DNA of 64,000 nt from assembly GCA_905480255.1 (NCBI GenBank), contig CAJQPR010000043.1, forward strand, positions 1-64,000, read 5' to 3'. Below, piece after piece: positions 1-64,000 of this stretch. The translations under genes and the position numbers were made by a program. Within the stretch, counting starts at the first letter, position 1. Each line of letters starts with the position of its first letter. This stretch comes from an uncultured Woeseiaceae bacterium (GTDB lineage: Bacteria > Pseudomonadota > Gammaproteobacteria > Steroidobacterales > Woeseiaceae). The notes under the pieces are model-generated. The model had not been told where the DNA came from. It saw only the letters and a program-made list of their open reading frames with translations, and ran no database searches.

Positions 1-2
1 GT

Positions 3-581
3 GATGAAATTGATATTGTCGTTCGGCGCGCGGGCTGGTTCAAAATCCGGACGGCAGACGGCACGGAAGGCTGGGTCGATCGGGCCCAGGTGGAGCGCAA
101 CCTCCGGCCTGAAGGCGCCGCTATCGAGTTTGGTGAAGGCAATCAGCAGGAATTCACGGATTCGAAATGGGAAATTGGTGGAATGACCGGAGATTTTGGC
201 GGCTCCAACGTTGTGTCTCTCTACGGTGCCTACTCAATCAACCCACATGTCTCGATAGAGGTATGGGGTTCACAAATTTTGGGAAATTTTTCGAACGGCT
301 GGATGGGCAGTGTTAACTTAACCCATGAAACCTGGCCCGATTGGAGGATTTCACCGTTTTTCACGCTTGGTACCGGAGTAATCCACACCGAGCCGAAACC
401 GACAATCGTTCAGGGCGAGGATCGTACGGACCAGATTGCTCATGCAGGTGCCGGCATTCGTGTTTACGCAACACGGCGCTTCATCCTGAGAGCGGAATTT
501 AAGAGCTACGTGGTATTCACGAGTCGCGACGACAACGAGGAAGTAGAGGAATGGAAAGTCGGTTTCGCATTCTTTTTCTAG
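3..581 (+). CDS. SH3-domain outer-membrane beta-barrel protein (5' end missing)
   Basis: The frame is open from the first bases, so the gene begins left of the window. The first visible ~30 residues (GWFKIRTADGTEGWVDR) look like a bacterial SH3 (SH3b) module. The rest alternates polar and hydrophobic residues like beta-barrel strands and ends in VGFAFFF, an aromatic C-terminal signal typical of BAM-inserted outer-membrane proteins. Its last 31 bases overlap the next gene, which is also a barrel, so the two are probably translationally coupled. A periplasmic SH3 module that touches peptidoglycan, followed by a barrel, is the likely architecture. The function is unknown. Confidence 0.7.
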   Translation, partial: DEIDIVVRRAGWFKIRTADGTEGWVDRAQVERNLRPEGAAIEFGEGNQQEFTDSKWEIGGMTGDFGGSNVVSLYGAYSINPHVSIEVWGSQILGNFSNGWMGSVNLTHETWPDWRISPFFTLGTGVIHTEPKPTIVQGEDRTDQIAHAGAGIRVYATRRFILRAEFKSYVVFTSRDDNEEVEEWKVGFAFFF

Positions 582-1237
582 TATTGCCGATATTTGCCTT
601 TGGGCTATCGGGCTGTGCTGCAACAAAGAATCTGTTTGGGTTTGGTGAGGAAGAAACGCCTCCGCCAGCCGAAATTCCCGAGGGCCAGGTTATTGAGCCC
701 GAGGTTGAGCGACGCGAAATCCGTGAAGCGGATATCGATTCAGAAGACTTCGAGATAGGCGCCTTCATTGGCGTCATGAGCATCGAAGATTTCGGCTCCA
801 ATGTCGTTTACGGCGCACGTATTGCCTATCACGTCACCTCAGGTTTCTTCGTTGAGGGAAGCGTGGGCCAATCGGAAGGTGGGCTAACCAGTTTTGAAGT
901 GCTGAGTGGCGGTGCGCCGCTGCTGTCTGATAGTGAACGCCAGCTGACGTATTACAACCTGAATATTGGTTACAACATTTTGCCAGGCGAGGCTTTCATC
1001 GGCGAAGGTCGCGCTTTTAACTCAGCTTTATATATCAGTGCCGGCCTGGGCTCTACGCGTTTTGCCGGCGATGACCGTTTCACAGTGAATTTTGGTGCGG
1101 GATATCGCTTCCTGATAACTGATTCAATTGCGTTGCATGTAGATTTTCGCGATCACCTTTTTGATATCGACCTCCTCGGCGAAGAGAAGACCGCCCATAA
1201 CCTTGAAGGGACTTTGGGCGTCACGGTCTTCTTCTGA
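551..1237 (+). CDS. outer-membrane beta-barrel lipoprotein
   Basis: 228 residues. The N-terminus is a lipoprotein signal ending in the lipobox LSGC (Cys at about residue 22). An acidic, Pro-rich linker follows, then a barrel domain starting near FEIGAFIGVMSIEDFGSN and ending LGVTVFF. It resembles the OmpA/OmpW-like 'outer membrane beta-barrel domain' proteins that occur in pairs. The gene overlaps the end of the SH3-barrel gene and precedes the DUF4266/DUF3570 pair on the same strand, which suggests one envelope operon. The substrate is unknown; a structural role in the outer membrane is inferred only. Confidence 0.7.
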   Translation: MESRFRILFLVLPIFAFGLSGCAATKNLFGFGEEETPPPAEIPEGQVIEPEVERREIREADIDSEDFEIGAFIGVMSIEDFGSNVVYGARIAYHVTSGFFVEGSVGQSEGGLTSFEVLSGGAPLLSDSERQLTYYNLNIGYNILPGEAFIGEGRAFNSALYISAGLGSTRFAGDDRFTVNFGAGYRFLITDSIALHVDFRDHLFDIDLLGEEKTAHNLEGTLGVTVFF

Positions 1238-1283
1238 GGCAGAGGTCACATTCGGAGGCGATACGCCGCGATATGCTTGGAGA

Positions 1284-1526
1284 ATGAGCATGAGAAAGCG
1301 ACAAATATTTCGGGTTTTACTACCGGTTTTAGCACTTGCGGCCCTGTCGGGCTGCAGCAGCATTGAACCGTGGGTAAAACCGTATGAGCGCGATCGTCTC
1401 GCCGACCCGATCATGTTTATGGACATGAATCCGGTGTCCAGCGCTTATATCTATCACGTCTATGAGGCTCGAGAAGGGGCGAGGGGCGGAGAAGGAATGG
1501 CCGGCGGCGGCTGCGGCTGTAATTGA
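1284..1526 (+). CDS. DUF4266 small lipoprotein
   Basis: 80 residues from the ATG at 1284, chosen because it directly precedes a lipoprotein leader (LAALSGC). The frame stays open upstream to 1161, but that part overlaps the previous gene and lacks signal character. The mature part contains WVKPYERDRLADPIM and ends in a Gly/Cys-rich tail (GGGCGCN), both hallmarks of the DUF4266 family. Such proteins are usually encoded directly before DUF3570 genes, as here, and often near flavinylation (ApbE) genes; no ApbE is visible in this window. The function is uncharacterised. Confidence 0.8.
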   Translation: MSMRKRQIFRVLLPVLALAALSGCSSIEPWVKPYERDRLADPIMFMDMNPVSSAYIYHVYEAREGARGGEGMAGGGCGCN

Positions 1527-1676
1527 CATGAAGAGAATATCTCAGGCGGCACGATACGGCGTTCAATGCGTTCCCGGAATGCCCATGTATTCCTGTATGC
1601 ACTCTGCTTCCTCATCCGCTTTTGCCTTGTCTCGCACTCGCCTGAATCATTCTCCAAACAGGGAAGGGACTTAGGC

Positions 1677-2813
1677 TTGCGATCTACCTGGAAAAAACTG
1701 GCTATCGCTTTAACGCTGCTTGGCATGGGCCAGCAAGCGTTCGCTAGTGTTTTGGCGGAAGATCGTACCGATTTTCTGTATCACCGATATGATGGTGGCG
1801 GTGTCACTATTGATGGGCCCTCCGTCCTTGTGCGTAAGTCGGTCGGCAAGAGTGTCTCTCTGACCGCTAACTACTATGTCGATATGATCAGTTCGGCTTC
1901 GATCGATGTGATCACGACGGCAAGCCCGTACACGGAGGAGCGAACCCAGTATTCGCTTTCTGCCGACTACCTGCGTGGCAACACAACGATGTCGATGGGC
2001 TATACCAATAGTACAGAATCAGATTTCGACGCGAACACTTACAGTCTTTCGCTGTCTCAGGACATGTTTGGCCAGCTAACGACGCTGACGTTGAGTTATG
2101 CATATGGCGACGACACCGTCGGGCGATCGGATGATCCGAACTTCTCGGAAGACAATAGCCGGCAGCAATATGGGGTTGGCATCACTCAGATCCTGACCCG
2201 CAACATGATTGCCGCATTGAATGTTGAAGTGATTACTGATGAGGGTTTCCTGAATAACCCGTATCGTTCGGTGAGATTTCTCGATACCAACAGTCCGGTC
2301 GGCTTCAGTTTTGAGCCCGAGCTCTACCCAAGAACGCGTACAACGAACGCGGTCGGAATTCGGACCAAATACTATCTTCCTTATCGGGCTGCGCTGGAGG
2401 CGCATTACCGGTATTTCAACGACACATGGGACATCGAGTCGCATACCGGGTCGATTGCTTACGTGCATCCCTGGCGTGATTTCACTTTCACCGCGAAGTA
2501 CCGGTATCACGATCAGACAGGCGCGCATTTTTTCCGCGACCTGTTTGCGCGCTCTGAGGCCACCAATTTTCGTGGCCGTGATAAAGAGTTGAGTCCGCTG
2601 CGCAGCCAGACAATGCGGCTCTCAGCTGCATATGAATTCATCAACGATGGCTGGAATTTCATCGACCGGGGTACAGTCAACGTCTCTCTTGACTACCTGC
2701 AGGTCGATTATAAAGAGTTCCGCGATATTTCTACCGGCGCACCCCTGGGTAGCGAACCGTTTTACGCGCTGGATGCCACCATACTGCAGGTGTATTTCTC
2801 CTTCTGGTATTAG
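1677..2813 (+). CDS. DUF3570 outer-membrane protein
   Basis: 378 residues if the TTG at 1677 is the start. That codon follows a GGGAAGGGA Shine-Dalgarno-like run and gives a clean signal peptide ending QQAFA. The frame stays open back to 1566, but the extra residues do not look like a leader. The mature protein starts with EDRTDFLYHRYDGGG and has the repeated aromatic, strand-like pattern of DUF3570, ending in VYFSFWY, a barrel-type C-terminal signal. It lies after the DUF4266 gene as usual for this pair. DUF3570 proteins are predicted outer-membrane barrels of unknown substrate. Confidence 0.8.
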   Translation: MRSTWKKLAIALTLLGMGQQAFASVLAEDRTDFLYHRYDGGGVTIDGPSVLVRKSVGKSVSLTANYYVDMISSASIDVITTASPYTEERTQYSLSADYLRGNTTMSMGYTNSTESDFDANTYSLSLSQDMFGQLTTLTLSYAYGDDTVGRSDDPNFSEDNSRQQYGVGITQILTRNMIAALNVEVITDEGFLNNPYRSVRFLDTNSPVGFSFEPELYPRTRTTNAVGIRTKYYLPYRAALEAHYRYFNDTWDIESHTGSIAYVHPWRDFTFTAKYRYHDQTGAHFFRDLFARSEATNFRGRDKELSPLRSQTMRLSAAYEFINDGWNFIDRGTVNVSLDYLQVDYKEFRDISTGAPLGSEPFYALDATILQVYFSFWY

Positions 2814-2885
2814 GATCGTACGCCGGTCCGCGATTGACCCCGTTTCTTTGTACAATGTCTCCTCCCCGCAAGGACTGGAGTCGGA

Positions 2886-3323
2886 ATGGGCGTTTTGGCA
2901 GGCATCGCACGGCGTGAAAAGAAATTGTCTCCCATGGAAACCCTGCAATCAGCGGAAGTGAGCGCTGAAACAGGCGTTGCTAACGATTCACGCGGCAAAC
3001 CTGGCAAACGCCAGGTGACCTTGTTATCGGCGCATGACTGGCGAGCGGCCTGTGACGAAGTCGGCAAGGACGTTGTCTGGACCACCCGCCGTGCGAACCT
3101 CTTCATCGAGGACTTCGATCTGCCAAGGGAAGCGGGCCGGCTCATTCTGATCGGCGACGTACGACTTCGAACAACGGTCGAAATCGACCCTTGCTCACGG
3201 ATGGATGACCAATGTCCCGGCCTCAAAAAGGCCTTGCAACCGAACCGGCGCGGAGGCGTTGGTTGTGAAGTGCTGCAAGGTGGCAGGATTAAGATAGGTG
3301 ACACCGTGAGCGTCGTGGAATGA
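2886..3323 (+). CDS. MOSC-domain protein
   Basis: 145 residues. After a variable N-terminus the protein carries LLSAHDWRAACDEVG, VVWTTRRANLFIEDFDLP and a Cys in EIDPCSRMDD, matching the C-terminal domain of molybdenum-cofactor sulfurase (MOSC). MOSC proteins bind the molybdenum cofactor or related thiol ligands, and the conserved Cys is present. A GGAG-like sequence precedes the ATG. The stop overlaps the start of the LemA gene (ATGA), so the pair is probably co-translated. No molybdoenzyme is nearby, so the partner is unknown. Confidence 0.85.
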   Translation: MGVLAGIARREKKLSPMETLQSAEVSAETGVANDSRGKPGKRQVTLLSAHDWRAACDEVGKDVVWTTRRANLFIEDFDLPREAGRLILIGDVRLRTTVEIDPCSRMDDQCPGLKKALQPNRRGGVGCEVLQGGRIKIGDTVSVVE

Positions 3324-3886
3324 GTTGGCTTTTAGCGCTCATCGTTGTCGTGGCTGTGTTGGTTGCTCTCATCTACAACAACCTCGTGCGGGATCGCAAT
3401 CGCGTAGACGCCGCTTGGAGTGACATTGATGTCCAGCTGCAGCGACGACATGACCTGGTTCCGCAGCTGGTCAAAGCTGTAGAGGGATACGCTGGTTACG
3501 AGAAGGCGACGCTGGAAGCCGTGACGACATTGCGTGGCGAGGCGCTGAAGCTGACTGACGAAAAGGATCTCGGCGAACTCGGTCGCAAGGAAGAAGAACT
3601 GGATCAGGGAGTGCAGCGTCTGATTGCCATTGCAGAAAACTATCCGGACCTGAAAGCCAACGAGAATTTCCTTAATCTCCAGAAAGAGCTGGCGGAGACT
3701 GAGAATTACCTGCAATTTGCCAGGCGTTTCTACAACGGGGCGGTGAGGCAATACAACACGCGGGTCGAAACGGTACCCAACAACATCGTCGCGGGAAGTT
3801 TCAGTTTCAGTGAGCGAGAGTTTTATCAGAAGAGTTCAGACGAAGCGGCCAATGTTCCACTCGTCGACCTGGGGTCTGTCGAGTGA
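3320..3886 (+). CDS. LemA family membrane protein
   Basis: 188 residues. One N-terminal membrane helix (residues 3-20) is followed by YNNLVRDRNRVDAAWSDIDV and QLQRRHDLVPQLVKAVEGYA, the signature of LemA. The rest is a long helical bundle. LemA proteins are anchored with an outward-facing coiled domain and are commonly encoded next to TPM or DUF2207 proteins, as here. The start overlaps the MOSC stop, and the stop overlaps the GTG of the DUF2207 gene. The function of LemA is unresolved; it has been linked to membrane stress and surface presentation in other species. Confidence 0.93.
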   Translation: MSWLLALIVVVAVLVALIYNNLVRDRNRVDAAWSDIDVQLQRRHDLVPQLVKAVEGYAGYEKATLEAVTTLRGEALKLTDEKDLGELGRKEEELDQGVQRLIAIAENYPDLKANENFLNLQKELAETENYLQFARRFYNGAVRQYNTRVETVPNNIVAGSFSFSEREFYQKSSDEAANVPLVDLGSVE

Positions 3887-5577
3887 AGTGGCGCTGGCTC
3901 GCGTTACTTCTTCTCGCGACCAGTCTGGCGTCGGCTGACGAGCGAATTCTCAGCTACCACAGCGACATTTTGATCCGTACCGATGGCTGGATCGAGGTCA
4001 CCGAGACCATTCGCGTGCGGGCCGAGGGTAACCAGATTCGCCGCGGCATCTATCGTGACTACCCGACTCAATATGAAGATCGTTTCGGTAACGACGTTGA
4101 AGTGCTGTATGAACCGCGATCGGTAACGAGAAACGGGCAGCCCGAAGATTTTAATTCCGAATCGTACCGTAATGGCGTCCGCACCTATTTTGGTCGTTCA
4201 GATCGATTCTTGCCGCCCGGCGAGCATACCTATGCCTATCGGTACGATGCTGGTCGCATGCTCGGCTTTTTTGAAGACTACGATGAGCTCTACTGGAACG
4301 TAACGGGCAACGATTCGGATTTTCCGATCGATTCGGCGTCGGCAACCGTGTCGTTCGCGTTCGAGGTCTCAGCCGATACACTGCGGCAGGTTGGTTACAC
4401 AGGTTTGTACGGCGCTACCGGCTCCGCCTACCGATCATCGATTGAAGCCGGCAATACCGTGCGCTTCGAGACCACATCGCCACTCGGGCCGCGTGAAGCA
4501 TTGACGATTGCGGTCGGTTTGCCGAAAGGATTGGTCGCTGAGCCCAGTCAATTGCAGAGGTTTATCTGGTTGTTGTCAGACAACCTGAATCTGTTGGTGG
4601 CACTGGCCGGTCTGGCAGCAATACTTGGCTATTACATCCCGGTTTGGCAGAACTATGGCAAGGATCCGGAGCCCGGCGTCGTGTTCACCCGTTACGAGCC
4701 GCCCGAAGGGTTTTCGCCCGCATCACTGCGGTACATCGAAAACATGGGTTACGACAATGAAACGATGACCGCTGGCGTTGTCAGCCTGGCGGTTAAGGGA
4801 TATTTGCGCATTGAATCGGACGATGAAGAACATTCCCTTCATAAGCTGGACCCCGGGGCCGATGCGCCGCCTCTGTCTACCGGGGAGCAAGAACTGCACG
4901 AGGCGCTATTTGATCGACGAACCTCTGTGACGCTGACCGATGAAAATCATGAGATTATCGGTGGTGCGAAGGATGCGCACGAGCGTTCTCTGAAGTTTGA
5001 TTATCACAAGAAATATTTCATCACAAACGGACTTCTCAATCTGCCACCAGTGCTCATTGCGATATTTTCGGCGTTGGCGGCATTTCTTGTCGGGCCCAGT
5101 TTTTTTGTAATCGTGGTGATCGTTCTGATGCTTGTCACGCTGATTGCCTTCGCAATCATCCTGAAGCGGCCGACCAGCCTCGGCCGATCGTTGCTGGATG
5201 AATCGGCAGGCTTTACCGATTACCTGGAATATGCCGAGAAAGACGATCTAAACCTGCGCAATCCGCCCGATAAAACGCCGCAGTTGTTCGAACAGTATCT
5301 GCCGTTTGCACTGGCTCTCGGCGTTGAGCAGCAGTGGGCCGAACAGTTCAACCGAATCTTCGCCAGCCTCAGTGGTCCAAATGGTGGTGCATGGCAGCCG
5401 ACCTGGTACAGCGGTTCGTGGAATAATCTAAACCTGAGTTCGAATACATCCAGTCTGTCCAGCAATCTCGGAAGTGCCATCAGTTCATCTGTGACACCGC
5501 CAGGATCGTCGTCCGGAAGCAGTGGAGGCGGGTTCTCCGGTGGTGGCGGCGGCGGTGGTGGTGTTGGCGGTTGGTAA
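3883..5577 (+). CDS. DUF2207 membrane protein
   Basis: 564 residues from a GTG overlapping the LemA stop. A signal peptide (to ASADE) precedes an extracytoplasmic beta-rich DUF2207 domain (ILSYHSDILIRTDGWIEVTE, then RGIYRDYPT). Membrane helices lie near residues 230-255 and 385-425, and the protein ends in a Gly/Ser-rich tail of about 35 residues (GGGFSGGGGGGGGVGGW). The layout matches the YciQ-like family that pairs with LemA. The glycine tail resembles those of surface-localised TPM/DUF2207 proteins. It is probably an inner-membrane protein; its role is unknown. Confidence 0.9.
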   Translation: MKWRWLALLLLATSLASADERILSYHSDILIRTDGWIEVTETIRVRAEGNQIRRGIYRDYPTQYEDRFGNDVEVLYEPRSVTRNGQPEDFNSESYRNGVRTYFGRSDRFLPPGEHTYAYRYDAGRMLGFFEDYDELYWNVTGNDSDFPIDSASATVSFAFEVSADTLRQVGYTGLYGATGSAYRSSIEAGNTVRFETTSPLGPREALTIAVGLPKGLVAEPSQLQRFIWLLSDNLNLLVALAGLAAILGYYIPVWQNYGKDPEPGVVFTRYEPPEGFSPASLRYIENMGYDNETMTAGVVSLAVKGYLRIESDDEEHSLHKLDPGADAPPLSTGEQELHEALFDRRTSVTLTDENHEIIGGAKDAHERSLKFDYHKKYFITNGLLNLPPVLIAIFSALAAFLVGPSFFVIVVIVLMLVTLIAFAIILKRPTSLGRSLLDESAGFTDYLEYAEKDDLNLRNPPDKTPQLFEQYLPFALALGVEQQWAEQFNRIFASLSGPNGGAWQPTWYSGSWNNLNLSSNTSSLSSNLGSAISSSVTPPGSSSGSSGGGFSGGGGGGGGVGGW

Positions 5578-5593
5578 CAAAAAGGAAAATAGC

Positions 5594-6223
5594 TTGAACC
5601 AAATTTATTCGCGTCGACCTGCCAATGACAGCTCGATTCCCAACGTAATTTTCATAGTGCTGATAATCAACGGTCTCGCATTCGCGTTACAGCAGATGCA
5701 GCAATTTGATCAGTTCATCTTTTTTAATTTCGCGCTGTGGCCATTGGGCTCAACGTTCCCCGGCTTTAAACCGTGGCAGTTGCTGACATACGGATTCCTC
5801 CACGGCGGCATGATGCACATCGCGTTCAACATGTTCATGTTGTGGATGTTCGGCCGGGAACTTGAAATGGTGTATGGAACCCGGCGATTCCTGACTTATT
5901 ACCTGACCTGTGTGGTCGGCGCCGGTATTGTTCAGCTGATCGTTGCGATGATTCAGGGCGGCGTCTATCCGACCGTTGGCGCTTCCGGTGGCGTGTTTGG
6001 TCTTTTGTTGTTGTTCGGCATGACGTTTCCGAATCGAATGATCATGCTGATGATTCCGCCGATTCCGATGAAGGCGAAGTACATGGTGATCCTGTTCGGT
6101 GTTTTGGAGCTTTATTTAGGCCTGAGCGGCAGAAGTCCTGGCATTGCGAACTTCGCACACCTTGGCGGCATGTTGTTCGGCTTCCTGCTGATTCAGCAGT
6201 GGAAAAGCTCGGCACGTCGATAG
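5594..6223 (+). CDS. rhomboid family intramembrane serine protease
   Basis: 209 residues from the TTG at 5594, which has AAGGA seven bases upstream. The longer open frame from 5522 overlaps the glycine tail of DUF2207 and is rejected. Six or so membrane segments are visible. The catalytic dyad is Ser131 in GASGG and His189 in NFAHLGG. The HGGMMHIAFNM motif supplies the oxyanion-side His and Asn (Asn79). Rhomboids cleave membrane helices within the bilayer. Adjacency to LemA/DUF2207 might mean a shared substrate, but this is speculative. Confidence 0.92.
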   Translation: MNQIYSRRPANDSSIPNVIFIVLIINGLAFALQQMQQFDQFIFFNFALWPLGSTFPGFKPWQLLTYGFLHGGMMHIAFNMFMLWMFGRELEMVYGTRRFLTYYLTCVVGAGIVQLIVAMIQGGVYPTVGASGGVFGLLLLFGMTFPNRMIMLMIPPIPMKAKYMVILFGVLELYLGLSGRSPGIANFAHLGGMLFGFLLIQQWKSSARR

Positions 6224-6239
6224 GTGCCGGAGATAACCC

Positions 6240-6557
6240 ATGACAAATGTTGTTGCGCTTATTGCTGCTACCGTCGTCCTGATCCTGATTCCCGGGCCGA
6301 ACGTCGCCCTGATCGTCGCAAACAGTCTGCGCCACGGTCTTAAGTCTGGATTGACCACAACGCTGGGGACAACGGCCGGCATTGCGATTCAGTTGTTTCT
6401 TGTTATTGCAGGAATGGCGGTAGTGATTGAGTTTGCGGCTTCCTCTTCGGAGCGGGCATCGGACTGGCATTCTCAAGGCGCAATTTCTGACGACCTGAAC
6501 ATCGCAAAGTGCAACTATTTCCAGCAAGGTTGCATCTATTACCTATCCAATCATTAA
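6240..6557 (+). pseudogene. truncated LysE/RhtB-type amino-acid exporter
   Basis: The first ~66 residues (MTNVVALIAATVVLILIPGP, then NVALIVANSLRHGLKSG) match the first two transmembrane helices of LysE/RhtB exporters. After about position 6440 the similarity stops abruptly, and a Ser- and Cys-rich unrelated tail runs to a stop at 6557. Intact members are about 200 residues with six helices; only two remain here. An internal deletion or recombination has probably removed the C-terminal two thirds. The remaining peptide is unlikely to transport anything. Confidence 0.7.
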
Positions 6558-6588
6558 ATACGTCAACCACTGACACCCGGGGGATTCA

Positions 6589-8130
6589 ATGGCGATCAAG
6601 AGACGGGACTTCCTTGGCCAAATGGCTGCAGGCAGCGCAATAGTTACGATGCCGGCATTTCTGCCCGGCTGCGGCGTGAACCAGGCAACACAAATGGCGA
6701 CGCCGACGCCCGAGAACCCGTTTATGACCTGGTTTGGCGTTGACGAGGCCGTCATCACCCGAGTGATGACGGAATTGACCGCAAACGGGGCGGACACGGC
6801 TGATCTCTATTTTCAGCATCAGCGAACGAACAACCTGTCGATGGAGGATGGCATCGTCAGTCGGGCGAATTCCGGAATTTCGCAGGGTGTCGGTCTCCGC
6901 GTTGTCATCGGGGAGCAAACCGGTTATGCCTTTACAGAGGACCTGACTCTTGAGTCGATGCTCGCCGCGGCAAGAACCGCGGCCGCCATTGCCAGCGGCA
7001 CGGGCCTGGTTGCGCCGCAGGCATTCAATCCCAAAAAGACCGGCGATCTCTATTCAATCGAGCTGCCATGGGCTGATGTCGGCATCGACCAGAAACTGCC
7101 GATCCTGAAACACGTGGACGCCCAGGCACGCAAAGGCGACCCTTCGATACAGAAAGTGTCTGTTAACTGGTCTGATTCGGATGATCGCGTCATGATCGCG
7201 ACGCTCGATGGTCACCTGATTATGGATCACCGCCCGATGACACGCCTGACGGCGATGGTTACCGCTACCCGTGATGGAGAGACACAGTCCGGATACTCGA
7301 ATATTGCCGCGCGGCAGGATTTCTCCTGGTACACCGAAGAGCGCATCAACAATATGGTGGAAGAGGCCGTCGACCGAACACTCATTTTGTTCGAAGCGAA
7401 ACGCCCGCCCGCAGGTGAAATGCCCGTGATCCTGGCCGCCGGCGCGTCGGGAATTCTTTTACACGAAGCGATCGGACACGGTATGGAAGCTGATTTCAAC
7501 CGCAAGGGCACCAGCATCTATTCAGACATGATCGGCAAAAAGGTGGCCGAACCGTTCGTCACGATCGTGGATCAGGGCACGATTCCAAAAGAACGTGGTG
7601 CACTGAATTATGATGACGAGGGCAACGAGTGCGGTCGCACAACGATGGTCGAGAACGGCGTACTCCGATCCTATCTGCATGATTCGATAAGCTCGCGTCA
7701 GTACAAAGTTGGTGCAACCGGATCCGGGCGTCGCCAGTCCTACCAATACGCGCCTATGCCGCGCATGACCTGCACGTTTATGGAAGACGGCCCGCACACA
7801 AAAGATGAAATCATCGCGTCGGTTGATCACGGCATCATTGCTGAGACCTACACGAACGGACAGGTGCAGATTGGTGCCGGCGACTTTACGTTCTATGTGA
7901 AGAACGGCTGGCTCGTTGAAGGCGGTAAGATCACGGCGCCGATCAAGGATGTAAACATTATTGGCAACGGCCCTGAAGCGCTGAAACGAATCTCGATGGT
8001 TGCGAATGACGCCAAGCTTGATACGGGTGGCTGGACTTGCGGTAAGAACGGGCAGCAGGTGCCGGTATCACAGGGAATACCGACAGTGCTTGTTTCCACG
8101 ATGACCGTGGGAGGCGAAAATGTCAGCTGA
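6589..8130 (+). CDS. TldD-type metalloprotease with Tat lipoprotein leader
   Basis: 513 residues; GGGGGA lies upstream of the ATG. The body is TldD-like: an N-terminal domain, then the metal motif HEAIGHGMEAD (His292, Glu293, His297) and a C-terminal GWTCGKNGQ segment supplying the Cys ligand. TldD/TldE heterodimers degrade peptides and mature microcins in the cytoplasm of E. coli. Here the N-terminus is KRRDFLGQMAAGSAIVT and then LPGC (Cys28), which looks like a twin-arginine signal plus lipobox and would place the enzyme outside the cytoplasm. The gene overlaps the TldE partner by 11 bases. Confidence 0.92.
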   Translation: MAIKRRDFLGQMAAGSAIVTMPAFLPGCGVNQATQMATPTPENPFMTWFGVDEAVITRVMTELTANGADTADLYFQHQRTNNLSMEDGIVSRANSGISQGVGLRVVIGEQTGYAFTEDLTLESMLAAARTAAAIASGTGLVAPQAFNPKKTGDLYSIELPWADVGIDQKLPILKHVDAQARKGDPSIQKVSVNWSDSDDRVMIATLDGHLIMDHRPMTRLTAMVTATRDGETQSGYSNIAARQDFSWYTEERINNMVEEAVDRTLILFEAKRPPAGEMPVILAAGASGILLHEAIGHGMEADFNRKGTSIYSDMIGKKVAEPFVTIVDQGTIPKERGALNYDDEGNECGRTTMVENGVLRSYLHDSISSRQYKVGATGSGRRQSYQYAPMPRMTCTFMEDGPHTKDEIIASVDHGIIAETYTNGQVQIGAGDFTFYVKNGWLVEGGKITAPIKDVNIIGNGPEALKRISMVANDAKLDTGGWTCGKNGQQVPVSQGIPTVLVSTMTVGGENVS

Positions 8131-9436
8131 TCTTCAGGATAGAGCCGCACAGGCAATTGAAATGCTGGCTGCCGCAGGCGCCGACGATGCCTGGGCAACT
8201 GCAGGTCAGAGTCGCGATGTCGAATTCAACTATCGCGACGGAGCGCTTGAAAAGGTCAAGGACACTACGTCGCAGCAGCTTGCTGTGCAGGTTTATGCGA
8301 AAGGCCGCTATTCCAGTCACCAGACGACAGACCTGAACCCGGATCGGCTTGCCGGCTTTCTGAAAGAGGCGGTGGCAATCACCGGCGCGCTGGAACCCGA
8401 CGACCAGAGAGCCGTTACATCCGCTGAGCTGTTTGCAAACCGGCCGGAAGCTGATCTTGATCTCGTTGACAGCACAGTTGAGGCGCTGGACCGTGATCAG
8501 CGTATGGCATGGTGCGTCGAGCTTGATGGCGCTGCCCGGCAGCATGAAAGAGTGATTTCGGCGACCTCGGCAGTTTATGACGGCACACAAACGCAGGCCT
8601 CAGCAAGCAGCAATGGATTTAGCGGCGTGCAGGAATCCACTTATTGCTGGTTGGGCGCAAACGTTACCCTGAGTGATCGCGGCGAGCGGCGAGCCGCTGA
8701 CGGATTTTTTGCCGGCTCATCTCATGTGGGTGATGTCCCTGACGCCGGTGAAGTGGCAGGCACCGCTTTGAAGCGTGCACTGGTGCGGCTGGATTCTGAA
8801 AAGGGTCCGACGGGCAAGACAACGATGGTGGTTGACTCGCGTGTCGCCGCGTCATTAATCGGCCGACTAATGGGACCGGCGTACGCAAGAAGCGTGCAGC
8901 AGGGTCGTTCGTTCTGGGCGGACCTGATCGATCAGGAAGCGTTCAGTTCGAAGCTGACAATTATTGATGACCCGCTGATCGTTCGTGGGCTCGGATCTCG
9001 TCATTACGATAGCGAAGGTATCTCTGCAAAAGTTTTGCCAATTGTCGAGCAGGGAGTCGTGAAAAACATCTACGTCGACACTTACTATGGCCGCAAAGCG
9101 GGGATGACTCCGACAACCGGACGGCCATCGAATCGACGAATTGACCCTGGTGAGCATTCGCTTGCGGATTTGCTCGGAGCGGCAGGCGAGGGCGTCTACG
9201 TCACGTCCTGGCTTGGTGGTAATGCAGACGGCACAACCGGTGATTTCTCACTTGGGCTTCGCGGTCACATGATTGAGAATGGAGAGATCGGCCGGCCAGT
9301 GGGCGAAATGAATGTCACCGGCAATCTCAAGGACCTGTTCACTCGTCTGGATGCTGTCGGCAACGATCCTTACCCGTACTCGACAACACTTGCACCAACG
9401 CTGGTCTTTTCCGACGTCGACTTTTCCGGCGTCTAG
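8120..9436 (+). CDS. TldE/PmbA-type partner subunit
   Basis: 438 residues. The family is recognisable from VEFNYRDGALEKVKDTTSQQ, the KTTMVVDSRVAASLIGRL segment, GLGSRHYDSEG and the C-terminal NGEIGRPVGEMNVTGN. It lacks the HExxxH motif, as expected for the non-catalytic TldE half. Unlike its neighbour it has no signal peptide. The start overlaps the end of the TldD gene, so the two are translated together and should form the usual heterodimer. It would have to reach the same compartment, perhaps by co-export with the Tat-leader partner. Confidence 0.92.
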   Translation: MSADLQDRAAQAIEMLAAAGADDAWATAGQSRDVEFNYRDGALEKVKDTTSQQLAVQVYAKGRYSSHQTTDLNPDRLAGFLKEAVAITGALEPDDQRAVTSAELFANRPEADLDLVDSTVEALDRDQRMAWCVELDGAARQHERVISATSAVYDGTQTQASASSNGFSGVQESTYCWLGANVTLSDRGERRAADGFFAGSSHVGDVPDAGEVAGTALKRALVRLDSEKGPTGKTTMVVDSRVAASLIGRLMGPAYARSVQQGRSFWADLIDQEAFSSKLTIIDDPLIVRGLGSRHYDSEGISAKVLPIVEQGVVKNIYVDTYYGRKAGMTPTTGRPSNRRIDPGEHSLADLLGAAGEGVYVTSWLGGNADGTTGDFSLGLRGHMIENGEIGRPVGEMNVTGNLKDLFTRLDAVGNDPYPYSTTLAPTLVFSDVDFSGV

Positions 9437-9611
9437 AGGTCGCCAAACACCAGCCGGACATAGGTCCCGATCAGGAGGAGCTGCCGCGGCAGTATTTGCC
9501 GGCCGATCCTTATTAAAGACGTCGCGACAAGCTTCTCCGTGTGCCCGATGAAAATGCGATACCTGTGCGGAATGATTCGCATCTCCCTCAAATTCGATCC
9601 GCTCATATACA

Positions 9612-11858
9612 ATGTCGCGGCGGACGAACATCCTGCGTCAGGCAGGACCTGGAGGGCGCTTGAACGACCAGTTTTTTTTCTCAACACAAGATTCGACGCA
9701 ACGTCGACGTTGGGTTGACCCGATCGCACGATACGCATGCCGGCTTCTGATTCCCGGTCTCTTGCTGTCCTTATCATCCGGCAATGTTGTTGCCGCCGAC
9801 AAAACCATCTCGTTGATGCAGTTGTCGGATGTGCACGGACATATGGCACCACACGCATCGGTCCTGGAAGGTGGTGAGCTGGATTCCAACAGTGGCGGAA
9901 TGGCCAAACTGGCCACGCTGATCAAGGACGTTCGGGCGGACAATCCGAACAACCTGCTACTGGTCGTCGGCGATACGACCCACGGCAGTGCCGAGATGTT
10001 GTTTAGCCTGGGCGATGCAATGATGCCGATTCTGAACGCACTGGATATTGATGCCTTCCTGCCAGGGAACTGGGACTTCGGTTGGGGACCCCGGGTTTAT
10101 CGCCAGCGCTTTACCCCGGACACAACAATCCGGTTGTCGCCGAACAACCGCACTACCATTGCATGGATGGACAACCGGCCGGGTCACGAAGGACAGAACT
10201 GCAACCAGGCCGGTGGGCTTAGACCGTATGCCGAATGTCACGTCATCAAGGCAAACTTCCCGACGGTGGCGAATAATCTGTACGACTACGATGAAGCAGC
10301 GCTCGTGCAGGGCCCGCGACTACACGAGCCCTACATCATCAGGAATGTCGATGGCGTCAACGTTGCATTGCTGGGTATCACCAGCGATTCGGTGCCGCAC
10401 CAGGCGCAGGCATTCAACACCGGCTTTCGTTTCACGATGGGGTTCAGCGAGCTGTCGGGAGATATTGCTGACGCACGCGCCGACGGTGCTGATCTTATCG
10501 TTGTCATGTCAGAGCTGGGTCTGACGAAGAGCCTGCAAATGGTCAGGGAGTTTCCTGGCATTGACGTGATGTTTAGCGCTCATAGTCATGAGCGAACTCC
10601 AGAGGCAATCGTGATCGAACACTCGGACGGCGAAATCAGCATCGTCACCGAAGCGGGTGAGGATGACTATCTCGGGCGACTGGACGTCACAGTGGATGAC
10701 GGGTCCGGCAGGATTGTTGACTGGAACTGGGAGCTGATCGAGGCGAACAGTGCTGTAACCGAAGATCCCGCTGTCAAAGATCTCGTCGACCGCGAGCGTG
10801 AAACATTTTTATCCGGCCCGGATTTCGAATGCCACACTTTCGGGACCAATGCTTTCCCGTTTGGCAAGGGTCATACCTTGTGTGAGACGCTGGACCATGT
10901 GGTCGGCCATACCGTGCCTACCATTCAACGCTTCAACGCTCTCGAGGATATCGTCAACAACGCCAATGTTGATGCCTTCATGGAGCTTGCACAGTTTGTC
11001 GATCCTGACCTTAATGACGGCAACTCACTATCGACCACCAACGGATTTCGATTCGACGTCACCATACTGGGTTCAGACGATGGGTTTAGTGGAGACATCA
11101 CGATCGGTGATCTCTATACCTATTACCCGATCGGTGCAGCAGTAGCCCTGGCTGAGTTCAGCGGCGGCCGGCTAATCGATCACTGGGAAGATGTTCTCGG
11201 TAACGTGTTTGACCCCAATCCGTATCGCCAGAGCGGCGGCTGGTTCCTTGGATTCACAAGAAACATGCACTTCGATATCCAGCTTGATGAGAAATCGTTG
11301 CAGACGTTAAGTGGTGGCAAACGAATCGAACGCGTAACGATTGATGATGGCAGCGGGCCAGATGACGTCGATCGCAGCAAGGTCTACACGCTGGCTTCAT
11401 GCTATCCGCATGGAAACTCGGTTGATGAAGTGTGCCGCACCTCCGGAGCGTTTAATGTCCGCTTTATGGCGGGCGCACGGGAGACAAGTGGCCCGGCTGA
11501 TATGTTTGGTAATCGACAGCTGGATATGAGTGGTGACAGCCATACCTTCAGTGTGGTGGCGCCGGAAAACTCTGTAAACATCTTTGATCCAACGCGGTCA
11601 CCGGTCCTGCTCAAAGTGGCGCCCGATAACTTCATTCACCCTATTGATGCTCTGCGTTGGTACTTGAGCGAGGGCCTGCCAGGCAGCAACAAAATTACTG
11701 CTTCCACTCATGGCCTGGGTCGGGTAGAGGTCGTCGGAGCCGACCCGACGGACGAACGTCGCGGTGTCCCAACATCTGAATTCGGCGGGAAAGGAATCGT
11801 TCAGCCGACGCAAGGCGCCGGCGCCAGGTGGCTGAAGCGAGGCGTGCTGCCAGAGTAG
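9612..11858 (+). CDS. 5'-nucleotidase/SoxB-like metallophosphoesterase
   Basis: Up to 748 residues. The ATG at 9612 gives a ~45-residue basic pre-leader; the TTG at 9660, preceded by GGAGGG, may be the true start. A signal-like helix ends near NVVAADK. The calcineurin-like domain shows MQLSDVHGHM, VVGDTTHGS, PGNWDFGWG and SAHSHERTP. The Asn-Trp-Asp-Phe version of the third motif resembles SoxB (thiosulfohydrolase) more than classic 5'-nucleotidases (GNHEF). The second half is a 5'-nucleotidase C-terminal domain. It is likely periplasmic and binds two metals; whether the substrate is a nucleotide or a sulfur compound is open, and no other sox genes are present. Confidence 0.8.
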   Translation: MSRRTNILRQAGPGGRLNDQFFFSTQDSTQRRRWVDPIARYACRLLIPGLLLSLSSGNVVAADKTISLMQLSDVHGHMAPHASVLEGGELDSNSGGMAKLATLIKDVRADNPNNLLLVVGDTTHGSAEMLFSLGDAMMPILNALDIDAFLPGNWDFGWGPRVYRQRFTPDTTIRLSPNNRTTIAWMDNRPGHEGQNCNQAGGLRPYAECHVIKANFPTVANNLYDYDEAALVQGPRLHEPYIIRNVDGVNVALLGITSDSVPHQAQAFNTGFRFTMGFSELSGDIADARADGADLIVVMSELGLTKSLQMVREFPGIDVMFSAHSHERTPEAIVIEHSDGEISIVTEAGEDDYLGRLDVTVDDGSGRIVDWNWELIEANSAVTEDPAVKDLVDRERETFLSGPDFECHTFGTNAFPFGKGHTLCETLDHVVGHTVPTIQRFNALEDIVNNANVDAFMELAQFVDPDLNDGNSLSTTNGFRFDVTILGSDDGFSGDITIGDLYTYYPIGAAVALAEFSGGRLIDHWEDVLGNVFDPNPYRQSGGWFLGFTRNMHFDIQLDEKSLQTLSGGKRIERVTIDDGSGPDDVDRSKVYTLASCYPHGNSVDEVCRTSGAFNVRFMAGARETSGPADMFGNRQLDMSGDSHTFSVVAPENSVNIFDPTRSPVLLKVAPDNFIHPIDALRWYLSEGLPGSNKITASTHGLGRVEVVGADPTDERRGVPTSEFGGKGIVQPTQGAGARWLKRGVLPE

Positions 11859-11962
11859 GAATTCGCAAGCGGAAGATCCGCCCGGAAACAATTGCCAGGT
11901 TTCCGGGTCCTAAAAAGCAGGGCAATTCACGTCAACGAACAAAAACCTGCCGAGGTCCGCTT

Positions 11963-12685
11963 ATGCTTTTCCGACATAACCCAATTCTGCGTTGGTCAAT
12001 GTGGTCGCTATTTGCCGCTCTGATTCTGACTGGCGTCGCGCATGCAAACAATTCGCCGGGAGCGGAAAAAGAAGCTGATCGAATGCTCGACGCCCTTGGC
12101 GGAAGGGTCGCCTGGGCGGAGTTAAAGAACACGATCAATGGGTCGCAGCAGAATCGGGTTGGTGACCCAACGGTTGTGTATGCGGTTATTACAATGGACT
12201 TTGAAAAGCCCCGGTTTCGCATCGAAACGACCGCACGTGATATCCACGTCATCAGGGTCATTGATGGCGACAACAACTGGCGATTGCGACGAACAGGCAA
12301 TATTGAGGATGTGCCGGATGAGCTCATTGAAGAAGAATTACGTTGGTATGACGCACACCTTTATCGCACGATTCACAGGATTGCCGCGCGAGATCCCGCG
12401 ATTAGTCTTGGTCTTGACGACCAGGGGCGTCTCCAGATCCTGGTAGAAGGACAACGCGTCATGTGGTTCAGGCTGGATGCCAATGGCGAACCCTACAATT
12501 TCGGCACATATGACGATGAGGCTGGCACCATTTTGGGGCCATGGGACGTCGAAAAAGATGGCATCCGCCATCCTGCGTGGGTTTCCAGCACGGACGGAAC
12601 CTGGCGTGCCGCCGCCAAGGCCCTTAGCGTGAATGTTCCCCTTGGCGATCATATGTTCGCCCGGCCGGACTCACCGGCACTGTGA
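11963..12685 (+). CDS. secreted protein of unknown function
   Basis: 240 residues from the ATG at 11963; the frame is open from 11828, but the extra part overlaps the previous gene. A signal peptide ends GVAHA. The mature start, ADRMLDALGGRVAWAELKN, resembles outer-membrane lipoprotein-sorting-like (LolA-fold) proteins, which often begin with an 'ALGG-W' segment. Strand-like sequence follows. It is probably periplasmic. No catalytic motif was recognised. It follows the phosphoesterase on the same strand and may be co-transcribed. Confidence 0.65.
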   Translation: MLFRHNPILRWSMWSLFAALILTGVAHANNSPGAEKEADRMLDALGGRVAWAELKNTINGSQQNRVGDPTVVYAVITMDFEKPRFRIETTARDIHVIRVIDGDNNWRLRRTGNIEDVPDELIEEELRWYDAHLYRTIHRIAARDPAISLGLDDQGRLQILVEGQRVMWFRLDANGEPYNFGTYDDEAGTILGPWDVEKDGIRHPAWVSSTDGTWRAAAKALSVNVPLGDHMFARPDSPAL

Positions 12686-12927
12686 ATTCGCCGCCGGTGG
12701 CGCCTCGAAGCTCAATTTCACCCGCTCGCCACCATTTAGCTGGCAGATAGATGAGGATCGCATTATCCTAGAGTCCGGGTCGCCTGATAGCCATTTAGCG
12801 GGCAACGCGATCTTGTACTGTTGCCTAAAATGGGTCGGTCTGCTTTAATGCGCGCCCCAATTCGCGTTGCGCGCTCTATAGCATGCGAATCAGAATAATG
12901 AAGACAAAACCACCAATTGAGGTCCAA

Positions 12928-13323
12928 ATGATGAAAAATACCAACCTATTCGCAGTTTTGGCGGCAATTGCCTCGTTGGCAGCCGTTCCAGCGGCGAGCG
13001 CCCAGGAGTTAACCTGCGAAAGTGTCAATTTCTCGCAAGCAGTCCTGGATGCGCACGGCAGCGTTCGCTTTTCATGCCTTGATATCGTCGAGCGCGATGG
13101 CTCGCCGCATGCGGTACTTAACGCCGAGGTAGTGCGAGCTGTATCACCAAATCTCACTGTGAAATTCAAGCGAAGTGACGGCACCATGTCGAATCCCGTC
13201 ACGCTTACCCCGGAAATGGGCTATACATTCGCCCTTGACGGCGGCAAAAAGATGGCCCTGCGGGACTTGACGGCTACAACGGTATTGCGTGTTTATGTTC
13301 CGGTTACCGCGCCGGTCGCATAA
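12928..13323 (+). CDS. small secreted protein of unknown function
   Basis: 131 residues from ATGATG at 12928, preceded by GAGG; upstream in-frame codons from 12883 give no leader. The signal peptide ends PAASA. The mature part has two Cys residues (LTCESVNF and FSCLDIVE) about 20 residues apart, a possible disulfide, and strand-like sequence ending VLRVYVPVTAPVA. No family was recognised. A strong terminator follows about 160 bases downstream, so it may be monocistronic. The 240 bases upstream hold no recognisable gene. Confidence 0.6.
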   Translation: MMKNTNLFAVLAAIASLAAVPAASAQELTCESVNFSQAVLDAHGSVRFSCLDIVERDGSPHAVLNAEVVRAVSPNLTVKFKRSDGTMSNPVTLTPEMGYTFALDGGKKMALRDLTATTVLRVYVPVTAPVA

Positions 13324-13440
13324 CCCGACTATGAGATAGACCCGGTGAATGGAAAAGTGAGCTATTTCGAAATTGATCCGAAATAGAGAGTAGCTGGCAG
13401 CCTGCCTTCCGGGGCATTTGGTGCCGCAATTCTCCGTTCA

Positions 13441-13464
13441 AACCTCAGGTTCCAACCTGAGGTT
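13441..13464. repeat. perfect inverted repeat upstream of a terminator
   Basis: AACCTCAGG and CCTGAGGTT form a 9-bp perfect stem with a 6-base loop, 17 bases before the terminator hairpin at 13481. It has no U-run of its own. It may stabilise the 3' end of the upstream mRNA or act as a protein-binding site. Confidence 0.6.
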
Positions 13465-13478
13465 AGCCGAAAACGACG

Positions 13479-13506
13479 AAGGCCCCGCAAGGGGCCTTTT
13501 TCGTTT
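13479..13506 (+). terminator. Rho-independent terminator
   Basis: GGCCCC-GCAA-GGGGCC (13481-13496) is a 6-bp GC stem with a GNRA-like tetraloop, followed by TTTTTCGTTT. It ends the transcript of the secreted-protein gene finishing at 13323. A-rich sequence on the other side (AAAACGACGAA) makes it potentially active on the minus strand as well. Confidence 0.9.
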
Positions 13507-13866
13507 CGCCTGGCACAAACGCAGCATTTCCGCTATTTGCCGAGAGCACGCCCCGCATCGTTATTCGCTGTACGCATTGCTGTCCGTGTATGCTTCTCGA
13601 TCGAACAACGTAAACAGTCAGCTAATATCGGCCTGAATTCTCGCTACTAATCGTCACATGAAGCCGATTGTATTGGGCGAGCAATCTGGCTCGAGGTGTG
13701 GATGAGGAGACACTGCGTGAACGCGATGCGCGAACGTGCGAAAGAACATTTTCCTACGCGACCGAGGTATTCCACGTATGCAAGGCGAGGAGAAGAGTCG
13801 CAATTCTCAAAGTCAGGCTCCTGATGTCAGGCAACACTGCGCACCATCGTACTACCAAATGCTTTG
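13507..13866. other. intergenic stretch with no recognisable gene
   Basis: About 360 bases between the terminator and the convergent end of the large fusion gene. Short open frames here have no signal peptide, family motif or convincing ribosome-binding site. Nothing else was recognised. Confidence 0.5.
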
Positions 13867-16800
13867 CTACTTGCGGCGTATTCGGTATTGCCGGTTGGCT
13901 ATGAGGGGTGCGTCGAAGTTTGTTGCTACTCCGTCGGGCCAGGTGACAGTGGCGCGATCTATTTCACTGTGGACACCGATGCCAAAGTGAGCAACTGCAT
14001 TATCGAATGACAGGAAGCCGCCACTCATTCTGATTTCCTTGCGCTGCTGCAATTCGTTATTGCCGCCATAGAAGATCGTAATGGTGGCGCCAATCGCATC
14101 GCTGTTGCCGCCGTCCTGTTCAAGGCGAAACGTAATGGAGTTGTTCTCCGATTGCTGATTCAGGAAGACGCGCGGCGGCGAAAGCACGCCTGTCGCAATG
14201 ATGTCGATATCGCCGTCCAGATCGAAATCAGTGTACGTATAGCTCGGCGTGTTGATCGTATCGGCGAGACCCCAGCTTTCAGCAATTTCTTCGAATCCCG
14301 CGCCCTCTAGATTGCGGTACATGATGTTCGGTTGAACTTCATAAAAACTGTCGCCGAAATGAAATCCATTGCCGATATAAATGTCCTGCCAACCGTCGTT
14401 ATCCAGGTCAGCCGCCTTTGCATTCCAGCTCCAGAAGCTCGAATCGACGCCATATTCCTGGCTTCTGTCGGTGAAACTGGTGCCGTCATTCATTAGCAGG
14501 ACGTTGCGCTGTGCCTGCTGAATGTAGTCGTTTTGGTTGATGCGCTGTTCCGGTGGCACAGGGCCGGCGATGTGTTCGCACAGTGAATGCAACGCGCCGG
14601 ATTGATCAGGGAGGTTCTCACAATACCTTGAATCTTTTAATGTTTTTGCAGCCTTGACAGAGAAGGCGATGAAGCAATCGTTCCGATCAGCCTGTGATTC
14701 AAGCTCACTGCACTCAGCGGCGTCACCCGACGTAAAGACCTCGAACCCCTGCAAGACTGTGTCGCACCGAGCTTGTGCGTCGTCGCTTGTGATGGCGCTA
14801 CAGTAACTGTCATTCGAGCTACGGGCGAAGGTCATATCTGTACTGAACAAATCAGGCTTCAGATCGTTGTCAAAATCGGCCGCATCCAGGCTCATCGTGA
14901 ACATCGAGGTCACCGGCACCATTGTCTGGTCATTGCCCAGCAGCTGCATTTGCCGGTCAGCATTGCTGAGATACCAGAGATCCGGCACGAGCCGATCGTT
15001 GCCAAACAACAGGTCGGGCCGATGATCGTCGTTTATGTCCGTCAGCAGGACTGAATTCGTCTCGCCCCTGGCATCCCCGGATTGCTGAGATACATAAGCA
15101 TCGCCGTCGCGGCGCATCAATACATTTTCAGACTGGTCAGCGGAAAAAAGCTTCTCTGCGCCACTGCTCCAGTTGCCAAGAACGATATCAAGGTCGTCGT
15201 CCTGGTCAAGATCCGCAAAACCGGCAGACATCGTGAGGCGCTGGTTACTATCCAGCGGGATCAGCCGGGATTGTGAGAAGCCGTCAGCAAGATTCATTAA
15301 GAGGAAGTTCTGTCCACCGTAAGCTGTCGCAAACAAGTCGTCCCGGCCATCGCCGTCGGCGTCAACCAGCGCCACCAGGAAAAGGTTTTCTGTGCCGAGC
15401 TCGCCTTGGTCGATATCAACAAGCTGGAATCGACCGCCGGTGTTTTTGTAAATGGCAGCGCCGCGCTCTGTCGCCAGAACAAGATCCGGCCAGGGGTCGC
15501 TGTCGATATCTCCGGAAGCGATGCCTTTACCGACAATGAATGGTTCAAAAAAATCGGTAATGCGGAAGTTCCAGTACTTCGAGATGCCGAAGTCATCCGC
15601 TGAAGCTCGCGAAAAGAGCGTTTGGGTGTTTACGGCATTTCGATCCCGGTTGTCGATATAGCTAATCGTCACCGACTCATCCTCAACGGTCAGCGACCAG
15701 TCGAGAGGAGGGGCGATTGCGGTCGAGGTGGCCGATGTTGTGCGTCCCGACCCGACTGCGCCAGGCACAGGGTCGGGCAGAAGGTTCAGCGAATAATTTG
15801 TGAGTATCGTCGAAATCTGGCGATCGGCAACGCGCAACATGCAGTTTTCATCAAGCCGTTCGGACTGAAGTTGCCTGCAGAGATTGAGCGAACCCGTTCG
15901 TGCCGCCTCCCAGGCGATCACCTGTTCTTCGCAGCGCAAGCGAGGTTGCGGCGATGCCAGCAGTTCGCAACCTGAAGTATCATTGCTGCGGCCGACCATG
16001 GTGCTCGCGGTGACCAATCGGCAATGTGCCTGGGCATTTGCTGGCAGCGTGTCGCACGCGCCAATATCCATCGTGTCGGCGATCCGGTAGATACGCGCGT
16101 TAACCTGGCAGTCGAATCGATCCGAGCCCTCAAGGTCGGCGCAAACAGAATCGTCCGGATTAAACAAAAGGCTGCTATTCAAATATTGAACGCGGCACCG
16201 CTGCACCTCGACGGCGGGCGACAAGCTTTCACATTCCGTGACGTCGTGATTTTTCAGGGCAGTTTGCAACGCGAAGCTTCGCAGACACTCGGATCGTCCC
16301 TCGTTTTGCTGGAGTGCGAGACAGGGTTCGCTGGATGAGCTCGCGAGCGCCTCTTCTCTTCCGGCAATCATCTTCACCATTTGTTCGCAGGTCTGTCGAT
16401 CCACGCTCGGCGGTCGATCAACGCAGATTTCAGCATAGGGAACGAGTATTGTCAGGTTCGGAATCTGGACCGCAAAACAGCGAACCTGCAACGCCTCTGG
16501 CAATGTGCCACAAACATTCAGCACGTCCTGAAACGAATTACGCTTGCCCTCTGCAAGTCCTGCAGTAATCACATCCTGATCTGACGCCATCTTCTGGTCG
16601 AAGTAGCTGCCGGTTCCTGCTCCCAGGCCTGTCGCGATAATGATTACGGTCACAGCCATTGCGACACTCAGCCGGGGTGAAATAAATCTCGCAATAACCG
16701 TGGCCGGATAGATGCTGTAGGCGCTGAGCGCAAACAAAAGCACCGCGCCAATACCGGGATGCATGCCGTTGGACAACAGTGCCATCACGACAACGACGTT

Positions 16801-17694
16801 GAACGCCATGGGTACTGGCAGGAACGTAGCCACAACAGCGGTGATGAGCAGAACCGGGACTGTTGGCGCAATGTTGGACAGACGATCGAACGGCGCCAAT
16901 TCGATAACCAGTGCGCCGAGAGCCCCGGCAAGCAGCATTAGTGGCACTGCCAGCTTTACGATGTAGTACAGGTTTCGCAGGTAGTGGCGACTGGTGCTCA
17001 CAAGAGCTGCTAGGTATCCGCCTTCGTCGAAACTATCCGCGGTCGGTGGAGCGGAAATTCGTGCAACGCGTGCAATATCTTCTTCACCCGGGATCCTGGC
17101 TGGAGCTTCAGTCGCAAAACGATTTACCAGAATCGGCATGCTTGCCAGGAAGAGAAGTACGGCGAGCACGCTGCCCAAAGCGACTTCGAGGGGTAACAAA
17201 GTGAACGACATGCTGAGCACAATGACGTTCAACGTTGGTGAGCTGACCAGCGTAGCCAGCGCTGTCTCAAGGCGAGCGCCGGCAGCATACATGCCTTGTG
17301 CAATAGGCGTAGCGCAATTGACGCAAACACCCAGTGGCGCGCCGATAAACATTCCGGAGATTGTATTCATCCACGGTCTGCTGAAACTTCGGTGGCGGAC
17401 AAAGCTCAGGATGGTGAGCGCTGCTGCTGCGAACAGCAGACCGAAGGTCATACCTTTCCAGTTCGTATAGAGCCAGTTGACAGTGGACCGGGCAATTCGC
17501 TCAATGGCGGGCTGGTCGTCGCTGACGGGAAGCACGATATCAAAGGCGATGGAACTGAAATTGGTGCGCAGTCCCATCTGGGCTTTTTCATTGAGCGCCG
17601 GCACGCGGGACTGCGACCAGAAAATTGCCGCGATCACAATTGCGAACGCAATAGCGATGACCAGCCGCTTATTACGGGAAGCCGGCGGTCTCAC
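13867..17694 (-). CDS. ArsP-type permease fused to Cys-pair repeats and FG-GAP/UnbV domains
   Basis: 1275 residues from a GTG. Residues ~10-27 are one membrane helix. Residues ~80-365 are a polytopic permease with CVNCATPIAQGMYAAGARL (Cys124, Cys127) and SSPTLN, like the UPF0718/ArsP family (methyl-arsenical exporters and unknowns). Residues 395-618 hold eight pairs of the form C-x10/11-C spaced about 30 residues apart. Residues ~700-1170 hold FG-GAP/VCBS blades with acidic Ca-type loops (DADGDGRDD, DLDNDGWQD, DFDLDGDID), interrupted at 965-1039 by three more Cys pairs. Residues ~1185-1272 match the ASPIC/UnbV domain. The permease would sit in the inner membrane and the rest in the periplasm. 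The substrate is unknown. It stands alone on its strand. Confidence 0.85.
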   Translation of the reverse strand: MRPPASRNKRLVIAIAFAIVIAAIFWSQSRVPALNEKAQMGLRTNFSSIAFDIVLPVSDDQPAIERIARSTVNWLYTNWKGMTFGLLFAAAALTILSFVRHRSFSRPWMNTISGMFIGAPLGVCVNCATPIAQGMYAAGARLETALATLVSSPTLNVIVLSMSFTLLPLEVALGSVLAVLLFLASMPILVNRFATEAPARIPGEEDIARVARISAPPTADSFDEGGYLAALVSTSRHYLRNLYYIVKLAVPLMLLAGALGALVIELAPFDRLSNIAPTVPVLLITAVVATFLPVPMAFNVVVVMALLSNGMHPGIGAVLLFALSAYSIYPATVIARFISPRLSVAMAVTVIIIATGLGAGTGSYFDQKMASDQDVITAGLAEGKRNSFQDVLNVCGTLPEALQVRCFAVQIPNLTILVPYAEICVDRPPSVDRQTCEQMVKMIAGREEALASSSSEPCLALQQNEGRSECLRSFALQTALKNHDVTECESLSPAVEVQRCRVQYLNSSLLFNPDDSVCADLEGSDRFDCQVNARIYRIADTMDIGACDTLPANAQAHCRLVTASTMVGRSNDTSGCELLASPQPRLRCEEQVIAWEAARTGSLNLCRQLQSERLDENCMLRVADRQISTILTNYSLNLLPDPVPGAVGSGRTTSATSTAIAPPLDWSLTVEDESVTISYIDNRDRNAVNTQTLFSRASADDFGISKYWNFRITDFFEPFIVGKGIASGDIDSDPWPDLVLATERGAAIYKNTGGRFQLVDIDQGELGTENLFLVALVDADGDGRDDLFATAYGGQNFLLMNLADGFSQSRLIPLDSNQRLTMSAGFADLDQDDDLDIVLGNWSSGAEKLFSADQSENVLMRRDGDAYVSQQSGDARGETNSVLLTDINDDHRPDLLFGNDRLVPDLWYLSNADRQMQLLGNDQTMVPVTSMFTMSLDAADFDNDLKPDLFSTDMTFARSSNDSYCSAITSDDAQARCDTVLQGFEVFTSGDAAECSELESQADRNDCFIAFSVKAAKTLKDSRYCENLPDQSGALHSLCEHIAGPVPPEQRINQNDYIQQAQRNVLLMNDGTSFTDRSQEYGVDSSFWSWNAKAADLDNDGWQDIYIGNGFHFGDSFYEVQPNIMYRNLEGAGFEEIAESWGLADTINTPSYTYTDFDLDGDIDIIATGVLSPPRVFLNQQSENNSITFRLEQDGGNSDAIGATITIFYGGNNELQQRKEIRMSGGFLSFDNAVAHFGIGVHSEIDRATVTWPDGVATNFDAPLIANRQYRIRRK

Positions 17695-17887
17695 CGTGTT
17701 TCTACCTGATCAGCCAAAGCGCCCAAGCTCCGTCGTGCTCATTACCGGGAATTATCACCGCCTTATGGCTTGGTGTCACTTTTTGACTTTGGTTCTGCAG
17801 ATGACCATCGAATCTCCAGCTAGACCTGAGCGGCGTCCCTGCCTATGCTTATACGCCTGTCCGTCTCAGCAATATCCCGGTGCCAGC

Positions 17888-19138
17888 ATGTTTTCAATAT
17901 CCCGAATCGTAGCGACCTGCAGTCTAATTTCTATCGCCGTTGCGGCGACGAGCACATCAATTGCACAAGAGGCAGAAGTAGACCCAATAAAAGTCCTGGT
18001 CAGCCGGCTTGACCTGGATAGTTACAAAACCACGCTCAAAGGCCTTACCCAGTTTGGCGATCGGCGCCAGGGCACCACGCGGAACAGTAATGCGGTCGAC
18101 TGGATTGAACAGCAACTGATCGCCGCGGGTTGTGACAACGTTGAACGCATAACGTACACGTTTGACCCGGAACCCAGGTCGCCCCGGGCACGTCGACCCG
18201 TTTCGGATGCGCCGGACCTGGCCACGCCGACCGGGGGCCTAGTCGGTCGAAACGGCAGCGGGCCGGGGGGATCTTCGATCTACGGTTATCGCGCTCCCAC
18301 CAGCGTGAATCGGGATCTCAACGCGCAACCGGACGAGCGTATTCGTATGCTCAATGTGGAGGAGCCTGTTAACGGTGAGCGCCAGCAAGTGTATTGCACC
18401 AAGATTGGCAGCACCCGGCCCGACGAGATGTACATTATCGGCGCGCACATGGATGGTCATGGGGTTAATGAGGCGGTAGATGATGATGGTTCCGGTACCG
18501 CACTGGTGATGGAGCTGGCCCGGATTTTTAGCGCACCCGACGTGCAGACAGAGCGCTCAATCCGATTCGCACTCTGGAACAACGAGGAAACGGGTTTAAA
18601 CGGGGCCACTGCCTATGTTGAACAGCGCCAGCAATTGCAAGGCATCGAAAGCCCGGTCGGATCCGGCAAATACCCCGAGCCCAGGTGGCTGGGTATGGTT
18701 CAACACGACATGGTGCTGTGGGACCACGGTGCTCCTCGGGCCGACGGAACAGTCAGTCGCGATCAGCGGCCCGAGGCGGACGTGAACATTGAATTTCAGT
18801 CGGCTTCGGAACTGGCGGATGATTCCATGCGCATGGCATTTGTCTTCAAAGCGGCAGCCGATACTTACAACACCGACTACCCGGCAACGGTGGGTCCCCA
18901 TATGACCAACACCGATTCAACGCCGTTCATGAACATCGTTCCTTCAATCAGCCTGCGGGAAAATGAGCGAGGCGCACACACCGGCGCTGGCTGGAATCCA
19001 ACCTGGCACACGCCGCTGGATGTATGGGCGACCTTCACAGATGACGATTTTCGGCTGGGGCTCAACGCAGCGCAGACCACGCTGTCTGCTGTTGCCACAC
19101 TGACGGCGGCAAGCATTGAGCAAAGGGATGATGACTAA
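17888..19138 (+). CDS. secreted M28-family zinc aminopeptidase
   Basis: 416 residues from the ATG at 17888; the frame is open further upstream but there it overlaps the minus-strand fusion gene. A signal peptide ends TSIAQ. Metal-binding motifs in order are GAHMDGHG (His, Asp), DDDGSG (bridging Asp), NNEETG (Glu-Glu) and, near the end, ENERGAHTGAGWNPTWHTP (distal His). These fit co-catalytic di-zinc M28 peptidases. It likely removes N-terminal residues from extracytoplasmic peptides, fitting the peptide-degrading character of this region (an M19 dipeptidase lies downstream). Confidence 0.88.
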   Translation: MFSISRIVATCSLISIAVAATSTSIAQEAEVDPIKVLVSRLDLDSYKTTLKGLTQFGDRRQGTTRNSNAVDWIEQQLIAAGCDNVERITYTFDPEPRSPRARRPVSDAPDLATPTGGLVGRNGSGPGGSSIYGYRAPTSVNRDLNAQPDERIRMLNVEEPVNGERQQVYCTKIGSTRPDEMYIIGAHMDGHGVNEAVDDDGSGTALVMELARIFSAPDVQTERSIRFALWNNEETGLNGATAYVEQRQQLQGIESPVGSGKYPEPRWLGMVQHDMVLWDHGAPRADGTVSRDQRPEADVNIEFQSASELADDSMRMAFVFKAAADTYNTDYPATVGPHMTNTDSTPFMNIVPSISLRENERGAHTGAGWNPTWHTPLDVWATFTDDDFRLGLNAAQTTLSAVATLTAASIEQRDDD

Positions 19139-19241
19139 CAAAAGCGATCTGGACACCTCGCATTCCGCTTTCTAATATCATTAATGATTCCAGCGAGACG
19201 ATTAAGCTGGCGGCGAACCGAAAGGCAATTGGTGACGTATT

Positions 19242-20282
19242 GTGATATTCGACACGAAGTCCACGAAAAGTACTTTCGCTTGCTTCATCACGCTAGCGCT
19301 CGTAGCTCTTCCCGCCGCCGCACATCATAGTGGCTCAATTTACGATGATGAGCGGGATGTGACCCTGCATGGCACAGTAAAGAACCTCAGGTGGGCCAAT
19401 CCACATGTCATTATCGAAGTCGATGTCACAGGTGAGACTGGTGCAGCCGCCACATGGGCGATCGAAGGTCTGCCACCGGGTGGACTGCGAAGCGCAGGGT
19501 GGTCCGCGCAATCACTTGATCCGGGTGATCAGATCATTGTGTCAGGTAACCCAGCAAGAAACGCAAATCGAAAAATGATCCTGGGCCACTCAATCATCAA
19601 GACCGACGGCACGGTCCTGAACATGCCCAGTTTGAGGAACCGACAAGGATTGCCAGCTCTCGACATGGCAACCCCCATTTCTTCAATCAATCTCTCAGGA
19701 AGATGGGTAACGCGATGGAATCCTGAGGTCGCGTCCGAATTCTTCGGCGCACGCGCTAAGTGGCCATTGACGCAGAAAGGAATGGCGGCCATGGAAAGTT
19801 ACGATAGCTCAATGGATCCCGGCGCGAAATGTATCCCTGAACCGGTGCCTTACGTGATGATATTTCCTGCGGGCAAGCAAATAGAGATTGGCGATGAAGT
19901 AACGACAATCCGCGATGAAATGGGAATGGTCCGTGAGATTAATATGACAGTCGAGTCTCATGACGGCGCGCGCTACTCGGATCACGGTCATTCAATTGCA
20001 CGCTGGGAAGACGATGTTCTCGTCGTCGATACCACACATTTCGCCGATCACCGCAGAGGACTGGCGCTGATGGGCCTGCCGTCCGGCAAACAAAAGCATC
20101 TCGTTGAGCGATTCGAGTTGAGCTCCAATAAAACAAGGATGCAATACTCGTATTGGCTCGAAGATCCTGAGTACCTTGCTGAGCCCGTGACCGGACAAAT
20201 GGAACTCGTGCACCGACCTGACGTGCCGTTTATTAGCGAGCCGTGCGACATTGAGAATGCTCGCAACCACCTCCATTTTTAG
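19242..20282 (+). CDS. DUF6152 family secreted protein
   Basis: 346 residues from a GTG. A signal peptide ends PAAAHH. The start of the mature protein, HHSGSIYDDERDVTLHGTV, then WANPHVIIEV and GWSAQSLDPGDQIIVSG, is the DUF6152 pattern. The C-terminal half (YSDHGHSIARWEDDVLVVDT) resembles a second conserved module often fused to DUF6152 in marine gammaproteobacteria. It is rich in His and Asp, but no enzyme motif was recognised. The function is unknown; it is probably periplasmic. Confidence 0.75.
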   Translation: MIFDTKSTKSTFACFITLALVALPAAAHHSGSIYDDERDVTLHGTVKNLRWANPHVIIEVDVTGETGAAATWAIEGLPPGGLRSAGWSAQSLDPGDQIIVSGNPARNANRKMILGHSIIKTDGTVLNMPSLRNRQGLPALDMATPISSINLSGRWVTRWNPEVASEFFGARAKWPLTQKGMAAMESYDSSMDPGAKCIPEPVPYVMIFPAGKQIEIGDEVTTIRDEMGMVREINMTVESHDGARYSDHGHSIARWEDDVLVVDTTHFADHRRGLALMGLPSGKQKHLVERFELSSNKTRMQYSYWLEDPEYLAEPVTGQMELVHRPDVPFISEPCDIENARNHLHF

Positions 20283-20447
20283 TACGTAGTAACAGATCTG
20301 TACGAGATTGACCGTCCGCATCTCGCCGAATGCGGCCACCTGAATGCTAAACTGCCAAGGGGTCGCTATTGATTCAAAGCGGACGTTAAACCGGTTTTAG
20401 AACTGATTCTAAAGTCGTATGGCCATCATTCTCCCCAGATATTTCTT

Positions 20448-21518
20448 ATGCAAAATTCTGCCAGGCAAGACCTTTCCACTCTGCCGTCAGCCATTACAAG
20501 GCCATCCGCGTGGCTGGGCAAGGACATGCTCAGTAGCCCGGATGTCTGGCTGTACCGACTTTCCGCAGAAGACGTGGTCGACCTGGAAAATGCTGCACAG
20601 CATTTTCTCCGCCTTGGCTATGATGTGGGTGCAATCACTAAAGAGACATTTCCGCTGACAACTTTTTCCGACCATGTTCTGGAACTACGGCACAAAATTC
20701 TGAACGGCGTTGGATTTGAAGTTCTGCGTGGACTACCGATTGCGAATTACACCCAGAAATTTGCTGCCACCGTCTTTTGTGGCTTGGGTGCACATCTTGG
20801 CAGTGCCCGATCTCAAAATGCGCAGGGGCATATTCTGGGGCACGTGCGCGATGTTGGAGCGGATGCAAAAGACCCGTACAGCCGAATTTATCAAACCTGT
20901 GAACGCCAGACTTTTCATACGGACAGCGCTGACGTTGTCGGCCTGCTGTGTATCCGGGAAGCAAAGGAAGGTGGGCAGTCACTGCTTGTGAGTGCGGAAT
21001 CTATTTACAACCGAATGAAAGCTGAACGCCCGGATTTGCTGGACATGCTGTTTGACCCAATTGCGACCGATCGTCGAGGAGAAGTGCCTGAAGGAGCCAA
21101 ACCCTTTATGGAAATACCGGTGTTGAGCTGGCATGAAGGGTATCTGACGGTCTTCTACCAACGCCAGTACATAGATAGTGCTCAGCGCTTTGAAGACGCG
21201 ATGCGGCTAACGCCGGAACATGTGGAAGCGCTCAATATGTTTGACGAACTGGCAAACGACCCGGAACTCTGTTTCGGAATGCAGTTGGTGCGTGGCGACA
21301 TGCAGTTTGTCTATAACCATTCGCAACTGCATGACCGCACCTCGTTTCTAGACTGGCCCGACCCTTCTAAACGTCGCCACCTTATGCGGCTATGGCTATC
21401 TTTCGAGGGTGACCGCCCTTTGCCTGACTGCTTTCAAGAGCGTTACGGTTCTATTGAGATTGGCAATCGAGGAGGCATCATCACCAGGGAGACTACGCTC
21501 CACGCGCCGCTCGATTGA
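20448..21518 (+). CDS. TauD/TfdA-type Fe(II)/2-oxoglutarate dioxygenase
   Basis: 356 residues with no signal peptide. The facial-triad start HTDSADVVGLL supplies His and Asp, and the distal His comes from the NHSQLHDRTSF segment. Arg residues in RRHLMRLWLS would bind 2-oxoglutarate. These fit the TauD/TfdA (clavaminate-synthase-like) family. Such enzymes hydroxylate small organic acids, taurine or amino-acid derivatives; the substrate cannot be read from the sequence. No transporter or regulator is adjacent. Confidence 0.85.
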   Translation: MQNSARQDLSTLPSAITRPSAWLGKDMLSSPDVWLYRLSAEDVVDLENAAQHFLRLGYDVGAITKETFPLTTFSDHVLELRHKILNGVGFEVLRGLPIANYTQKFAATVFCGLGAHLGSARSQNAQGHILGHVRDVGADAKDPYSRIYQTCERQTFHTDSADVVGLLCIREAKEGGQSLLVSAESIYNRMKAERPDLLDMLFDPIATDRRGEVPEGAKPFMEIPVLSWHEGYLTVFYQRQYIDSAQRFEDAMRLTPEHVEALNMFDELANDPELCFGMQLVRGDMQFVYNHSQLHDRTSFLDWPDPSKRRHLMRLWLSFEGDRPLPDCFQERYGSIEIGNRGGIITRETTLHAPLD

Positions 21519-21791
21519 GTTAAGTTCATGTGTTGGAATTATTCGACCGATAATCCAGTCACTGCTGCTCCAGACCGAAAGTGGACATCGTAGACTCAGT
21601 CCAGGAGCGGCGGCTACACCAGGTATCCAGCCGTACCTCGTTACCAGGTAATGCTTTCCAGGTTGCCAGATTTGGGCGGTAGTTTGATCTGACGGATCTG
21701 ATCATTACGGCCAAATCCGTCCCCGGATGGAGCGGCGTCCGCTATATTACGAACAGAGCGATGTAGTGACATCCACAGGAGATTACAAACA

Positions 21792-23057
21792 GTGAAAGCA
21801 AGACTGGTAATTGCACTGCTGGCATCAGCAGGCCTTTCGGCGCAGCCGGCATGGTCGGAAGACGCGGAGGACCTTGAGCGGGCGAGAGAGATCCTGCAAC
21901 AGGCGCCGGTCGTTGACGGCCACAATGACCTGCCCTGGGTAATCCGTGAGAAGTTCGGCGGCGACGTAGAAAATTACGATATTTCGGTTCGCGCTCAGTT
22001 CGACACAGATATCCCGCGTTTGCGGGAAGGCATGGTTGGCACGCAGTTCTGGTCGGTCTACGTGCCGAGTTCACTGTCGTCTCTGGAAGCAATGCAGGTT
22101 CAGCTGGAGCAAATCAACATCGCGCACCGAATCATTTCGATGTACCCGCAGGACCTGATGCTCGCGACGAGCGTTGCCGATATCGACGCTGCCTACGAAC
22201 AGGGCCGTATCGCCTCACTCCTTGGGATGGAAGGCGGCCACACCATTGTCAATTCCCTGGGAGCGTTGCGCAGCTATTTCGATCTTGGCGTGCGTTACAT
22301 GACACTAACGCACTTCCACAGCAACGACTGGGCGGACTCGGCTACCGGTGACCCGCGGCACGAAGGTATCACTGAATTTGGTCGTGAGGTCGTTCGCGAA
22401 ATGAATCGTCTTGGAATGATGGTTGATCTTTCGCACGTGTCTGCCGCGACGATGAACGATGTACTGGACATTGCCGAAGCGCCGGTCATCTTTTCTCACT
22501 CATCGGCCAGGGCACTGACCGATCACGCGCGCAACGTGCCGGATAGTGTGCTGCAAAGAGTGGCGGAGAACGGCGGTGTCGTCATGGTGACATTTGTGCC
22601 GCCATATGTGTCTGATGAACGACGCAAATGGGAGGATGGCATGATTCCGCTCCTCAAAGACGCAACTACAGATGCCGAGTGGGATGAAGTCGGCCGTGTA
22701 TACCGTGAGGAAAACGGAATACCACCGACTGCGACGCTGTCGGATGTCGCTGATCACATCGAGCACGTTGCAAAAGTCGCCGGTGAAGATCACGTTGGCA
22801 TCGGCAGTGATTTCTATGGCGCGACAGGTGATGATCTAATAGAAGGCCTGGAAGACGTATCAAAATTCCCCGACCTGATCGCCGAACTGGCCGGTCGCGG
22901 GTGGAGCAACGAAGAACTATCCAAGCTGGCGCGCGGCAACCTGCTACGTGCTTACGCGGATGTCGAGAAGGCCGCGGCCAGGCTGCAGCAGTCACGATCG
23001 CCATCATTGAAGACGATTGAAGAGCTGGACGGGTTTGGTCTCCCGGACCAACCTTAG
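21792..23057 (+). CDS. membrane dipeptidase (peptidase family M19)
   Basis: 421 residues from a GTG; CAGGAG lies upstream. A signal peptide ends QPAWS. Zinc ligands of the M19 renal-dipeptidase fold are visible in order: DGHNDLPW (His, Asp), GMEGGH (bridging Glu), DLSHVS and SHSSAR (His), and GSDFYG (Asp). The enzyme hydrolyses dipeptides, including some with a C-terminal D-amino acid. The leader indicates periplasmic action. The 273-base gap upstream holds no recognised gene. Confidence 0.93.
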   Translation: MKARLVIALLASAGLSAQPAWSEDAEDLERAREILQQAPVVDGHNDLPWVIREKFGGDVENYDISVRAQFDTDIPRLREGMVGTQFWSVYVPSSLSSLEAMQVQLEQINIAHRIISMYPQDLMLATSVADIDAAYEQGRIASLLGMEGGHTIVNSLGALRSYFDLGVRYMTLTHFHSNDWADSATGDPRHEGITEFGREVVREMNRLGMMVDLSHVSAATMNDVLDIAEAPVIFSHSSARALTDHARNVPDSVLQRVAENGGVVMVTFVPPYVSDERRKWEDGMIPLLKDATTDAEWDEVGRVYREENGIPPTATLSDVADHIEHVAKVAGEDHVGIGSDFYGATGDDLIEGLEDVSKFPDLIAELAGRGWSNEELSKLARGNLLRAYADVEKAAARLQQSRSPSLKTIEELDGFGLPDQP

Positions 23058-23243
23058 TCAGAGGAATCAGGGGATCGCCACCCGCGAAGCGGCATTGAGC
23101 GCGTGCGGCGTCGCCTATACTGTCAATGACAGAGCCATGCGGTTCCGAGCGGATATGCCAGCCACCTTCGATGAGCGCGATGGGGCTGGTTCGCGGCCTG
23201 CTATGCTCTGACCCAATAACAACCATAAATAGGGAGCCCGGCT

Positions 23244-25364
23244 ATGAGATTGGCACTAGTTTTCCTGGTTAGCATCCTTTTTCTCGCGGCCTGCGGGGAA
23301 GAGGCGGTAACGCCCCAAGTGCAGGAATCCGCGCCGTCTTCGATCTCGATCGATAGTGACGATATTGCCGGAGTGGTGACCAGCAGCGCCGGCCCCGAGG
23401 CAGGCGTCTGGGTGATTGCAGAGACCAGCGATCTCGAGACCCGCTTCGTACGCAGTGTGGTGACCGATGACCAGGGCAGGTATCTCGTACCCGACTTACC
23501 AACTGCCAATTATGAAGTCTGGGTCCGTGGTTACGGACTGCAGGATTCAGAGAAGGTGTCAGCAGCGCCTGGCCAGATCCTTGATATTGCTGCAACGGTT
23601 GCGCCCGACGCTGCGACGGCAGCAAAGGTATACCCGGCTGCCTACTGGTTCTCGATGATGGACTTGCCAACCGACGAGGAGGTTGCCGAACTCGATGGCG
23701 GCATGAACCTGTACCTGACGTGGATCAAGAATATGGGTTGCGTCGGTTGCCACCAGATGGGCAATGAAGCGACCCGAACGATCCCTGAAGCATTTGCTGA
23801 CATAGAGTCGTCGGAGCAGGCCTGGGCGAGGCGTATTTCTTCAGGTCAGGCAGGAAACAACATGGTAAGACTTGCCGGCGACCTGTTGAAAGGCCTGCCG
23901 ATAAAATACTTTGCTGACTGGACCGACAGAATCGCAGCGGGTGAAATTCCGGCGCATGTTCCTGAGCGACCAACCGGTATCGAGAGGAACGTCGTCACGA
24001 CAGTCCGCGACTGGTCGAGCCCGCAATTTTATATGCACGACCTTTCCGGCACCGATCATCGGAATCCGACGGTCAATGCATACGGCCCTCTTTACGGCGC
24101 GCCGGAACTCAGCACCGATGAAATGCCGATTCTCGACCCGGTCGCCAATACTGCATCGGTCTACAACGTACCTGTACGCGACGAAGACACGCCGACCACG
24201 AATTCAGCGCCGGTTGTCGCTCCGTCACCATACTGGGGCGATGAACGCATCTGGGACAGCCGCTCAAATATTCATAACCCCATGCTCGATCAGGACGCTC
24301 GCGTCTGGTTGACGGCGAGAATTCGTGCTGCGGATAACCCGGATTTTTGTAAAGAGGGATCGGAACATCCCTCGGCGATGCTCTATCCGAAGGAGAGGGC
24401 AGGCCGGCATCTTGCCGTCCTGGATCCGTCGACCGGCGTCTATTCGTTCGTCGACACCTGCTTCAGCACGCATCACCTGCAATTCGCCTACGACGACCGA
24501 AATACGCTGTGGACAAGCGGTGGCGGCGACGTGGTCGGTTGGCTGGATACAAATCAATTTCTCGAAACCGGCGATGCCGCCGCATCTCAGGGCTGGGCGC
24601 CGCTGATTCTGGATACCAACGGAAATGGCCAGCAGGACGCCTGGACGGAACCAGGTGAAGAGCAGAATCCTGATCTCGATACGCGGATTCCCAATGGCTT
24701 TTACGCCGTCATGCCTGAGCCGCGCGGTGAGGCCATTTGGGGGTCCAACGCGTTTCGTTATCCGGGCTCCATTACACGGCTGATTCCCGGCGAGAACCCA
24801 CCCCAGACCGCGCTTGCCGAAGTCTATTACCCGCCGCTGCCAGGGTTTGGCGTCCGTGGCGCCGACATTGACAAGAATGGGGTCGTCTGGACTTCGCTTG
24901 GCAGCGGGCATTTGGGCGAATTCGACCGACGTAAGTGTGAGGGTCCGCTGACCGGCCCCGATGCAACAGGGAATCATTGCCCCGAGGGTTGGACGCTGCA
25001 TGATCTGCCGGGACCCGGTTTTGCAGATTTGCCCGAATTCAGTGTTGAATCGAGCTATTACACCTGGGTCGATCAACACAATTCACTTGGGCTGGGCGAG
25101 GACGTGCCAATCGCAACCGGTAATCAGTTTGATGGTGTACACGCGCTTGTCGACGGCGAGTTCATCACGCTGCGCATTCCTTATCCGATGGGTTTTTACA
25201 CCAAGGGATTTGAAGGTCGAATCGATGATCCTGAGGCTGGTTGGAAAGGACGTGGTATCTGGGTGCCGGAAGGCGATCGTACGCCGTGGTTGAAAGAAGG
25301 CGGCAAAGGACAGAAACCCATTGTCGTGCATTTCCAGGTGAGGCCGGATCCACTGGCAAAATAA
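23244..25364 (+). CDS. lipoprotein with carboxypeptidase-regulatory domain and CxxCH heme motif
   Basis: 706 residues. The lipoprotein leader ends LAAC. Residues ~40-115 form an Ig-like carboxypeptidase-regulatory domain (VTDDQGRYLVPDLPTANYEV). A single CVGCHQMG (about residue 168) is a c-type heme attachment motif. The remainder repeats strand-rich segments such as WTSGGGDVVGWLD, IWGSNAFRYPGSITR and VWTSLGSGHLGEF, like the streptogramin-lyase-type beta-propeller. It is likely an outer-membrane-anchored, periplasmic redox or binding protein. AGGGAG precedes the ATG. Confidence 0.75.
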   Translation: MRLALVFLVSILFLAACGEEAVTPQVQESAPSSISIDSDDIAGVVTSSAGPEAGVWVIAETSDLETRFVRSVVTDDQGRYLVPDLPTANYEVWVRGYGLQDSEKVSAAPGQILDIAATVAPDAATAAKVYPAAYWFSMMDLPTDEEVAELDGGMNLYLTWIKNMGCVGCHQMGNEATRTIPEAFADIESSEQAWARRISSGQAGNNMVRLAGDLLKGLPIKYFADWTDRIAAGEIPAHVPERPTGIERNVVTTVRDWSSPQFYMHDLSGTDHRNPTVNAYGPLYGAPELSTDEMPILDPVANTASVYNVPVRDEDTPTTNSAPVVAPSPYWGDERIWDSRSNIHNPMLDQDARVWLTARIRAADNPDFCKEGSEHPSAMLYPKERAGRHLAVLDPSTGVYSFVDTCFSTHHLQFAYDDRNTLWTSGGGDVVGWLDTNQFLETGDAAASQGWAPLILDTNGNGQQDAWTEPGEEQNPDLDTRIPNGFYAVMPEPRGEAIWGSNAFRYPGSITRLIPGENPPQTALAEVYYPPLPGFGVRGADIDKNGVVWTSLGSGHLGEFDRRKCEGPLTGPDATGNHCPEGWTLHDLPGPGFADLPEFSVESSYYTWVDQHNSLGLGEDVPIATGNQFDGVHALVDGEFITLRIPYPMGFYTKGFEGRIDDPEAGWKGRGIWVPEGDRTPWLKEGGKGQKPIVVHFQVRPDPLAK

Positions 25365-25387
25365 TCATAATTAAGGGGAGAATTTTG

Positions 25388-25516
25388 TTGGCAATGCCAG
25401 GTACCAGGGTTCGCGCAATTGTGTGCGTCATCGCACTTATATTCACTGGCCACGCCTATGGGCAGCAATCCGGAAGTGCGATATTTTGGAATTCTTGCAG
25501 CGCGATGAAGCCTTGA
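25388..25516 (+). CDS. short secreted peptide or gene remnant
   Basis: 42 residues from a TTG at 25388 with AAGGGGAG upstream. Nearly all of it is a signal peptide (IVCVIALIFTGHAYGQQ), followed by only about 18 residues before the stop. A different frame remains open for another ~30 codons after the signal (DILEFLQRDEALNNCLL), so this may be a frameshifted or truncated secreted protein. No family was recognised. It lies between the CxxCH lipoprotein and DUF4159. Confidence 0.35.
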   Translation: MAMPGTRVRAIVCVIALIFTGHAYGQQSGSAIFWNSCSAMKP

Positions 25517-25604
25517 ACAATTGTTTGCTAACCAGGCCGCCCGCGAGGGATAAATGTTACTTGTTTCGGGTCTGACCCTTGGTAACAATCGATAACAGCT
25601 ATTG

Positions 25605-26378
25605 ATGAAAACACTACGAAAAACCGGACTAGTCTGCCTGCTGCTCGTGACAGGCTTCGCCCTGGCCCAGGATCCCTGGAGCCGTGAAGGCGAGATTACG
25701 ACTGATACGAACTCTTATGCCGAGTTCGCGTTTACCCGAATCATCTTTAAATCCGGTTACCAGCCTTTGCCGGGGCCTGGCAATACGGCCTGGCGCGACT
25801 GGCCGGACTCCGATATGCACTTTATTCGTGGCGTCAGACGCCTGACCGCCGTCGATATCGAAGACCAGAGTCGCGCGCTTCGACTGACAGATGAGGACCT
25901 GTTCGACCGACCGTGGATATATGCGGTCGAGGTCGGTACCTGGTTGCTCGGTAGGGCGGAGGCCGACAATTTGCGCGAGTACCTGTTGCGCGGCGGTTTC
26001 CTGGTCGTTGACGATTTTCATGGCACAGTGCAGTGGGCCGGATTCATGCGCTCAATGGAAAAGGTTTTTCCAGATCGACCGATTGTTGACGTCAGCCAGG
26101 ACGAGGCGGTGATGTCCATGCATTTCGAGGTCGACCATTCTGAGCCAATACCGGGAATCATGGCGCTTCGTTATGGCTCGACATATGAACACGATGGCTA
26201 CAAGCCAACGTGGAAAGGAATCTACGATGATGATGGGCGGTTGATGGTCATCATCAACTTCAACGTCGACATGGGCGACGCCTGGGAGATGGCGGACGAG
26301 TCCTGGTATCCCGAAAAGTATACTGCGACCGCTTATCGTTATGGCGTCAACTACGTCCTCTATTCGATGACGCACTAG
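25605..26378 (+). CDS. DUF4159 secreted protein
   Basis: 257 residues from the ATG at 25605 (a TTG lies directly before it). The signal peptide ends GFALAQ. The family pattern is clear: EFAFTRIIFKSGY, then DLFDRPWIYAVEVGTWLL, LREYLLRGGFLVVDDFHG and YRYGVNYVLYSMTH. DUF4159 is a class-I glutamine-amidotransferase-like fold of unknown role, often found near MoxR/VWA genes, which are absent here. Its stop overlaps the GTG of the GH3 gene, so the two are probably translated together. Confidence 0.88.
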   Translation: MKTLRKTGLVCLLLVTGFALAQDPWSREGEITTDTNSYAEFAFTRIIFKSGYQPLPGPGNTAWRDWPDSDMHFIRGVRRLTAVDIEDQSRALRLTDEDLFDRPWIYAVEVGTWLLGRAEADNLREYLLRGGFLVVDDFHGTVQWAGFMRSMEKVFPDRPIVDVSQDEAVMSMHFEVDHSEPIPGIMALRYGSTYEHDGYKPTWKGIYDDDGRLMVIINFNVDMGDAWEMADESWYPEKYTATAYRYGVNYVLYSMTH

Positions 26379-28249
26379 TGAGTTGCCGCATTCGGGGCAA
26401 CGCGTTGTCTCTATTGGGATTAATTGCCTCGGCTGTCTGCCTGGCCGACGCAAGTTTTCGCGACCTGAACAAGAACGGACTGCTCGATCCATATGAAGAC
26501 AGATCGCAATCGGTAGAGCAACGGGTCGACGATCTGCTTGATCGTATGACTGTGGCGGAAAAAGCTGGCCAGATGTTCATCAATCGGTCAATCGTCAATG
26601 ATGACGCATCGCTTGCATATATTCCCGGGTCCGGGCCGGAAAGACACGATGCGCTTGACGCCATAAACCGACGTCACATGAGTCACTTCAACATCTGGGA
26701 CATATCGGACCCGGTCGTATTCGCCACCTGGCAAAACAACCTGCAGAAACATGCTGAGGCAAACACAAGATTGGGAATCCCAATCACACTGGCGTCTGAT
26801 CCACGGCATCACTTCAGTACCAATATCTTTGCGTTCGAAGGGACAGGGTTCAGCCAGTTTCCGGAAACCCTGGGGCTCGCAGCGATCGGCGACCTCGAGC
26901 TGGTCACAACCTTCGCAGATATCGTTCGGCGGGAATATCTTGCTGTCGGTCTTCGACTCGCCCTGCATCCTCAAATTGACCTTGCCACCGAGCCTCGCTG
27001 GCCGCGGATCAACGGCGGGTTCGGAGAGGATGCAAAATTAAGTGCCGCGATCGCCAAAGCCTACGTGCGTGGAATGCAGGGAGATAGGCTGTCGGGTACA
27101 AGCGTCGCGACGATGACCAAACATTTCCCGGGTGGCGGTCCACAGAATGAAGGTCTCGATCCGCATTTCGAGTTTCAGAAAGGGCAGGTCTATCCCGGCA
27201 AACAGTTCGAATATCACCTGCAGCCATTCGAAGCGGCGATTGAAGCGGGCACTGCGTCGATCATGCCGTACTACGGAGTGCCGGTTGGACAGACGTCAGA
27301 AGAAGTCGCGATGGCGTTCAATCGAGACATCATTTCCGGCCTGTTGCGTGGGCGATATGGCTTTGAGGGCATTATCTGTAGCGACTGGGGGATCATCACT
27401 GACATTTCTGTTGGCGACGGAGTGATCTGGCCAGCCCGAGCCTGGGGTGTTGAAAACCTGGAGAGAAAAGATCGGGTAAGGAAAGCGCTCGATGCGGGTA
27501 TCGATCAGTTCGGTGGAGAGACGGCAACGGATCTAGTCGTCGACCTGGTTGACTCTGGTGAGATCCCGCTTGAAAGAATTGATCAGTCCGTGCGGCGAAT
27601 CCTGAAGCAAAAGTTTGAGCTGGGACTCTTTGATGACCCGTACGTAAATGTGTCGAAGGTATCGAATATTGTTGGTCGAACCGAAGCCGGGAAGTCGGGA
27701 CATCTGGCACAGATGCATGCTATGACGTTGCTCAAAAATTCGACTGCAGTTTTGCCTCTCGAAAAGTCGAAGTTGCAGGTCTATCTTCAGGGTATTGACG
27801 AAGCTGCGGTATCACCGTACGCATCAATTGTGTCGTCTCCAGGTGATGCGGATTTCGCAATTATTCGACTGAAAACACCATGGTACCCGGTCGAGACGGA
27901 CAATCCGTTCGCGAAAGGATTTCATCATGGCGACCTGGATTTCAAAGGCGAAGAGAGGGAAGCAATTCTCGAACTGCTGCGAACGGTTCCAACAATCGTG
28001 GTTTTATACCTGGATCGACCGGCAGTATTTCCCGGTATCGCCGAAGAATCCGTCGCCATCGTGGCAGACTTCGGCGCGAGCGACAGGGCGGTCGTGGAAG
28101 TGTTATTTGGTATCGCCAGCCCGCAAGGGAGACTGCCGTTTGAACTGCCTTCCTCTATGGATGCGGTTCGCGATCAACTTGCGGATGTGCCGGCAGACAG
28201 CCGAAACCCGCTGTTCGAGCTTGGCTTTGGACTAAGCTACGAAGACTGA
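26378..28249 (+). CDS. secreted glycoside hydrolase family 3 enzyme
   Basis: 623 residues from a GTG overlapping the DUF4159 stop. A signal peptide (to CLADA) is followed by DLNKNGLLDPYED, a Ca-binding EF-hand/dockerin-like loop. The (beta/alpha)8 domain includes KHFPGGG and the nucleophile segment ICSDWG (Asp). The C-terminal alpha/beta sandwich ends in LFELGFGLSYED, a common GH3 ending. Likely a beta-glucosidase-type exo-enzyme acting in the periplasm or outside the cell. The sugar specificity is unknown; no other carbohydrate genes are nearby. Confidence 0.9.
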   Translation: MSCRIRGNALSLLGLIASAVCLADASFRDLNKNGLLDPYEDRSQSVEQRVDDLLDRMTVAEKAGQMFINRSIVNDDASLAYIPGSGPERHDALDAINRRHMSHFNIWDISDPVVFATWQNNLQKHAEANTRLGIPITLASDPRHHFSTNIFAFEGTGFSQFPETLGLAAIGDLELVTTFADIVRREYLAVGLRLALHPQIDLATEPRWPRINGGFGEDAKLSAAIAKAYVRGMQGDRLSGTSVATMTKHFPGGGPQNEGLDPHFEFQKGQVYPGKQFEYHLQPFEAAIEAGTASIMPYYGVPVGQTSEEVAMAFNRDIISGLLRGRYGFEGIICSDWGIITDISVGDGVIWPARAWGVENLERKDRVRKALDAGIDQFGGETATDLVVDLVDSGEIPLERIDQSVRRILKQKFELGLFDDPYVNVSKVSNIVGRTEAGKSGHLAQMHAMTLLKNSTAVLPLEKSKLQVYLQGIDEAAVSPYASIVSSPGDADFAIIRLKTPWYPVETDNPFAKGFHHGDLDFKGEEREAILELLRTVPTIVVLYLDRPAVFPGIAEESVAIVADFGASDRAVVEVLFGIASPQGRLPFELPSSMDAVRDQLADVPADSRNPLFELGFGLSYED

Positions 28250-28261
28250 CGTGTCTAATCG

Positions 28262-30496
<2,235 letters not shown>

Positions 30497-30631
30497 CTAA
30501 TGCTTGTTTTTTTTGGAACAAGATTTATCAAGATTAAATCCGGACTGGCTGCCGAATTACTTCGGCACCAGGGCGGACGTAAGTCATAGGCGCGAAGAAT
30601 GGCAATCCACTCCAGGCTTCGCGTCAAATTA

Positions 30632-30708
<77 letters not shown>

Positions 30709-31059
30709 TTAATATTCTGGTTTCTTTATTTTTTCTGCTCCGTCTGCGGCTGGGCCAGCGATCATTGAGCCCCGCCGCTTTACGGCACCCGTTCATCAGG
30801 GACGCGCATTCTACCCGGATTGCGAGCGTACTTGTACTGCAATGCCCGCCTGTCGCCGATGTTCAATATGGTCGGCAGTGGCGACACAGACGGCTTAGCC
30901 GCAGAACGTTACGTCCGGGCTATGAAAATGCCGCAAATAACCAAATGGGGCAATTGCCAGATGTGTTTGTGACGGTCATCAACGACGCTTATTTATCAAT
31001 AGCTTAAGCTTCCAATCCTGATCTCTGCCCCTGCCCTGAAATAGGAAGTTTCTGGGCTA
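30709..31059. other. intergenic stretch without recognised gene
   Basis: About 350 bases between the tRNA and the pseudopilin gene. It should contain the tRNA promoter (minus) and the pseudopilin promoter (plus). No coding frame with a leader or family motif was seen. AGGAAG at about 31046 may be the ribosome-binding site for the next gene. Confidence 0.5.
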
Positions 31060-31542
31060 ATGGGAACACATATGAAGCATTTGGTCGCCCGACCGTCAAA
31101 AGGATTTGGCTTGCTTGATCTTATGGTCAGTCTTGTCGTGTTCTCTCTGCTCATTGCGCTGGCAGTTCCGACCTATACCCAGTTTGTTGACCGCGCAAAG
31201 AATGCGGCGGCTGTTGGTGACATCGGCTCTCTCGCGGTCGAGATCGGCCGGTTCAGCGTCAACAACAACGACCGACTTCCGGCGACACTCGATGAGCTCC
31301 CGATGGAGGTGCCGTTGGACCCGTGGGGAAACGAATACCAATACCTCAACATTCGTACGGCAGGGCCGGGCAATGGGGCTTTTCGGAAGGACGGTAACCT
31401 TAATCCGCTCAACTCGGACTTCGATCTTTACAGTGCGGGCGCGGACGGAGAATCGGCAGGTCCGCTGTCGGCCTCAAAAAGCCGCGACGACATTGTTCGT
31501 GCTAACAATGGTTCGTTCCTCGGCCTGGGTGAGGACTACTAA
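31060..31542 (+). CDS. orphan type II/IV pseudopilin (GspG-like)
   Basis: 160 residues from 31060; an ATG at 31072 with GGGA upstream is an alternative start. The prepilin peptidase site is KG|FGLLDLMVSLVVFSLLIAL, and the hydrophobic helix continues to AVPTYTQ. The body has GspG features: spacing like NNNDRLPATLDEL, DPWGNEYQY and a Ca-site-like DLYSAGADGE. The fifth mature residue is Asp instead of the usual Glu. No other secretion genes are present. Its stop overlaps the start of the GGDEF-EAL gene. Confidence 0.85.
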   Translation: MGTHMKHLVARPSKGFGLLDLMVSLVVFSLLIALAVPTYTQFVDRAKNAAAVGDIGSLAVEIGRFSVNNNDRLPATLDELPMEVPLDPWGNEYQYLNIRTAGPGNGAFRKDGNLNPLNSDFDLYSAGADGESAGPLSASKSRDDIVRANNGSFLGLGEDY

Positions 31543-34391
31543 TGAAGTCCAAAAGCCTCTCGGGCATTCTGACCAGCGGCGTTGGCCGCCGAATATTTGC
31601 ATTTTTCCTTCTGGCCGGAATATTGCCCGTTGTCGTGACCGCGCTACTTGCCTACTTTGAGATTGGCCGCGGGCTTGAAAAAGATGTTAGTCGTCAACTT
31701 CGCGAGTCCTCAAAATCCTACGGAACCGAGGTTGTTGAACGCCTGCTTCGATTGTCAGAGAAGGCCGACGAAATTGTACGTATGGTCGGCAATGACAGAC
31801 CGGAAGCAATTCCGTCGAACGAATACCTGGTTGACGATTTCGAATCGATTTCGGTCAGCTCGTCGCAGTATGGGTTAATTCAGTTGTCCGGTGGCGAGCG
31901 ATTCATCTTTGATGGCGGCAAGGTGAATTTTGAACATCTCGCCGCTGACCGGTTTCAGTTCCTGATTGTCGATGAGTTCGACATGAAGAGCTTCTATTTG
32001 CTGCGCGGCGCAAACATTGGCGGGGCGAACCAGTCTGTGTATGCGTTTCACCTGGATTCCGAAGCGCTCTGGGGTGCCGGCGAGAACAGCCCATACCTGA
32101 CGAGTTTTTGCGTATTTACACTTGCCGGCGAATGCCTGTTCTGTACCGACCAGTCGGTAAGTTCATCTCACGATGAAGCGATGGTCGACAGCGGCATAAA
32201 CGGCAGCTCTCTCGTTAAATGGGATGGCAGTGACGGAACCGCCTACGTATCGGCCGGGTGGCAATTGTTTGTCGAAAAGCTTTTCGCTATACCCGCACTC
32301 GACATTATTGGCACACAACCGGAGGAGCATGCACTGCGTTCCGGTGCGGACTTCAAGCGCGTGTTTCCTCCTGCTCTTGCGCTGGTGACCATACTCGTTG
32401 GCGCATTGAGCCTCTCGTTGATTGGTGAAAGCCTGGTGCCGCTACAGCGACTGACCCTGGTCGCGCGGCAGATCGCCTCCGGCCACCTGGAGTCAAGAGT
32501 ACGCGTTCGATCCGACGACGAATTCGGAGCGCTTGCCGATGCATTCAACAATATGGCTGGTCGCCTCAGCCGCCAGATAAATACGATGAAGGCGATGTCG
32601 AAGATCGACAAAATGATCCTTTCTGGCGCTGACTTTGAGGAAGTTTCCGAGGGCCTGATAGGACATCTTGTCGGCCTGACAGGCGTCGACGCGGTCGCAG
32701 TGATTGCCAGGGACTCTGATGCACCAAGCCTTGCCAAGATGATCTCCTGGTTCGACGATGACTTTGTTCACGAAAGAATCGCCCTGCCGCCGGAACTTGG
32801 CCACGAATGGTGCCAGCCGAGGCAGGTCGAGCTCGCAAACGTCAACGGGACGTTTGCGCCGTACAAAGAGCGTTTTCTGTCGTTCGGTTTGCGGTATGCG
32901 GTGATTATTCCTGTGATCCTGAACGATGACCTGAAAGGAATTCTCTTGTTGGGGTCGGACTCCCGTTTCGAAATGCAGGGAAGCCTGCTACAGGTGTCAG
33001 TCGATCTGGCAGGCCGCCTTGCGGTTGCGCTCGCGAGCGCGGAGCGTGAGGAAGCCCTGTACAAACAGGCTCATTTTGACGAACTTACCGGGCTGCCCAA
33101 TCGACAGCTTTTGAAGGACCGTCTCGAGCAGCATCTTGTACAGGCACGGCGTGACGATCACCGCGGCGCTATTCTGTTCATCGATCTGGATCGTTTCAAG
33201 GAAATCAATGACGTTTTCGGTCACTCGGTCGGTGACATTGTTCTGGCCCAGGCGGCTGAAAGGATTCTGACCGAAGTCAGGGAGACTGACACGGTTGCAC
33301 GGCTTGGCGGGGATGAATTCGTGATTCTTATGCCGAACCTGGCAGCTGACAGCATTATACGGTCGACAGCTACGCGAATTCTGAAAAGGCTGGGCGAAGC
33401 ATTCGTGGTTCGTGGAGAAAATCATTTTCTTGGCGGGAGTATCGGAATCGTTGTATTTCCTGATGACGGCGGCAGTGTAGAAACGCTCCTGAAAAACGCG
33501 GACTCGGCGATGTACAGAGCAAAGGAAGCCGGCCGGTCCAGGTTCGAATTTTTTAGCCAGGAACTGAATGCTGAGAGCCGACGCAAGATTGAGCTGGAGC
33601 GGGATCTTAGAACTGCATTTGATGGCGAGGCGCTCGCCATTCACTACCAACCTCAGTTTGGCCTTGGCGATGGAATTATCTGCGGGGCAGAAGCGTTGAT
33701 GCGTTGGCAACACACCATTCTTGGGCAGGTCGCGCCGTCTGAGTTCATCCAGCTTGCAGAAGACTCCGGGCTGATCGTGGACATGGGGCGCTGGGTTATC
33801 GAACAAACCTGTGCAGATCTGCGCCTGATTCTCGACAAAGGCCTTCACCCGGGATCAATGTCGATTAATGTTTCTGCACGCCAGCTACGTGATTCGAATT
33901 TTTCGGTCGACGTTATGGAGTCCCTTCACAGAAACAATATTCACCCCGGATATCTGCAGCTGGAAATTACTGAAACAACGGTTGCCCAGAATCGCGATAC
34001 GGCAATCAGCATTCTGAATAATCTGCGTGAAGCAGGGGTGCAGGTCGCCATCGATGATTTTGGCACCGGCTATTCGTCACTTAGTTATCTGCAGGAATTG
34101 CCGTTCGATCGGATCAAGATCGACCAGACTTTTATCAAAAATATCGGCGCCGGTGGCAATTCCGAAAAAATATGCCGGACCATAATTAAAATGGCGCACG
34201 AGCTTGGCAAGGAAGCTATTGCTGAGGGGGTTGAGAACCGCGAACAGGCCGACTTCCTTCTGGAAAATAACTGTGACAGCGTGCAGGGCTATTTTTATAG
34301 CTACCCGCTGCCGCAGGAGGAATTCCTGGAATTTGTCGAAAAGCAGGACTTCCACACGATGCGCAGAAAAGCGCTGGAAATCGTCGGCTAA
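31542..34391 (+). CDS. membrane GGDEF-EAL cyclic-di-GMP protein with HAMP and GAF
   Basis: 949 residues. The order is: membrane helix (~17-40), extracytoplasmic sensor (~41-255), second helix (~270-295), HAMP (LVPLQRLTLVARQIASGHLE), GAF-like domain (~360-500), GGDEF domain with intact RLGGDEF (~586), and EAL domain with GAEALMRW, ITETTV, DDFGTGYSS and AEGVEN. Both active sites look complete, so it could make and degrade c-di-GMP or be switched between the two. It is coupled to the pseudopilin gene (TAATG), suggesting control of a pilus or secretion system encoded elsewhere. Confidence 0.95.
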   Translation: MKSKSLSGILTSGVGRRIFAFFLLAGILPVVVTALLAYFEIGRGLEKDVSRQLRESSKSYGTEVVERLLRLSEKADEIVRMVGNDRPEAIPSNEYLVDDFESISVSSSQYGLIQLSGGERFIFDGGKVNFEHLAADRFQFLIVDEFDMKSFYLLRGANIGGANQSVYAFHLDSEALWGAGENSPYLTSFCVFTLAGECLFCTDQSVSSSHDEAMVDSGINGSSLVKWDGSDGTAYVSAGWQLFVEKLFAIPALDIIGTQPEEHALRSGADFKRVFPPALALVTILVGALSLSLIGESLVPLQRLTLVARQIASGHLESRVRVRSDDEFGALADAFNNMAGRLSRQINTMKAMSKIDKMILSGADFEEVSEGLIGHLVGLTGVDAVAVIARDSDAPSLAKMISWFDDDFVHERIALPPELGHEWCQPRQVELANVNGTFAPYKERFLSFGLRYAVIIPVILNDDLKGILLLGSDSRFEMQGSLLQVSVDLAGRLAVALASAEREEALYKQAHFDELTGLPNRQLLKDRLEQHLVQARRDDHRGAILFIDLDRFKEINDVFGHSVGDIVLAQAAERILTEVRETDTVARLGGDEFVILMPNLAADSIIRSTATRILKRLGEAFVVRGENHFLGGSIGIVVFPDDGGSVETLLKNADSAMYRAKEAGRSRFEFFSQELNAESRRKIELERDLRTAFDGEALAIHYQPQFGLGDGIICGAEALMRWQHTILGQVAPSEFIQLAEDSGLIVDMGRWVIEQTCADLRLILDKGLHPGSMSINVSARQLRDSNFSVDVMESLHRNNIHPGYLQLEITETTVAQNRDTAISILNNLREAGVQVAIDDFGTGYSSLSYLQELPFDRIKIDQTFIKNIGAGGNSEKICRTIIKMAHELGKEAIAEGVENREQADFLLENNCDSVQGYFYSYPLPQEEFLEFVEKQDFHTMRRKALEIVG

Positions 34392-34412
34392 GAATGAATG
34401 TTAGTTGGAACG

Positions 34413-34442
34413 AAAATGGCCGGACATTTGTCCGGCCATTTT
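34413..34442. terminator. bidirectional terminator between GGDEF-EAL and rpoD
   Basis: AAAATGGCCGGACA pairs with TGTCCGGCCATTTT around a two-base loop: a 14-bp perfect stem with A/T ends that provides a U-run on both strands. It ends both the GGDEF-EAL transcript (plus) and the rpoD transcript (minus). Confidence 0.92.
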
Positions 34443-34475
34443 CAATTGCTTTGCTATTGGCTGGAAGCCGCCGAA

Positions 34476-36302
34476 TCAATCTTCGATCAGGAAACTCCGG
34501 AGCTGATCCGAACGAGTCGGGTGTCGGAGTTTGCGCAGCGCTTTGGCTTCAATCTGACGAATACGTTCACGGGTGACGTCAAACTGCTTACCAACCTCTT
34601 CAAGTGTGTGATCAGTATTCATGTCGATGCCGAATCGCATACGCAGGACCTTGGCCTCGCGCGGCGTCAGGCCGGCAAGAACCGAATGAGTCGTTTCCTT
34701 AAGGCCTTCCGAAGTCGCTGAATCAACCGGCGAATGCACAGTCTGGTCTTCGATGAAGTCGCCGAGATGGGAATCTTCATCGTCACCAATTGGCGTTTCC
34801 ATCGAAATGGGTTCCTTTGCGATCTTCAGTACCTTGCGGACTTTGTCCTCCGGCATTTCCATGCGCTCGGCGAGTTCGTCGGGCAATGGTTCGCGACCCA
34901 TCTCCTGCAGCATTTGCCGCGATATGCGGTTCAGTTTGTTAATCGTTTCGATCATGTGCACCGGAATACGAATCGTGCGTGCCTGGTCAGCAATTGACCG
35001 GGTGATCGCCTGTCGAATCCACCAGGTTGCGTATGTCGAGAACTTGTAACCGCGACGATATTCAAACTTGTCGACTGCCTTCATGAGGCCGATGTTGCCT
35101 TCCTGGATCAGATCAAGGAACTGCAGGCCACGATTCGTGTATTTTTTCGCAATCGAGATTACGAGTCGCAGGTTAGCCTCAACCATTTCCTTCTTGGCGC
35201 GCCTCGCCTTTGCCTCACCGATGGACATCTGGCGGTTAATCTCTTTGATTTCAGAGATCTTCAGGTTGGTCAGCGTCTCTACGGCAAGTAGTTTTCGTTG
35301 TGCTCTTAAAACATCATCTTTCAGCTTGGCAAGAATTGATGAGTGCTTGCGCTTGGCCCGAATGTGCTTTTCGATCCAGTTAAGATCTGTCTCACTCTTC
35401 GGAAAGCTCGCTATAAAATCTTTTCGCGGCATGCCGGCATCACGGACACAGATCTGCATGACCTGCCTTTCCTGCATACGGATGACGGACACTGAGCCAC
35501 GTAAGTTCCTGACCAGTACATCCGTTAGCTTCGGCGAGAATTTAATTTCCATCATTTGATCGGCCAGCTCGCCCTGAATCTTGATGGTCTTCTTGTCCTT
35601 GGCGCCCCATTTCTCGAGCGCGGTAAGTGAGCGTTTAAACAGGCGTTTTATGGCCTTTAAGCGCGCAGCAACCTCTTCGGGATCCGGTCCGGTATCGACA
35701 ACTTCGTCATCGTCATCGTCATCATCGGATTTCTGCACCGGCGATTTGATCTCATCCGGTGCATTTGGGTCGATAAATCCAACCACGAAATCCTGCATGC
35801 GCGTGTCGCCAGCGGCGACAGCCTCGTATACCTCGATCAGCTTCTCGATGGTCGGAGGGAAATGCGCCATATGATATTTGACCTGGTTCAGACCATCTTC
35901 GATTCGCTTCGCGATTTCGATTTCGCCCTGGCGGGTTAGCAACTCAACCGTTCCCATCTCGCGCATATACATGCGGACCGGGTCGGTCGTGCGGCCAAAC
36001 TCTGCGTCGACACTGGCAAGCGCCGCTTCTGCTTCGACGGCTGCATCTTCGTCGTCGTTTGACACGGCCGTTTCTGACAGGGTGATCGAGTCGACGTCGG
36101 GAGCCTTTTCGTGCACGGCAATGCCCATGTCATTAATCATGTTGACGATCTCTTCGATCTGTTCCGGATCGACGATGTCATTGGGCAGGTGATCATTTAC
36201 CTCGATGTAGGTCAGATAGCCTTGTTCCTTGCCTCTGGCAATCAATTCTTTTAACTGCTGAGCCTGCTTGCCGCTGGCAACCACTGTGCGTTTTTCCGTC
36301 AA
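34476..36302 (-). CDS. rpoD: RNA polymerase primary sigma factor RpoD
   Basis: 608 residues from a TTG at 36302, chosen because AGAGGGAA sits 7-8 bases upstream; the frame is open to 36332, but [10 protein letters not shown] is not family-like. Region 1.1 begins [19 protein letters not shown]. An acidic non-conserved insert with eight consecutive Asp lies near residue 210. Region 2 has [20 protein letters not shown] and [15 protein letters not shown]. Region 4 has [20 protein letters not shown]. Housekeeping sigma-70. It is the last gene of the rpsU-yqeY-dnaG-rpoD operon. Confidence 0.98.
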
Positions 36303-36382
36303 GACGAAATTCCCTCTGCGCAAAAAATGCAAACGACCAACTATACTGATTTGACCGCTTCTGATCCATAAAAATCCGTAAC

Positions 36383-38149
36383 TTAACCTGCTGTTCCGGA
36401 TCCCCTTGTAAACTCTCTCAGCTCGTTTCGCTCGCCGTCCGTGAGCGTCCCAAGTCGTTGTTTTTCAATAAGTAAATCTATTCTTCCCCGGCGCGCTGAT
36501 GTAGCAAGCTGCGTCACACAGTCGGCGAGCTCGGCGGCTGGGTCGAAATCTTCCATATCCGGGATCTCGATTGCCGCCAGTTTGCCAAGGTGCTGGCCTT
36601 CCTCGTCGTTGCGGAATCTCTCCAGCAACCCTGCCGTCGTTATATTGGGCTCAGCCTGCACTGTTTCAATGAGTTCGCGAAGTAAATCGCTGCCCGGCTT
36701 CTGAACGCCGGCGAAATTCTCGACATCAATATTCAGGGCCGCGGCCGGGCTGTTCAGAATCAGGGTAATTGCCCGCCTGACGAGAGAAGGCTTCCCGGAT
36801 GATGAGCTTTGTTGCTGGCTTCGAAGGCGGGTCGTTGTGCCGCTGTTTCTGGCAGGCTTGGGAGAATCGTCCTTGGCAAGAATCGCCTCGAGTTTGTGCG
36901 AGGGAAGGCCCACTGTTTCGGCCAACCGCTCTGTCAGGAGCTCCCGGTAGACGCCAGGCGGAATTCGACTCACCAGTGGCCGTGCCAATTCCGCAAGCCT
37001 CGCACGCCCGTCGACCGATTCCATATCGACTTGTGCGGACAGCTCCTCAAGCAGGAAGTCAGAGAGGGGCAGGGCATGGTCGAGTGCCGAGACAAAAGCA
37101 TCGGCACCCATTTCCTGAACGTAGGAATCGGGATCCTGGCCATCAGGAAGGAAAACGAAACGGATCTGACGTCCTTCTTTTATTTGTGGCAGAGCATTCT
37201 CCAACGCGCGCCAGGCGGCGGCCCGGCCGGCCCGATCGCCGTCGAAGCTGAACAGCACATCGTCACACATTCGAAACAGGCGGTTCAGATGCTCGTCCGT
37301 TGTAGCGGTTCCAAGCGTCGCTGTTGCGAAATCGATGCCATGACGAGCCAGCCCCACAACATCCATATAGCCTTCGACCACCACCAGTCGATCAATACTG
37401 CGCAGGGCCTGGCGAGCTTCATACAAGCCATAGAGCTCGCGGCCTTTATGAAAAAGAACGGTCTCCGGAGAGTTCAGATACTTGGGCTCTTCGTTTGCCA
37501 TGACCCGCCCGCCGAAACCGATGGTGCGGCCGCGCGAGTCTCTGATTGGAAACATTATTCGATCCCGGAAACGGTCGTAGTGCTTACCGTTGTCCTTGCG
37601 AATGATGAGGCCTGTCGCCAGCAGTCGCTCAATAGCTTCTTTTGACGTGCCAAACTTGTCGAGTACGTTGCTCCAGCCGGACGGGGCGTAGCCAATGCCA
37701 AAGCGTTTGGCTGTTGCGCCGTCGATTCCGCGTGCCTTGAGATAGTCCACGGCTTGCTGGTTGGTTTTGAGCTGGGCTTCAAAATAATGCTCAACCCGGC
37801 TGACTAACTCGAAAAGTGCGTCATAGCTTCTTGTTGGTCTTTGATTCTCTTCACGAGGAACCTCAACGCCCATCACTCCGGCCAGGCTCTCAACAGCATC
37901 CACAAAATCCATATGGTCGTACTCCATCAGGAAGTCGAGTGCGTTGCCATGCATGCCACAGCCAAAACAGTGGTAAAAGCCTTTGGAGGGACTGACAGTA
38001 AATGAGGGTGACTTTTCGTCGTGGAATGGGCAGCAGGCCTTATATTCCTTGCCCGCTTTCTTTAGCTGAACCCGACGGCCAACAACCTCCACAACATCGG
38101 CCCTGTCGATCAGGTCGACGATGAACTGCTTCGGAATGAGACCGCTCAT
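36383..38149 (-). CDS. dnaG: DNA primase
   Basis: 588 residues. The N-terminal zinc ribbon reads [13 protein letters not shown] and HCFGCG. The TOPRIM core shows [16 protein letters not shown], and [13 protein letters not shown] supplies metal-binding acidic residues. The C-terminal ~150 residues are the variable DnaB-interacting domain. It makes RNA primers for replication. It lies 81 bases before rpoD on the same strand, in the classical macromolecular-synthesis operon order. Confidence 0.97.
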
Positions 38150-38254
38150 TGAATGTTTAACGGCATATTTTCAACCGTGCTGGGGCGCCATGAAGATTGG
38201 CTGTTATTTTTATTATCGAGACTATCGAGGTCTCTACCTCAAGCATAGCTGAAG

Positions 38255-38701
38255 TCAGGCGTTCAGGCGTGCTTTTACCTTGGCGCCGACGATACCCATG
38301 TCAGCCTTGCCTTGTGCCTTTGATTTAATTGCGCCCATCACTTTGCCCATATCGCGGATACCTTCCGCGCCGGTGGCGGCAATGGCTTCGTCGACCAGCT
38401 CGTCGAGCTCGTCATCAGAAAGCTGTTCGGGGAGGTAGGTCCCGATGATTTCGATTTCCGCTGCTTCGATGTCTGCCAGGTCTTTACGATTTCCGTCCGT
38501 GTACTGGGTGATGGAATCGCGACGTTGCTTTACCATTTTGGTCAGGATTCCAAGCACATCGCCATCGTCGAGTTCTCTGCGCTCGTCGACCTCTACCTGT
38601 TTGAGTGCAGCCGTAATCAGACGCAGCACTTTCAGCCGGTCTTTATCGCCGGCCTTCATGGCGGTCTTTACATCGTCTGTAATTTGCCCTTTAAGATTCA
38701 T
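38255..38701 (-). CDS. GatB/YqeY-domain protein
   Basis: 148 residues. Features are MNLKGQITDDVKTAMKAGDK, LRLITAALKQVEVDER, the YLPEQLSDDELDELVDEAI segment and the C-terminal DMGKVMGAIKSKAQGKAD. This is the YqeY family, which shares the helical tail of GatB amidotransferase and probably binds tRNA. It is commonly inserted between rpsU and dnaG in gammaproteobacteria. The precise role is not established. Confidence 0.95.
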   Translation of the reverse strand: MNLKGQITDDVKTAMKAGDKDRLKVLRLITAALKQVEVDERRELDDGDVLGILTKMVKQRRDSITQYTDGNRKDLADIEAAEIEIIGTYLPEQLSDDELDELVDEAIAATGAEGIRDMGKVMGAIKSKAQGKADMGIVGAKVKARLNA

Positions 38702-38719
38702 ACCGGGCTGGAAACGCTC

Positions 38720-38935
38720 TTAATAAAGTCGTTGGCGGCGCGACGTTTCGCGGGAGATCCGCTTCAGGTGGCGCTTTACAGCAGCAGCTTTCTTGCGTTT
38801 CCTTTCCTGTGTTGGTTTCTCGTAAAACTCGCGGCGACGGAGCTCAGTTAGAACTCCCGCTTTCTCACAGGCACGCTTGAATCGACGCAGGGCTGCATCG
38901 AAATACTCATTTTCTTTTATACGAACGCTAGGCAT
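38720..38935 (-). CDS. rpsU: 30S ribosomal protein bS21
   Basis: 71 residues, the usual length, from the ATG at 38935 ([20 protein letters not shown]). A longer in-frame extension to 39025 is not family-like. The C-terminus is Arg/Lys-rich ([18 protein letters not shown]). It helps the 30S subunit base-pair with mRNA during initiation. It is the first gene of the operon with yqeY, dnaG and rpoD, and divergent from tsaD. A promoter and a terminator-like hairpin lie in its leader. Confidence 0.98.
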
Positions 38936-38960
38936 ACAAATTCTGACAGTCTTCAAATAT

Positions 38961-38984
38961 AAAGAAACCCGGCACAGGGCCGGG
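38961..38984 (-). terminator. terminator-like hairpin in the rpsU leader
   Basis: On the minus strand CCCGGC-CCTGT-GCCGGG is followed directly by TTTCTTT. The element lies between the predicted rpsU promoter and the rpsU start, about 25 bases before the ATG. It could act as an attenuator controlling the whole macromolecular-synthesis operon; that role is inferred. Confidence 0.6.
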
Positions 38985-38996
38985 ACTGAACCCCGC

Positions 38997-39025
38997 ATAA
39001 TATCCACCAAACAGCCATATTGCAA
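38997..39025 (-). promoter_or_regulatory. sigma-70 promoter candidate for rpsU operon
   Basis: On the minus strand TTGCAA (39025-39020) and TATTAT (39002-38997) are separated by exactly 17 bases. This places transcription start near 38990, just before the leader hairpin. It is the only good match in the short divergent region with tsaD. Confidence 0.6.
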
Positions 39026-39084
39026 AGCGAAATCATCGGTTTTTGGACTGTAATGGGTGCTTACTGCGGTATTATCCGCCGCCT

Positions 39085-40098
39085 ATGATGGTACTGGGAC
39101 TGGAAACGAGCTGCGACGAGACTGGCGTCGCACTATTTGATACCGAAAAGGGTCTGCTTGCTGAGGCGTTGCACAGCCAGGTTGACCTGCATGCGGTTTA
39201 CGGCGGGGTAGTTCCGGAGATCGCTTCCAGGGACCATCTGAAGAGGCTCCTGCCGCTGATCCAGGAAGTCCTGAAATCGGCCGGTATTGAGCGACCGGAC
39301 GCCATAGCCTATACGGCAGGCCCCGGTCTCGTCGGCGCATTGATGGTTGGCGCGGGCATGGCGAACGGTCTTGGCAAGGCCTGGAATTGTCCGGTTGTGC
39401 CGGTGCATCACATGGAGGGGCACCTGGTGGCTCCCATGCTGGAGGATGAGCCACCCGAATATCCTTTCCTGGCGCTGCTGGTTTCCGGCGGCCATACAAT
39501 GCTTGTCCGTACCGAAGCCCTTGGTGACTATCATGTGCTCGGCAGCACTCTGGACGATGCGGTTGGCGAAGCCTTCGACAAGACGGCGAAATTGCTGGGC
39601 CTTGGCTACCCGGGTGGTCCGGCGCTGGCGAAGCTTGCCGAGGAGGGGGATGACGCTGCCTATGCGTTTCCAAGACCAATGGTCAATCGGGACGGTTTCG
39701 ACTTCAGTTTTTCAGGCCTGAAGACTGCCGTCATGCTGAAAGTTCGCGAACAGGAGTCGGCGGGCGATATTGAATCGGCCCGAGCTGACCTCGCCGCATC
39801 ATTTCAACGCGCGGTAGTCGATACCCTGGTCAAGCGAACGATAAAAGCCGCAAAGGAGATGTCCGCTGAACGCATTGTCGTCGCCGGTGGGGTCGGTGCG
39901 AACCAGTTGCTAAGAGCGGAACTGGCAGACAGTTTCGACGGAACGGTCTACTATCCCCGCCTTAGATTTTGTACCGATAATGGTGCAATGATAGCTGTTG
40001 CAGGTGCGCTGCGTCTCGGCGATGCAGAACAGCCCGCAACTATTCGCGCCAAAGCTCGCTGGTCGCTCGAATCACTTGCGCGACCGGCATATGGTTGA
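39085..40098 (+). CDS. tsaD: tRNA N6-adenosine threonylcarbamoyltransferase TsaD
   Basis: 337 residues from ATGATG at 39085 (the upstream open frame from 39043 is not family-like). The ASKHA-fold motifs are [18 protein letters not shown], the metal-binding His pair in [18 protein letters not shown] and [12 protein letters not shown]. With TsaB, TsaC and TsaE it places threonylcarbamoyl on A37 of ANN-decoding tRNAs. Divergent from rpsU as in E. coli. The gene plsY, often nearby, is absent here. Confidence 0.98.
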
Positions 40099-40121
40099 CA
40101 ACGGAAAAGACGTGAAACGCC

Positions 40122-40490
40122 ATGGATAATGAAGCACACCCCGATACGATTTTCTTGCACGAGCTCCGCGTTGATACAGTCGTCGGAATCTGGGACTGGG
40201 AACGGAAGATTCGTCAGACCGTCAGCATCGATCTGGAGATGGGAACGGATATTCGACGTGCCGCTGGTTCAGACACAATCGAGGACACACTGAATTACAA
40301 GAGTGTGGCAAAGCGCGTTCAGCAATTCGTGGGCGAATCGGAATTTCAGCTCGTCGAGACCATGGCGGAGAAAATTGCAGAAACTGTGCTGGCGGAATTC
40401 GATTTGCCCTGGATCCAGGTTCGGGTCAGCAAGCCTGGCGCTATTCGCGGTGCCAAGGACGTTGGTGTGCTGATCCGTCGCTACAAGTAA
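40122..40490 (+). CDS. folB: dihydroneopterin aldolase
   Basis: 122 residues. DTIFLHELRVDTVVGIWDWE is the family start. Glu and Lys of the active site are in VETMAEKIAETVL and VSKPGAIRGAKDVGV. It converts dihydroneopterin to 6-hydroxymethyl-dihydropterin in folate synthesis. The next gene, folK, follows after four bases and carries out the next step. Confidence 0.95.
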   Translation: MDNEAHPDTIFLHELRVDTVVGIWDWERKIRQTVSIDLEMGTDIRRAAGSDTIEDTLNYKSVAKRVQQFVGESEFQLVETMAEKIAETVLAEFDLPWIQVRVSKPGAIRGAKDVGVLIRRYK

Positions 40491-40494
40491 TCTG

Positions 40495-40992
40495 ATGCCG
40501 CTCGCATACCTCGGCCTTGGCAGCAATCTGCAGCCGGAGAAGAATCTGCAGCTCGGCGTTCGCGAACTTGGCGTCCGATTCAGTTTGCTCAAAGTCTCGT
40601 CTGTTTTTCGGAACACGGCCGTTGGCTTTGACGGTGATGATTTTCTCAATGCCGCCGCTTGCGTCGAGACTGAAATGTCGCCCTCTGAGCTCTGCCGTGA
40701 GCTGGAGGAAATTCACGCGTTGTCTGGCAGAAGACGCGGCACGGACGCTTTCGTTTCGCGAACTCTTGATATTGACCTTTTGCTCTACGGAGACGAGATA
40801 CTAGAGTCGCCGCAGGTGCCGCGATCTGATGTTCTGGAATACAGCTTCGTCCTGGGGCCGCTGGCGGAAATAGCCGCTGATTACGTACATCCGCAAACCG
40901 GGAAGACAATTGCCCGGCACTGGTCCGAATTTGAATTGGAAACCCATCCGCTGACCAGGGATTCCCTGATTTTGTTAAACGAGCATTCCTGA
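40495..40992 (+). CDS. folK: HPPK, 2-amino-4-hydroxy-6-hydroxymethyl-dihydropteridine pyrophosphokinase
   Basis: 165 residues. AYLGLGSNLQPEKNLQLGV is the start motif, SRTLDIDLLLYGDE carries the metal-binding Asp pair, and VPRSDVLEYSFVLGPLAEIA is the C-terminal signature. It transfers pyrophosphate from ATP to 6-hydroxymethyl-dihydropterin. Directly follows folB, making a two-step folate operon; a FolM-like reductase lies 1.4 kb further on the other strand. Confidence 0.95.
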   Translation: MPLAYLGLGSNLQPEKNLQLGVRELGVRFSLLKVSSVFRNTAVGFDGDDFLNAAACVETEMSPSELCRELEEIHALSGRRRGTDAFVSRTLDIDLLLYGDEILESPQVPRSDVLEYSFVLGPLAEIAADYVHPQTGKTIARHWSEFELETHPLTRDSLILLNEHS

Positions 40993-41052
40993 GGGAGCAA
41001 AAACCAGCGGCGTGTCACGGGATTGAAATCACCGTCCGGCGATAATCCCGGG

Positions 41053-42372
41053 ATGCAAAAAGTTTCAGTAATCGCCGCATTCCTGCTCCTTGGTTTGGTC
41101 GCCTGCAGCATCGACGAGTCTAACGTTGCCCCGCCCCAGACGGGAACGTCTGCCTGCAGCATCGATGCGCAAAAGCAGTTTGTTGTGAACAAGATGCGCG
41201 ATGTGTACTTTTGGAATGACGATTTGCCGGTGGCGGTTGACCTGGCCACATTCGCAACCCCCGAAGCAGTGCTTGAACATCTGATTTCGTTTCAACCTCT
41301 GGACCATTTCAGTTACATCGATCTTGCTGCTGCAGACGCCCAGTTTTTCGGTGCGGGCCAGTATGAGGGTTACGGTTTCAGCAGTCGCTTTGAAGCCGCC
41401 GACGATCTTCGCTTCATACGTGTCTTTTCCTCCAGTCCAGCGGGCACAGCCGGTTTTGCCCGTGGGCAACGGATCATGATGCTGAATGGCAGAACCATTG
41501 CGGACATCGAAGCGAATGAAGGCACCGGATCACTCTTCACGTTGCCTACACTGGAATTTACAATTCGTCGGCCGGATAACACTGAATTTACGTCGACTGT
41601 CAACGCTGGAATCGTCACTATCGATCCTCTGCCACAGCACCGTGTCATCGACCGGCCGGATGGAACTTCCGTCGGCTACATGGAGCTGGTCACATTCATC
41701 AGTACCGCCGACGATGCGCTATCCGGTGTATTTGAAACGTTTCGGCAAGCAGGCGTTACCGACATAATTCTCGATCTCCGCTATAACGGAGGTGGCCTGG
41801 TTAGCACAACCGAACTGCTGGGTGATTTCCTTGGTGGCGGAGTTCCCGGCAACACCGTGTTCTCCCGAACTTTGTTCAATGACAATAATTCGGCAGCTAA
41901 TAGAACTGCATTATTTGCGCGACTTGCCGAGTCGCTGAGTCTCTCACGCCTGGTCGTCATCGCGACTGAGCGGACAGCTTCGGCCAGCGAACTGATTACC
42001 AATAGTATGAAGCCGCATGTCGAAGTAACAATTGTCGGTTCAACAACGCTCGGCAAGCCAGTTGGTCAGCTGGGCATCGAATTTTGCGAAAAGATTTTGC
42101 GACCTACAGCTTTTGAAACTGTTAATTCGAACGAGGAAGGTCGCTACTTCGACGGGCTGGCGGCCGACTGTCCGGCCATTGATGATCTCCTGATTCCGGT
42201 CGGCGATAACACCGATCAGAATCTGACCACAGCACTTACCTTCCTGGAAACCGGCGCATGTCCGGCACAGATGATCGGACCGACCACCCTGCAAAAGCCC
42301 CGGAAAACTGGCGATCTGCGCAATTCCGGAAGAGTTGGCGCGCCCTGGAGGGAATTTGCCGGCGCGTGGTAG
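41053..42372 (+). CDS. S41-family peptidase lipoprotein
   Basis: 439 residues from the ATG at 41053, which gives a lipoprotein leader ending LVAC; the frame is open from 41023. A PDZ-like segment (GTAGFARGQRIMMLNGRTI) precedes the catalytic domain, with ILDLRYNGGG, the Ser-containing TERTASASELITN and the Lys-containing GSTTLGKPVG. These are the Ser/Lys dyad positions of C-terminal processing (tail-specific) proteases. It is probably anchored in the outer membrane facing the periplasm. It is inserted between folK and the folM-like gene. Confidence 0.87.
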   Translation: MQKVSVIAAFLLLGLVACSIDESNVAPPQTGTSACSIDAQKQFVVNKMRDVYFWNDDLPVAVDLATFATPEAVLEHLISFQPLDHFSYIDLAAADAQFFGAGQYEGYGFSSRFEAADDLRFIRVFSSSPAGTAGFARGQRIMMLNGRTIADIEANEGTGSLFTLPTLEFTIRRPDNTEFTSTVNAGIVTIDPLPQHRVIDRPDGTSVGYMELVTFISTADDALSGVFETFRQAGVTDIILDLRYNGGGLVSTTELLGDFLGGGVPGNTVFSRTLFNDNNSAANRTALFARLAESLSLSRLVVIATERTASASELITNSMKPHVEVTIVGSTTLGKPVGQLGIEFCEKILRPTAFETVNSNEEGRYFDGLAADCPAIDDLLIPVGDNTDQNLTTALTFLETGACPAQMIGPTTLQKPRKTGDLRNSGRVGAPWREFAGAW

Positions 42373-42391
42373 ACCATCTCTTGATAGGCGA

Positions 42392-43183
42392 TTAGTCTTG
42401 CCACCCGACAGAACGACCGCCATCGATCGTAACAATCTGTCCGGTGGAGTAGGTCGCATCCCGAATTAGGAACAGTGCGGCATTCGCGATGTCTTGTGGT
42501 TCGCCGGACCTGCCTAGCGGAATCTGACCGAGAATATTTTCCTTGATGTCGTCGGTCATGCCGTCCTCTGGCCATGCTATGGCGCCCGGTGATACGCCAT
42601 TCACCCGAACATCCGGGGCGAGATCTTTTGCCAGTGACCGGGTCAGCATGGCCAGGCCGGCTTTGGCAGCGCCGTAAACATGATGGTCTTTCAATGGCCG
42701 GTAAGCATGAATATCGACGATGTTGACGATACTGCCCCTGCTTTTTTGTAAATGTGGCGCGGCCGCCTGGGCCATAAAAAGCGGCGCCTTTAGATTGCTG
42801 CCAATCAGGTCGTTCCAGGAGTCCTCGTCAACCTGGTCGAGCGGTGTCGGATAAAAAGTTGACGCGTTGTTTACGAGAGCATCCAGCGAGCCGGCCCAGC
42901 GTACTACTTCTCCGACGAGGTTTGCGGGACCACCCGGCTCAATCAGGTCTGCCTGAAACATCTGCGCGGAATCCGGCCTTTGCTCGTTCAGCCGATCGCG
43001 CAGGTTCTTTGCCTCGGCTTTCGAGCCGCGATAGTGAATAGCAACTCGCATGCCCTCAGCATGAAGTGTCGCGGCAATTGACGCACCGATTCGTCTTGCC
43101 GCACCTGTTATGAGTGCGACCTTGCCATTAAGGTCAATTGCCGGGTAACTCGCCATTTGGAAAACCACTTTTACTCGTGACAA
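42392..43183 (-). CDS. FolM-like pteridine reductase (SDR family)
   Basis: 263 residues from a TTG at 43183 with GGAGG nine bases upstream; the ATG at 43156 is an alternative. The Rossmann motif is TGAARRIGASIA; its Arg pair marks pteridine reductases and NADPH use. NNAS and the YGAAKAG Tyr-Lys pair complete the SDR active site. It likely reduces dihydrobiopterin or dihydrofolate, supporting the folB-folK genes nearby. Divergent from the MidA-like methyltransferase and convergent with the S41 gene (19 bases apart). Confidence 0.88.
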   Translation of the reverse strand: MSRVKVVFQMASYPAIDLNGKVALITGAARRIGASIAATLHAEGMRVAIHYRGSKAEAKNLRDRLNEQRPDSAQMFQADLIEPGGPANLVGEVVRWAGSLDALVNNASTFYPTPLDQVDEDSWNDLIGSNLKAPLFMAQAAAPHLQKSRGSIVNIVDIHAYRPLKDHHVYGAAKAGLAMLTRSLAKDLAPDVRVNGVSPGAIAWPEDGMTDDIKENILGQIPLGRSGEPQDIANAALFLIRDATYSTGQIVTIDGGRSVGWQD

Positions 43184-43234
43184 AAAAGGTTAACCTCCAT
43201 CCCGTAGTTGAGCAAACCTGGCGCATGCGAACGA

Positions 43235-44419
43235 ATGGACCCAACACCCGAATCACGACGTGGCCTGCCCGAGCCTGATCCCGCGGGCGCGGCTCACAGT
43301 AACGCGGTCGCACAGCACGTCAGAGATCGAATTGCGGCAGCCGGTGGCAGCATTTCCTTCGCGGAATTCATGCATGAGGTCCTCTATGCGCCATCGCTTG
43401 GTTACTACAGCGCCGGAGCCAGCAAGCTCGGGGCGGCGGGCGATTTCGTGACCGCGCCGGAGATCTCACCGTTATTCGGTCGTATTGTTGCCTGCCAGGC
43501 TGCCTCCGTACTTGAGCAGCTCGATGGTGGCGACATCCTTGAGCCAGGTGCCGGCAGCGGCGCGTTGGCGATTTCCATTCTGACTAAACTGGCTGAGCTC
43601 GATCAATTGCCGGAGCGCTACCTGATACTCGAAGTATCTGCCGACTTGAAAGAACGGCAGGAGACGCGTCTACGCCGTGAAATCCCGCAGTTTATGGAGC
43701 GCGTCTCGTGGATTTCTCAATTGCCGGAGAAATTCTGCGGTGTTGTGATCGCAAACGAGGTAGCGGACGCCATTCCGGTCGAACGATTCCGAATTGACGG
43801 CGGCAATGTCATGCAGGCACGCATTGGCATAGCCGATGACTCGATTGCCTGGTGTTTTTCCGCTGCGCCCGACTACCTTGAAGCGGCGGTTAGAGACATC
43901 GAGGCTGATATTGGACATCAGTTGGCCGATGGATACGAGTCAGAGGTTTCGCCGGCGCTTGCAGGCTGGATAGGTGATTTGTCGTCAAGCATGGAACTTG
44001 GTCTGATCTTATTGATTGATTACGGCGTCACACGCAGCGAATACTATGCACCGGACAGGCATAGCGGGTGGCTGCGCTGCCATTTCAGACACCACGCCCA
44101 CAACGACCCGCTTATTCTGCCTGGAATTCAGGATCTGACGGCATGGGTGGATTTCTCGCTGGTCGCAGCTGCCGCAAATAATATGAAAGTCGCGGGCTAC
44201 ATTACCCAGGCGCACTTCCTTATGAATGGCGGGCTTGAGGCCGAGCTTGGCGATTTTCCGAGCCTGCCCCTGAAACAGCAAATTGAATTGTCGGGCCAGG
44301 TGAAAATACTGACGCTGCCGGCCGAGATGGGAGAGAATTTTAAATGCATTGGGCTGACTTGTGGTGACATCAATGTGCCGCCAGCTTTTGAAACAACGGA
44401 CAGGGCGCACCTGTTATGA
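43235..44419 (+). CDS. MidA/NDUFAF7-like SAM-dependent methyltransferase
   Basis: 394 residues from the ATG at 43235 (open frame from 43208). The family motifs are SFAEFMHEVLYAPSLGYYSAG, GDFVTAPEISPLFG, EPGAGSGALA (SAM loop) and VIANEVADAIPVERF. The last lacks the usual 'NE(x)FDA' Phe but keeps the NE-DA-P frame. The human homologue methylates an Arg of complex I; the bacterial substrate is unknown. It precedes uppP by 22 bases and may be in the same transcript. Confidence 0.9.
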   Translation: MDPTPESRRGLPEPDPAGAAHSNAVAQHVRDRIAAAGGSISFAEFMHEVLYAPSLGYYSAGASKLGAAGDFVTAPEISPLFGRIVACQAASVLEQLDGGDILEPGAGSGALAISILTKLAELDQLPERYLILEVSADLKERQETRLRREIPQFMERVSWISQLPEKFCGVVIANEVADAIPVERFRIDGGNVMQARIGIADDSIAWCFSAAPDYLEAAVRDIEADIGHQLADGYESEVSPALAGWIGDLSSSMELGLILLIDYGVTRSEYYAPDRHSGWLRCHFRHHAHNDPLILPGIQDLTAWVDFSLVAAAANNMKVAGYITQAHFLMNGGLEAELGDFPSLPLKQQIELSGQVKILTLPAEMGENFKCIGLTCGDINVPPAFETTDRAHLL

Positions 44420-44441
44420 GCGAACCGAAGGGATTTTCTGA

Positions 44442-45239
44442 ATGGGCATGATGCAACTAATCGTCCTGGCCGTCGTGCAGGGGCTGACTGAGTTCCTGCC
44501 GATCTCCAGTTCCGGTCATCTGATTCTTGTGCCAAATTTTTTCGGCTGGACGGACCAGGGTTTAGCATTTGACGTTGCGGTTCATTTCGGCTCATTGATC
44601 GCAGTCTGTATATTTTTTCGCTACGACATTGCTGAGCTGATTCGCGGTGCTGGTGATATTCTTACCGGAAACAATCACTCCGGCAGGGCCCGCATGGCCT
44701 GGGGTATCGGTCTCGGAACGATTCCGGCAGCTTTGGCCGGTTTGTTATTTGCGGGCTGGATTGCCGAGAATTTGCGTGATCCGATGGTTGTTGTTTTCAC
44801 TCTTTCCGGGTACGGAATCCTGATGGCCCTGGCGGACCGATATGCACCGGCCGGGAAGAATATTACAGACATTCGGGTTCGCGACGCGGTCGTCATCGGG
44901 CTCGCCCAGGCGCTGGCCCTGATCCCGGGTACATCGCGATCAGGCGTGACTATCACCGTGGGGCGGTTGCTGGGTTTCGCCAGGCAGGATGCGGCCCGTT
45001 TCTCGTTCCTGCTTTCTACTCCCGTGATATTGCTGGCAACTATGTACCAAGGGGTGAAGCTCGTCACAGGTGATGAAGTCGTCGCATGGGATAATCTTGC
45101 TTTCGCGGTGTTGATTACTGCCGTAGTGGCCTATATCAGTATTGAATTTTTCATGCGAGTGGTCAGCAAACTTGGCCTGCTACCTTTTACGATCTACCGC
45201 CTGCTGCTCGCGAGTGTGATCGTCTATGTCCTCATCTAA
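44442..45239 (+). CDS. uppP: undecaprenyl-diphosphate phosphatase
   Basis: 265 residues with about eight membrane helices. Signature motifs are VVQGLTEFLPISSSGHLIL (Glu-rich BacA box 1) and ALALIPGTSRSGVTIT (box 2 with Arg and Ser). It dephosphorylates undecaprenyl pyrophosphate to recycle the lipid carrier of peptidoglycan and LPS precursors. In E. coli it also lies between folB and cca. The last 14 bases overlap the next gene, an outer-membrane protein. Confidence 0.97.
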   Translation: MGMMQLIVLAVVQGLTEFLPISSSGHLILVPNFFGWTDQGLAFDVAVHFGSLIAVCIFFRYDIAELIRGAGDILTGNNHSGRARMAWGIGLGTIPAALAGLLFAGWIAENLRDPMVVVFTLSGYGILMALADRYAPAGKNITDIRVRDAVVIGLAQALALIPGTSRSGVTITVGRLLGFARQDAARFSFLLSTPVILLATMYQGVKLVTGDEVVAWDNLAFAVLITAVVAYISIEFFMRVVSKLGLLPFTIYRLLLASVIVYVLI

Positions 45240-46056
45240 GGCAACAGTCTGGCTCCTGTTACTCTCCAGTGCCGTAAACGCCGAAGGCTATATTCTTGGA
45301 GTTGGCGCGGAAGGTGATTCTGCAGACGGTCGTGCGTATTCCGCGTTTGGTGATTTCAGCTTCGGAGAGAGGACCTGGTTGTCATTCACCGCAACGACGG
45401 TCGATACCGAAGGGATAATCAGCGACAACGAAACCATGCTGGCTGACACAAGCCTGGACCTCTGGTTCAAGCCTGTTGGCGTACGAGTTGGTGCTGGCTA
45501 TTGGGGTAATCCCGATATTCTTGATTCCCGAGACCTGACCGCTTCCGTGTATACAAGAGGCGAGGCCGGCTCTTTGGCCCTGAATTTCGAACGAAGAAAT
45601 TTTGAATTTGACCTGCAATCTGACGCTTTGCGTGGACGAACTGCAAAATTTCACGCCAATGGCTGGGGTCTGACATCGCGAATTTCGCTGGGCGAAAATC
45701 TAAGCATTCGCCTTGGTGGAATAGCCTACGACTACTCGAGGAATCTTCGCATTCAGCCTGATATCGATGTACTGGCATTTGTATCCAGATCGCGGCTTAG
45801 CATGATCAACAATCTGCTGGATCACCGCTTCAATGCCGGCCTCGAATTCAAATTCGGCTCGCGAAGCATCGATGTCACTGCAGGACAGTGGCAAGCAGCA
45901 ATCGATGGTAGTTCTGTGGATTCATTTAGCCTTGGGTTTCTGACGCCGCTCAGCGACCGTATCGATGCAGAGTTTCGTTTGTCCTATGATGAATCGGATG
46001 CCTACGGGGAGACGACGGCATTGTCTGTCTACTTCTATTACTTCGGCGGCTCGTAG
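45226..46056 (+). CDS. predicted outer-membrane beta-barrel protein
   Basis: 276 residues. A signal peptide ends SAVNAEG. The rest consists of alternating strand-like repeats ending SVYFYYFGG. No Cys; rich in Gly, Asp, Ser and aromatic residues, as in porin-like barrels. No family recognised. The start overlaps uppP, and the end overlaps the cca gene on the opposite strand by 19 bases. Confidence 0.65.
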   Translation: MSSSKATVWLLLLSSAVNAEGYILGVGAEGDSADGRAYSAFGDFSFGERTWLSFTATTVDTEGIISDNETMLADTSLDLWFKPVGVRVGAGYWGNPDILDSRDLTASVYTRGEAGSLALNFERRNFEFDLQSDALRGRTAKFHANGWGLTSRISLGENLSIRLGGIAYDYSRNLRIQPDIDVLAFVSRSRLSMINNLLDHRFNAGLEFKFGSRSIDVTAGQWQAAIDGSSVDSFSLGFLTPLSDRIDAEFRLSYDESDAYGETTALSVYFYYFGGS

Positions 46057-47273
46057 TTATTCTTGAATTTGCGAATTGCGTCCAGCCGTCGCTCGCCAAT
46101 TTCCCGCCCGATACTTGCACCATCAAGCTCACTCGTTTTCAAATCATCGATATTGACGCTGGTAGCGGCGGCCATCGCGCCACGTAAATAATTTGCCTGC
46201 GGATAATCATTGTCTTCGAGTCCCGTTCTGCCCCTGGAGTCCGCCTCGCATGCGACGATAAATTTTTCGAATCGTTCGGGTCGTCGGAAGGCATCAGCGT
46301 TGTTCAATACCTTAAGGATGGTGGACGCGCGCAGTTCAAACGCCCGATGGCAATGCGTATGAAATTCCGCCGCCAGGCAGCCAAGGTCCCGGCAGCCGTT
46401 TGGGATGGGGAGTCGCTTCGCCATTTTTCTGACGAGCTTGACGCTGCGAGCCTCGTGGCCCGGATGGCTCGGCAATGCTGACTTATCGGTCGTCGCTTTG
46501 CCGAGATCGTGCACAAGTCCCGCAAATCGCACATCCAGATCCTCACTAAGCTTTGCGGCCTGTTCGAGCACCATTAACGTGTGCACGCCACAGTCGATCT
46601 CCGGATGCCATTTTTCCGGCTGGGGGATGCCGAATAGTGCGTCAATTTCCGGGAACACTACCTTTAGTGCACCGCAAGCGCGTAGCGTTTTGAAGAATAC
46701 CTGCGGATGCGCCTCACCCAGCGCTTTCTCCGTTTCCTTCCACACACGATCAGCGACCAGGGCACTCGCCTCACCGCTTGTCACCATGTCAGACATGAGC
46801 TGCATTGTGTCGTCAGCCACGTTGAAACCAAGCCCGAAATAACGCGCTGCAAATCTGGCAACGCGCAGAATGCGCACCGGATCCTCGGTGAAAGCATCGG
46901 ACACATGGCGAAGCTGTTTGGTTTCAAGGTCAATTGATCCGCCGTACGGGTCGATCAGCTCCCCGTCATCCGCACGTGCCATTGCATTGATGGTAAGGTC
47001 GCGCCGCCCGAGATCTTCCTCGAGACTTACGTCAGGCGAGGTGTGGAAGGTGAAACCGTGATAGCCCGCGGCCGTCTTTCGCTCGGTGCGGGCAAGCGCA
47101 TATTCTTCATTCGTGTCCGGGTGCAGGAATACCGGGAAGTCCTTGCCGACCGGGCGGTACCCCAGTTTCTTCAGATCGTCAGGAGTTGCGCCCACGACAC
47201 ACCAATCCCGCTCTTTAACAGGTAACCCAAGCAGCTCGTCCCGAACCGCGCCACCGACAAGGTAAACTTCCAT
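46038..47273 (-). CDS. cca: CCA tRNA nucleotidyltransferase, bacterial bifunctional type
   Basis: 411 residues from the ATG at 47273 (MEVYLVGGAVRDELLGLPVK); a longer open frame to 47330 is not family-like. The polymerase domain has GGAVRD and ERDWCVVG. EDLGRRDLTINAMA is the second motif and EDPVRILRVARFAARY the third. The HD domain (LVHDLGKATT) supports phosphodiesterase/phosphatase activity like the E. coli enzyme. It adds or repairs the CCA end of tRNAs. Position next to uppP is conserved. Confidence 0.97.
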   Translation of the reverse strand: MEVYLVGGAVRDELLGLPVKERDWCVVGATPDDLKKLGYRPVGKDFPVFLHPDTNEEYALARTERKTAAGYHGFTFHTSPDVSLEEDLGRRDLTINAMARADDGELIDPYGGSIDLETKQLRHVSDAFTEDPVRILRVARFAARYFGLGFNVADDTMQLMSDMVTSGEASALVADRVWKETEKALGEAHPQVFFKTLRACGALKVVFPEIDALFGIPQPEKWHPEIDCGVHTLMVLEQAAKLSEDLDVRFAGLVHDLGKATTDKSALPSHPGHEARSVKLVRKMAKRLPIPNGCRDLGCLAAEFHTHCHRAFELRASTILKVLNNADAFRRPERFEKFIVACEADSRGRTGLEDNDYPQANYLRGAMAAATSVNIDDLKTSELDGASIGREIGERRLDAIRKFKNNYEPPK

Positions 47274-47315
47274 AATCGTGATTCTATCCTTTGCAACGAG
47301 TGCTTGCCCCTGAAC

Positions 47316-48368
47316 ATGCAAATTCCGCAAATTAAGCTTCGACGAGCGCTGCTAGTTGCTGGTTTCGTCCTGCTCGTAATGCAGATCGAGGGTTGCTACT
47401 ACATGCAGGCAATTCGCGGACATACCGATCTGATGAATCGCCGGCGACCGGTAGTGGAAGTTATCGAGGACGAAGAGTCGCCCGATGACCTTAAAGCCAA
47501 ACTGGGACTGGTACAGGAAGCCCGGGACTTTGCAGTGTCGGAGTTGCTCCTGCCAGAAAATGAGAGCTATCGTTCGTATGCGGACCTTGAGCGTGACTAC
47601 GTCGTCTGGAATGTTTTCGCAGCGCCGGAGTTTTCGCTGGAGCCCAAGACCTGGTGCTATCCGGTTGCGGGGTGTGTTGCCTATCGAGGCTATTTCAACG
47701 AAGAGGCGGCCGAGAAGCTAAGCGCTAAACTGACAGGGCGCGGGTATGACGTGACTGTCGGTGGAGTTTCCGCCTACTCGACGCTGGGGCGATTTTCCGA
47801 CCCGCTGCTGAATACCATGATGCGCTGGAGCGATGTCGACCTGGTATCGACAATGTTTCACGAGCTCGCCCATCAAAAAATCTATATCAAGGGAGACAGC
47901 GCATTTAATGAATCGTTTGCAACTGCGGTCGCTGATATCGGCGTGGAACGTTGGCTGCAGAAGACAGAGGAACTGGACAGGCTGGAGGTCTATCACGCGA
48001 GAAAAGACTTGCGGCGTTCGATGCTGGAACTGGTAAGGGCGACAAGGGACAAGCTCAATTCCCTTTACGAAATGGAAATCGACGAACAGTTGATGCGTGA
48101 GAAAAAACGAAGCTTTCTTGATGAGTTATCAGTAGCAGCCCAGCTTGTTGTTGATCAGGATGGGGGAGGAGTTCGTAACTGGCTGGCGGCTCCCCTTAAC
48201 AATGCAAGACTTGTTTCAACAAACCTCTATGAGGGTCGCGTTGCCGCGTTCCGGACAATTCTGAGTGATTGTGAAAACGACATGGCCTGTTTTTACCAGC
48301 GAACAATGGCCATTGCTGACCTGCAATTGGAAGATCGGGCGCTGGAACTGAACGCGCTGGCAGACTAA
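47316..48368 (+). CDS. COG4324-type predicted aminopeptidase lipoprotein
   Basis: 350 residues from the ATG at 47316 (TTG at 47304 is an alternative). The leader ends in IEGC followed by YYMQAIRGHTDLMNRR, the start typical of this family. MFHELAHQKIYIKGDSAFNE provides the zinc motif HELAH with a downstream Glu. It is likely a periplasmic metallopeptidase tethered to the membrane; its substrate is unknown. Divergent from cca and convergent with slt (4-base overlap of the 3' ends). Confidence 0.85.
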   Translation: MQIPQIKLRRALLVAGFVLLVMQIEGCYYMQAIRGHTDLMNRRRPVVEVIEDEESPDDLKAKLGLVQEARDFAVSELLLPENESYRSYADLERDYVVWNVFAAPEFSLEPKTWCYPVAGCVAYRGYFNEEAAEKLSAKLTGRGYDVTVGGVSAYSTLGRFSDPLLNTMMRWSDVDLVSTMFHELAHQKIYIKGDSAFNESFATAVADIGVERWLQKTEELDRLEVYHARKDLRRSMLELVRATRDKLNSLYEMEIDEQLMREKKRSFLDELSVAAQLVVDQDGGGVRNWLAAPLNNARLVSTNLYEGRVAAFRTILSDCENDMACFYQRTMAIADLQLEDRALELNALAD

Positions 48369-50353
48369 TCGGTATCCGTAGTGCGGGCGCTTTTTGGCTC
48401 AGCTGCGATATGTGGAAGTTCGCTGGATATTCTTCTTAGCTCGCCCGTCAGGCGCCAGTGAAAAATTGCCTCATCTGTTAAGACCCGGCGAACATAGCCT
48501 CGGGTTTCGTTGAACGGAATATTTTCAATCCAAATCCTGGCGTCGAGCGTGCCGGTGGCCGGCAGCCAGTCCTCTACCCGGTGTGGACCTGCGTTGTAGG
48601 CGGCGGTCGCGAGCACGCGGTTATTCGAAAAACGCGCATACATCTTGCCAAGGTACCAGGTGCCAAGCCTGATATTGCTGGCAGAGTCGGTCAACGTCGT
48701 GAGGCCGGCATATGGGAGACTGATTTCCCGTGCTGTGCTTTTCCCGGTCGCTGGCATCAATTGCATTAGACCAATTGCGCCGGCGCTGGAGCGGACGTCG
48801 CGCATGAACAGGCTTTCGCTTCGGGCAACGCCATAAGCCCAGCTGTCCGGAATGCCTGCCGTCTTTGCGTGGTTTTCGAAGTCTTCTCGCCACGGCAGCG
48901 GGTAGCGAATATTCAGATCGTCAAATTCGCCTGCAGCAGCAACGGTCGAGATTGCTCTCGAATGCCAGCCCCAGTTGTGGGCGAGCAATGCCGCCTGAAC
49001 TTGCTGCTGGTCAGTCAGCAGCTTGATTGCCGAATCCCATTCCGATCGGCCGCGTCCCTCAAGCCCGACGAAAAACAGCTCCCGGGCGCGAATAAGCTCC
49101 GGCATCCCTGCGAGTTTGGAGGCCAGCATCGAATTGCCATTTACTGAACCGGCGGCCAAAGCGTAGGGCGTATTGGTTGCATCGGCAGACAGGAATCCGT
49201 GGTAGCTGCGTTCAGTGGAGACGTTGTGAAATATTGCGTTTGCTGTTTCGTCGTCGCCGAGCTCAGCGTGCGCGACCGCTTTCCAGTATTGCCACTCGCT
49301 TTCGCCACTTTCTTCTGCAGGCATTGCATCGATGCTGCGGACGACTTCGGACCAGCGATGCACGAGCAGATTAGCCCTGACGAGCCACCGCCAGGATTCG
49401 ATATCTGCGGCACCGGCAGACAGGGCCGACAGCAGGTTCACGGCCTCTGGCAAGTGCCGCCGTGCGCCCCACAGCGCGATATATCGATCGGTGTTGTCCA
49501 GTTGTTCCTGGCTAAACGAAAAATGCTGTTGCAATGATTGCCAATGGTGATTGGCCGTTAGCGGATCTTTGTATGCCAGACGTTGCACCGCATACACAAG
49601 CTGCTGGCGATCAATGGCTAGGTCCTGTCGGTCGTTGATTGAAGCTACGAATCCGAGCGGATCGTCATGTGCGCTGAGCCAGGTAGTCGCTTCCGCCCGA
49701 TACTCAGGACCGAGTGGTTTCGACAGGTAACGGGCAAGGGTGAATCTCCGCGCTTCAATCGCCAGGTTAAAGCGAGCTTTATACTCTTTCGTCGTCAGCA
49801 GCTTCCGGTCCTGGAGATTCGCGAATACCGGGTCACACTCATCAGCCTGGCTTTTCCCAACCTGCCACAGGTCGAGTGCCCGGCCGATGACCCGCTTTTC
49901 ACGGCCCGCTTCGATTTCAGCCTGCAACGCCAGGCAATCGAGTTTTGCTATTTCGAGACCCTGGTAAAACTGCTGATAGATCGAAAAATATTCAGCGAGC
50001 CGGCCTTCTTCGGCAAGGTGCAGTGCATAGCGGTAACGAAGCTCCCGAGCCGGCTTCAGAATTCCGTGCAGATCCAGGAATGCTTCAATCTCCCCATGAT
50101 CTGCAGTCGCGACCCTGGCCCTGAACCAGGCGGCGCGAAGATCCGGCCAAAGGACATAGTCTGCCAACAGGTCTTCGCTCGGAAGCACTGCCTGCCAGTT
50201 GCCGCGCTCAACCTCGGGATAGACATTCCTGAATGCGCTTCGTTGCTGCTCGAGGCGTTGGTCGTCAGATTCGGGGACATCGGCCGCGTAAACGGTCGGT
50301 ACCAATATGAAAGCCAACGTCGCTAGCGCCAGAGATCTTGCTCGATTGGACAT
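48365..50353 (-). CDS. slt: soluble lytic murein transglycosylase
   Basis: 662 residues. A signal peptide ends PTVYAAD. The first ~450 residues are the helical superhelix (U and L domains) of Slt70. The C-terminal catalytic domain has ESLFMRDVRSSAGAIGLMQL (catalytic Glu in ARSES) and ATAAYNAGPHRVEDWL. It cleaves peptidoglycan with formation of 1,6-anhydro-muramic acid. A terminator shared with the degQ region separates it from degQ. Confidence 0.95.
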   Translation of the reverse strand: MSNRARSLALATLAFILVPTVYAADVPESDDQRLEQQRSAFRNVYPEVERGNWQAVLPSEDLLADYVLWPDLRAAWFRARVATADHGEIEAFLDLHGILKPARELRYRYALHLAEEGRLAEYFSIYQQFYQGLEIAKLDCLALQAEIEAGREKRVIGRALDLWQVGKSQADECDPVFANLQDRKLLTTKEYKARFNLAIEARRFTLARYLSKPLGPEYRAEATTWLSAHDDPLGFVASINDRQDLAIDRQQLVYAVQRLAYKDPLTANHHWQSLQQHFSFSQEQLDNTDRYIALWGARRHLPEAVNLLSALSAGAADIESWRWLVRANLLVHRWSEVVRSIDAMPAEESGESEWQYWKAVAHAELGDDETANAIFHNVSTERSYHGFLSADATNTPYALAAGSVNGNSMLASKLAGMPELIRARELFFVGLEGRGRSEWDSAIKLLTDQQQVQAALLAHNWGWHSRAISTVAAAGEFDDLNIRYPLPWREDFENHAKTAGIPDSWAYGVARSESLFMRDVRSSAGAIGLMQLMPATGKSTAREISLPYAGLTTLTDSASNIRLGTWYLGKMYARFSNNRVLATAAYNAGPHRVEDWLPATGTLDARIWIENIPFNETRGYVRRVLTDEAIFHWRLTGELRRISSELPHIAAEPKSARTTDTD

Positions 50354-50406
50354 AGTCAGACCTTAACGTTGCCGGGCGATCGCTGCAAATGTTTGATTGC
50401 GCCGAC

Positions 50407-50438
50407 AAAAAAGCCTGACACAGGATGTCAGGCTTTTG
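50407..50438 (-). terminator. terminator after degQ
   Basis: AAAAGCCTGACA pairs with TGTCAGGCTTTT around a 5-base loop (CAGGA), a 12-bp stem. The A-run and T-run allow termination on either strand; it lies just after the degQ stop on the minus strand and just before slt, so it insulates the two genes. Confidence 0.88.
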
Positions 50439-50461
50439 TCGTAACGCGATGTGCCGGGACG

Positions 50462-51808
50462 TCAGCGAATTTGCAGCATCAATTGACGATCGCCGCGTCT
50501 GACCAGGAGAAACAGAATTCTGTTGGCGGATGCGATTTCCTGCAGTTGCTGAATATTCTGAACCGGTTGCCGGTTAACAGCGGTAATGACATCGCCTGCT
50601 CGCAGGCCCCGCTGTGCTGCCGGGCTGCCCTCGTCGACGGAGGAAACTTCGATCCCACCGGTCGTCGTTGCTGAGTTAATGGCGAATTGAGCGCCGGTCA
50701 GACCCTCGTGAATTTCGGCACCACCCGCTTGCTGAGCTGTTCGTTGCCCCAGTTCAGCGGTGGCGACTTGCTCACGTCCGCCACGGACGTAGTCGATTCG
50801 AACCTTGTCACCGGATCCCTTCAGACCGATGGCATTTGCCAGTTCACGATTGTTGTCGATGCGTCGATCGTCGACACCAATAATGATGTCGTCAACCTGC
50901 AGACCTGCGCCTTCGGCAGCCGAGCCAGGCTCGATGCCCGTAATTAACGCGCCCCGATCAACTTCGGTGCCCAGGGCTTCTGCACTTTCTTCATCGATTG
51001 TCTGGATAGTGACGCCGAGTAGGCCGCGACGGACCTCTCCGAAGTCGAGAATCTGGCGCATGATTGATTGCGCGATTTCCGACGGTACGGCAAATCCGAT
51101 GCCGACATTACCGCCGGATCGGCTGATGATGGCAGAGTTGATGCCAACCAGTTCGCCGCGCATGTTGACGAGTGCACCGCCGGAGTTGCCGGGATTGATG
51201 GACGCATCGGTCTGGATGAAATCCTCGATACCGTTGCGGCTGATTCCGCTACGACCCAGTGCGCTGACGATGCCCGAGGTTACCGTGTGACCAAGGCCGA
51301 ACGGGTTGCCAATAGCGATGACAAAATCACCGACCTCCACGTCATCGGAATTACCAATTGGCAGGTCAGTAAGGCCTTCCGGATCTACCTTTAACAAAGC
51401 AATGTCTGTCAGGGCATCGGAGCCGACAATTTCAGCATCCAGGGATTTGTCGTTAATCAGCGAGATCTGAATCTCGTCCGCGCTTTCGACGACATGATGG
51501 TTCGTCAGGATATAGCCGTTTTCCGCATCGACGATGACACCGGATCCTGCGCTGGCTATCTCGCGCGACGGACCTGTCTGGTCATCTGGAATGCCGAAGA
51601 AACGTCGAAACATCTCGTCACCGTAAAGGGATCGGGATTCGACTGTCTGGCTAACGCGAATATTGACGACAGCAGGTGCAACCCGTTTTACCAGTGGCGC
51701 CAGGCTCGGCAGTGGTTCACCGTCCACGGCTTGTGGTAATGCCGCGTGACCAGCCGCAACCAGTGACACCAACACGGTGACCCACATCAGGCGATATTTG
51801 GTACTCAT
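50462..51808 (-). CDS. degQ: Do-family periplasmic serine protease DegQ/DegP
   Basis: 448 residues from the ATG at 51808 (open frame to 51829). A signal peptide ends AAGHAALP. The triad is His105 (LTNHHVV), Asp135 (LTDIALL) and Ser209 (GNSGGAL). Two PDZ domains follow (RRGLLGVTIQTID and GSPAAQRGLRAGDVI). The linker loop is short, like DegQ rather than DegP. It degrades or holds misfolded envelope proteins. AGGA lies 10 bases upstream of the start. Confidence 0.94.
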   Translation of the reverse strand: MSTKYRLMWVTVLVSLVAAGHAALPQAVDGEPLPSLAPLVKRVAPAVVNIRVSQTVESRSLYGDEMFRRFFGIPDDQTGPSREIASAGSGVIVDAENGYILTNHHVVESADEIQISLINDKSLDAEIVGSDALTDIALLKVDPEGLTDLPIGNSDDVEVGDFVIAIGNPFGLGHTVTSGIVSALGRSGISRNGIEDFIQTDASINPGNSGGALVNMRGELVGINSAIISRSGGNVGIGFAVPSEIAQSIMRQILDFGEVRRGLLGVTIQTIDEESAEALGTEVDRGALITGIEPGSAAEGAGLQVDDIIIGVDDRRIDNNRELANAIGLKGSGDKVRIDYVRGGREQVATAELGQRTAQQAGGAEIHEGLTGAQFAINSATTTGGIEVSSVDEGSPAAQRGLRAGDVITAVNRQPVQNIQQLQEIASANRILFLLVRRGDRQLMLQIR

Positions 51809-51926
51809 GATCTTCGTTTCCTCGAGCAAAGGCTCTTCTCAAGTTATCTTATCCCGGCTGAATCCCAGGTGAACAAAATAATAGCCTGTCTGGCAGAAGA
51901 CAGAAGGGAGCCGTGCATAGTTCCGT

Positions 51927-51956
51927 TGAATTAACAGTCCGTGAATTAACAGTCCG
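51927..51956. repeat. 15-base perfect tandem duplication
   Basis: TGAATTAACAGTCCG occurs twice in direct succession, 51927-51941 and 51942-51956, in the space between degQ and hsp20. It is most simply a slippage duplication. Confidence 0.85.
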
Positions 51957-51960
51957 GTTT

Positions 51961-51988
51961 TTCCGGCATCCAGTAATAGATGCCGGAA
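51961..51988. repeat. inverted repeat downstream of hsp20
   Basis: TTCCGGCATC and GATGCCGGAA form a 10-bp perfect stem with an 8-base loop. It lies about 40 bases beyond the hsp20 stop but lacks a U-run on the minus strand, so it is not a classical terminator. It may be an RNA-stabilising 3' hairpin. Confidence 0.6.
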
Positions 51989-52025
51989 CCCGGTGCATAG
52001 TCGCAGCAGCATTTGAACTATAAGA

Positions 52026-52475
52026 TCAGGCCGCTTTGACGGTGATTTTGCGAGCTTTGGCTTCAGGTTGCTTCGGAATGACAATTTCGAGAATGCCGTG
52101 AGCGCTCTGTGCCGAAATCTCATCCGCATTTGCGGCTTCGGGCAGAGAAAACCTGCGGTAGAACTTGCCATTCAGTCGTTCGAGGCGTTTTACGCCCTGT
52201 GCCTGCTCGGTGGATTCCGCAATGCGCTGACCGGATACGGTCAGGACGCCATTTTCCATATTGATGTCAATGTCCTCTGGACGCACGCCAGGTACATCAG
52301 CACGCAGCAGGAATCGCGCTTCCTCTTCGACAACATCAACGGCCGGAATCCAGTCTGCGATGCTTGCGTCACTGTCCGGTGGGGTTGTGGTATTGATGCG
52401 CCGGCCCGCCATGCGGTCAAGGTCGCGCTGAAGCACATCAAACAAGCTCCAAGGTTCCGTTCGGGTGATTTTCAT
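52026..52475 (-). CDS. Hsp20 small heat-shock protein
   Basis: 149 residues. The alpha-crystallin domain runs from about residue 43 (WIPAVDVVEEEARFLLRADV) through VRPEDIDINMENGVLTVSG to SAHGILEIVIPK, where GILEI carries the conserved G-x-L. The C-terminal tail ends KARKITVKAA with an I-T-V anchor motif. ATP-independent holdase for unfolding proteins in the cytoplasm. No clear sigma-32 or ROSE element was recognised upstream. Confidence 0.95.
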   Translation of the reverse strand: MKITRTEPWSLFDVLQRDLDRMAGRRINTTTPPDSDASIADWIPAVDVVEEEARFLLRADVPGVRPEDIDINMENGVLTVSGQRIAESTEQAQGVKRLERLNGKFYRRFSLPEAANADEISAQSAHGILEIVIPKQPEAKARKITVKAA

Positions 52476-52641
52476 TGCATTAGCTCCTCATTTGGTTTCG
52501 GTTTCTGTCGCCGCCGAACGAGCCGGAAACGATCCAGTTGAACGTTAAATAAGGACGGAAAAACCCGATTCAAGCCCCCGAAAAGACGGGAAATATCCTT
52601 GAAAAGCGGAAAAAATCAGTATTTTTCGTTTTTACTTAATG

Positions 52642-52657
52642 CCACTAGATGTAGTGG
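52642..52657. promoter_or_regulatory. NrdR-box-like palindrome
   Basis: CCACTAGATGTAGTGG has perfect CCACTA/TAGTGG arms around GATG. It matches the NrdR consensus (ACACTA-n-AT-n-TAGTGT) at most fixed positions. It lies about 340 bases before the nrdJ start and about 120 before the candidate promoter. NrdR normally binds paired boxes; a convincing second box was not seen. Confidence 0.5.
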
Positions 52658-52778
52658 TTGCTATATTTCACACAAGTGTCATTTTTTTTGCATTGAATTT
52701 AAAGGAGTTTTTCGGATTATATCTGTAACTTATTGATTCTTATATGGTTGGAGGCATACAAAAAATTCGCCTAAAGCC

Positions 52779-52806
52779 TTGACAGGGGTGCCCTGCAAGC
52801 ATAATC
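52779..52806 (+). promoter_or_regulatory. sigma-70 promoter candidate for nrdJ
   Basis: A perfect TTGACA (52779-52784) is followed after 16 bases by ATAATC (52801-52806). Transcription would start near 52813, just before the leader's first hairpin at 52820. It is the best promoter-like match in the 506-base region. Confidence 0.55.
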
Positions 52807-52819
52807 TTTAGCCTTAGTT

Positions 52820-52930
52820 GGCACAACATCTTGTGCCTGCAACAACGAAAATCAGCAGCCATTTTGGGCACTCGCCGCTTGAGTTTTGGGCATCGGTGAG
52901 CGGGGAACTATTCGCCCTTCTAAATGGCTG
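52820..52930 (+). ncRNA. candidate structured leader RNA upstream of nrdJ
   Basis: Three stems can be drawn. Hairpin 1 is GGCACAA-CATC-TTGTGCC (52820-52837, 7 bp). An outer 9-bp stem pairs CAGCCATTT (52856-52864) with AAATGGCTG (52922-52930); just inside, GGGC (52866-52869) pairs with GCCC (52914-52917). An inner hairpin pairs CTCGCCG (52871-52877) with CGGTGAG (52894-52900). The element ends about 50 bases before the nrdJ start. An 'nrdJ RNA motif' of unknown ligand has been described upstream of nrdJ genes; this may be a member, but the covariance model was not checked. Confidence 0.55.
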
Positions 52931-52981
52931 AGCATTAATAATTCTGGGGTCTCCTAGAGGGAACAGGGAGTAAAGGACCAT

Positions 52982-55138
52982 ATGAAGTCCGCGGTACATC
53001 TGGCAGCACATTCTGTCGCCGAAATCACTTTTCAACCAGCTTCACTAGATATCTGGGCAACCAAATACAGATTGTGTGCGAAAGACGGGACGGTCATCGA
53101 CGAAGCGATTGACGATACATACCAGCGTGTCGCAAAAGCGTTGGCAGACGTCGAGAAAGAGTCACTTCGTGAAGAGTGTTATAGGGAATTTCTTTGGGCG
53201 TTGCGTTCAGGTGCAATACCGGCCGGGCGGATTATTTCGAATGCCGGTGCACAGCAGCATAAGCCGGCAACATCGACGATCAATTGCACCGTTTCCGGAA
53301 CGGTTGCGGACTCGATGGACAACATCCTTAACAAGGTTCATGAAGCGGGCCTGACACTTAAAGCCGGTTGCGGAATCGGCTACGAGTTTTCGACTTTGCG
53401 ACCGAAGGGTGCGTATGTCACCGGGGCCGGCGCATATACATCCGGGCCGCTTTCCTTCATGGATATCTACGACAAGATGTGTTTCACGGTGTCGTCCGCG
53501 GGAGGCAGACGTGGTGCCCAGATGGGCACATTCGACATTGGCCATCCTGATGTCATGGAGTTCATCAGGGCCAAGCGCGAGGACGGACGTTTGCGCCAGT
53601 TCAACTTGTCCCTCCTGATAACCGACGAATTCATGCAGGCAGTCAAGCAAGATATTGACTGGCAACTGGCATTTCCGCTCACGCCAAAAGAAGTTGAGCA
53701 GGACGGCCTCGACGTTAGCGAAGATCAATACGTGTGGCGCGAGTGGCCGGAACCCGACAACTACGTACGTAACGACGAAGGCCTGGTCTGCTGCAAGATT
53801 TACAAGACGATACCGGCGCGTAGGGTCTGGGACGTCATTATGGCGTCAACGTATGACTTTGCGGAACCGGGATTCGTGCTGATCGACAAAGTCAATGAAA
53901 TGAACAACAACTGGTTTGTTGAAAACATTAGGGCAACCAACCCCTGCGGTGAGCAACCACTGCCGCCATACGGGTCGTGCCTGCTGGGATCGGTCAACCT
54001 AACCAAGTTTGTCGTTGACGCATTTACCGAAGAGTCGAAATTCGACTGGGTCGAATTCCGCAAGGTGGTGAAAGTATTCACACGGATGCTGGACAACGTA
54101 GTGGAGATCAATGGCCTGCCGTTGCCGCTCCAGCGTGACGAGATTCACCGGAAGCGCCGACACGGCATGGGCTTTTTGGGGCTCGGTTCAACCATCACAA
54201 TGCTGCGCATGAAGTATGGTGAGCCAGAAGCTATCAGATTTACCGAAGAGGTTGCCAAGCAGCTGGCGCTGGCCGGCTGGGAGATGGGCCTCGAGCTGGC
54301 CAGGGAGAAAGGACCCGCGCCGATCATGAGTGAGGAGTTTGAGGTAAGTAAGGAGATGCTTGCCAAACGGCCGGAAATGGCGGCGGATGGCTACAAAGTA
54401 GGCGACAAAGTGCCGGGACGCATTCTGCACAGTCGTTACAGTCGCTATATGCAGCGAATTGCCGTCGAGAACCCTGATCTTGTCGCTGAACTTGCCAAAG
54501 TCGGTTCGAGATTTACGCATCACAGCTCAATTGCACCGACCGGCACCATATCGCTGTCTCTGGCAAATAATGCCAGCAACGGAATTGAGCCGAGTTTTGC
54601 GCATCACTATTTTCGCAACGTTATTCGGGAAGGCAAGAAAACGAAAGAAAAAGTAGACGTTTTCTCATTTGAGATGCTTGCCTACAGGGAGCTGATCAAC
54701 ACAGAGGCCATGCCGGTCAACAATGATCAGGAAGCGCGCTCGGAAAATTCCTTACCGGAATACTTCATCACCGCAGAGGACATTACGCCGACGGCTCACG
54801 TGGATATTCAGGCAGCCGCTCAGAAGTGGATCGATTCATCAATTTCCAAGACGGCTAATGTTCCGACAGATTATCCCTACGAGGATTTTAAAAATATCTA
54901 CCTGTACGCATATGAGCAGGGACTGAAGGGATGCACGACATTTCGTTTCAATCCGGAAGCATTTCAGGGCGTGCTTGTGAAAGAGCAGGATTTAAAAAAT
55001 ACCGCGTACACATTCACGCTCGATGACGGCTCGACCGTCGATCTAAAGGGTGATGAAGAAATTGAATATGACGGTGAGGTACATACCGCAGCAAACTTGT
55101 TTGATGCGCTCAAGGAAGGCTATTACGGGAAGTTCTGA
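52982..55138 (+). CDS. nrdJ: adenosylcobalamin-dependent ribonucleotide reductase, large part (NrdJa)
   Basis: 718 residues; AAGGA is upstream of the ATG. The class II RNR fold shows STINCTVSG (Cys102, one of the redox pair), NPCGEQPLPPYGSC (Cys322 thiyl, Glu324) and SSIAPTGTISLSLANNASNG. It reduces ribonucleotides to deoxyribonucleotides using a cobalamin-derived radical and needs no oxygen. The protein ends near EGYYGKF, without the Cys-rich tail of single-chain NrdJ; that tail is encoded separately by the nrdJb-like gene downstream, as in Pseudomonas. Confidence 0.97.
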   Translation: MKSAVHLAAHSVAEITFQPASLDIWATKYRLCAKDGTVIDEAIDDTYQRVAKALADVEKESLREECYREFLWALRSGAIPAGRIISNAGAQQHKPATSTINCTVSGTVADSMDNILNKVHEAGLTLKAGCGIGYEFSTLRPKGAYVTGAGAYTSGPLSFMDIYDKMCFTVSSAGGRRGAQMGTFDIGHPDVMEFIRAKREDGRLRQFNLSLLITDEFMQAVKQDIDWQLAFPLTPKEVEQDGLDVSEDQYVWREWPEPDNYVRNDEGLVCCKIYKTIPARRVWDVIMASTYDFAEPGFVLIDKVNEMNNNWFVENIRATNPCGEQPLPPYGSCLLGSVNLTKFVVDAFTEESKFDWVEFRKVVKVFTRMLDNVVEINGLPLPLQRDEIHRKRRHGMGFLGLGSTITMLRMKYGEPEAIRFTEEVAKQLALAGWEMGLELAREKGPAPIMSEEFEVSKEMLAKRPEMAADGYKVGDKVPGRILHSRYSRYMQRIAVENPDLVAELAKVGSRFTHHSSIAPTGTISLSLANNASNGIEPSFAHHYFRNVIREGKKTKEKVDVFSFEMLAYRELINTEAMPVNNDQEARSENSLPEYFITAEDITPTAHVDIQAAAQKWIDSSISKTANVPTDYPYEDFKNIYLYAYEQGLKGCTTFRFNPEAFQGVLVKEQDLKNTAYTFTLDDGSTVDLKGDEEIEYDGEVHTAANLFDALKEGYYGKF

Positions 55139-55181
55139 GCAATCGGAAGTCCTGGGGAACACGGGGAGGGAACCTGACATC

Positions 55182-55343
55182 ATGAGTCAGAGTGAAGTGT
55201 GGAAAAGGCGGTCAGCAGGCCTGGCCGGAGAATTCAAGGATCATACCGGGACCTGGTTGATTCTAAAGGACACGAACCGCCCTGCAGTGGCGGCAGCGTC
55301 GGACGGCAAGCGAAGAGCCGGACTGAAAAGACGCAAGCATTGA
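55182..55343 (+). CDS. small protein between nrdJa and nrdJb
   Basis: 53 residues from the ATG at 55182; GGGGAGGGAA lies 9-16 bases upstream. The sequence is basic at both ends (WKRRSAGL and GKRRAGLKRRKH) and contains FKDHTGTWLILKDTN. No known family was recognised. It sits inside the nrdJ operon, 43 bases after nrdJa and 11 bases before nrdJb, so it is likely translated with them. It could be a bridging or regulatory factor; that is inference. Confidence 0.5.
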   Translation: MSQSEVWKRRSAGLAGEFKDHTGTWLILKDTNRPAVAAASDGKRRAGLKRRKH

Positions 55344-55354
55344 GGAAAGCAGTA

Positions 55355-56068
55355 ATGGACAGGTTGAAAATTGAAAAGAAGATTGTCGGCTACGCGTTAG
55401 CAAAGCCGGAAGTGGCTGTGGCAGCAGAGCCGAAGCCGGAATTTCGTCGTGAAGCAACCGACGGAGTTGCCGAAGTCATTCGGATGCACGAAAAACTCGA
55501 GCGTCCCGAAATGCTCGTCGGGTCTACCTACAAGGTCAAGACGCCCGTCTCGGATCATGCGATGTATGTGACGATTAACGACATCATTCTGAACGAGGGT
55601 ACGGAGCACGAGAAGCGCCGACCTTTTGAGATATTTATCAATTCGAAAAATCTCGATCATTACCAGTGGATTGTTGCGTTGACTCGAATCATCTCTGCCG
55701 TATTCAGGAAAGGCGGTGACGTTACGTTCCTGGTCGATGAGTTGAAGGCCGTATTTGATCCACGAGGTGGCTACTGGCAGCCAGGCGGCAAGTTTATGCC
55801 GTCGATCATCGCCGAACTGGGCTACACCGTTGAGAAGCACCTGATCCTGATTGGACTCCTGAAACCGACGGAACTGGATGACGGTCAAAAGGAACTCATA
55901 GCGAAGAAGCGCGCCGAATTTGAAGAAAGCAAGAAGCAGCAGGATGCATTTTCCAAGAGTGAATACCCGGACGGTGCGCAGTTTTGCAGCAAGTGCAACA
56001 CGGTCGCTTTGGTTATGCTGGATGGGTGTATGACCTGTCTTTCCTGCGGCGACTCCAAATGCGGCTGA
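55355..56068 (+). CDS. nrdJb: NrdJb, second subunit of class II ribonucleotide reductase
   Basis: 237 residues from the ATG at 55355. The core is TSCPD-like (RPFEIFINSKNLDHYQWIVA, RIISAVFRKGGDV). The C-terminal Cys-rich tail, FCSKCNTVALVMLDGCMTC with LSCGDSKCG, is the thioredoxin-reactive or zinc-ribbon element that re-reduces the active-site disulfide of NrdJa. The split nrdJa/nrdJb arrangement is known from Pseudomonas aeruginosa. Its stop codon lies inside the left arm of the palindromic repeat. Confidence 0.9.
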   Translation: MDRLKIEKKIVGYALAKPEVAVAAEPKPEFRREATDGVAEVIRMHEKLERPEMLVGSTYKVKTPVSDHAMYVTINDIILNEGTEHEKRRPFEIFINSKNLDHYQWIVALTRIISAVFRKGGDVTFLVDELKAVFDPRGGYWQPGGKFMPSIIAELGYTVEKHLILIGLLKPTELDDGQKELIAKKRAEFEESKKQQDAFSKSEYPDGAQFCSKCNTVALVMLDGCMTCLSCGDSKCG

Positions 56069-56192
56069 GAGCGCTTCAGGCGGCGTGATACCGCGTCAAG
56101 AGACCGGCGAAAACTGCTCATGTACATACTCGTACACTGCGCGTTTTCGCCGCCCACTTTCCTTGTCTCACACCACCTGAAGCGCTCTCAGC
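56064..56192. repeat. 129-bp palindromic repetitive element (REP/MITE-like)
   Basis: Outer arms are 17-bp perfect: GCTGAGAGCGCTTCAGG (56064-56080) and its complement at 56176-56192, with pairing continuing inward at CGGCGTGA/TCACACCA apart from two mismatches. Inside, CGGCGAAAAC (56105-56114) pairs with GTTTTCGCCG (56143-56152), and TGTAC/GTACA form a tip stem. It contains no ORF. The left arm includes the nrdJb stop. It resembles repeated extragenic palindromes or a non-autonomous mobile element. Confidence 0.75.
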
Positions 56193-56370
56193 GCTTTGGG
56201 TACGCTGCGCTTTCTGCGCATGTCTAAACGACCTTCAGCAATTCGATATTGCCTTTCCTTATCTCGCACTTTCTGACGCGTTCTCACTTGAAACGCTTTA
56301 TTGACGCTTGCCTGAATCTCAGTCGGAGTCCCGGGAGATCAAGCGGCGCAAGCTGTAGTATTATCGCGCC

Positions 56371-57789
56371 GTGACTATTTCAATTCCTGATTTCTCAAAG
56401 GCCAGCGTCCTGGTCGTCGGCGACGTAATGCTGGACAGGTATCTGTTTGGTGGTACCAGTCGCATTTCACCCGAGGCACCGGTTCCTGTCGTGCATGTCA
56501 GGCAGGACGAAGATCGTGCCGGCGGTGCGGCCAACGTCGCAGTTAACCTGGCACGTCTGGGGATTTCCACAAAACTCCTCGGCATTGTCGGCCAGGACGA
56601 TGAAGCTGCTGCCCTGGAGTCAGCGATCACAAATAGCGGCGTCGAATGCAGCTTCACGGAAGTGGCTGGCTGGCCTACGATTACAAAGACCCGCGTCCAG
56701 AGCCGTGGTCAACAATTAATTCGTTTGGATCGTGAAGAGGCGGTTCCTTCTGGAAGTACCGCACTCACAAAATCCCTTGTCGAAAACCTCGGGTCCGCGA
56801 ATGCCGTCGTGCTTTCCGACTACGGTAAAGGCAGCCTGACGGATATCGCCGCAATGATTGCTGTATGCCGCGACGCCAATGTGCCGGTATTTGTGGATCC
56901 GAAAGGCTCGGACTTTGAAAAATACCGCGGTGCCACCTTGATTACGCCGAATCAGGGCGAGTTCGAGGGCGTTGCCGGTCGTTGTGCGGACGATGCCGAC
57001 ATGGTCTCACGCGCAAGAGACATGATTGACGAGCTGGATCTTTCCGCCCTGCTCGTGACTCGAAGCGAAAAAGGCATGTTGCTGGTAGAGCGGGGCGACG
57101 AGCCTCAGTTTCTTTCCACGCGAGCGCGGGAGGTGTTCGATGTAACTGGCGCGGGTGATACCGTTATCGCCGTTCTGGCAGCCGCCCTGGCTGTCGGCGA
57201 CGACCTTCGATCGGCCGCCGCCCTCGCGAATCTTGCGGCCGGACTGGTTGTAGGAAAGATCGGTGTGGCTTCAGTGACACCATCCGAACTTCGGGTGGCG
57301 TTACATCGTCGGGGGCAGGGTGGTCGCGGCCTCGTATCCGAGGAAGAGCTGGTGCCACTGGTCGCAGAGGCCCGGAACCGGAATGAAAAAGTCATCATGA
57401 CAAACGGTTGTTTTGACGTGCTACATGCAGGCCATGTTGCGTATCTCGAGGAGGCAAAGAGCCTCGGTGATCGGCTGGTGGTTGCGATAAACGACGATGA
57501 TTCTGTGCGCAGACTTAAAGGCGATCCCCGGCCCGTGAATAAGCTCGATGACCGGATGCTGGTTCTGGCCGGCCTGGCTTCCGTGGACTGGGTGGTTCCG
57601 TTTTCTGAGGACACGCCCGAGCGCCTGATCGGGGCAGTGTTGCCGGATATCCTGGTTAAAGGCGGAGACTACCGGCCCAGCGAAATTGCTGGTTCAAGAG
57701 ACGTTCTGCAAAACGGCGGTGAAGTTCGCGTCCTCGCGTTTCGTGAAGGCCAGTCGTCGAGCAGGATAATCGACAAGCTTGGCGATTAG
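56371..57789 (+). CDS. hldE: bifunctional D-beta-D-heptose-7-phosphate kinase / heptose-1-phosphate adenylyltransferase
   Basis: 472 residues from a GTG at 56371. The PfkB kinase half has VLVVGDVMLDRYLFGGTSRI and the ATP motif DVTGAGDTVIAVLAA. The C-terminal nucleotidyltransferase half starts with MTNGCFDVLHAGHVAYLEEA, where HAGH is the phosphate-binding His motif. Together they make ADP-heptose for LPS inner core. Followed by waaA after 41 bases, an LPS-core operon. Confidence 0.97.
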   Translation: MTISIPDFSKASVLVVGDVMLDRYLFGGTSRISPEAPVPVVHVRQDEDRAGGAANVAVNLARLGISTKLLGIVGQDDEAAALESAITNSGVECSFTEVAGWPTITKTRVQSRGQQLIRLDREEAVPSGSTALTKSLVENLGSANAVVLSDYGKGSLTDIAAMIAVCRDANVPVFVDPKGSDFEKYRGATLITPNQGEFEGVAGRCADDADMVSRARDMIDELDLSALLVTRSEKGMLLVERGDEPQFLSTRAREVFDVTGAGDTVIAVLAAALAVGDDLRSAAALANLAAGLVVGKIGVASVTPSELRVALHRRGQGGRGLVSEEELVPLVAEARNRNEKVIMTNGCFDVLHAGHVAYLEEAKSLGDRLVVAINDDDSVRRLKGDPRPVNKLDDRMLVLAGLASVDWVVPFSEDTPERLIGAVLPDILVKGGDYRPSEIAGSRDVLQNGGEVRVLAFREGQSSSRIIDKLGD

Positions 57790-57830
57790 AGATGTGATTC
57801 GTGGTCGTTGCCTCTTGAGTCAACATTGAT

Positions 57831-59099
57831 ATGCGCTTTGCCTACGCCATTCTGACTTACCTGCTACTTCCGGTTTATGCGGCGTACTGGTTTTTTCGCG
57901 GACTCGGCAATCGAACTTACTGGGATCGATTCGGGCAACGATTCGGTAGGGGGTATCCCCGCCTGCCCGCTGGCTGCATCTGGGTTCATGCGGTTTCTGT
58001 AGGCGAAGTTCAGGCTGCAGTGCCACTGATTCGTGCGCTCGTCGACAGCTACCCGAACCGGCACATGCTCGTGACCACAGTGACGCCAACAGGTGCGGCG
58101 CGGGTGCGGCTGCTGTTTGGCGATACCGTTGAGCACAGCTACATTCCGTTCGAGACGCCAAACGCCGTAACCAGTTTTTTCGACACCGTTAATCCACAGA
58201 TAGCATTGGTGATGGAGACCGAAATCTGGCCGAATCTTTATCGCGAGTGCGGTCGTCGGGAAATTCCATTGGTACTTGTCAGCGCGCGAATATCGCCGAA
58301 GTCAGTAGCCAGCTACAAAAAATTCCTGCCGCTCTTCCGTGAAACCTTGTCTCACGGCATCGTTATCGCAGCGCAGTCGCAGGCAGACGCAGATCGATTC
58401 AGGCAGCTGGGGGCTGCGCCTGAGAGAACATGGGTGACCGGCAATATAAAATTCGACATTCAGTTGCCGCCGGAATTGGCCGAAGCCGGCGAGCAGTTTC
58501 GACGAGACAACTTCGAAGGTCGACCGGTCTGGGTGGCCGCCAGTACGCATGACAAAGAAGAGCAGCAAGTTTTGCATGCCCACGATATTGTTCAGGAGCA
58601 GTTCCCGGATGCATTGCTCATTCTGATCCCACGCCATCCGGAACGATTCCCGAGCGTGCGCACAATGCTGCACAAGGAGGGGCGACGATTCATTTCACGA
58701 ACCGATGGCCTGCCATGCACCTCGGACATTGACGTATTTTTCGGTGACACAATGGGCGAGGTACCGTTGTTTTATGCGGCCGGCAATGTGGCATTCGTCG
58801 GCGGAACGCTGGTTGAAGTGGGTGGACACAACTTGCTGGAACCGGCAGCGCTAGGTCGACCGGTTGTTACCGGTCCGCACCTTTACAATACCCAGGATAT
58901 TGCCGACAAGTTTGAAAAACTGGGCGCTTCGATCACGGTCAATAACGCGGGGCAACTTGGCTCAGCTATTGCAGATTTGTTCGCGGACCCCGATACGGCG
59001 AACGACATCGGCAGTCGTGGTCGCGATATCGTTCAGCAGAATCGAGGCTCACTGCAACGGCTCCTCGAGTTGGTGGAGCCGTTGATCAGTAAGAACTAG
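57831..59099 (+). CDS. waaA: 3-deoxy-D-manno-octulosonic acid transferase (Kdo transferase)
   Basis: 422 residues. An N-terminal membrane helix (YAILTYLLLPVYAAYWF) precedes the GT-B fold. WVHAVSVGEVQAAVPLIRAL includes the catalytic Glu, and GNVAFVGGTLVEVGGHNLLE is the C-terminal sugar-nucleotide site. It adds Kdo to lipid A at the cytoplasmic face of the inner membrane. In the same operon as hldE. Convergent with tolC (20-base gap). Confidence 0.96.
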   Translation: MRFAYAILTYLLLPVYAAYWFFRGLGNRTYWDRFGQRFGRGYPRLPAGCIWVHAVSVGEVQAAVPLIRALVDSYPNRHMLVTTVTPTGAARVRLLFGDTVEHSYIPFETPNAVTSFFDTVNPQIALVMETEIWPNLYRECGRREIPLVLVSARISPKSVASYKKFLPLFRETLSHGIVIAAQSQADADRFRQLGAAPERTWVTGNIKFDIQLPPELAEAGEQFRRDNFEGRPVWVAASTHDKEEQQVLHAHDIVQEQFPDALLILIPRHPERFPSVRTMLHKEGRRFISRTDGLPCTSDIDVFFGDTMGEVPLFYAAGNVAFVGGTLVEVGGHNLLEPAALGRPVVTGPHLYNTQDIADKFEKLGASITVNNAGQLGSAIADLFADPDTANDIGSRGRDIVQQNRGSLQRLLELVEPLISKN

Positions 59100-59119
59100 C
59101 TTGCCATCGCAGCAGCAGG

Positions 59120-60577
59120 CTACTGCTGCGCCTCTTCCTCTGCGATGACTTCTTCAGGCGGGCGCCGCTCGACAAGATTCCGGTCAATCTCTTCCAGGTC
59201 CTGAATCCGTAAATTACCCGCTGCAAGCTTCAGTCTCAGCACGTTGCCAATGTAGGTGTAGCGGCTCTGGTAGTAGTTGGTAATTGCGATATAAAGTGAT
59301 CGTTGTGTGTTCAATACATCGACGATGGTCCGGGTGCCTACCTCGAACCCGGCCTGCGTAGCTTCGAGCGCCGTTCGGCTGGACTGAACCGCTTGTGAAA
59401 GCGCGCTTACGCGGCTGATCTCGGACTCAACACCGAGGTAGGCGTCACGTGCCACGCGTTCAGTCTCACGGGAAACACGTTGCAGCTGTTCGAGACTCGC
59501 GCGATGCAGGTAAACCGCCTCCCGCACACGGGATGATGTCCGTCCGCCGGCAAAGAGCGGTAGATTGAATTGCACGAAAACCGATTCCCGCGAACTGTCT
59601 ACCGGAAAATTTGAATTAACGGTTGGCTGCCCGCCAACCGTAACATTGCTGATATCGGTGTCGCTCGTGTCATAGCTGGCGACCAGGTCAAGCGTCGGGT
59701 AATGACCGGTTCGGCGAAACGAAATCTCATCTCTTGCGATTTCTTCGTCAAAACGACTCGAAACCAACGACAGGTTCTGGTCCATAGCGAGGTCTATCCA
59801 GTTCTCCTCATTGGACGGATTGGGGGAAATTAACGGGAAGTTTTCATCTGGCGCGGACAGTTCACTGATGTATTCACCGGTGATTTCGCGAAGGAAGTTG
59901 CGTGCGTTGGCCAGTTCGCGTTTGGCCTGAATCTCTGCAGCGATTGACTGATCATATGCTGCCTGCGATTCCTGCACGTCCGTGATCGCGATCAGACCGA
60001 CTTCAAAACGCTGTTTCGCCTGTTCAAGCTGGCGTGCAATTGCGAGCCGGTCTGCATGAATTGAGGTCAGCCGGTCTTCCGCTCCCAGCACCTCGAAGTA
60101 GCGGGTCACAACCCGGACAATCAGATCCTGCTGTGCGAGTTCAAAATCGACTTCCGCTTTGGCTACTCTCTTTTCGGCCTGTTTGAGGCCAACGAACTGG
60201 TCCCAGCGAAACACGGTTTGCCGCAATTCGGCGTTCCAGCCGAATTGGTCGAAATCTGATTCCGACTCGACTGAAACGAAACCAATCACGTCGCCGGTGC
60301 CAGGATCAATTACCGGCTGTTGTTGCAGACCGGAATTGGATCCCGTGCCGTAACTCGCGGCCGCATTAATCTGTGGCAGCAACAAACCGCGTGCCTGTGG
60401 CATTGCCTCAAGCGTCGCCATGCGCCGCGCCTCGGCCTCGTGGATCAACGGATCGCTTTGCAGAGCCTGCTGGTAGATCTCGAGCAGGGACGCAGCGCTT
60501 GCCAGTCCGGGCAGTGCGACACCGATCAGGATCGCAGTTAAGTATTTGAAATTATTAGCTATTTTCATCTTTTCCAT
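59120..60577 (-). CDS. tolC: TolC-family outer-membrane efflux channel
   Basis: 485 residues from the ATG at 60577 (another ATG at 60568). A signal peptide ends LASAASL. Two tandem OEP halves carry the helical barrel and beta-strands: IYQQALQSDPLIHEAEARR, YFEVLGAEDRL, and in the second half YDTSDTDISNVTVGG and VQFNLPLFAGGRTSSRV. The C-terminal tail is acidic and Gln-rich. It forms the exit duct for type I secretion and efflux pumps. Preceded by a PCMT-like gene, as often seen for tolC. Confidence 0.95.
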   Translation of the reverse strand: MEKMKIANNFKYLTAILIGVALPGLASAASLLEIYQQALQSDPLIHEAEARRMATLEAMPQARGLLLPQINAAASYGTGSNSGLQQQPVIDPGTGDVIGFVSVESESDFDQFGWNAELRQTVFRWDQFVGLKQAEKRVAKAEVDFELAQQDLIVRVVTRYFEVLGAEDRLTSIHADRLAIARQLEQAKQRFEVGLIAITDVQESQAAYDQSIAAEIQAKRELANARNFLREITGEYISELSAPDENFPLISPNPSNEENWIDLAMDQNLSLVSSRFDEEIARDEISFRRTGHYPTLDLVASYDTSDTDISNVTVGGQPTVNSNFPVDSSRESVFVQFNLPLFAGGRTSSRVREAVYLHRASLEQLQRVSRETERVARDAYLGVESEISRVSALSQAVQSSRTALEATQAGFEVGTRTIVDVLNTQRSLYIAITNYYQSRYTYIGNVLRLKLAAGNLRIQDLEEIDRNLVERRPPEEVIAEEEAQQ

Positions 60578-60609
60578 TCCAATAGGATAAGTTGCCGCAT
60601 CGGCAGGTG

Positions 60610-60640
60610 TTATAGTTAACTATATCACTATATCAGTCAA
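60610..60640 (-). promoter_or_regulatory. tolC promoter region with 14-bp palindromic operator candidate
   Basis: TATAGTTAACTATA (60611-60624) is a perfect 14-bp palindrome 34 bases before the tolC start. On the minus strand it overlaps a CTATAA -10-like hexamer, and TTGACT lies 19 bases further up at 60640-60635. A repressor bound there would block the promoter. The regulator is unknown. Confidence 0.5.
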
Positions 60641-60700
60641 GCGATTTAACCGGGCGTTCGCACTCTTTTATGATGCTTCGCCAGCCCGGTTGGTTTCGTA

Positions 60701-61351
60701 CTAGAACGAAAAAACTGGCTGCTCTTCGTTCAGGACAAGTGGGGGGATGTTGGTTTCGAACAATTCTTCCGCTGTCGCACCGCCATCATCGCCAGCGGTG
60801 ATCAGCATTGCGGTCATCGCAGGAGCGGCGCCGGTCACAACAAACAGCCTGCCGCCGGGTTTCAGGGCCTTGATAAACCGCTCATCGAGTTCGCTGACAG
60901 AGCCGGTCAGCGCAATTGCGTCAAACCGTCCTGGCGGCAACTCGGACGTTGCGTCCATTTGTTGCAACGTGACGTTTCTAATTCCGCAATCCGCCAGCTT
61001 TTCTTTTGCGGATTGAATGAAGTCGTTGTAAATGTCGATGCTGGTTACTGTTCCGGCAATGCCTGCAATGCACGCGGTGAGATATCCGCTACCAGTACCG
61101 ACCTCAAGTACGTCATCCGTTGCCTTGATATCGAGTGCCTGGACCAATTTGCCGACCAGAGACGGGCGTAACATGCACTGGTGATGCGGCAGAGGAATTT
61201 CTGCGTCAGCATAGGCGACATTCCGCAATTCAGCGGGGACGAACATGTCCCGCTCGACAGAACCCATGGCATTCAGCACGTCAGCATCGAATACATCCCA
61301 GGTTCGGACCTGTTGCTCGACCATTTGTCGTCGTGCGGAATTGGTATTCAT
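60701..61351 (-). CDS. PCMT-like SAM-dependent methyltransferase
   Basis: 216 residues. The fold is that of protein-L-isoaspartate O-methyltransferase: RRQMVEQQVRTW, FVPAELRNVAYAD and the SAM loop VLEVGTGSGYLTA. The usual catalytic motif G-x-T-I-S-Q-P is replaced by HHQCMLRPSLV (residues ~56-66), so the hydroxyl of the Ser is lost. It may therefore not repair isoaspartate. Genes of this type commonly precede tolC; the role there is unclear. It stands about 120 bases before tolC on the same strand. Confidence 0.8.
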   Translation of the reverse strand: MNTNSARRQMVEQQVRTWDVFDADVLNAMGSVERDMFVPAELRNVAYADAEIPLPHHQCMLRPSLVGKLVQALDIKATDDVLEVGTGSGYLTACIAGIAGTVTSIDIYNDFIQSAKEKLADCGIRNVTLQQMDATSELPPGRFDAIALTGSVSELDERFIKALKPGGRLFVVTGAAPAMTAMLITAGDDGGATAEELFETNIPPLVLNEEQPVFSF

Positions 61352-61707
61352 GTTGTTAATCTCGTAAGTTATTGATAAAGAATTGAAAGGTTCTAAATGG
61401 CTGTCACAGGGAACTGCCGGTGACTGCCCCCTTAGACTATGCTTCCGGATTATGGTGAATCGGCGCGGCGTGCCGCGGCTGCTGGGATATCCTTAGCGGT
61501 GCACACCTTAAATGCTCAGAAATTCTTGCGACACTCCGGCATCGGGGATGCATCGTGAGTGCACAATAATAACAAATGATCTGTTCACAACGTCATTTGA
61601 AAAAAACAGCTGAACAGGAAAGAGCGAAAATTGCGCTTAGAACGACGAAAAACTGATCCGGTCGAGGAAGCCATTGCGTTTCCGGTCGCACCCGGGCCGT
61701 ATATCTT
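61352..61707. other. intergenic stretch between divergent genes
   Basis: About 356 bases between the PCMT-like gene (minus) and the PAS-GGDEF-EAL gene (plus). It must hold both promoters. No coding frame with a plausible start and leader, no terminator and no repeat was recognised. Confidence 0.5.
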
Positions 61708-64000
61708 ATGACCTCGACCATCATCATGGCCGTGCTGGCGGCTTTGCTGGTCGCAGTTATTGCTGCGCTCGTGCTGGTCGGGCGCAGGCAGACGCGAATG
61801 GTCAGTCGAATGGAAAGCCTCAATAAGGAATTGATTGAAGTTTCCGGTGACGCATCCGTTGGCCGACGTTTGTCTGAACAGGGAAGCGGCGGCACTTCGG
61901 ATCTTGCCAAAACCATCAACCGCCTGTTCGATGCTATCGGCGAGCGCGATGAAGAGATTCAGGACAAGGACAGGCTGTTTGCCGATTTTTCGCGCACCCT
62001 GCCGGAGATCGTCCTGGTGCACGATGAACGGATCCTGCTTGCGAACGAGAGCGCCGCCAGCCTGATAGGGCTTGATCCGACCCAGCTTATCGGGCGCGAT
62101 GTGGCGGATCTCGTAAAGCCTGCTTATCGCGCATTGTTCAGGAAGACGGTGGCCAAGCGCATGGCTGGGGAGAACGCACCGGATCGCCTGGAAATCCAGC
62201 TGATCAATGGTGATGAATCAGGTTTGTGGGTCGAGGCGCAAAGTTCCGTAATAGAACATCATGGCAACAAAGCTATCCTGACTATTGCGCGTGATGTCAG
62301 TTATCGAAAGAACCTTGAGGTGTCGCTAAGCCGCAGCAAGCGTCAGGCGCAATACACGCTCGAGTCTATTTCTGAGGGCGTCATTACGACTGACAATGAA
62401 GGCCGCATCGACTACATGAATCTCGCTGCTGAATCGATGACCGGCAGCAACAGGGACGAGGCGTCCGGTCACAAAACGGGTGAATTATTTTCGTTGATCG
62501 ATGAGACGGATCGACGCGCCCTGGGGGACCCGGTTGAGCGCTGCCTTTCCATCCGACGTCGCGTAAATATGGGGCGGCGCGCATTGCTCGTCAGCCGGGA
62601 CGGTAAACACGAGCACTCGGTTGAAATCACGGCATCCCCGATCAAAGGCCCCGGCAGCAACGTATCCGGTACTGTCGTTGTGATGCACGATGTTAGCGAA
62701 ATTCGCGGCCTGACAAAGCAGATGAGCTACCAGGCGGCACATGATGCTCTGACTGGCCTGATCAATCGACGGGAGTTCGAGCGGCGCCTCGACGAGGCTA
62801 TGGACACAGCACGTACCGAGCAGGTGGTGCACATTCTTGCCTACATGGACCTGGACCGGTTCAAAGCGGTCAATGACAGCTGCGGACACATCGCGGGCGA
62901 CAATATGCTGCGGGAAGTTGCCAGTCTCATTAAGGAACAGGTTCGTGATTCGGACTTTGTTGCCCGCCTCGGCGGTGACGAATTCGGGACATTGCTGATA
63001 GGTTGCCCGCTCGACAAAGCACAACAGATCGCCTCGGATATCTGCAACGCCGTCGCAGATTACCGTTTCGTCTGGCAGGACAAGATTTTCAATATCGGTA
63101 TTTCGGTCGGGCTGGTCGAAGTCAGTCATTCCAGCGGAAATCTTCAGGACGTGATCAGTGCAGCGGACTCAGCGTGTTACGTCGCGAAGCAACGGGGCAG
63201 GGGACAGATACACGTTTACTCGGCACGGGATGAAACGGTTGCACGGGAACGAGGTGATATTCAGTGGCTGCGCCAGCTGCAAAATGCATTGCGAGACAAT
63301 CGATTTGAACTCGCAATGCAGCCGATCATTGCGACGGGCAGCGGATCGGTATCGGGACCTTCCGTTGAGATACTGATTCGAATGCCGGATGAAAGAGGCC
63401 GTACCGGCAATTCTGCAGATTTTCTGCGCTCTGCCGAGCGCTACCAGTTAATGCCGCAAATTGATCGCTGGGTGGTGAATGCGGTGCTCGCGGCGATTAA
63501 TTCTGGTGAGATCAAGATCGCTGGCCAGAGAAGTTGTGCAATCAATATCTCGGGGCAGACCTTGAGTGACGAGAGTTTCCTGAGCTTCGTTGTGGAAGCG
63601 CTTGACCACAGCGGAGTCGGACCTGGAAGTATTTGTTTCGAAGTCACCGAGAGCGCGATCTCGACCAACGTTCAACATGCACAAAGGTTTATTGAGGTGC
63701 TGCATGGTATTGGCTGTGAATTTGCGCTGGATGATTTCGGTAGTGGGCTCGGTGCATTTTCCAGTCTGAAACACCTGCCAATTGACTACCTGAAAATTGA
63801 TGGCACATACACTCGCAACCTCGCAACCGACCAGGTCAATCAGGAAATGGTAGCGGCGATGATCAAACTTGCACGCACAATGGAGTTCAAGGTTGTTGCC
63901 GAGCAGGTCGAAGAGCAGGAAGACTTCGACTGGTTGAGGAAGGCCGGAATAGACTTCGTACAGGGGAATTTTGTCGACGCGCCTGCAATGTTGGGTAGCG
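61708..64000 (+). CDS. membrane PAS-GGDEF-EAL cyclic-di-GMP protein (3' end missing)
   Basis: 764 residues are visible from the ATG at 61708; the frame has a stop at 61654 upstream, so the start is well bounded. One N-terminal membrane helix (AVLAALLVAVIAALVLV), a HAMP-like linker, two PAS domains (~90-205 and ~215-330), a GGDEF domain with RLGGDEF (~419-425) and an EAL domain. The first EAL motif is EIL instead of EAL but keeps the essential Glu, followed by IRM. ITES-like VTESAI, DDFGSG and KVVAEQVEE are present. A second dual-domain c-di-GMP enzyme in this window; it runs past the right edge. Confidence 0.93.
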   Translation, partial: MTSTIIMAVLAALLVAVIAALVLVGRRQTRMVSRMESLNKELIEVSGDASVGRRLSEQGSGGTSDLAKTINRLFDAIGERDEEIQDKDRLFADFSRTLPEIVLVHDERILLANESAASLIGLDPTQLIGRDVADLVKPAYRALFRKTVAKRMAGENAPDRLEIQLINGDESGLWVEAQSSVIEHHGNKAILTIARDVSYRKNLEVSLSRSKRQAQYTLESISEGVITTDNEGRIDYMNLAAESMTGSNRDEASGHKTGELFSLIDETDRRALGDPVERCLSIRRRVNMGRRALLVSRDGKHEHSVEITASPIKGPGSNVSGTVVVMHDVSEIRGLTKQMSYQAAHDALTGLINRREFERRLDEAMDTARTEQVVHILAYMDLDRFKAVNDSCGHIAGDNMLREVASLIKEQVRDSDFVARLGGDEFGTLLIGCPLDKAQQIASDICNAVADYRFVWQDKIFNIGISVGLVEVSHSSGNLQDVISAADSACYVAKQRGRGQIHVYSARDETVARERGDIQWLRQLQNALRDNRFELAMQPIIATGSGSVSGPSVEILIRMPDERGRTGNSADFLRSAERYQLMPQIDRWVVNAVLAAINSGEIKIAGQRSCAINISGQTLSDESFLSFVVEALDHSGVGPGSICFEVTESAISTNVQHAQRFIEVLHGIGCEFALDDFGSGLGAFSSLKHLPIDYLKIDGTYTRNLATDQVNQEMVAAMIKLARTMEFKVVAEQVEEQEDFDWLRKAGIDFVQGNFVDAPAMLGS

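Follow-up and report, generated by a model that had tools for sequence, protein, structure and literature searches.

Why would a bacterium build a membrane permease and a large, presumably periplasmic propeller into one polypeptide, and is such a protein real or an artefact of assembly? The question is raised by a gene in the window, as we call the whole 64,000-nucleotide stretch of DNA analysed here, which comes from an uncultured member of the Woeseiaceae. An earlier note had read positions 13867–17694 as a single protein of 1275 residues joining a permease, Cys-pair repeats, FG-GAP blades and an ASPIC/UnbV end, and had suggested that it might sense, capture or deliver the substrate that it transports. 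The fused protein is currently labelled in databases as an 'FG-GAP-like repeat-containing protein', and in those parts of the literature that were available to us, no published description of a permease–propeller architecture was found.

One gene encodes the permease, the cysteine repeats and the propeller

The gene is a single unbroken open reading frame on the minus strand, running from a GTG start at 17694 to 13867 (read on the plus strand, the same interval contains many stops), and the Pfam matches along this one frame bear out the composition proposed for it. Its G+C content equals that of its flanks (0.55 and 0.55). Because one neighbour, which encodes an M28 peptidase, is divergent and the other (12883–13323) is convergent, the gene is probably transcribed as a single-gene unit. 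No type II secretion, Sel1 or fibre genes stand beside it. Its parts are as follows:

13867..17694, minus strand: whole gene, the 1275-residue permease–Cys-repeat–propeller–UnbV fusion (open reading frame; full-length relatives)
16570..17694, minus strand: ArsP_1/IT-type permease domain, residues 1–375 (Pfam; AlphaFold model; VIA-align)
17284..17376, minus strand: first helix-break-helix element, residues 107–137, a putative re-entrant hairpin (secondary structure of the model)
17314..17325, minus strand: CVNC motif, residues 124–127, at the break between two helices (alignment and model)
15784..16512, minus strand: eight Cys-pair helical repeats, residues 395–637, with a period of about 30, in the long form only (cysteine pattern; model)
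14155..15630, minus strand: seven-bladed FG-GAP beta-propeller, CRTAC1-like, residues 689–1180 (Pfam; model; match to CRTAC1)
14560..14817, minus strand: three further Cys-pair repeats within the propeller, residues 960–1045, in long and short forms (cysteine pattern; profiles)
13888..14097, minus strand: ASPIC/UnbV domain, residues 1200–1269 (Pfam; inside the structural match to CRTAC1)

The architecture recurs in many genomes

A scan of genome contigs recovered full-length fused relatives in Gammaproteobacteria, Maricaulis, Marinicauda, Rhodobacteraceae and Bdellovibrionia, and permease-profile searches of single genomes added more. Plasmids apart, this makes about 25 distinct fused loci in Gammaproteobacteria, Alphaproteobacteria and Bdellovibrionota (L154 and L005 seem to represent one contig, and L012 nearly duplicates L017). 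Eight Rhodobacterales plasmids also carry the fusion, and a wider scan of Alphaproteobacteria recovered the known member alone. Nine of 369 genomes sampled from the gammaproteobacterial class contain the permease clade, with E-values no higher than 1e-77; the permease is fused in eight of them and stand-alone in one. Ordinary ArsP permeases reach no better than 2.9e-12 in that sample, and no better than about 1e-15 in the phylum sample. Cultured carriers include Maricaulis alexandrii, Marinicauda salina, Tateyamaria omphalii and Phaeobacter sp. G2.

The earlier note had allowed that the gene might be an assembly join; since the same three-part architecture recurs in many genomes, it is not. 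Full-length relatives together with the uniform G+C rule out both a join and a misread frame, and the fusion is almost certainly a real, conserved protein family. Its members come in a long form of about 1280 amino acids, with the middle repeats, and a short form of about 1000–1090 amino acids that lacks them, and both lengths occur within the genus of the window genome (G006 and G003). Short forms retain only three periplasmic cysteine pairs, and one divergent member, L148, has no Cys repeats at all.

The N-terminal domain resembles ArsP and ion-transporter permeases

Residues 112–355 match ArsP_1 (PF03773) at 33.2 bits against a gathering cut-off of 32.3, so that the window protein clears the threshold by just 0.9 bits; the divergent relatives L147 and L148 each score 45.1 bits, and L149 scores 49.1. 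The window protein reaches 50.8 bits against the SaoE model (NF040736; equivalog cut-off 325) and 30.8 bits against that of the SO_0444 Cu/Zn transporter (NF033936; cut-off 300), and membership in either NCBIfam family is ruled out by a wide margin.

The 29 aligned sequences agree without exception at seven residues: C124, N126, C127, P130, S152, P153 and N156. The Cys-x-x-Cys that had been noticed in the polytopic domain is C124-V-N-C127; most members have CVNC, and L147–L149 have CANC or CTNC. The motif aligns, as a spacing variant, with the CxC/CxCC (CSC/CxCC) motif of some 40 stand-alone ArsP_1 permeases. The fusion thus resembles ArsP_1/UPF0718 proteins (PF03773; ArsP, SaoE, SO_0444) in its permease region, in an equivalently placed Cys-pair motif and in a later SSPxxN-type motif. 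However, the other ArsP_1 members found here are single-domain proteins (open frames of 257–581 amino acids), whereas the fusion adds about 900 presumably periplasmic residues, a C-x-N-C form of the motif and an extra conserved N-terminal segment, FWxxSRxPxLxxKAxM.

The AlphaFold model of the permease (mean pLDDT 83.6) contains helix-break-helix elements at residues 107–137 and 279–308 and broken helices at 142–166 and 313–337, a pattern that fits inverted-repeat carriers with re-entrant hairpins. All of its top structural matches belong to the ion-transporter (IT) superfamily (NaDC3, Z 10.7; ArsB, Z 10.4; NaS1, Pho90 and INDY), so that the N-terminal part agrees with permeases in modelled fold as well as in profile, and the mismatch with permease profiles that would have told against the earlier note was not observed. 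Because values of 10–11 are moderate, below the level recommended for helical bundles (a Z of about 13), and because a plain Foldseek search with the 690-residue model gave no significant match (E above 0.01), the IT-like fold is supported rather than proven. Compared with IT carriers (ArsB, DASS/INDY, Pho90), the predicted helix order and inverted repeat are alike, but identity is only about 10%, the fusion is shorter, and its putative hairpin carries cysteines. In the ion-transporter fold, substrate is usually bound where the first re-entrant hairpin has its tip, and in the model, the helix break at CVNC resembles such a tip. We consider the domain very probably an ArsP/IT-type permease, and predict, with less assurance, that the protein works as a transporter. 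The count of membrane helices suggests that its N-terminus lies inside, and its large module outside, the inner membrane.

The C-terminal module is a CRTAC1-like propeller joined by cysteine repeats

The large module is recognised by Pfam as FG-GAP_3 (six stretches, 96 bits; cut-off 26.9), FG-GAP (31.2 bits) and, at residues 1200–1269, UnbV_ASPIC (53.8 bits; cut-off 23.4). A confident model of residues 375–1275 (pLDDT 89.5, pTM 0.87) has as its best structural match murine CRTAC1 (9etn; Z 33.3, rmsd 2.5 Å, 443 residues), far above the runner-up (Z 24.2), leaving next to no doubt that the module has the CRTAC1 fold. CRTAC1-type proteins are secreted. The fusion shares with these FG-GAP–ASPIC/UnbV proteins the seven-bladed propeller and the UnbV domain, but differs in having an N-terminal polytopic domain in the same frame and a three-pair cysteine insert in the propeller.

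All 24 cysteines of the window protein can be assigned: two to CVNC, and the others to 11 pairs, eight at residues 395–618 and three at residues 965–1039. The earlier note had seen the first of these regions, where the eight repeats lie, but had not set apart the three within the propeller. Each repeat has the form C-x10/11-C, and repeats are mostly 17 residues apart; the steps are nearly constant (11–12 within a pair and 18 between pairs, except for one gap of 22 and a last pair of 14). A profile of the propeller-insert repeats detects the middle region at 19.1 bits (best of 200 shuffles, 8.0), and the reverse search with a middle-repeat profile detects the propeller insert at 22.5 bits (shuffles, 7.4); the two sets are therefore of one repeat type. 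In the model, each unit is built of two helices, one short and one long, and the cysteine pairing, on what is presumed to be the periplasmic side, suggests that disulfides form within units.

The fused permease domains group with stand-alone permeases

Permease-domain trees unite every fused member with the stand-alone L149 in one group (support 100/100), within which long branches make the exact position of L149 unsure. Stand-alone CxCC permeases make up the sister clade of this group (99/96). Propellers from the main fused group likewise form a single clade (100/99). That of L148 groups among ordinary CRTAC1 proteins (100/99), as if a second join had been made to the same kind of permease, but a tree uniting L147, L148 and the main group is not rejected (AU test, p 0.11), and we accordingly do not claim that the fusion arose twice independently.

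The nearest stand-alone kin offer clues to cargo. In the CxCC clade (L116–L119, L121, L123, L127 and L141), the first and last Cys of the motif align with C124 and C127 of the fusion, which has CxNC in place of CxCC; three of these permeases adjoin the gene for MnmH, and two of the three also adjoin that for SelD, which points to selenium. L149 is flanked by the gene for a copper-binding protein, MbnP (258 bits; cut-off 140), and that for a di-haem enzyme, MbnH (494 bits; cut-off 363), with a MerR-type regulator downstream and all genes on the same strand. This copper context does not generalise: the MbnP/MbnH pair (TIGR04052/TIGR04039) flanks a permease of this kind at the L149 locus of one genome, and at none of 11 other MbnP loci. 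The pair is not near the window gene either, although its genome does contain an MbnP gene at another locus (C56), and in the class sample the co-occurrence of MbnP and the fusion is not clearly beyond chance. Next to the fused genes themselves, no metal or selenium gene was identified. Because of the SelD/MnmH and MbnP/MbnH contexts, we favour a soft metal or chalcogen as cargo, a proposition that falls just short of evenly balanced, and we make no choice among copper, selenium and arsenic; the stand-alone kin hint at selenium or copper as much as at arsenic.

What the fused protein may do

The reading that we prefer, tentatively and with the balance somewhat against it, is that of a permease for a soft metal or chalcogen, physically joined to the periplasmic module that recognises its cargo or takes part in handing it over. 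Residues 1–375 would form an inverted-repeat inner-membrane permease of the ArsP/ion-transporter type, whose first re-entrant hairpin would carry C-x-N-C at its tip as the putative substrate site, the two thiols suiting a soft ion or group (Cu(I), or As(III)-, Hg- or Se-type) and not an ordinary nutrient. In the long form alone, the last membrane helix would continue into the periplasm as a solenoid of helical repeats, clamped by disulfides, that spaces a calcium-binding-type, seven-bladed CRTAC1 propeller off the membrane, the propeller itself being clamped by the three additional Cys-pair repeats. Cargo might then pass outward from the permease to the propeller, or to a partner bound there, or travel the opposite way; the transfer to the attached propeller is the more doubtful part of this scheme.

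Genome context suggests a different job, in surface assembly: working alongside a type II secretion or pseudopilus machine, the periplasmic propeller would bind exported surface proteins as their receptor or chaperone, and the permease-like part would be mainly a membrane anchor (or would move some small factor). No neighbour is common to all fused members, but in Maricaulales and Rhodobacterales, a recurring cassette surrounds the fusion: genes for GspD/GspK or GspG/K/L (type II secretion/pseudopilin) and a prepilin peptidase, two Sel1/TPR genes, a gene of about 140 amino acids, and one of about 390 amino acids for a secreted fibre. The fibre gene is present at eight fused alphaproteobacterial loci and at none of 60 control CRTAC1 loci, prepilin-like genes occur at 8 of 32 fused loci but at just 3 of the 60 control loci, and the gammaproteobacterial members L002, L003 and L007 adjoin type IV minor pilins. 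Among 72,556 plasmid records, eight contain the fusion, nine the fibre gene and seven both, although these are closely related plasmids whose counts are not independent, for which reason we give no p-value. The earlier note's suggestion of a surface partner thus finds some backing in Alphaproteobacteria, but the link fails outside that class: in the 369-genome sample, a strong fibre match is present in six genomes, just one of which (G054) is among the nine with the permease clade, most fused genomes of this class lacking the fibre gene. The fibre association is hence no general rule. Members in Bdellovibrionia follow two cytochrome c genes, and the window gene stands alone without any such surface neighbours. 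Invariant residues of a transport type also speak against a mere anchor, and we regard this assembly role as unlikely, though in view of the alphaproteobacterial cassette it is a rival to be taken seriously.

A thiol relay, in which CVNC would serve as a membrane redox pair moving electrons or disulfides between the cytoplasm and the periplasmic cysteine pairs in the manner of DsbD/CcdA, would make sense of a single chain whose membrane part has an invariant C-x-x-C and which also carries 11 cysteine pairs in the periplasm. However, DsbD/CcdA relays place one redox cysteine in each pseudo-repeat, whereas the fusion has CVNC in repeat 1 only, and the aligned members have no invariant Cys in permease pseudo-repeat 2; moreover, an invariant Asn sits between the two cysteines, the short forms have just three periplasmic cysteine pairs and L148 has none of the repeats, and matches in both sequence and fold are to ArsP/IT carriers and not to DsbD. 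A relay is accordingly very improbable. The ArsP_1 gathering score and the presence of ArsB among the top structural matches would also suit an ordinary ArsP-kind exporter of organoarsenicals or metals, with the attached domains as a passive extension, yet no ars genes lie beside any fused member examined, the nearest stand-alone kin occupy selenium and copper loci, and propeller and permease are conserved to a similar degree, the propeller having been retained in groups as distant as Bdellovibrionota and Alphaproteobacteria. We therefore think such an exporter improbable, and return to the tethered permease as our preferred reading.

That reading can be carried further, to a scheme that is itself improbable: the CxNC permease would load a soft metal or chalcogen into the attached CRTAC1 propeller, or into a partner, to mature or cross-link exported surface proteins, with the cysteine-repeat solenoid setting the reach. 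If this were true, bacterial CRTAC1-type propellers would be acceptors of cofactors or metals and not passive adhesion modules. The bacterial FG-GAP/ASPIC (CRTAC1-type) propellers are an orphan family, as are many UPF0718 permeases, and a fusion maintained over so wide a range of bacteria, from Bdellovibrionota to Alphaproteobacteria, links the two to one process.

Neighbourhoods of the fused gene and of its separate parts

At L144 (4357-12035), the fused permease-propeller gene is directly flanked by genes for a non-ribosomal peptide synthetase and a sulfotransferase, and several plasmid copies likewise have sulfotransferases nearby. The window also carries a pair of adjoining PmbA/TldD-type metallopeptidase genes (6589-9436). 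A cassette of type II secretion/pseudopilin, Sel1, ~140-aa and ~390-aa S74-type fibre genes recurs in Alphaproteobacteria (L011, L013, L015, L150, L181 and L183), the fibre having the N-terminus SLCVGxDCVNGESFGFDTIRLKENNLRI. Two fused genes are broken, one interrupted by an in-frame TGA (L146, genome G072) and one annotated as three pieces (Parasedimentitalea marina, L182:9043-12064), and are possibly decayed copies.

Propellers also occur without the permease. At L009 (576-8949), propellers bearing the cysteine insert of the fused protein stand alone, with no permease in view; their neighbours are a regular CRTAC1-type gene and proteins rich in cysteine that contain HxxGH-like motifs. Besides the fused protein, the window's genome (G000) encodes another CRTAC1-type protein, which is 565 residues long and stands alone (L179; contig C118, 5119-6813); its propeller clusters among ordinary CRTAC1 proteins.

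A stand-alone permease of the CxNC clade, to which the fused permeases belong, is flanked by MbnP and MbnH genes in genome G321 (L149:5870-11787), with a MerR-type regulator downstream; it is possibly a transporter for this copper pair. Among permeases of the stand-alone CxCC sister clade, MnmH adjoins those in L207, L209 and L211, as does SelD in L207 and L209, which suggests that the CxCC-type ArsP permease is a selenium permease.
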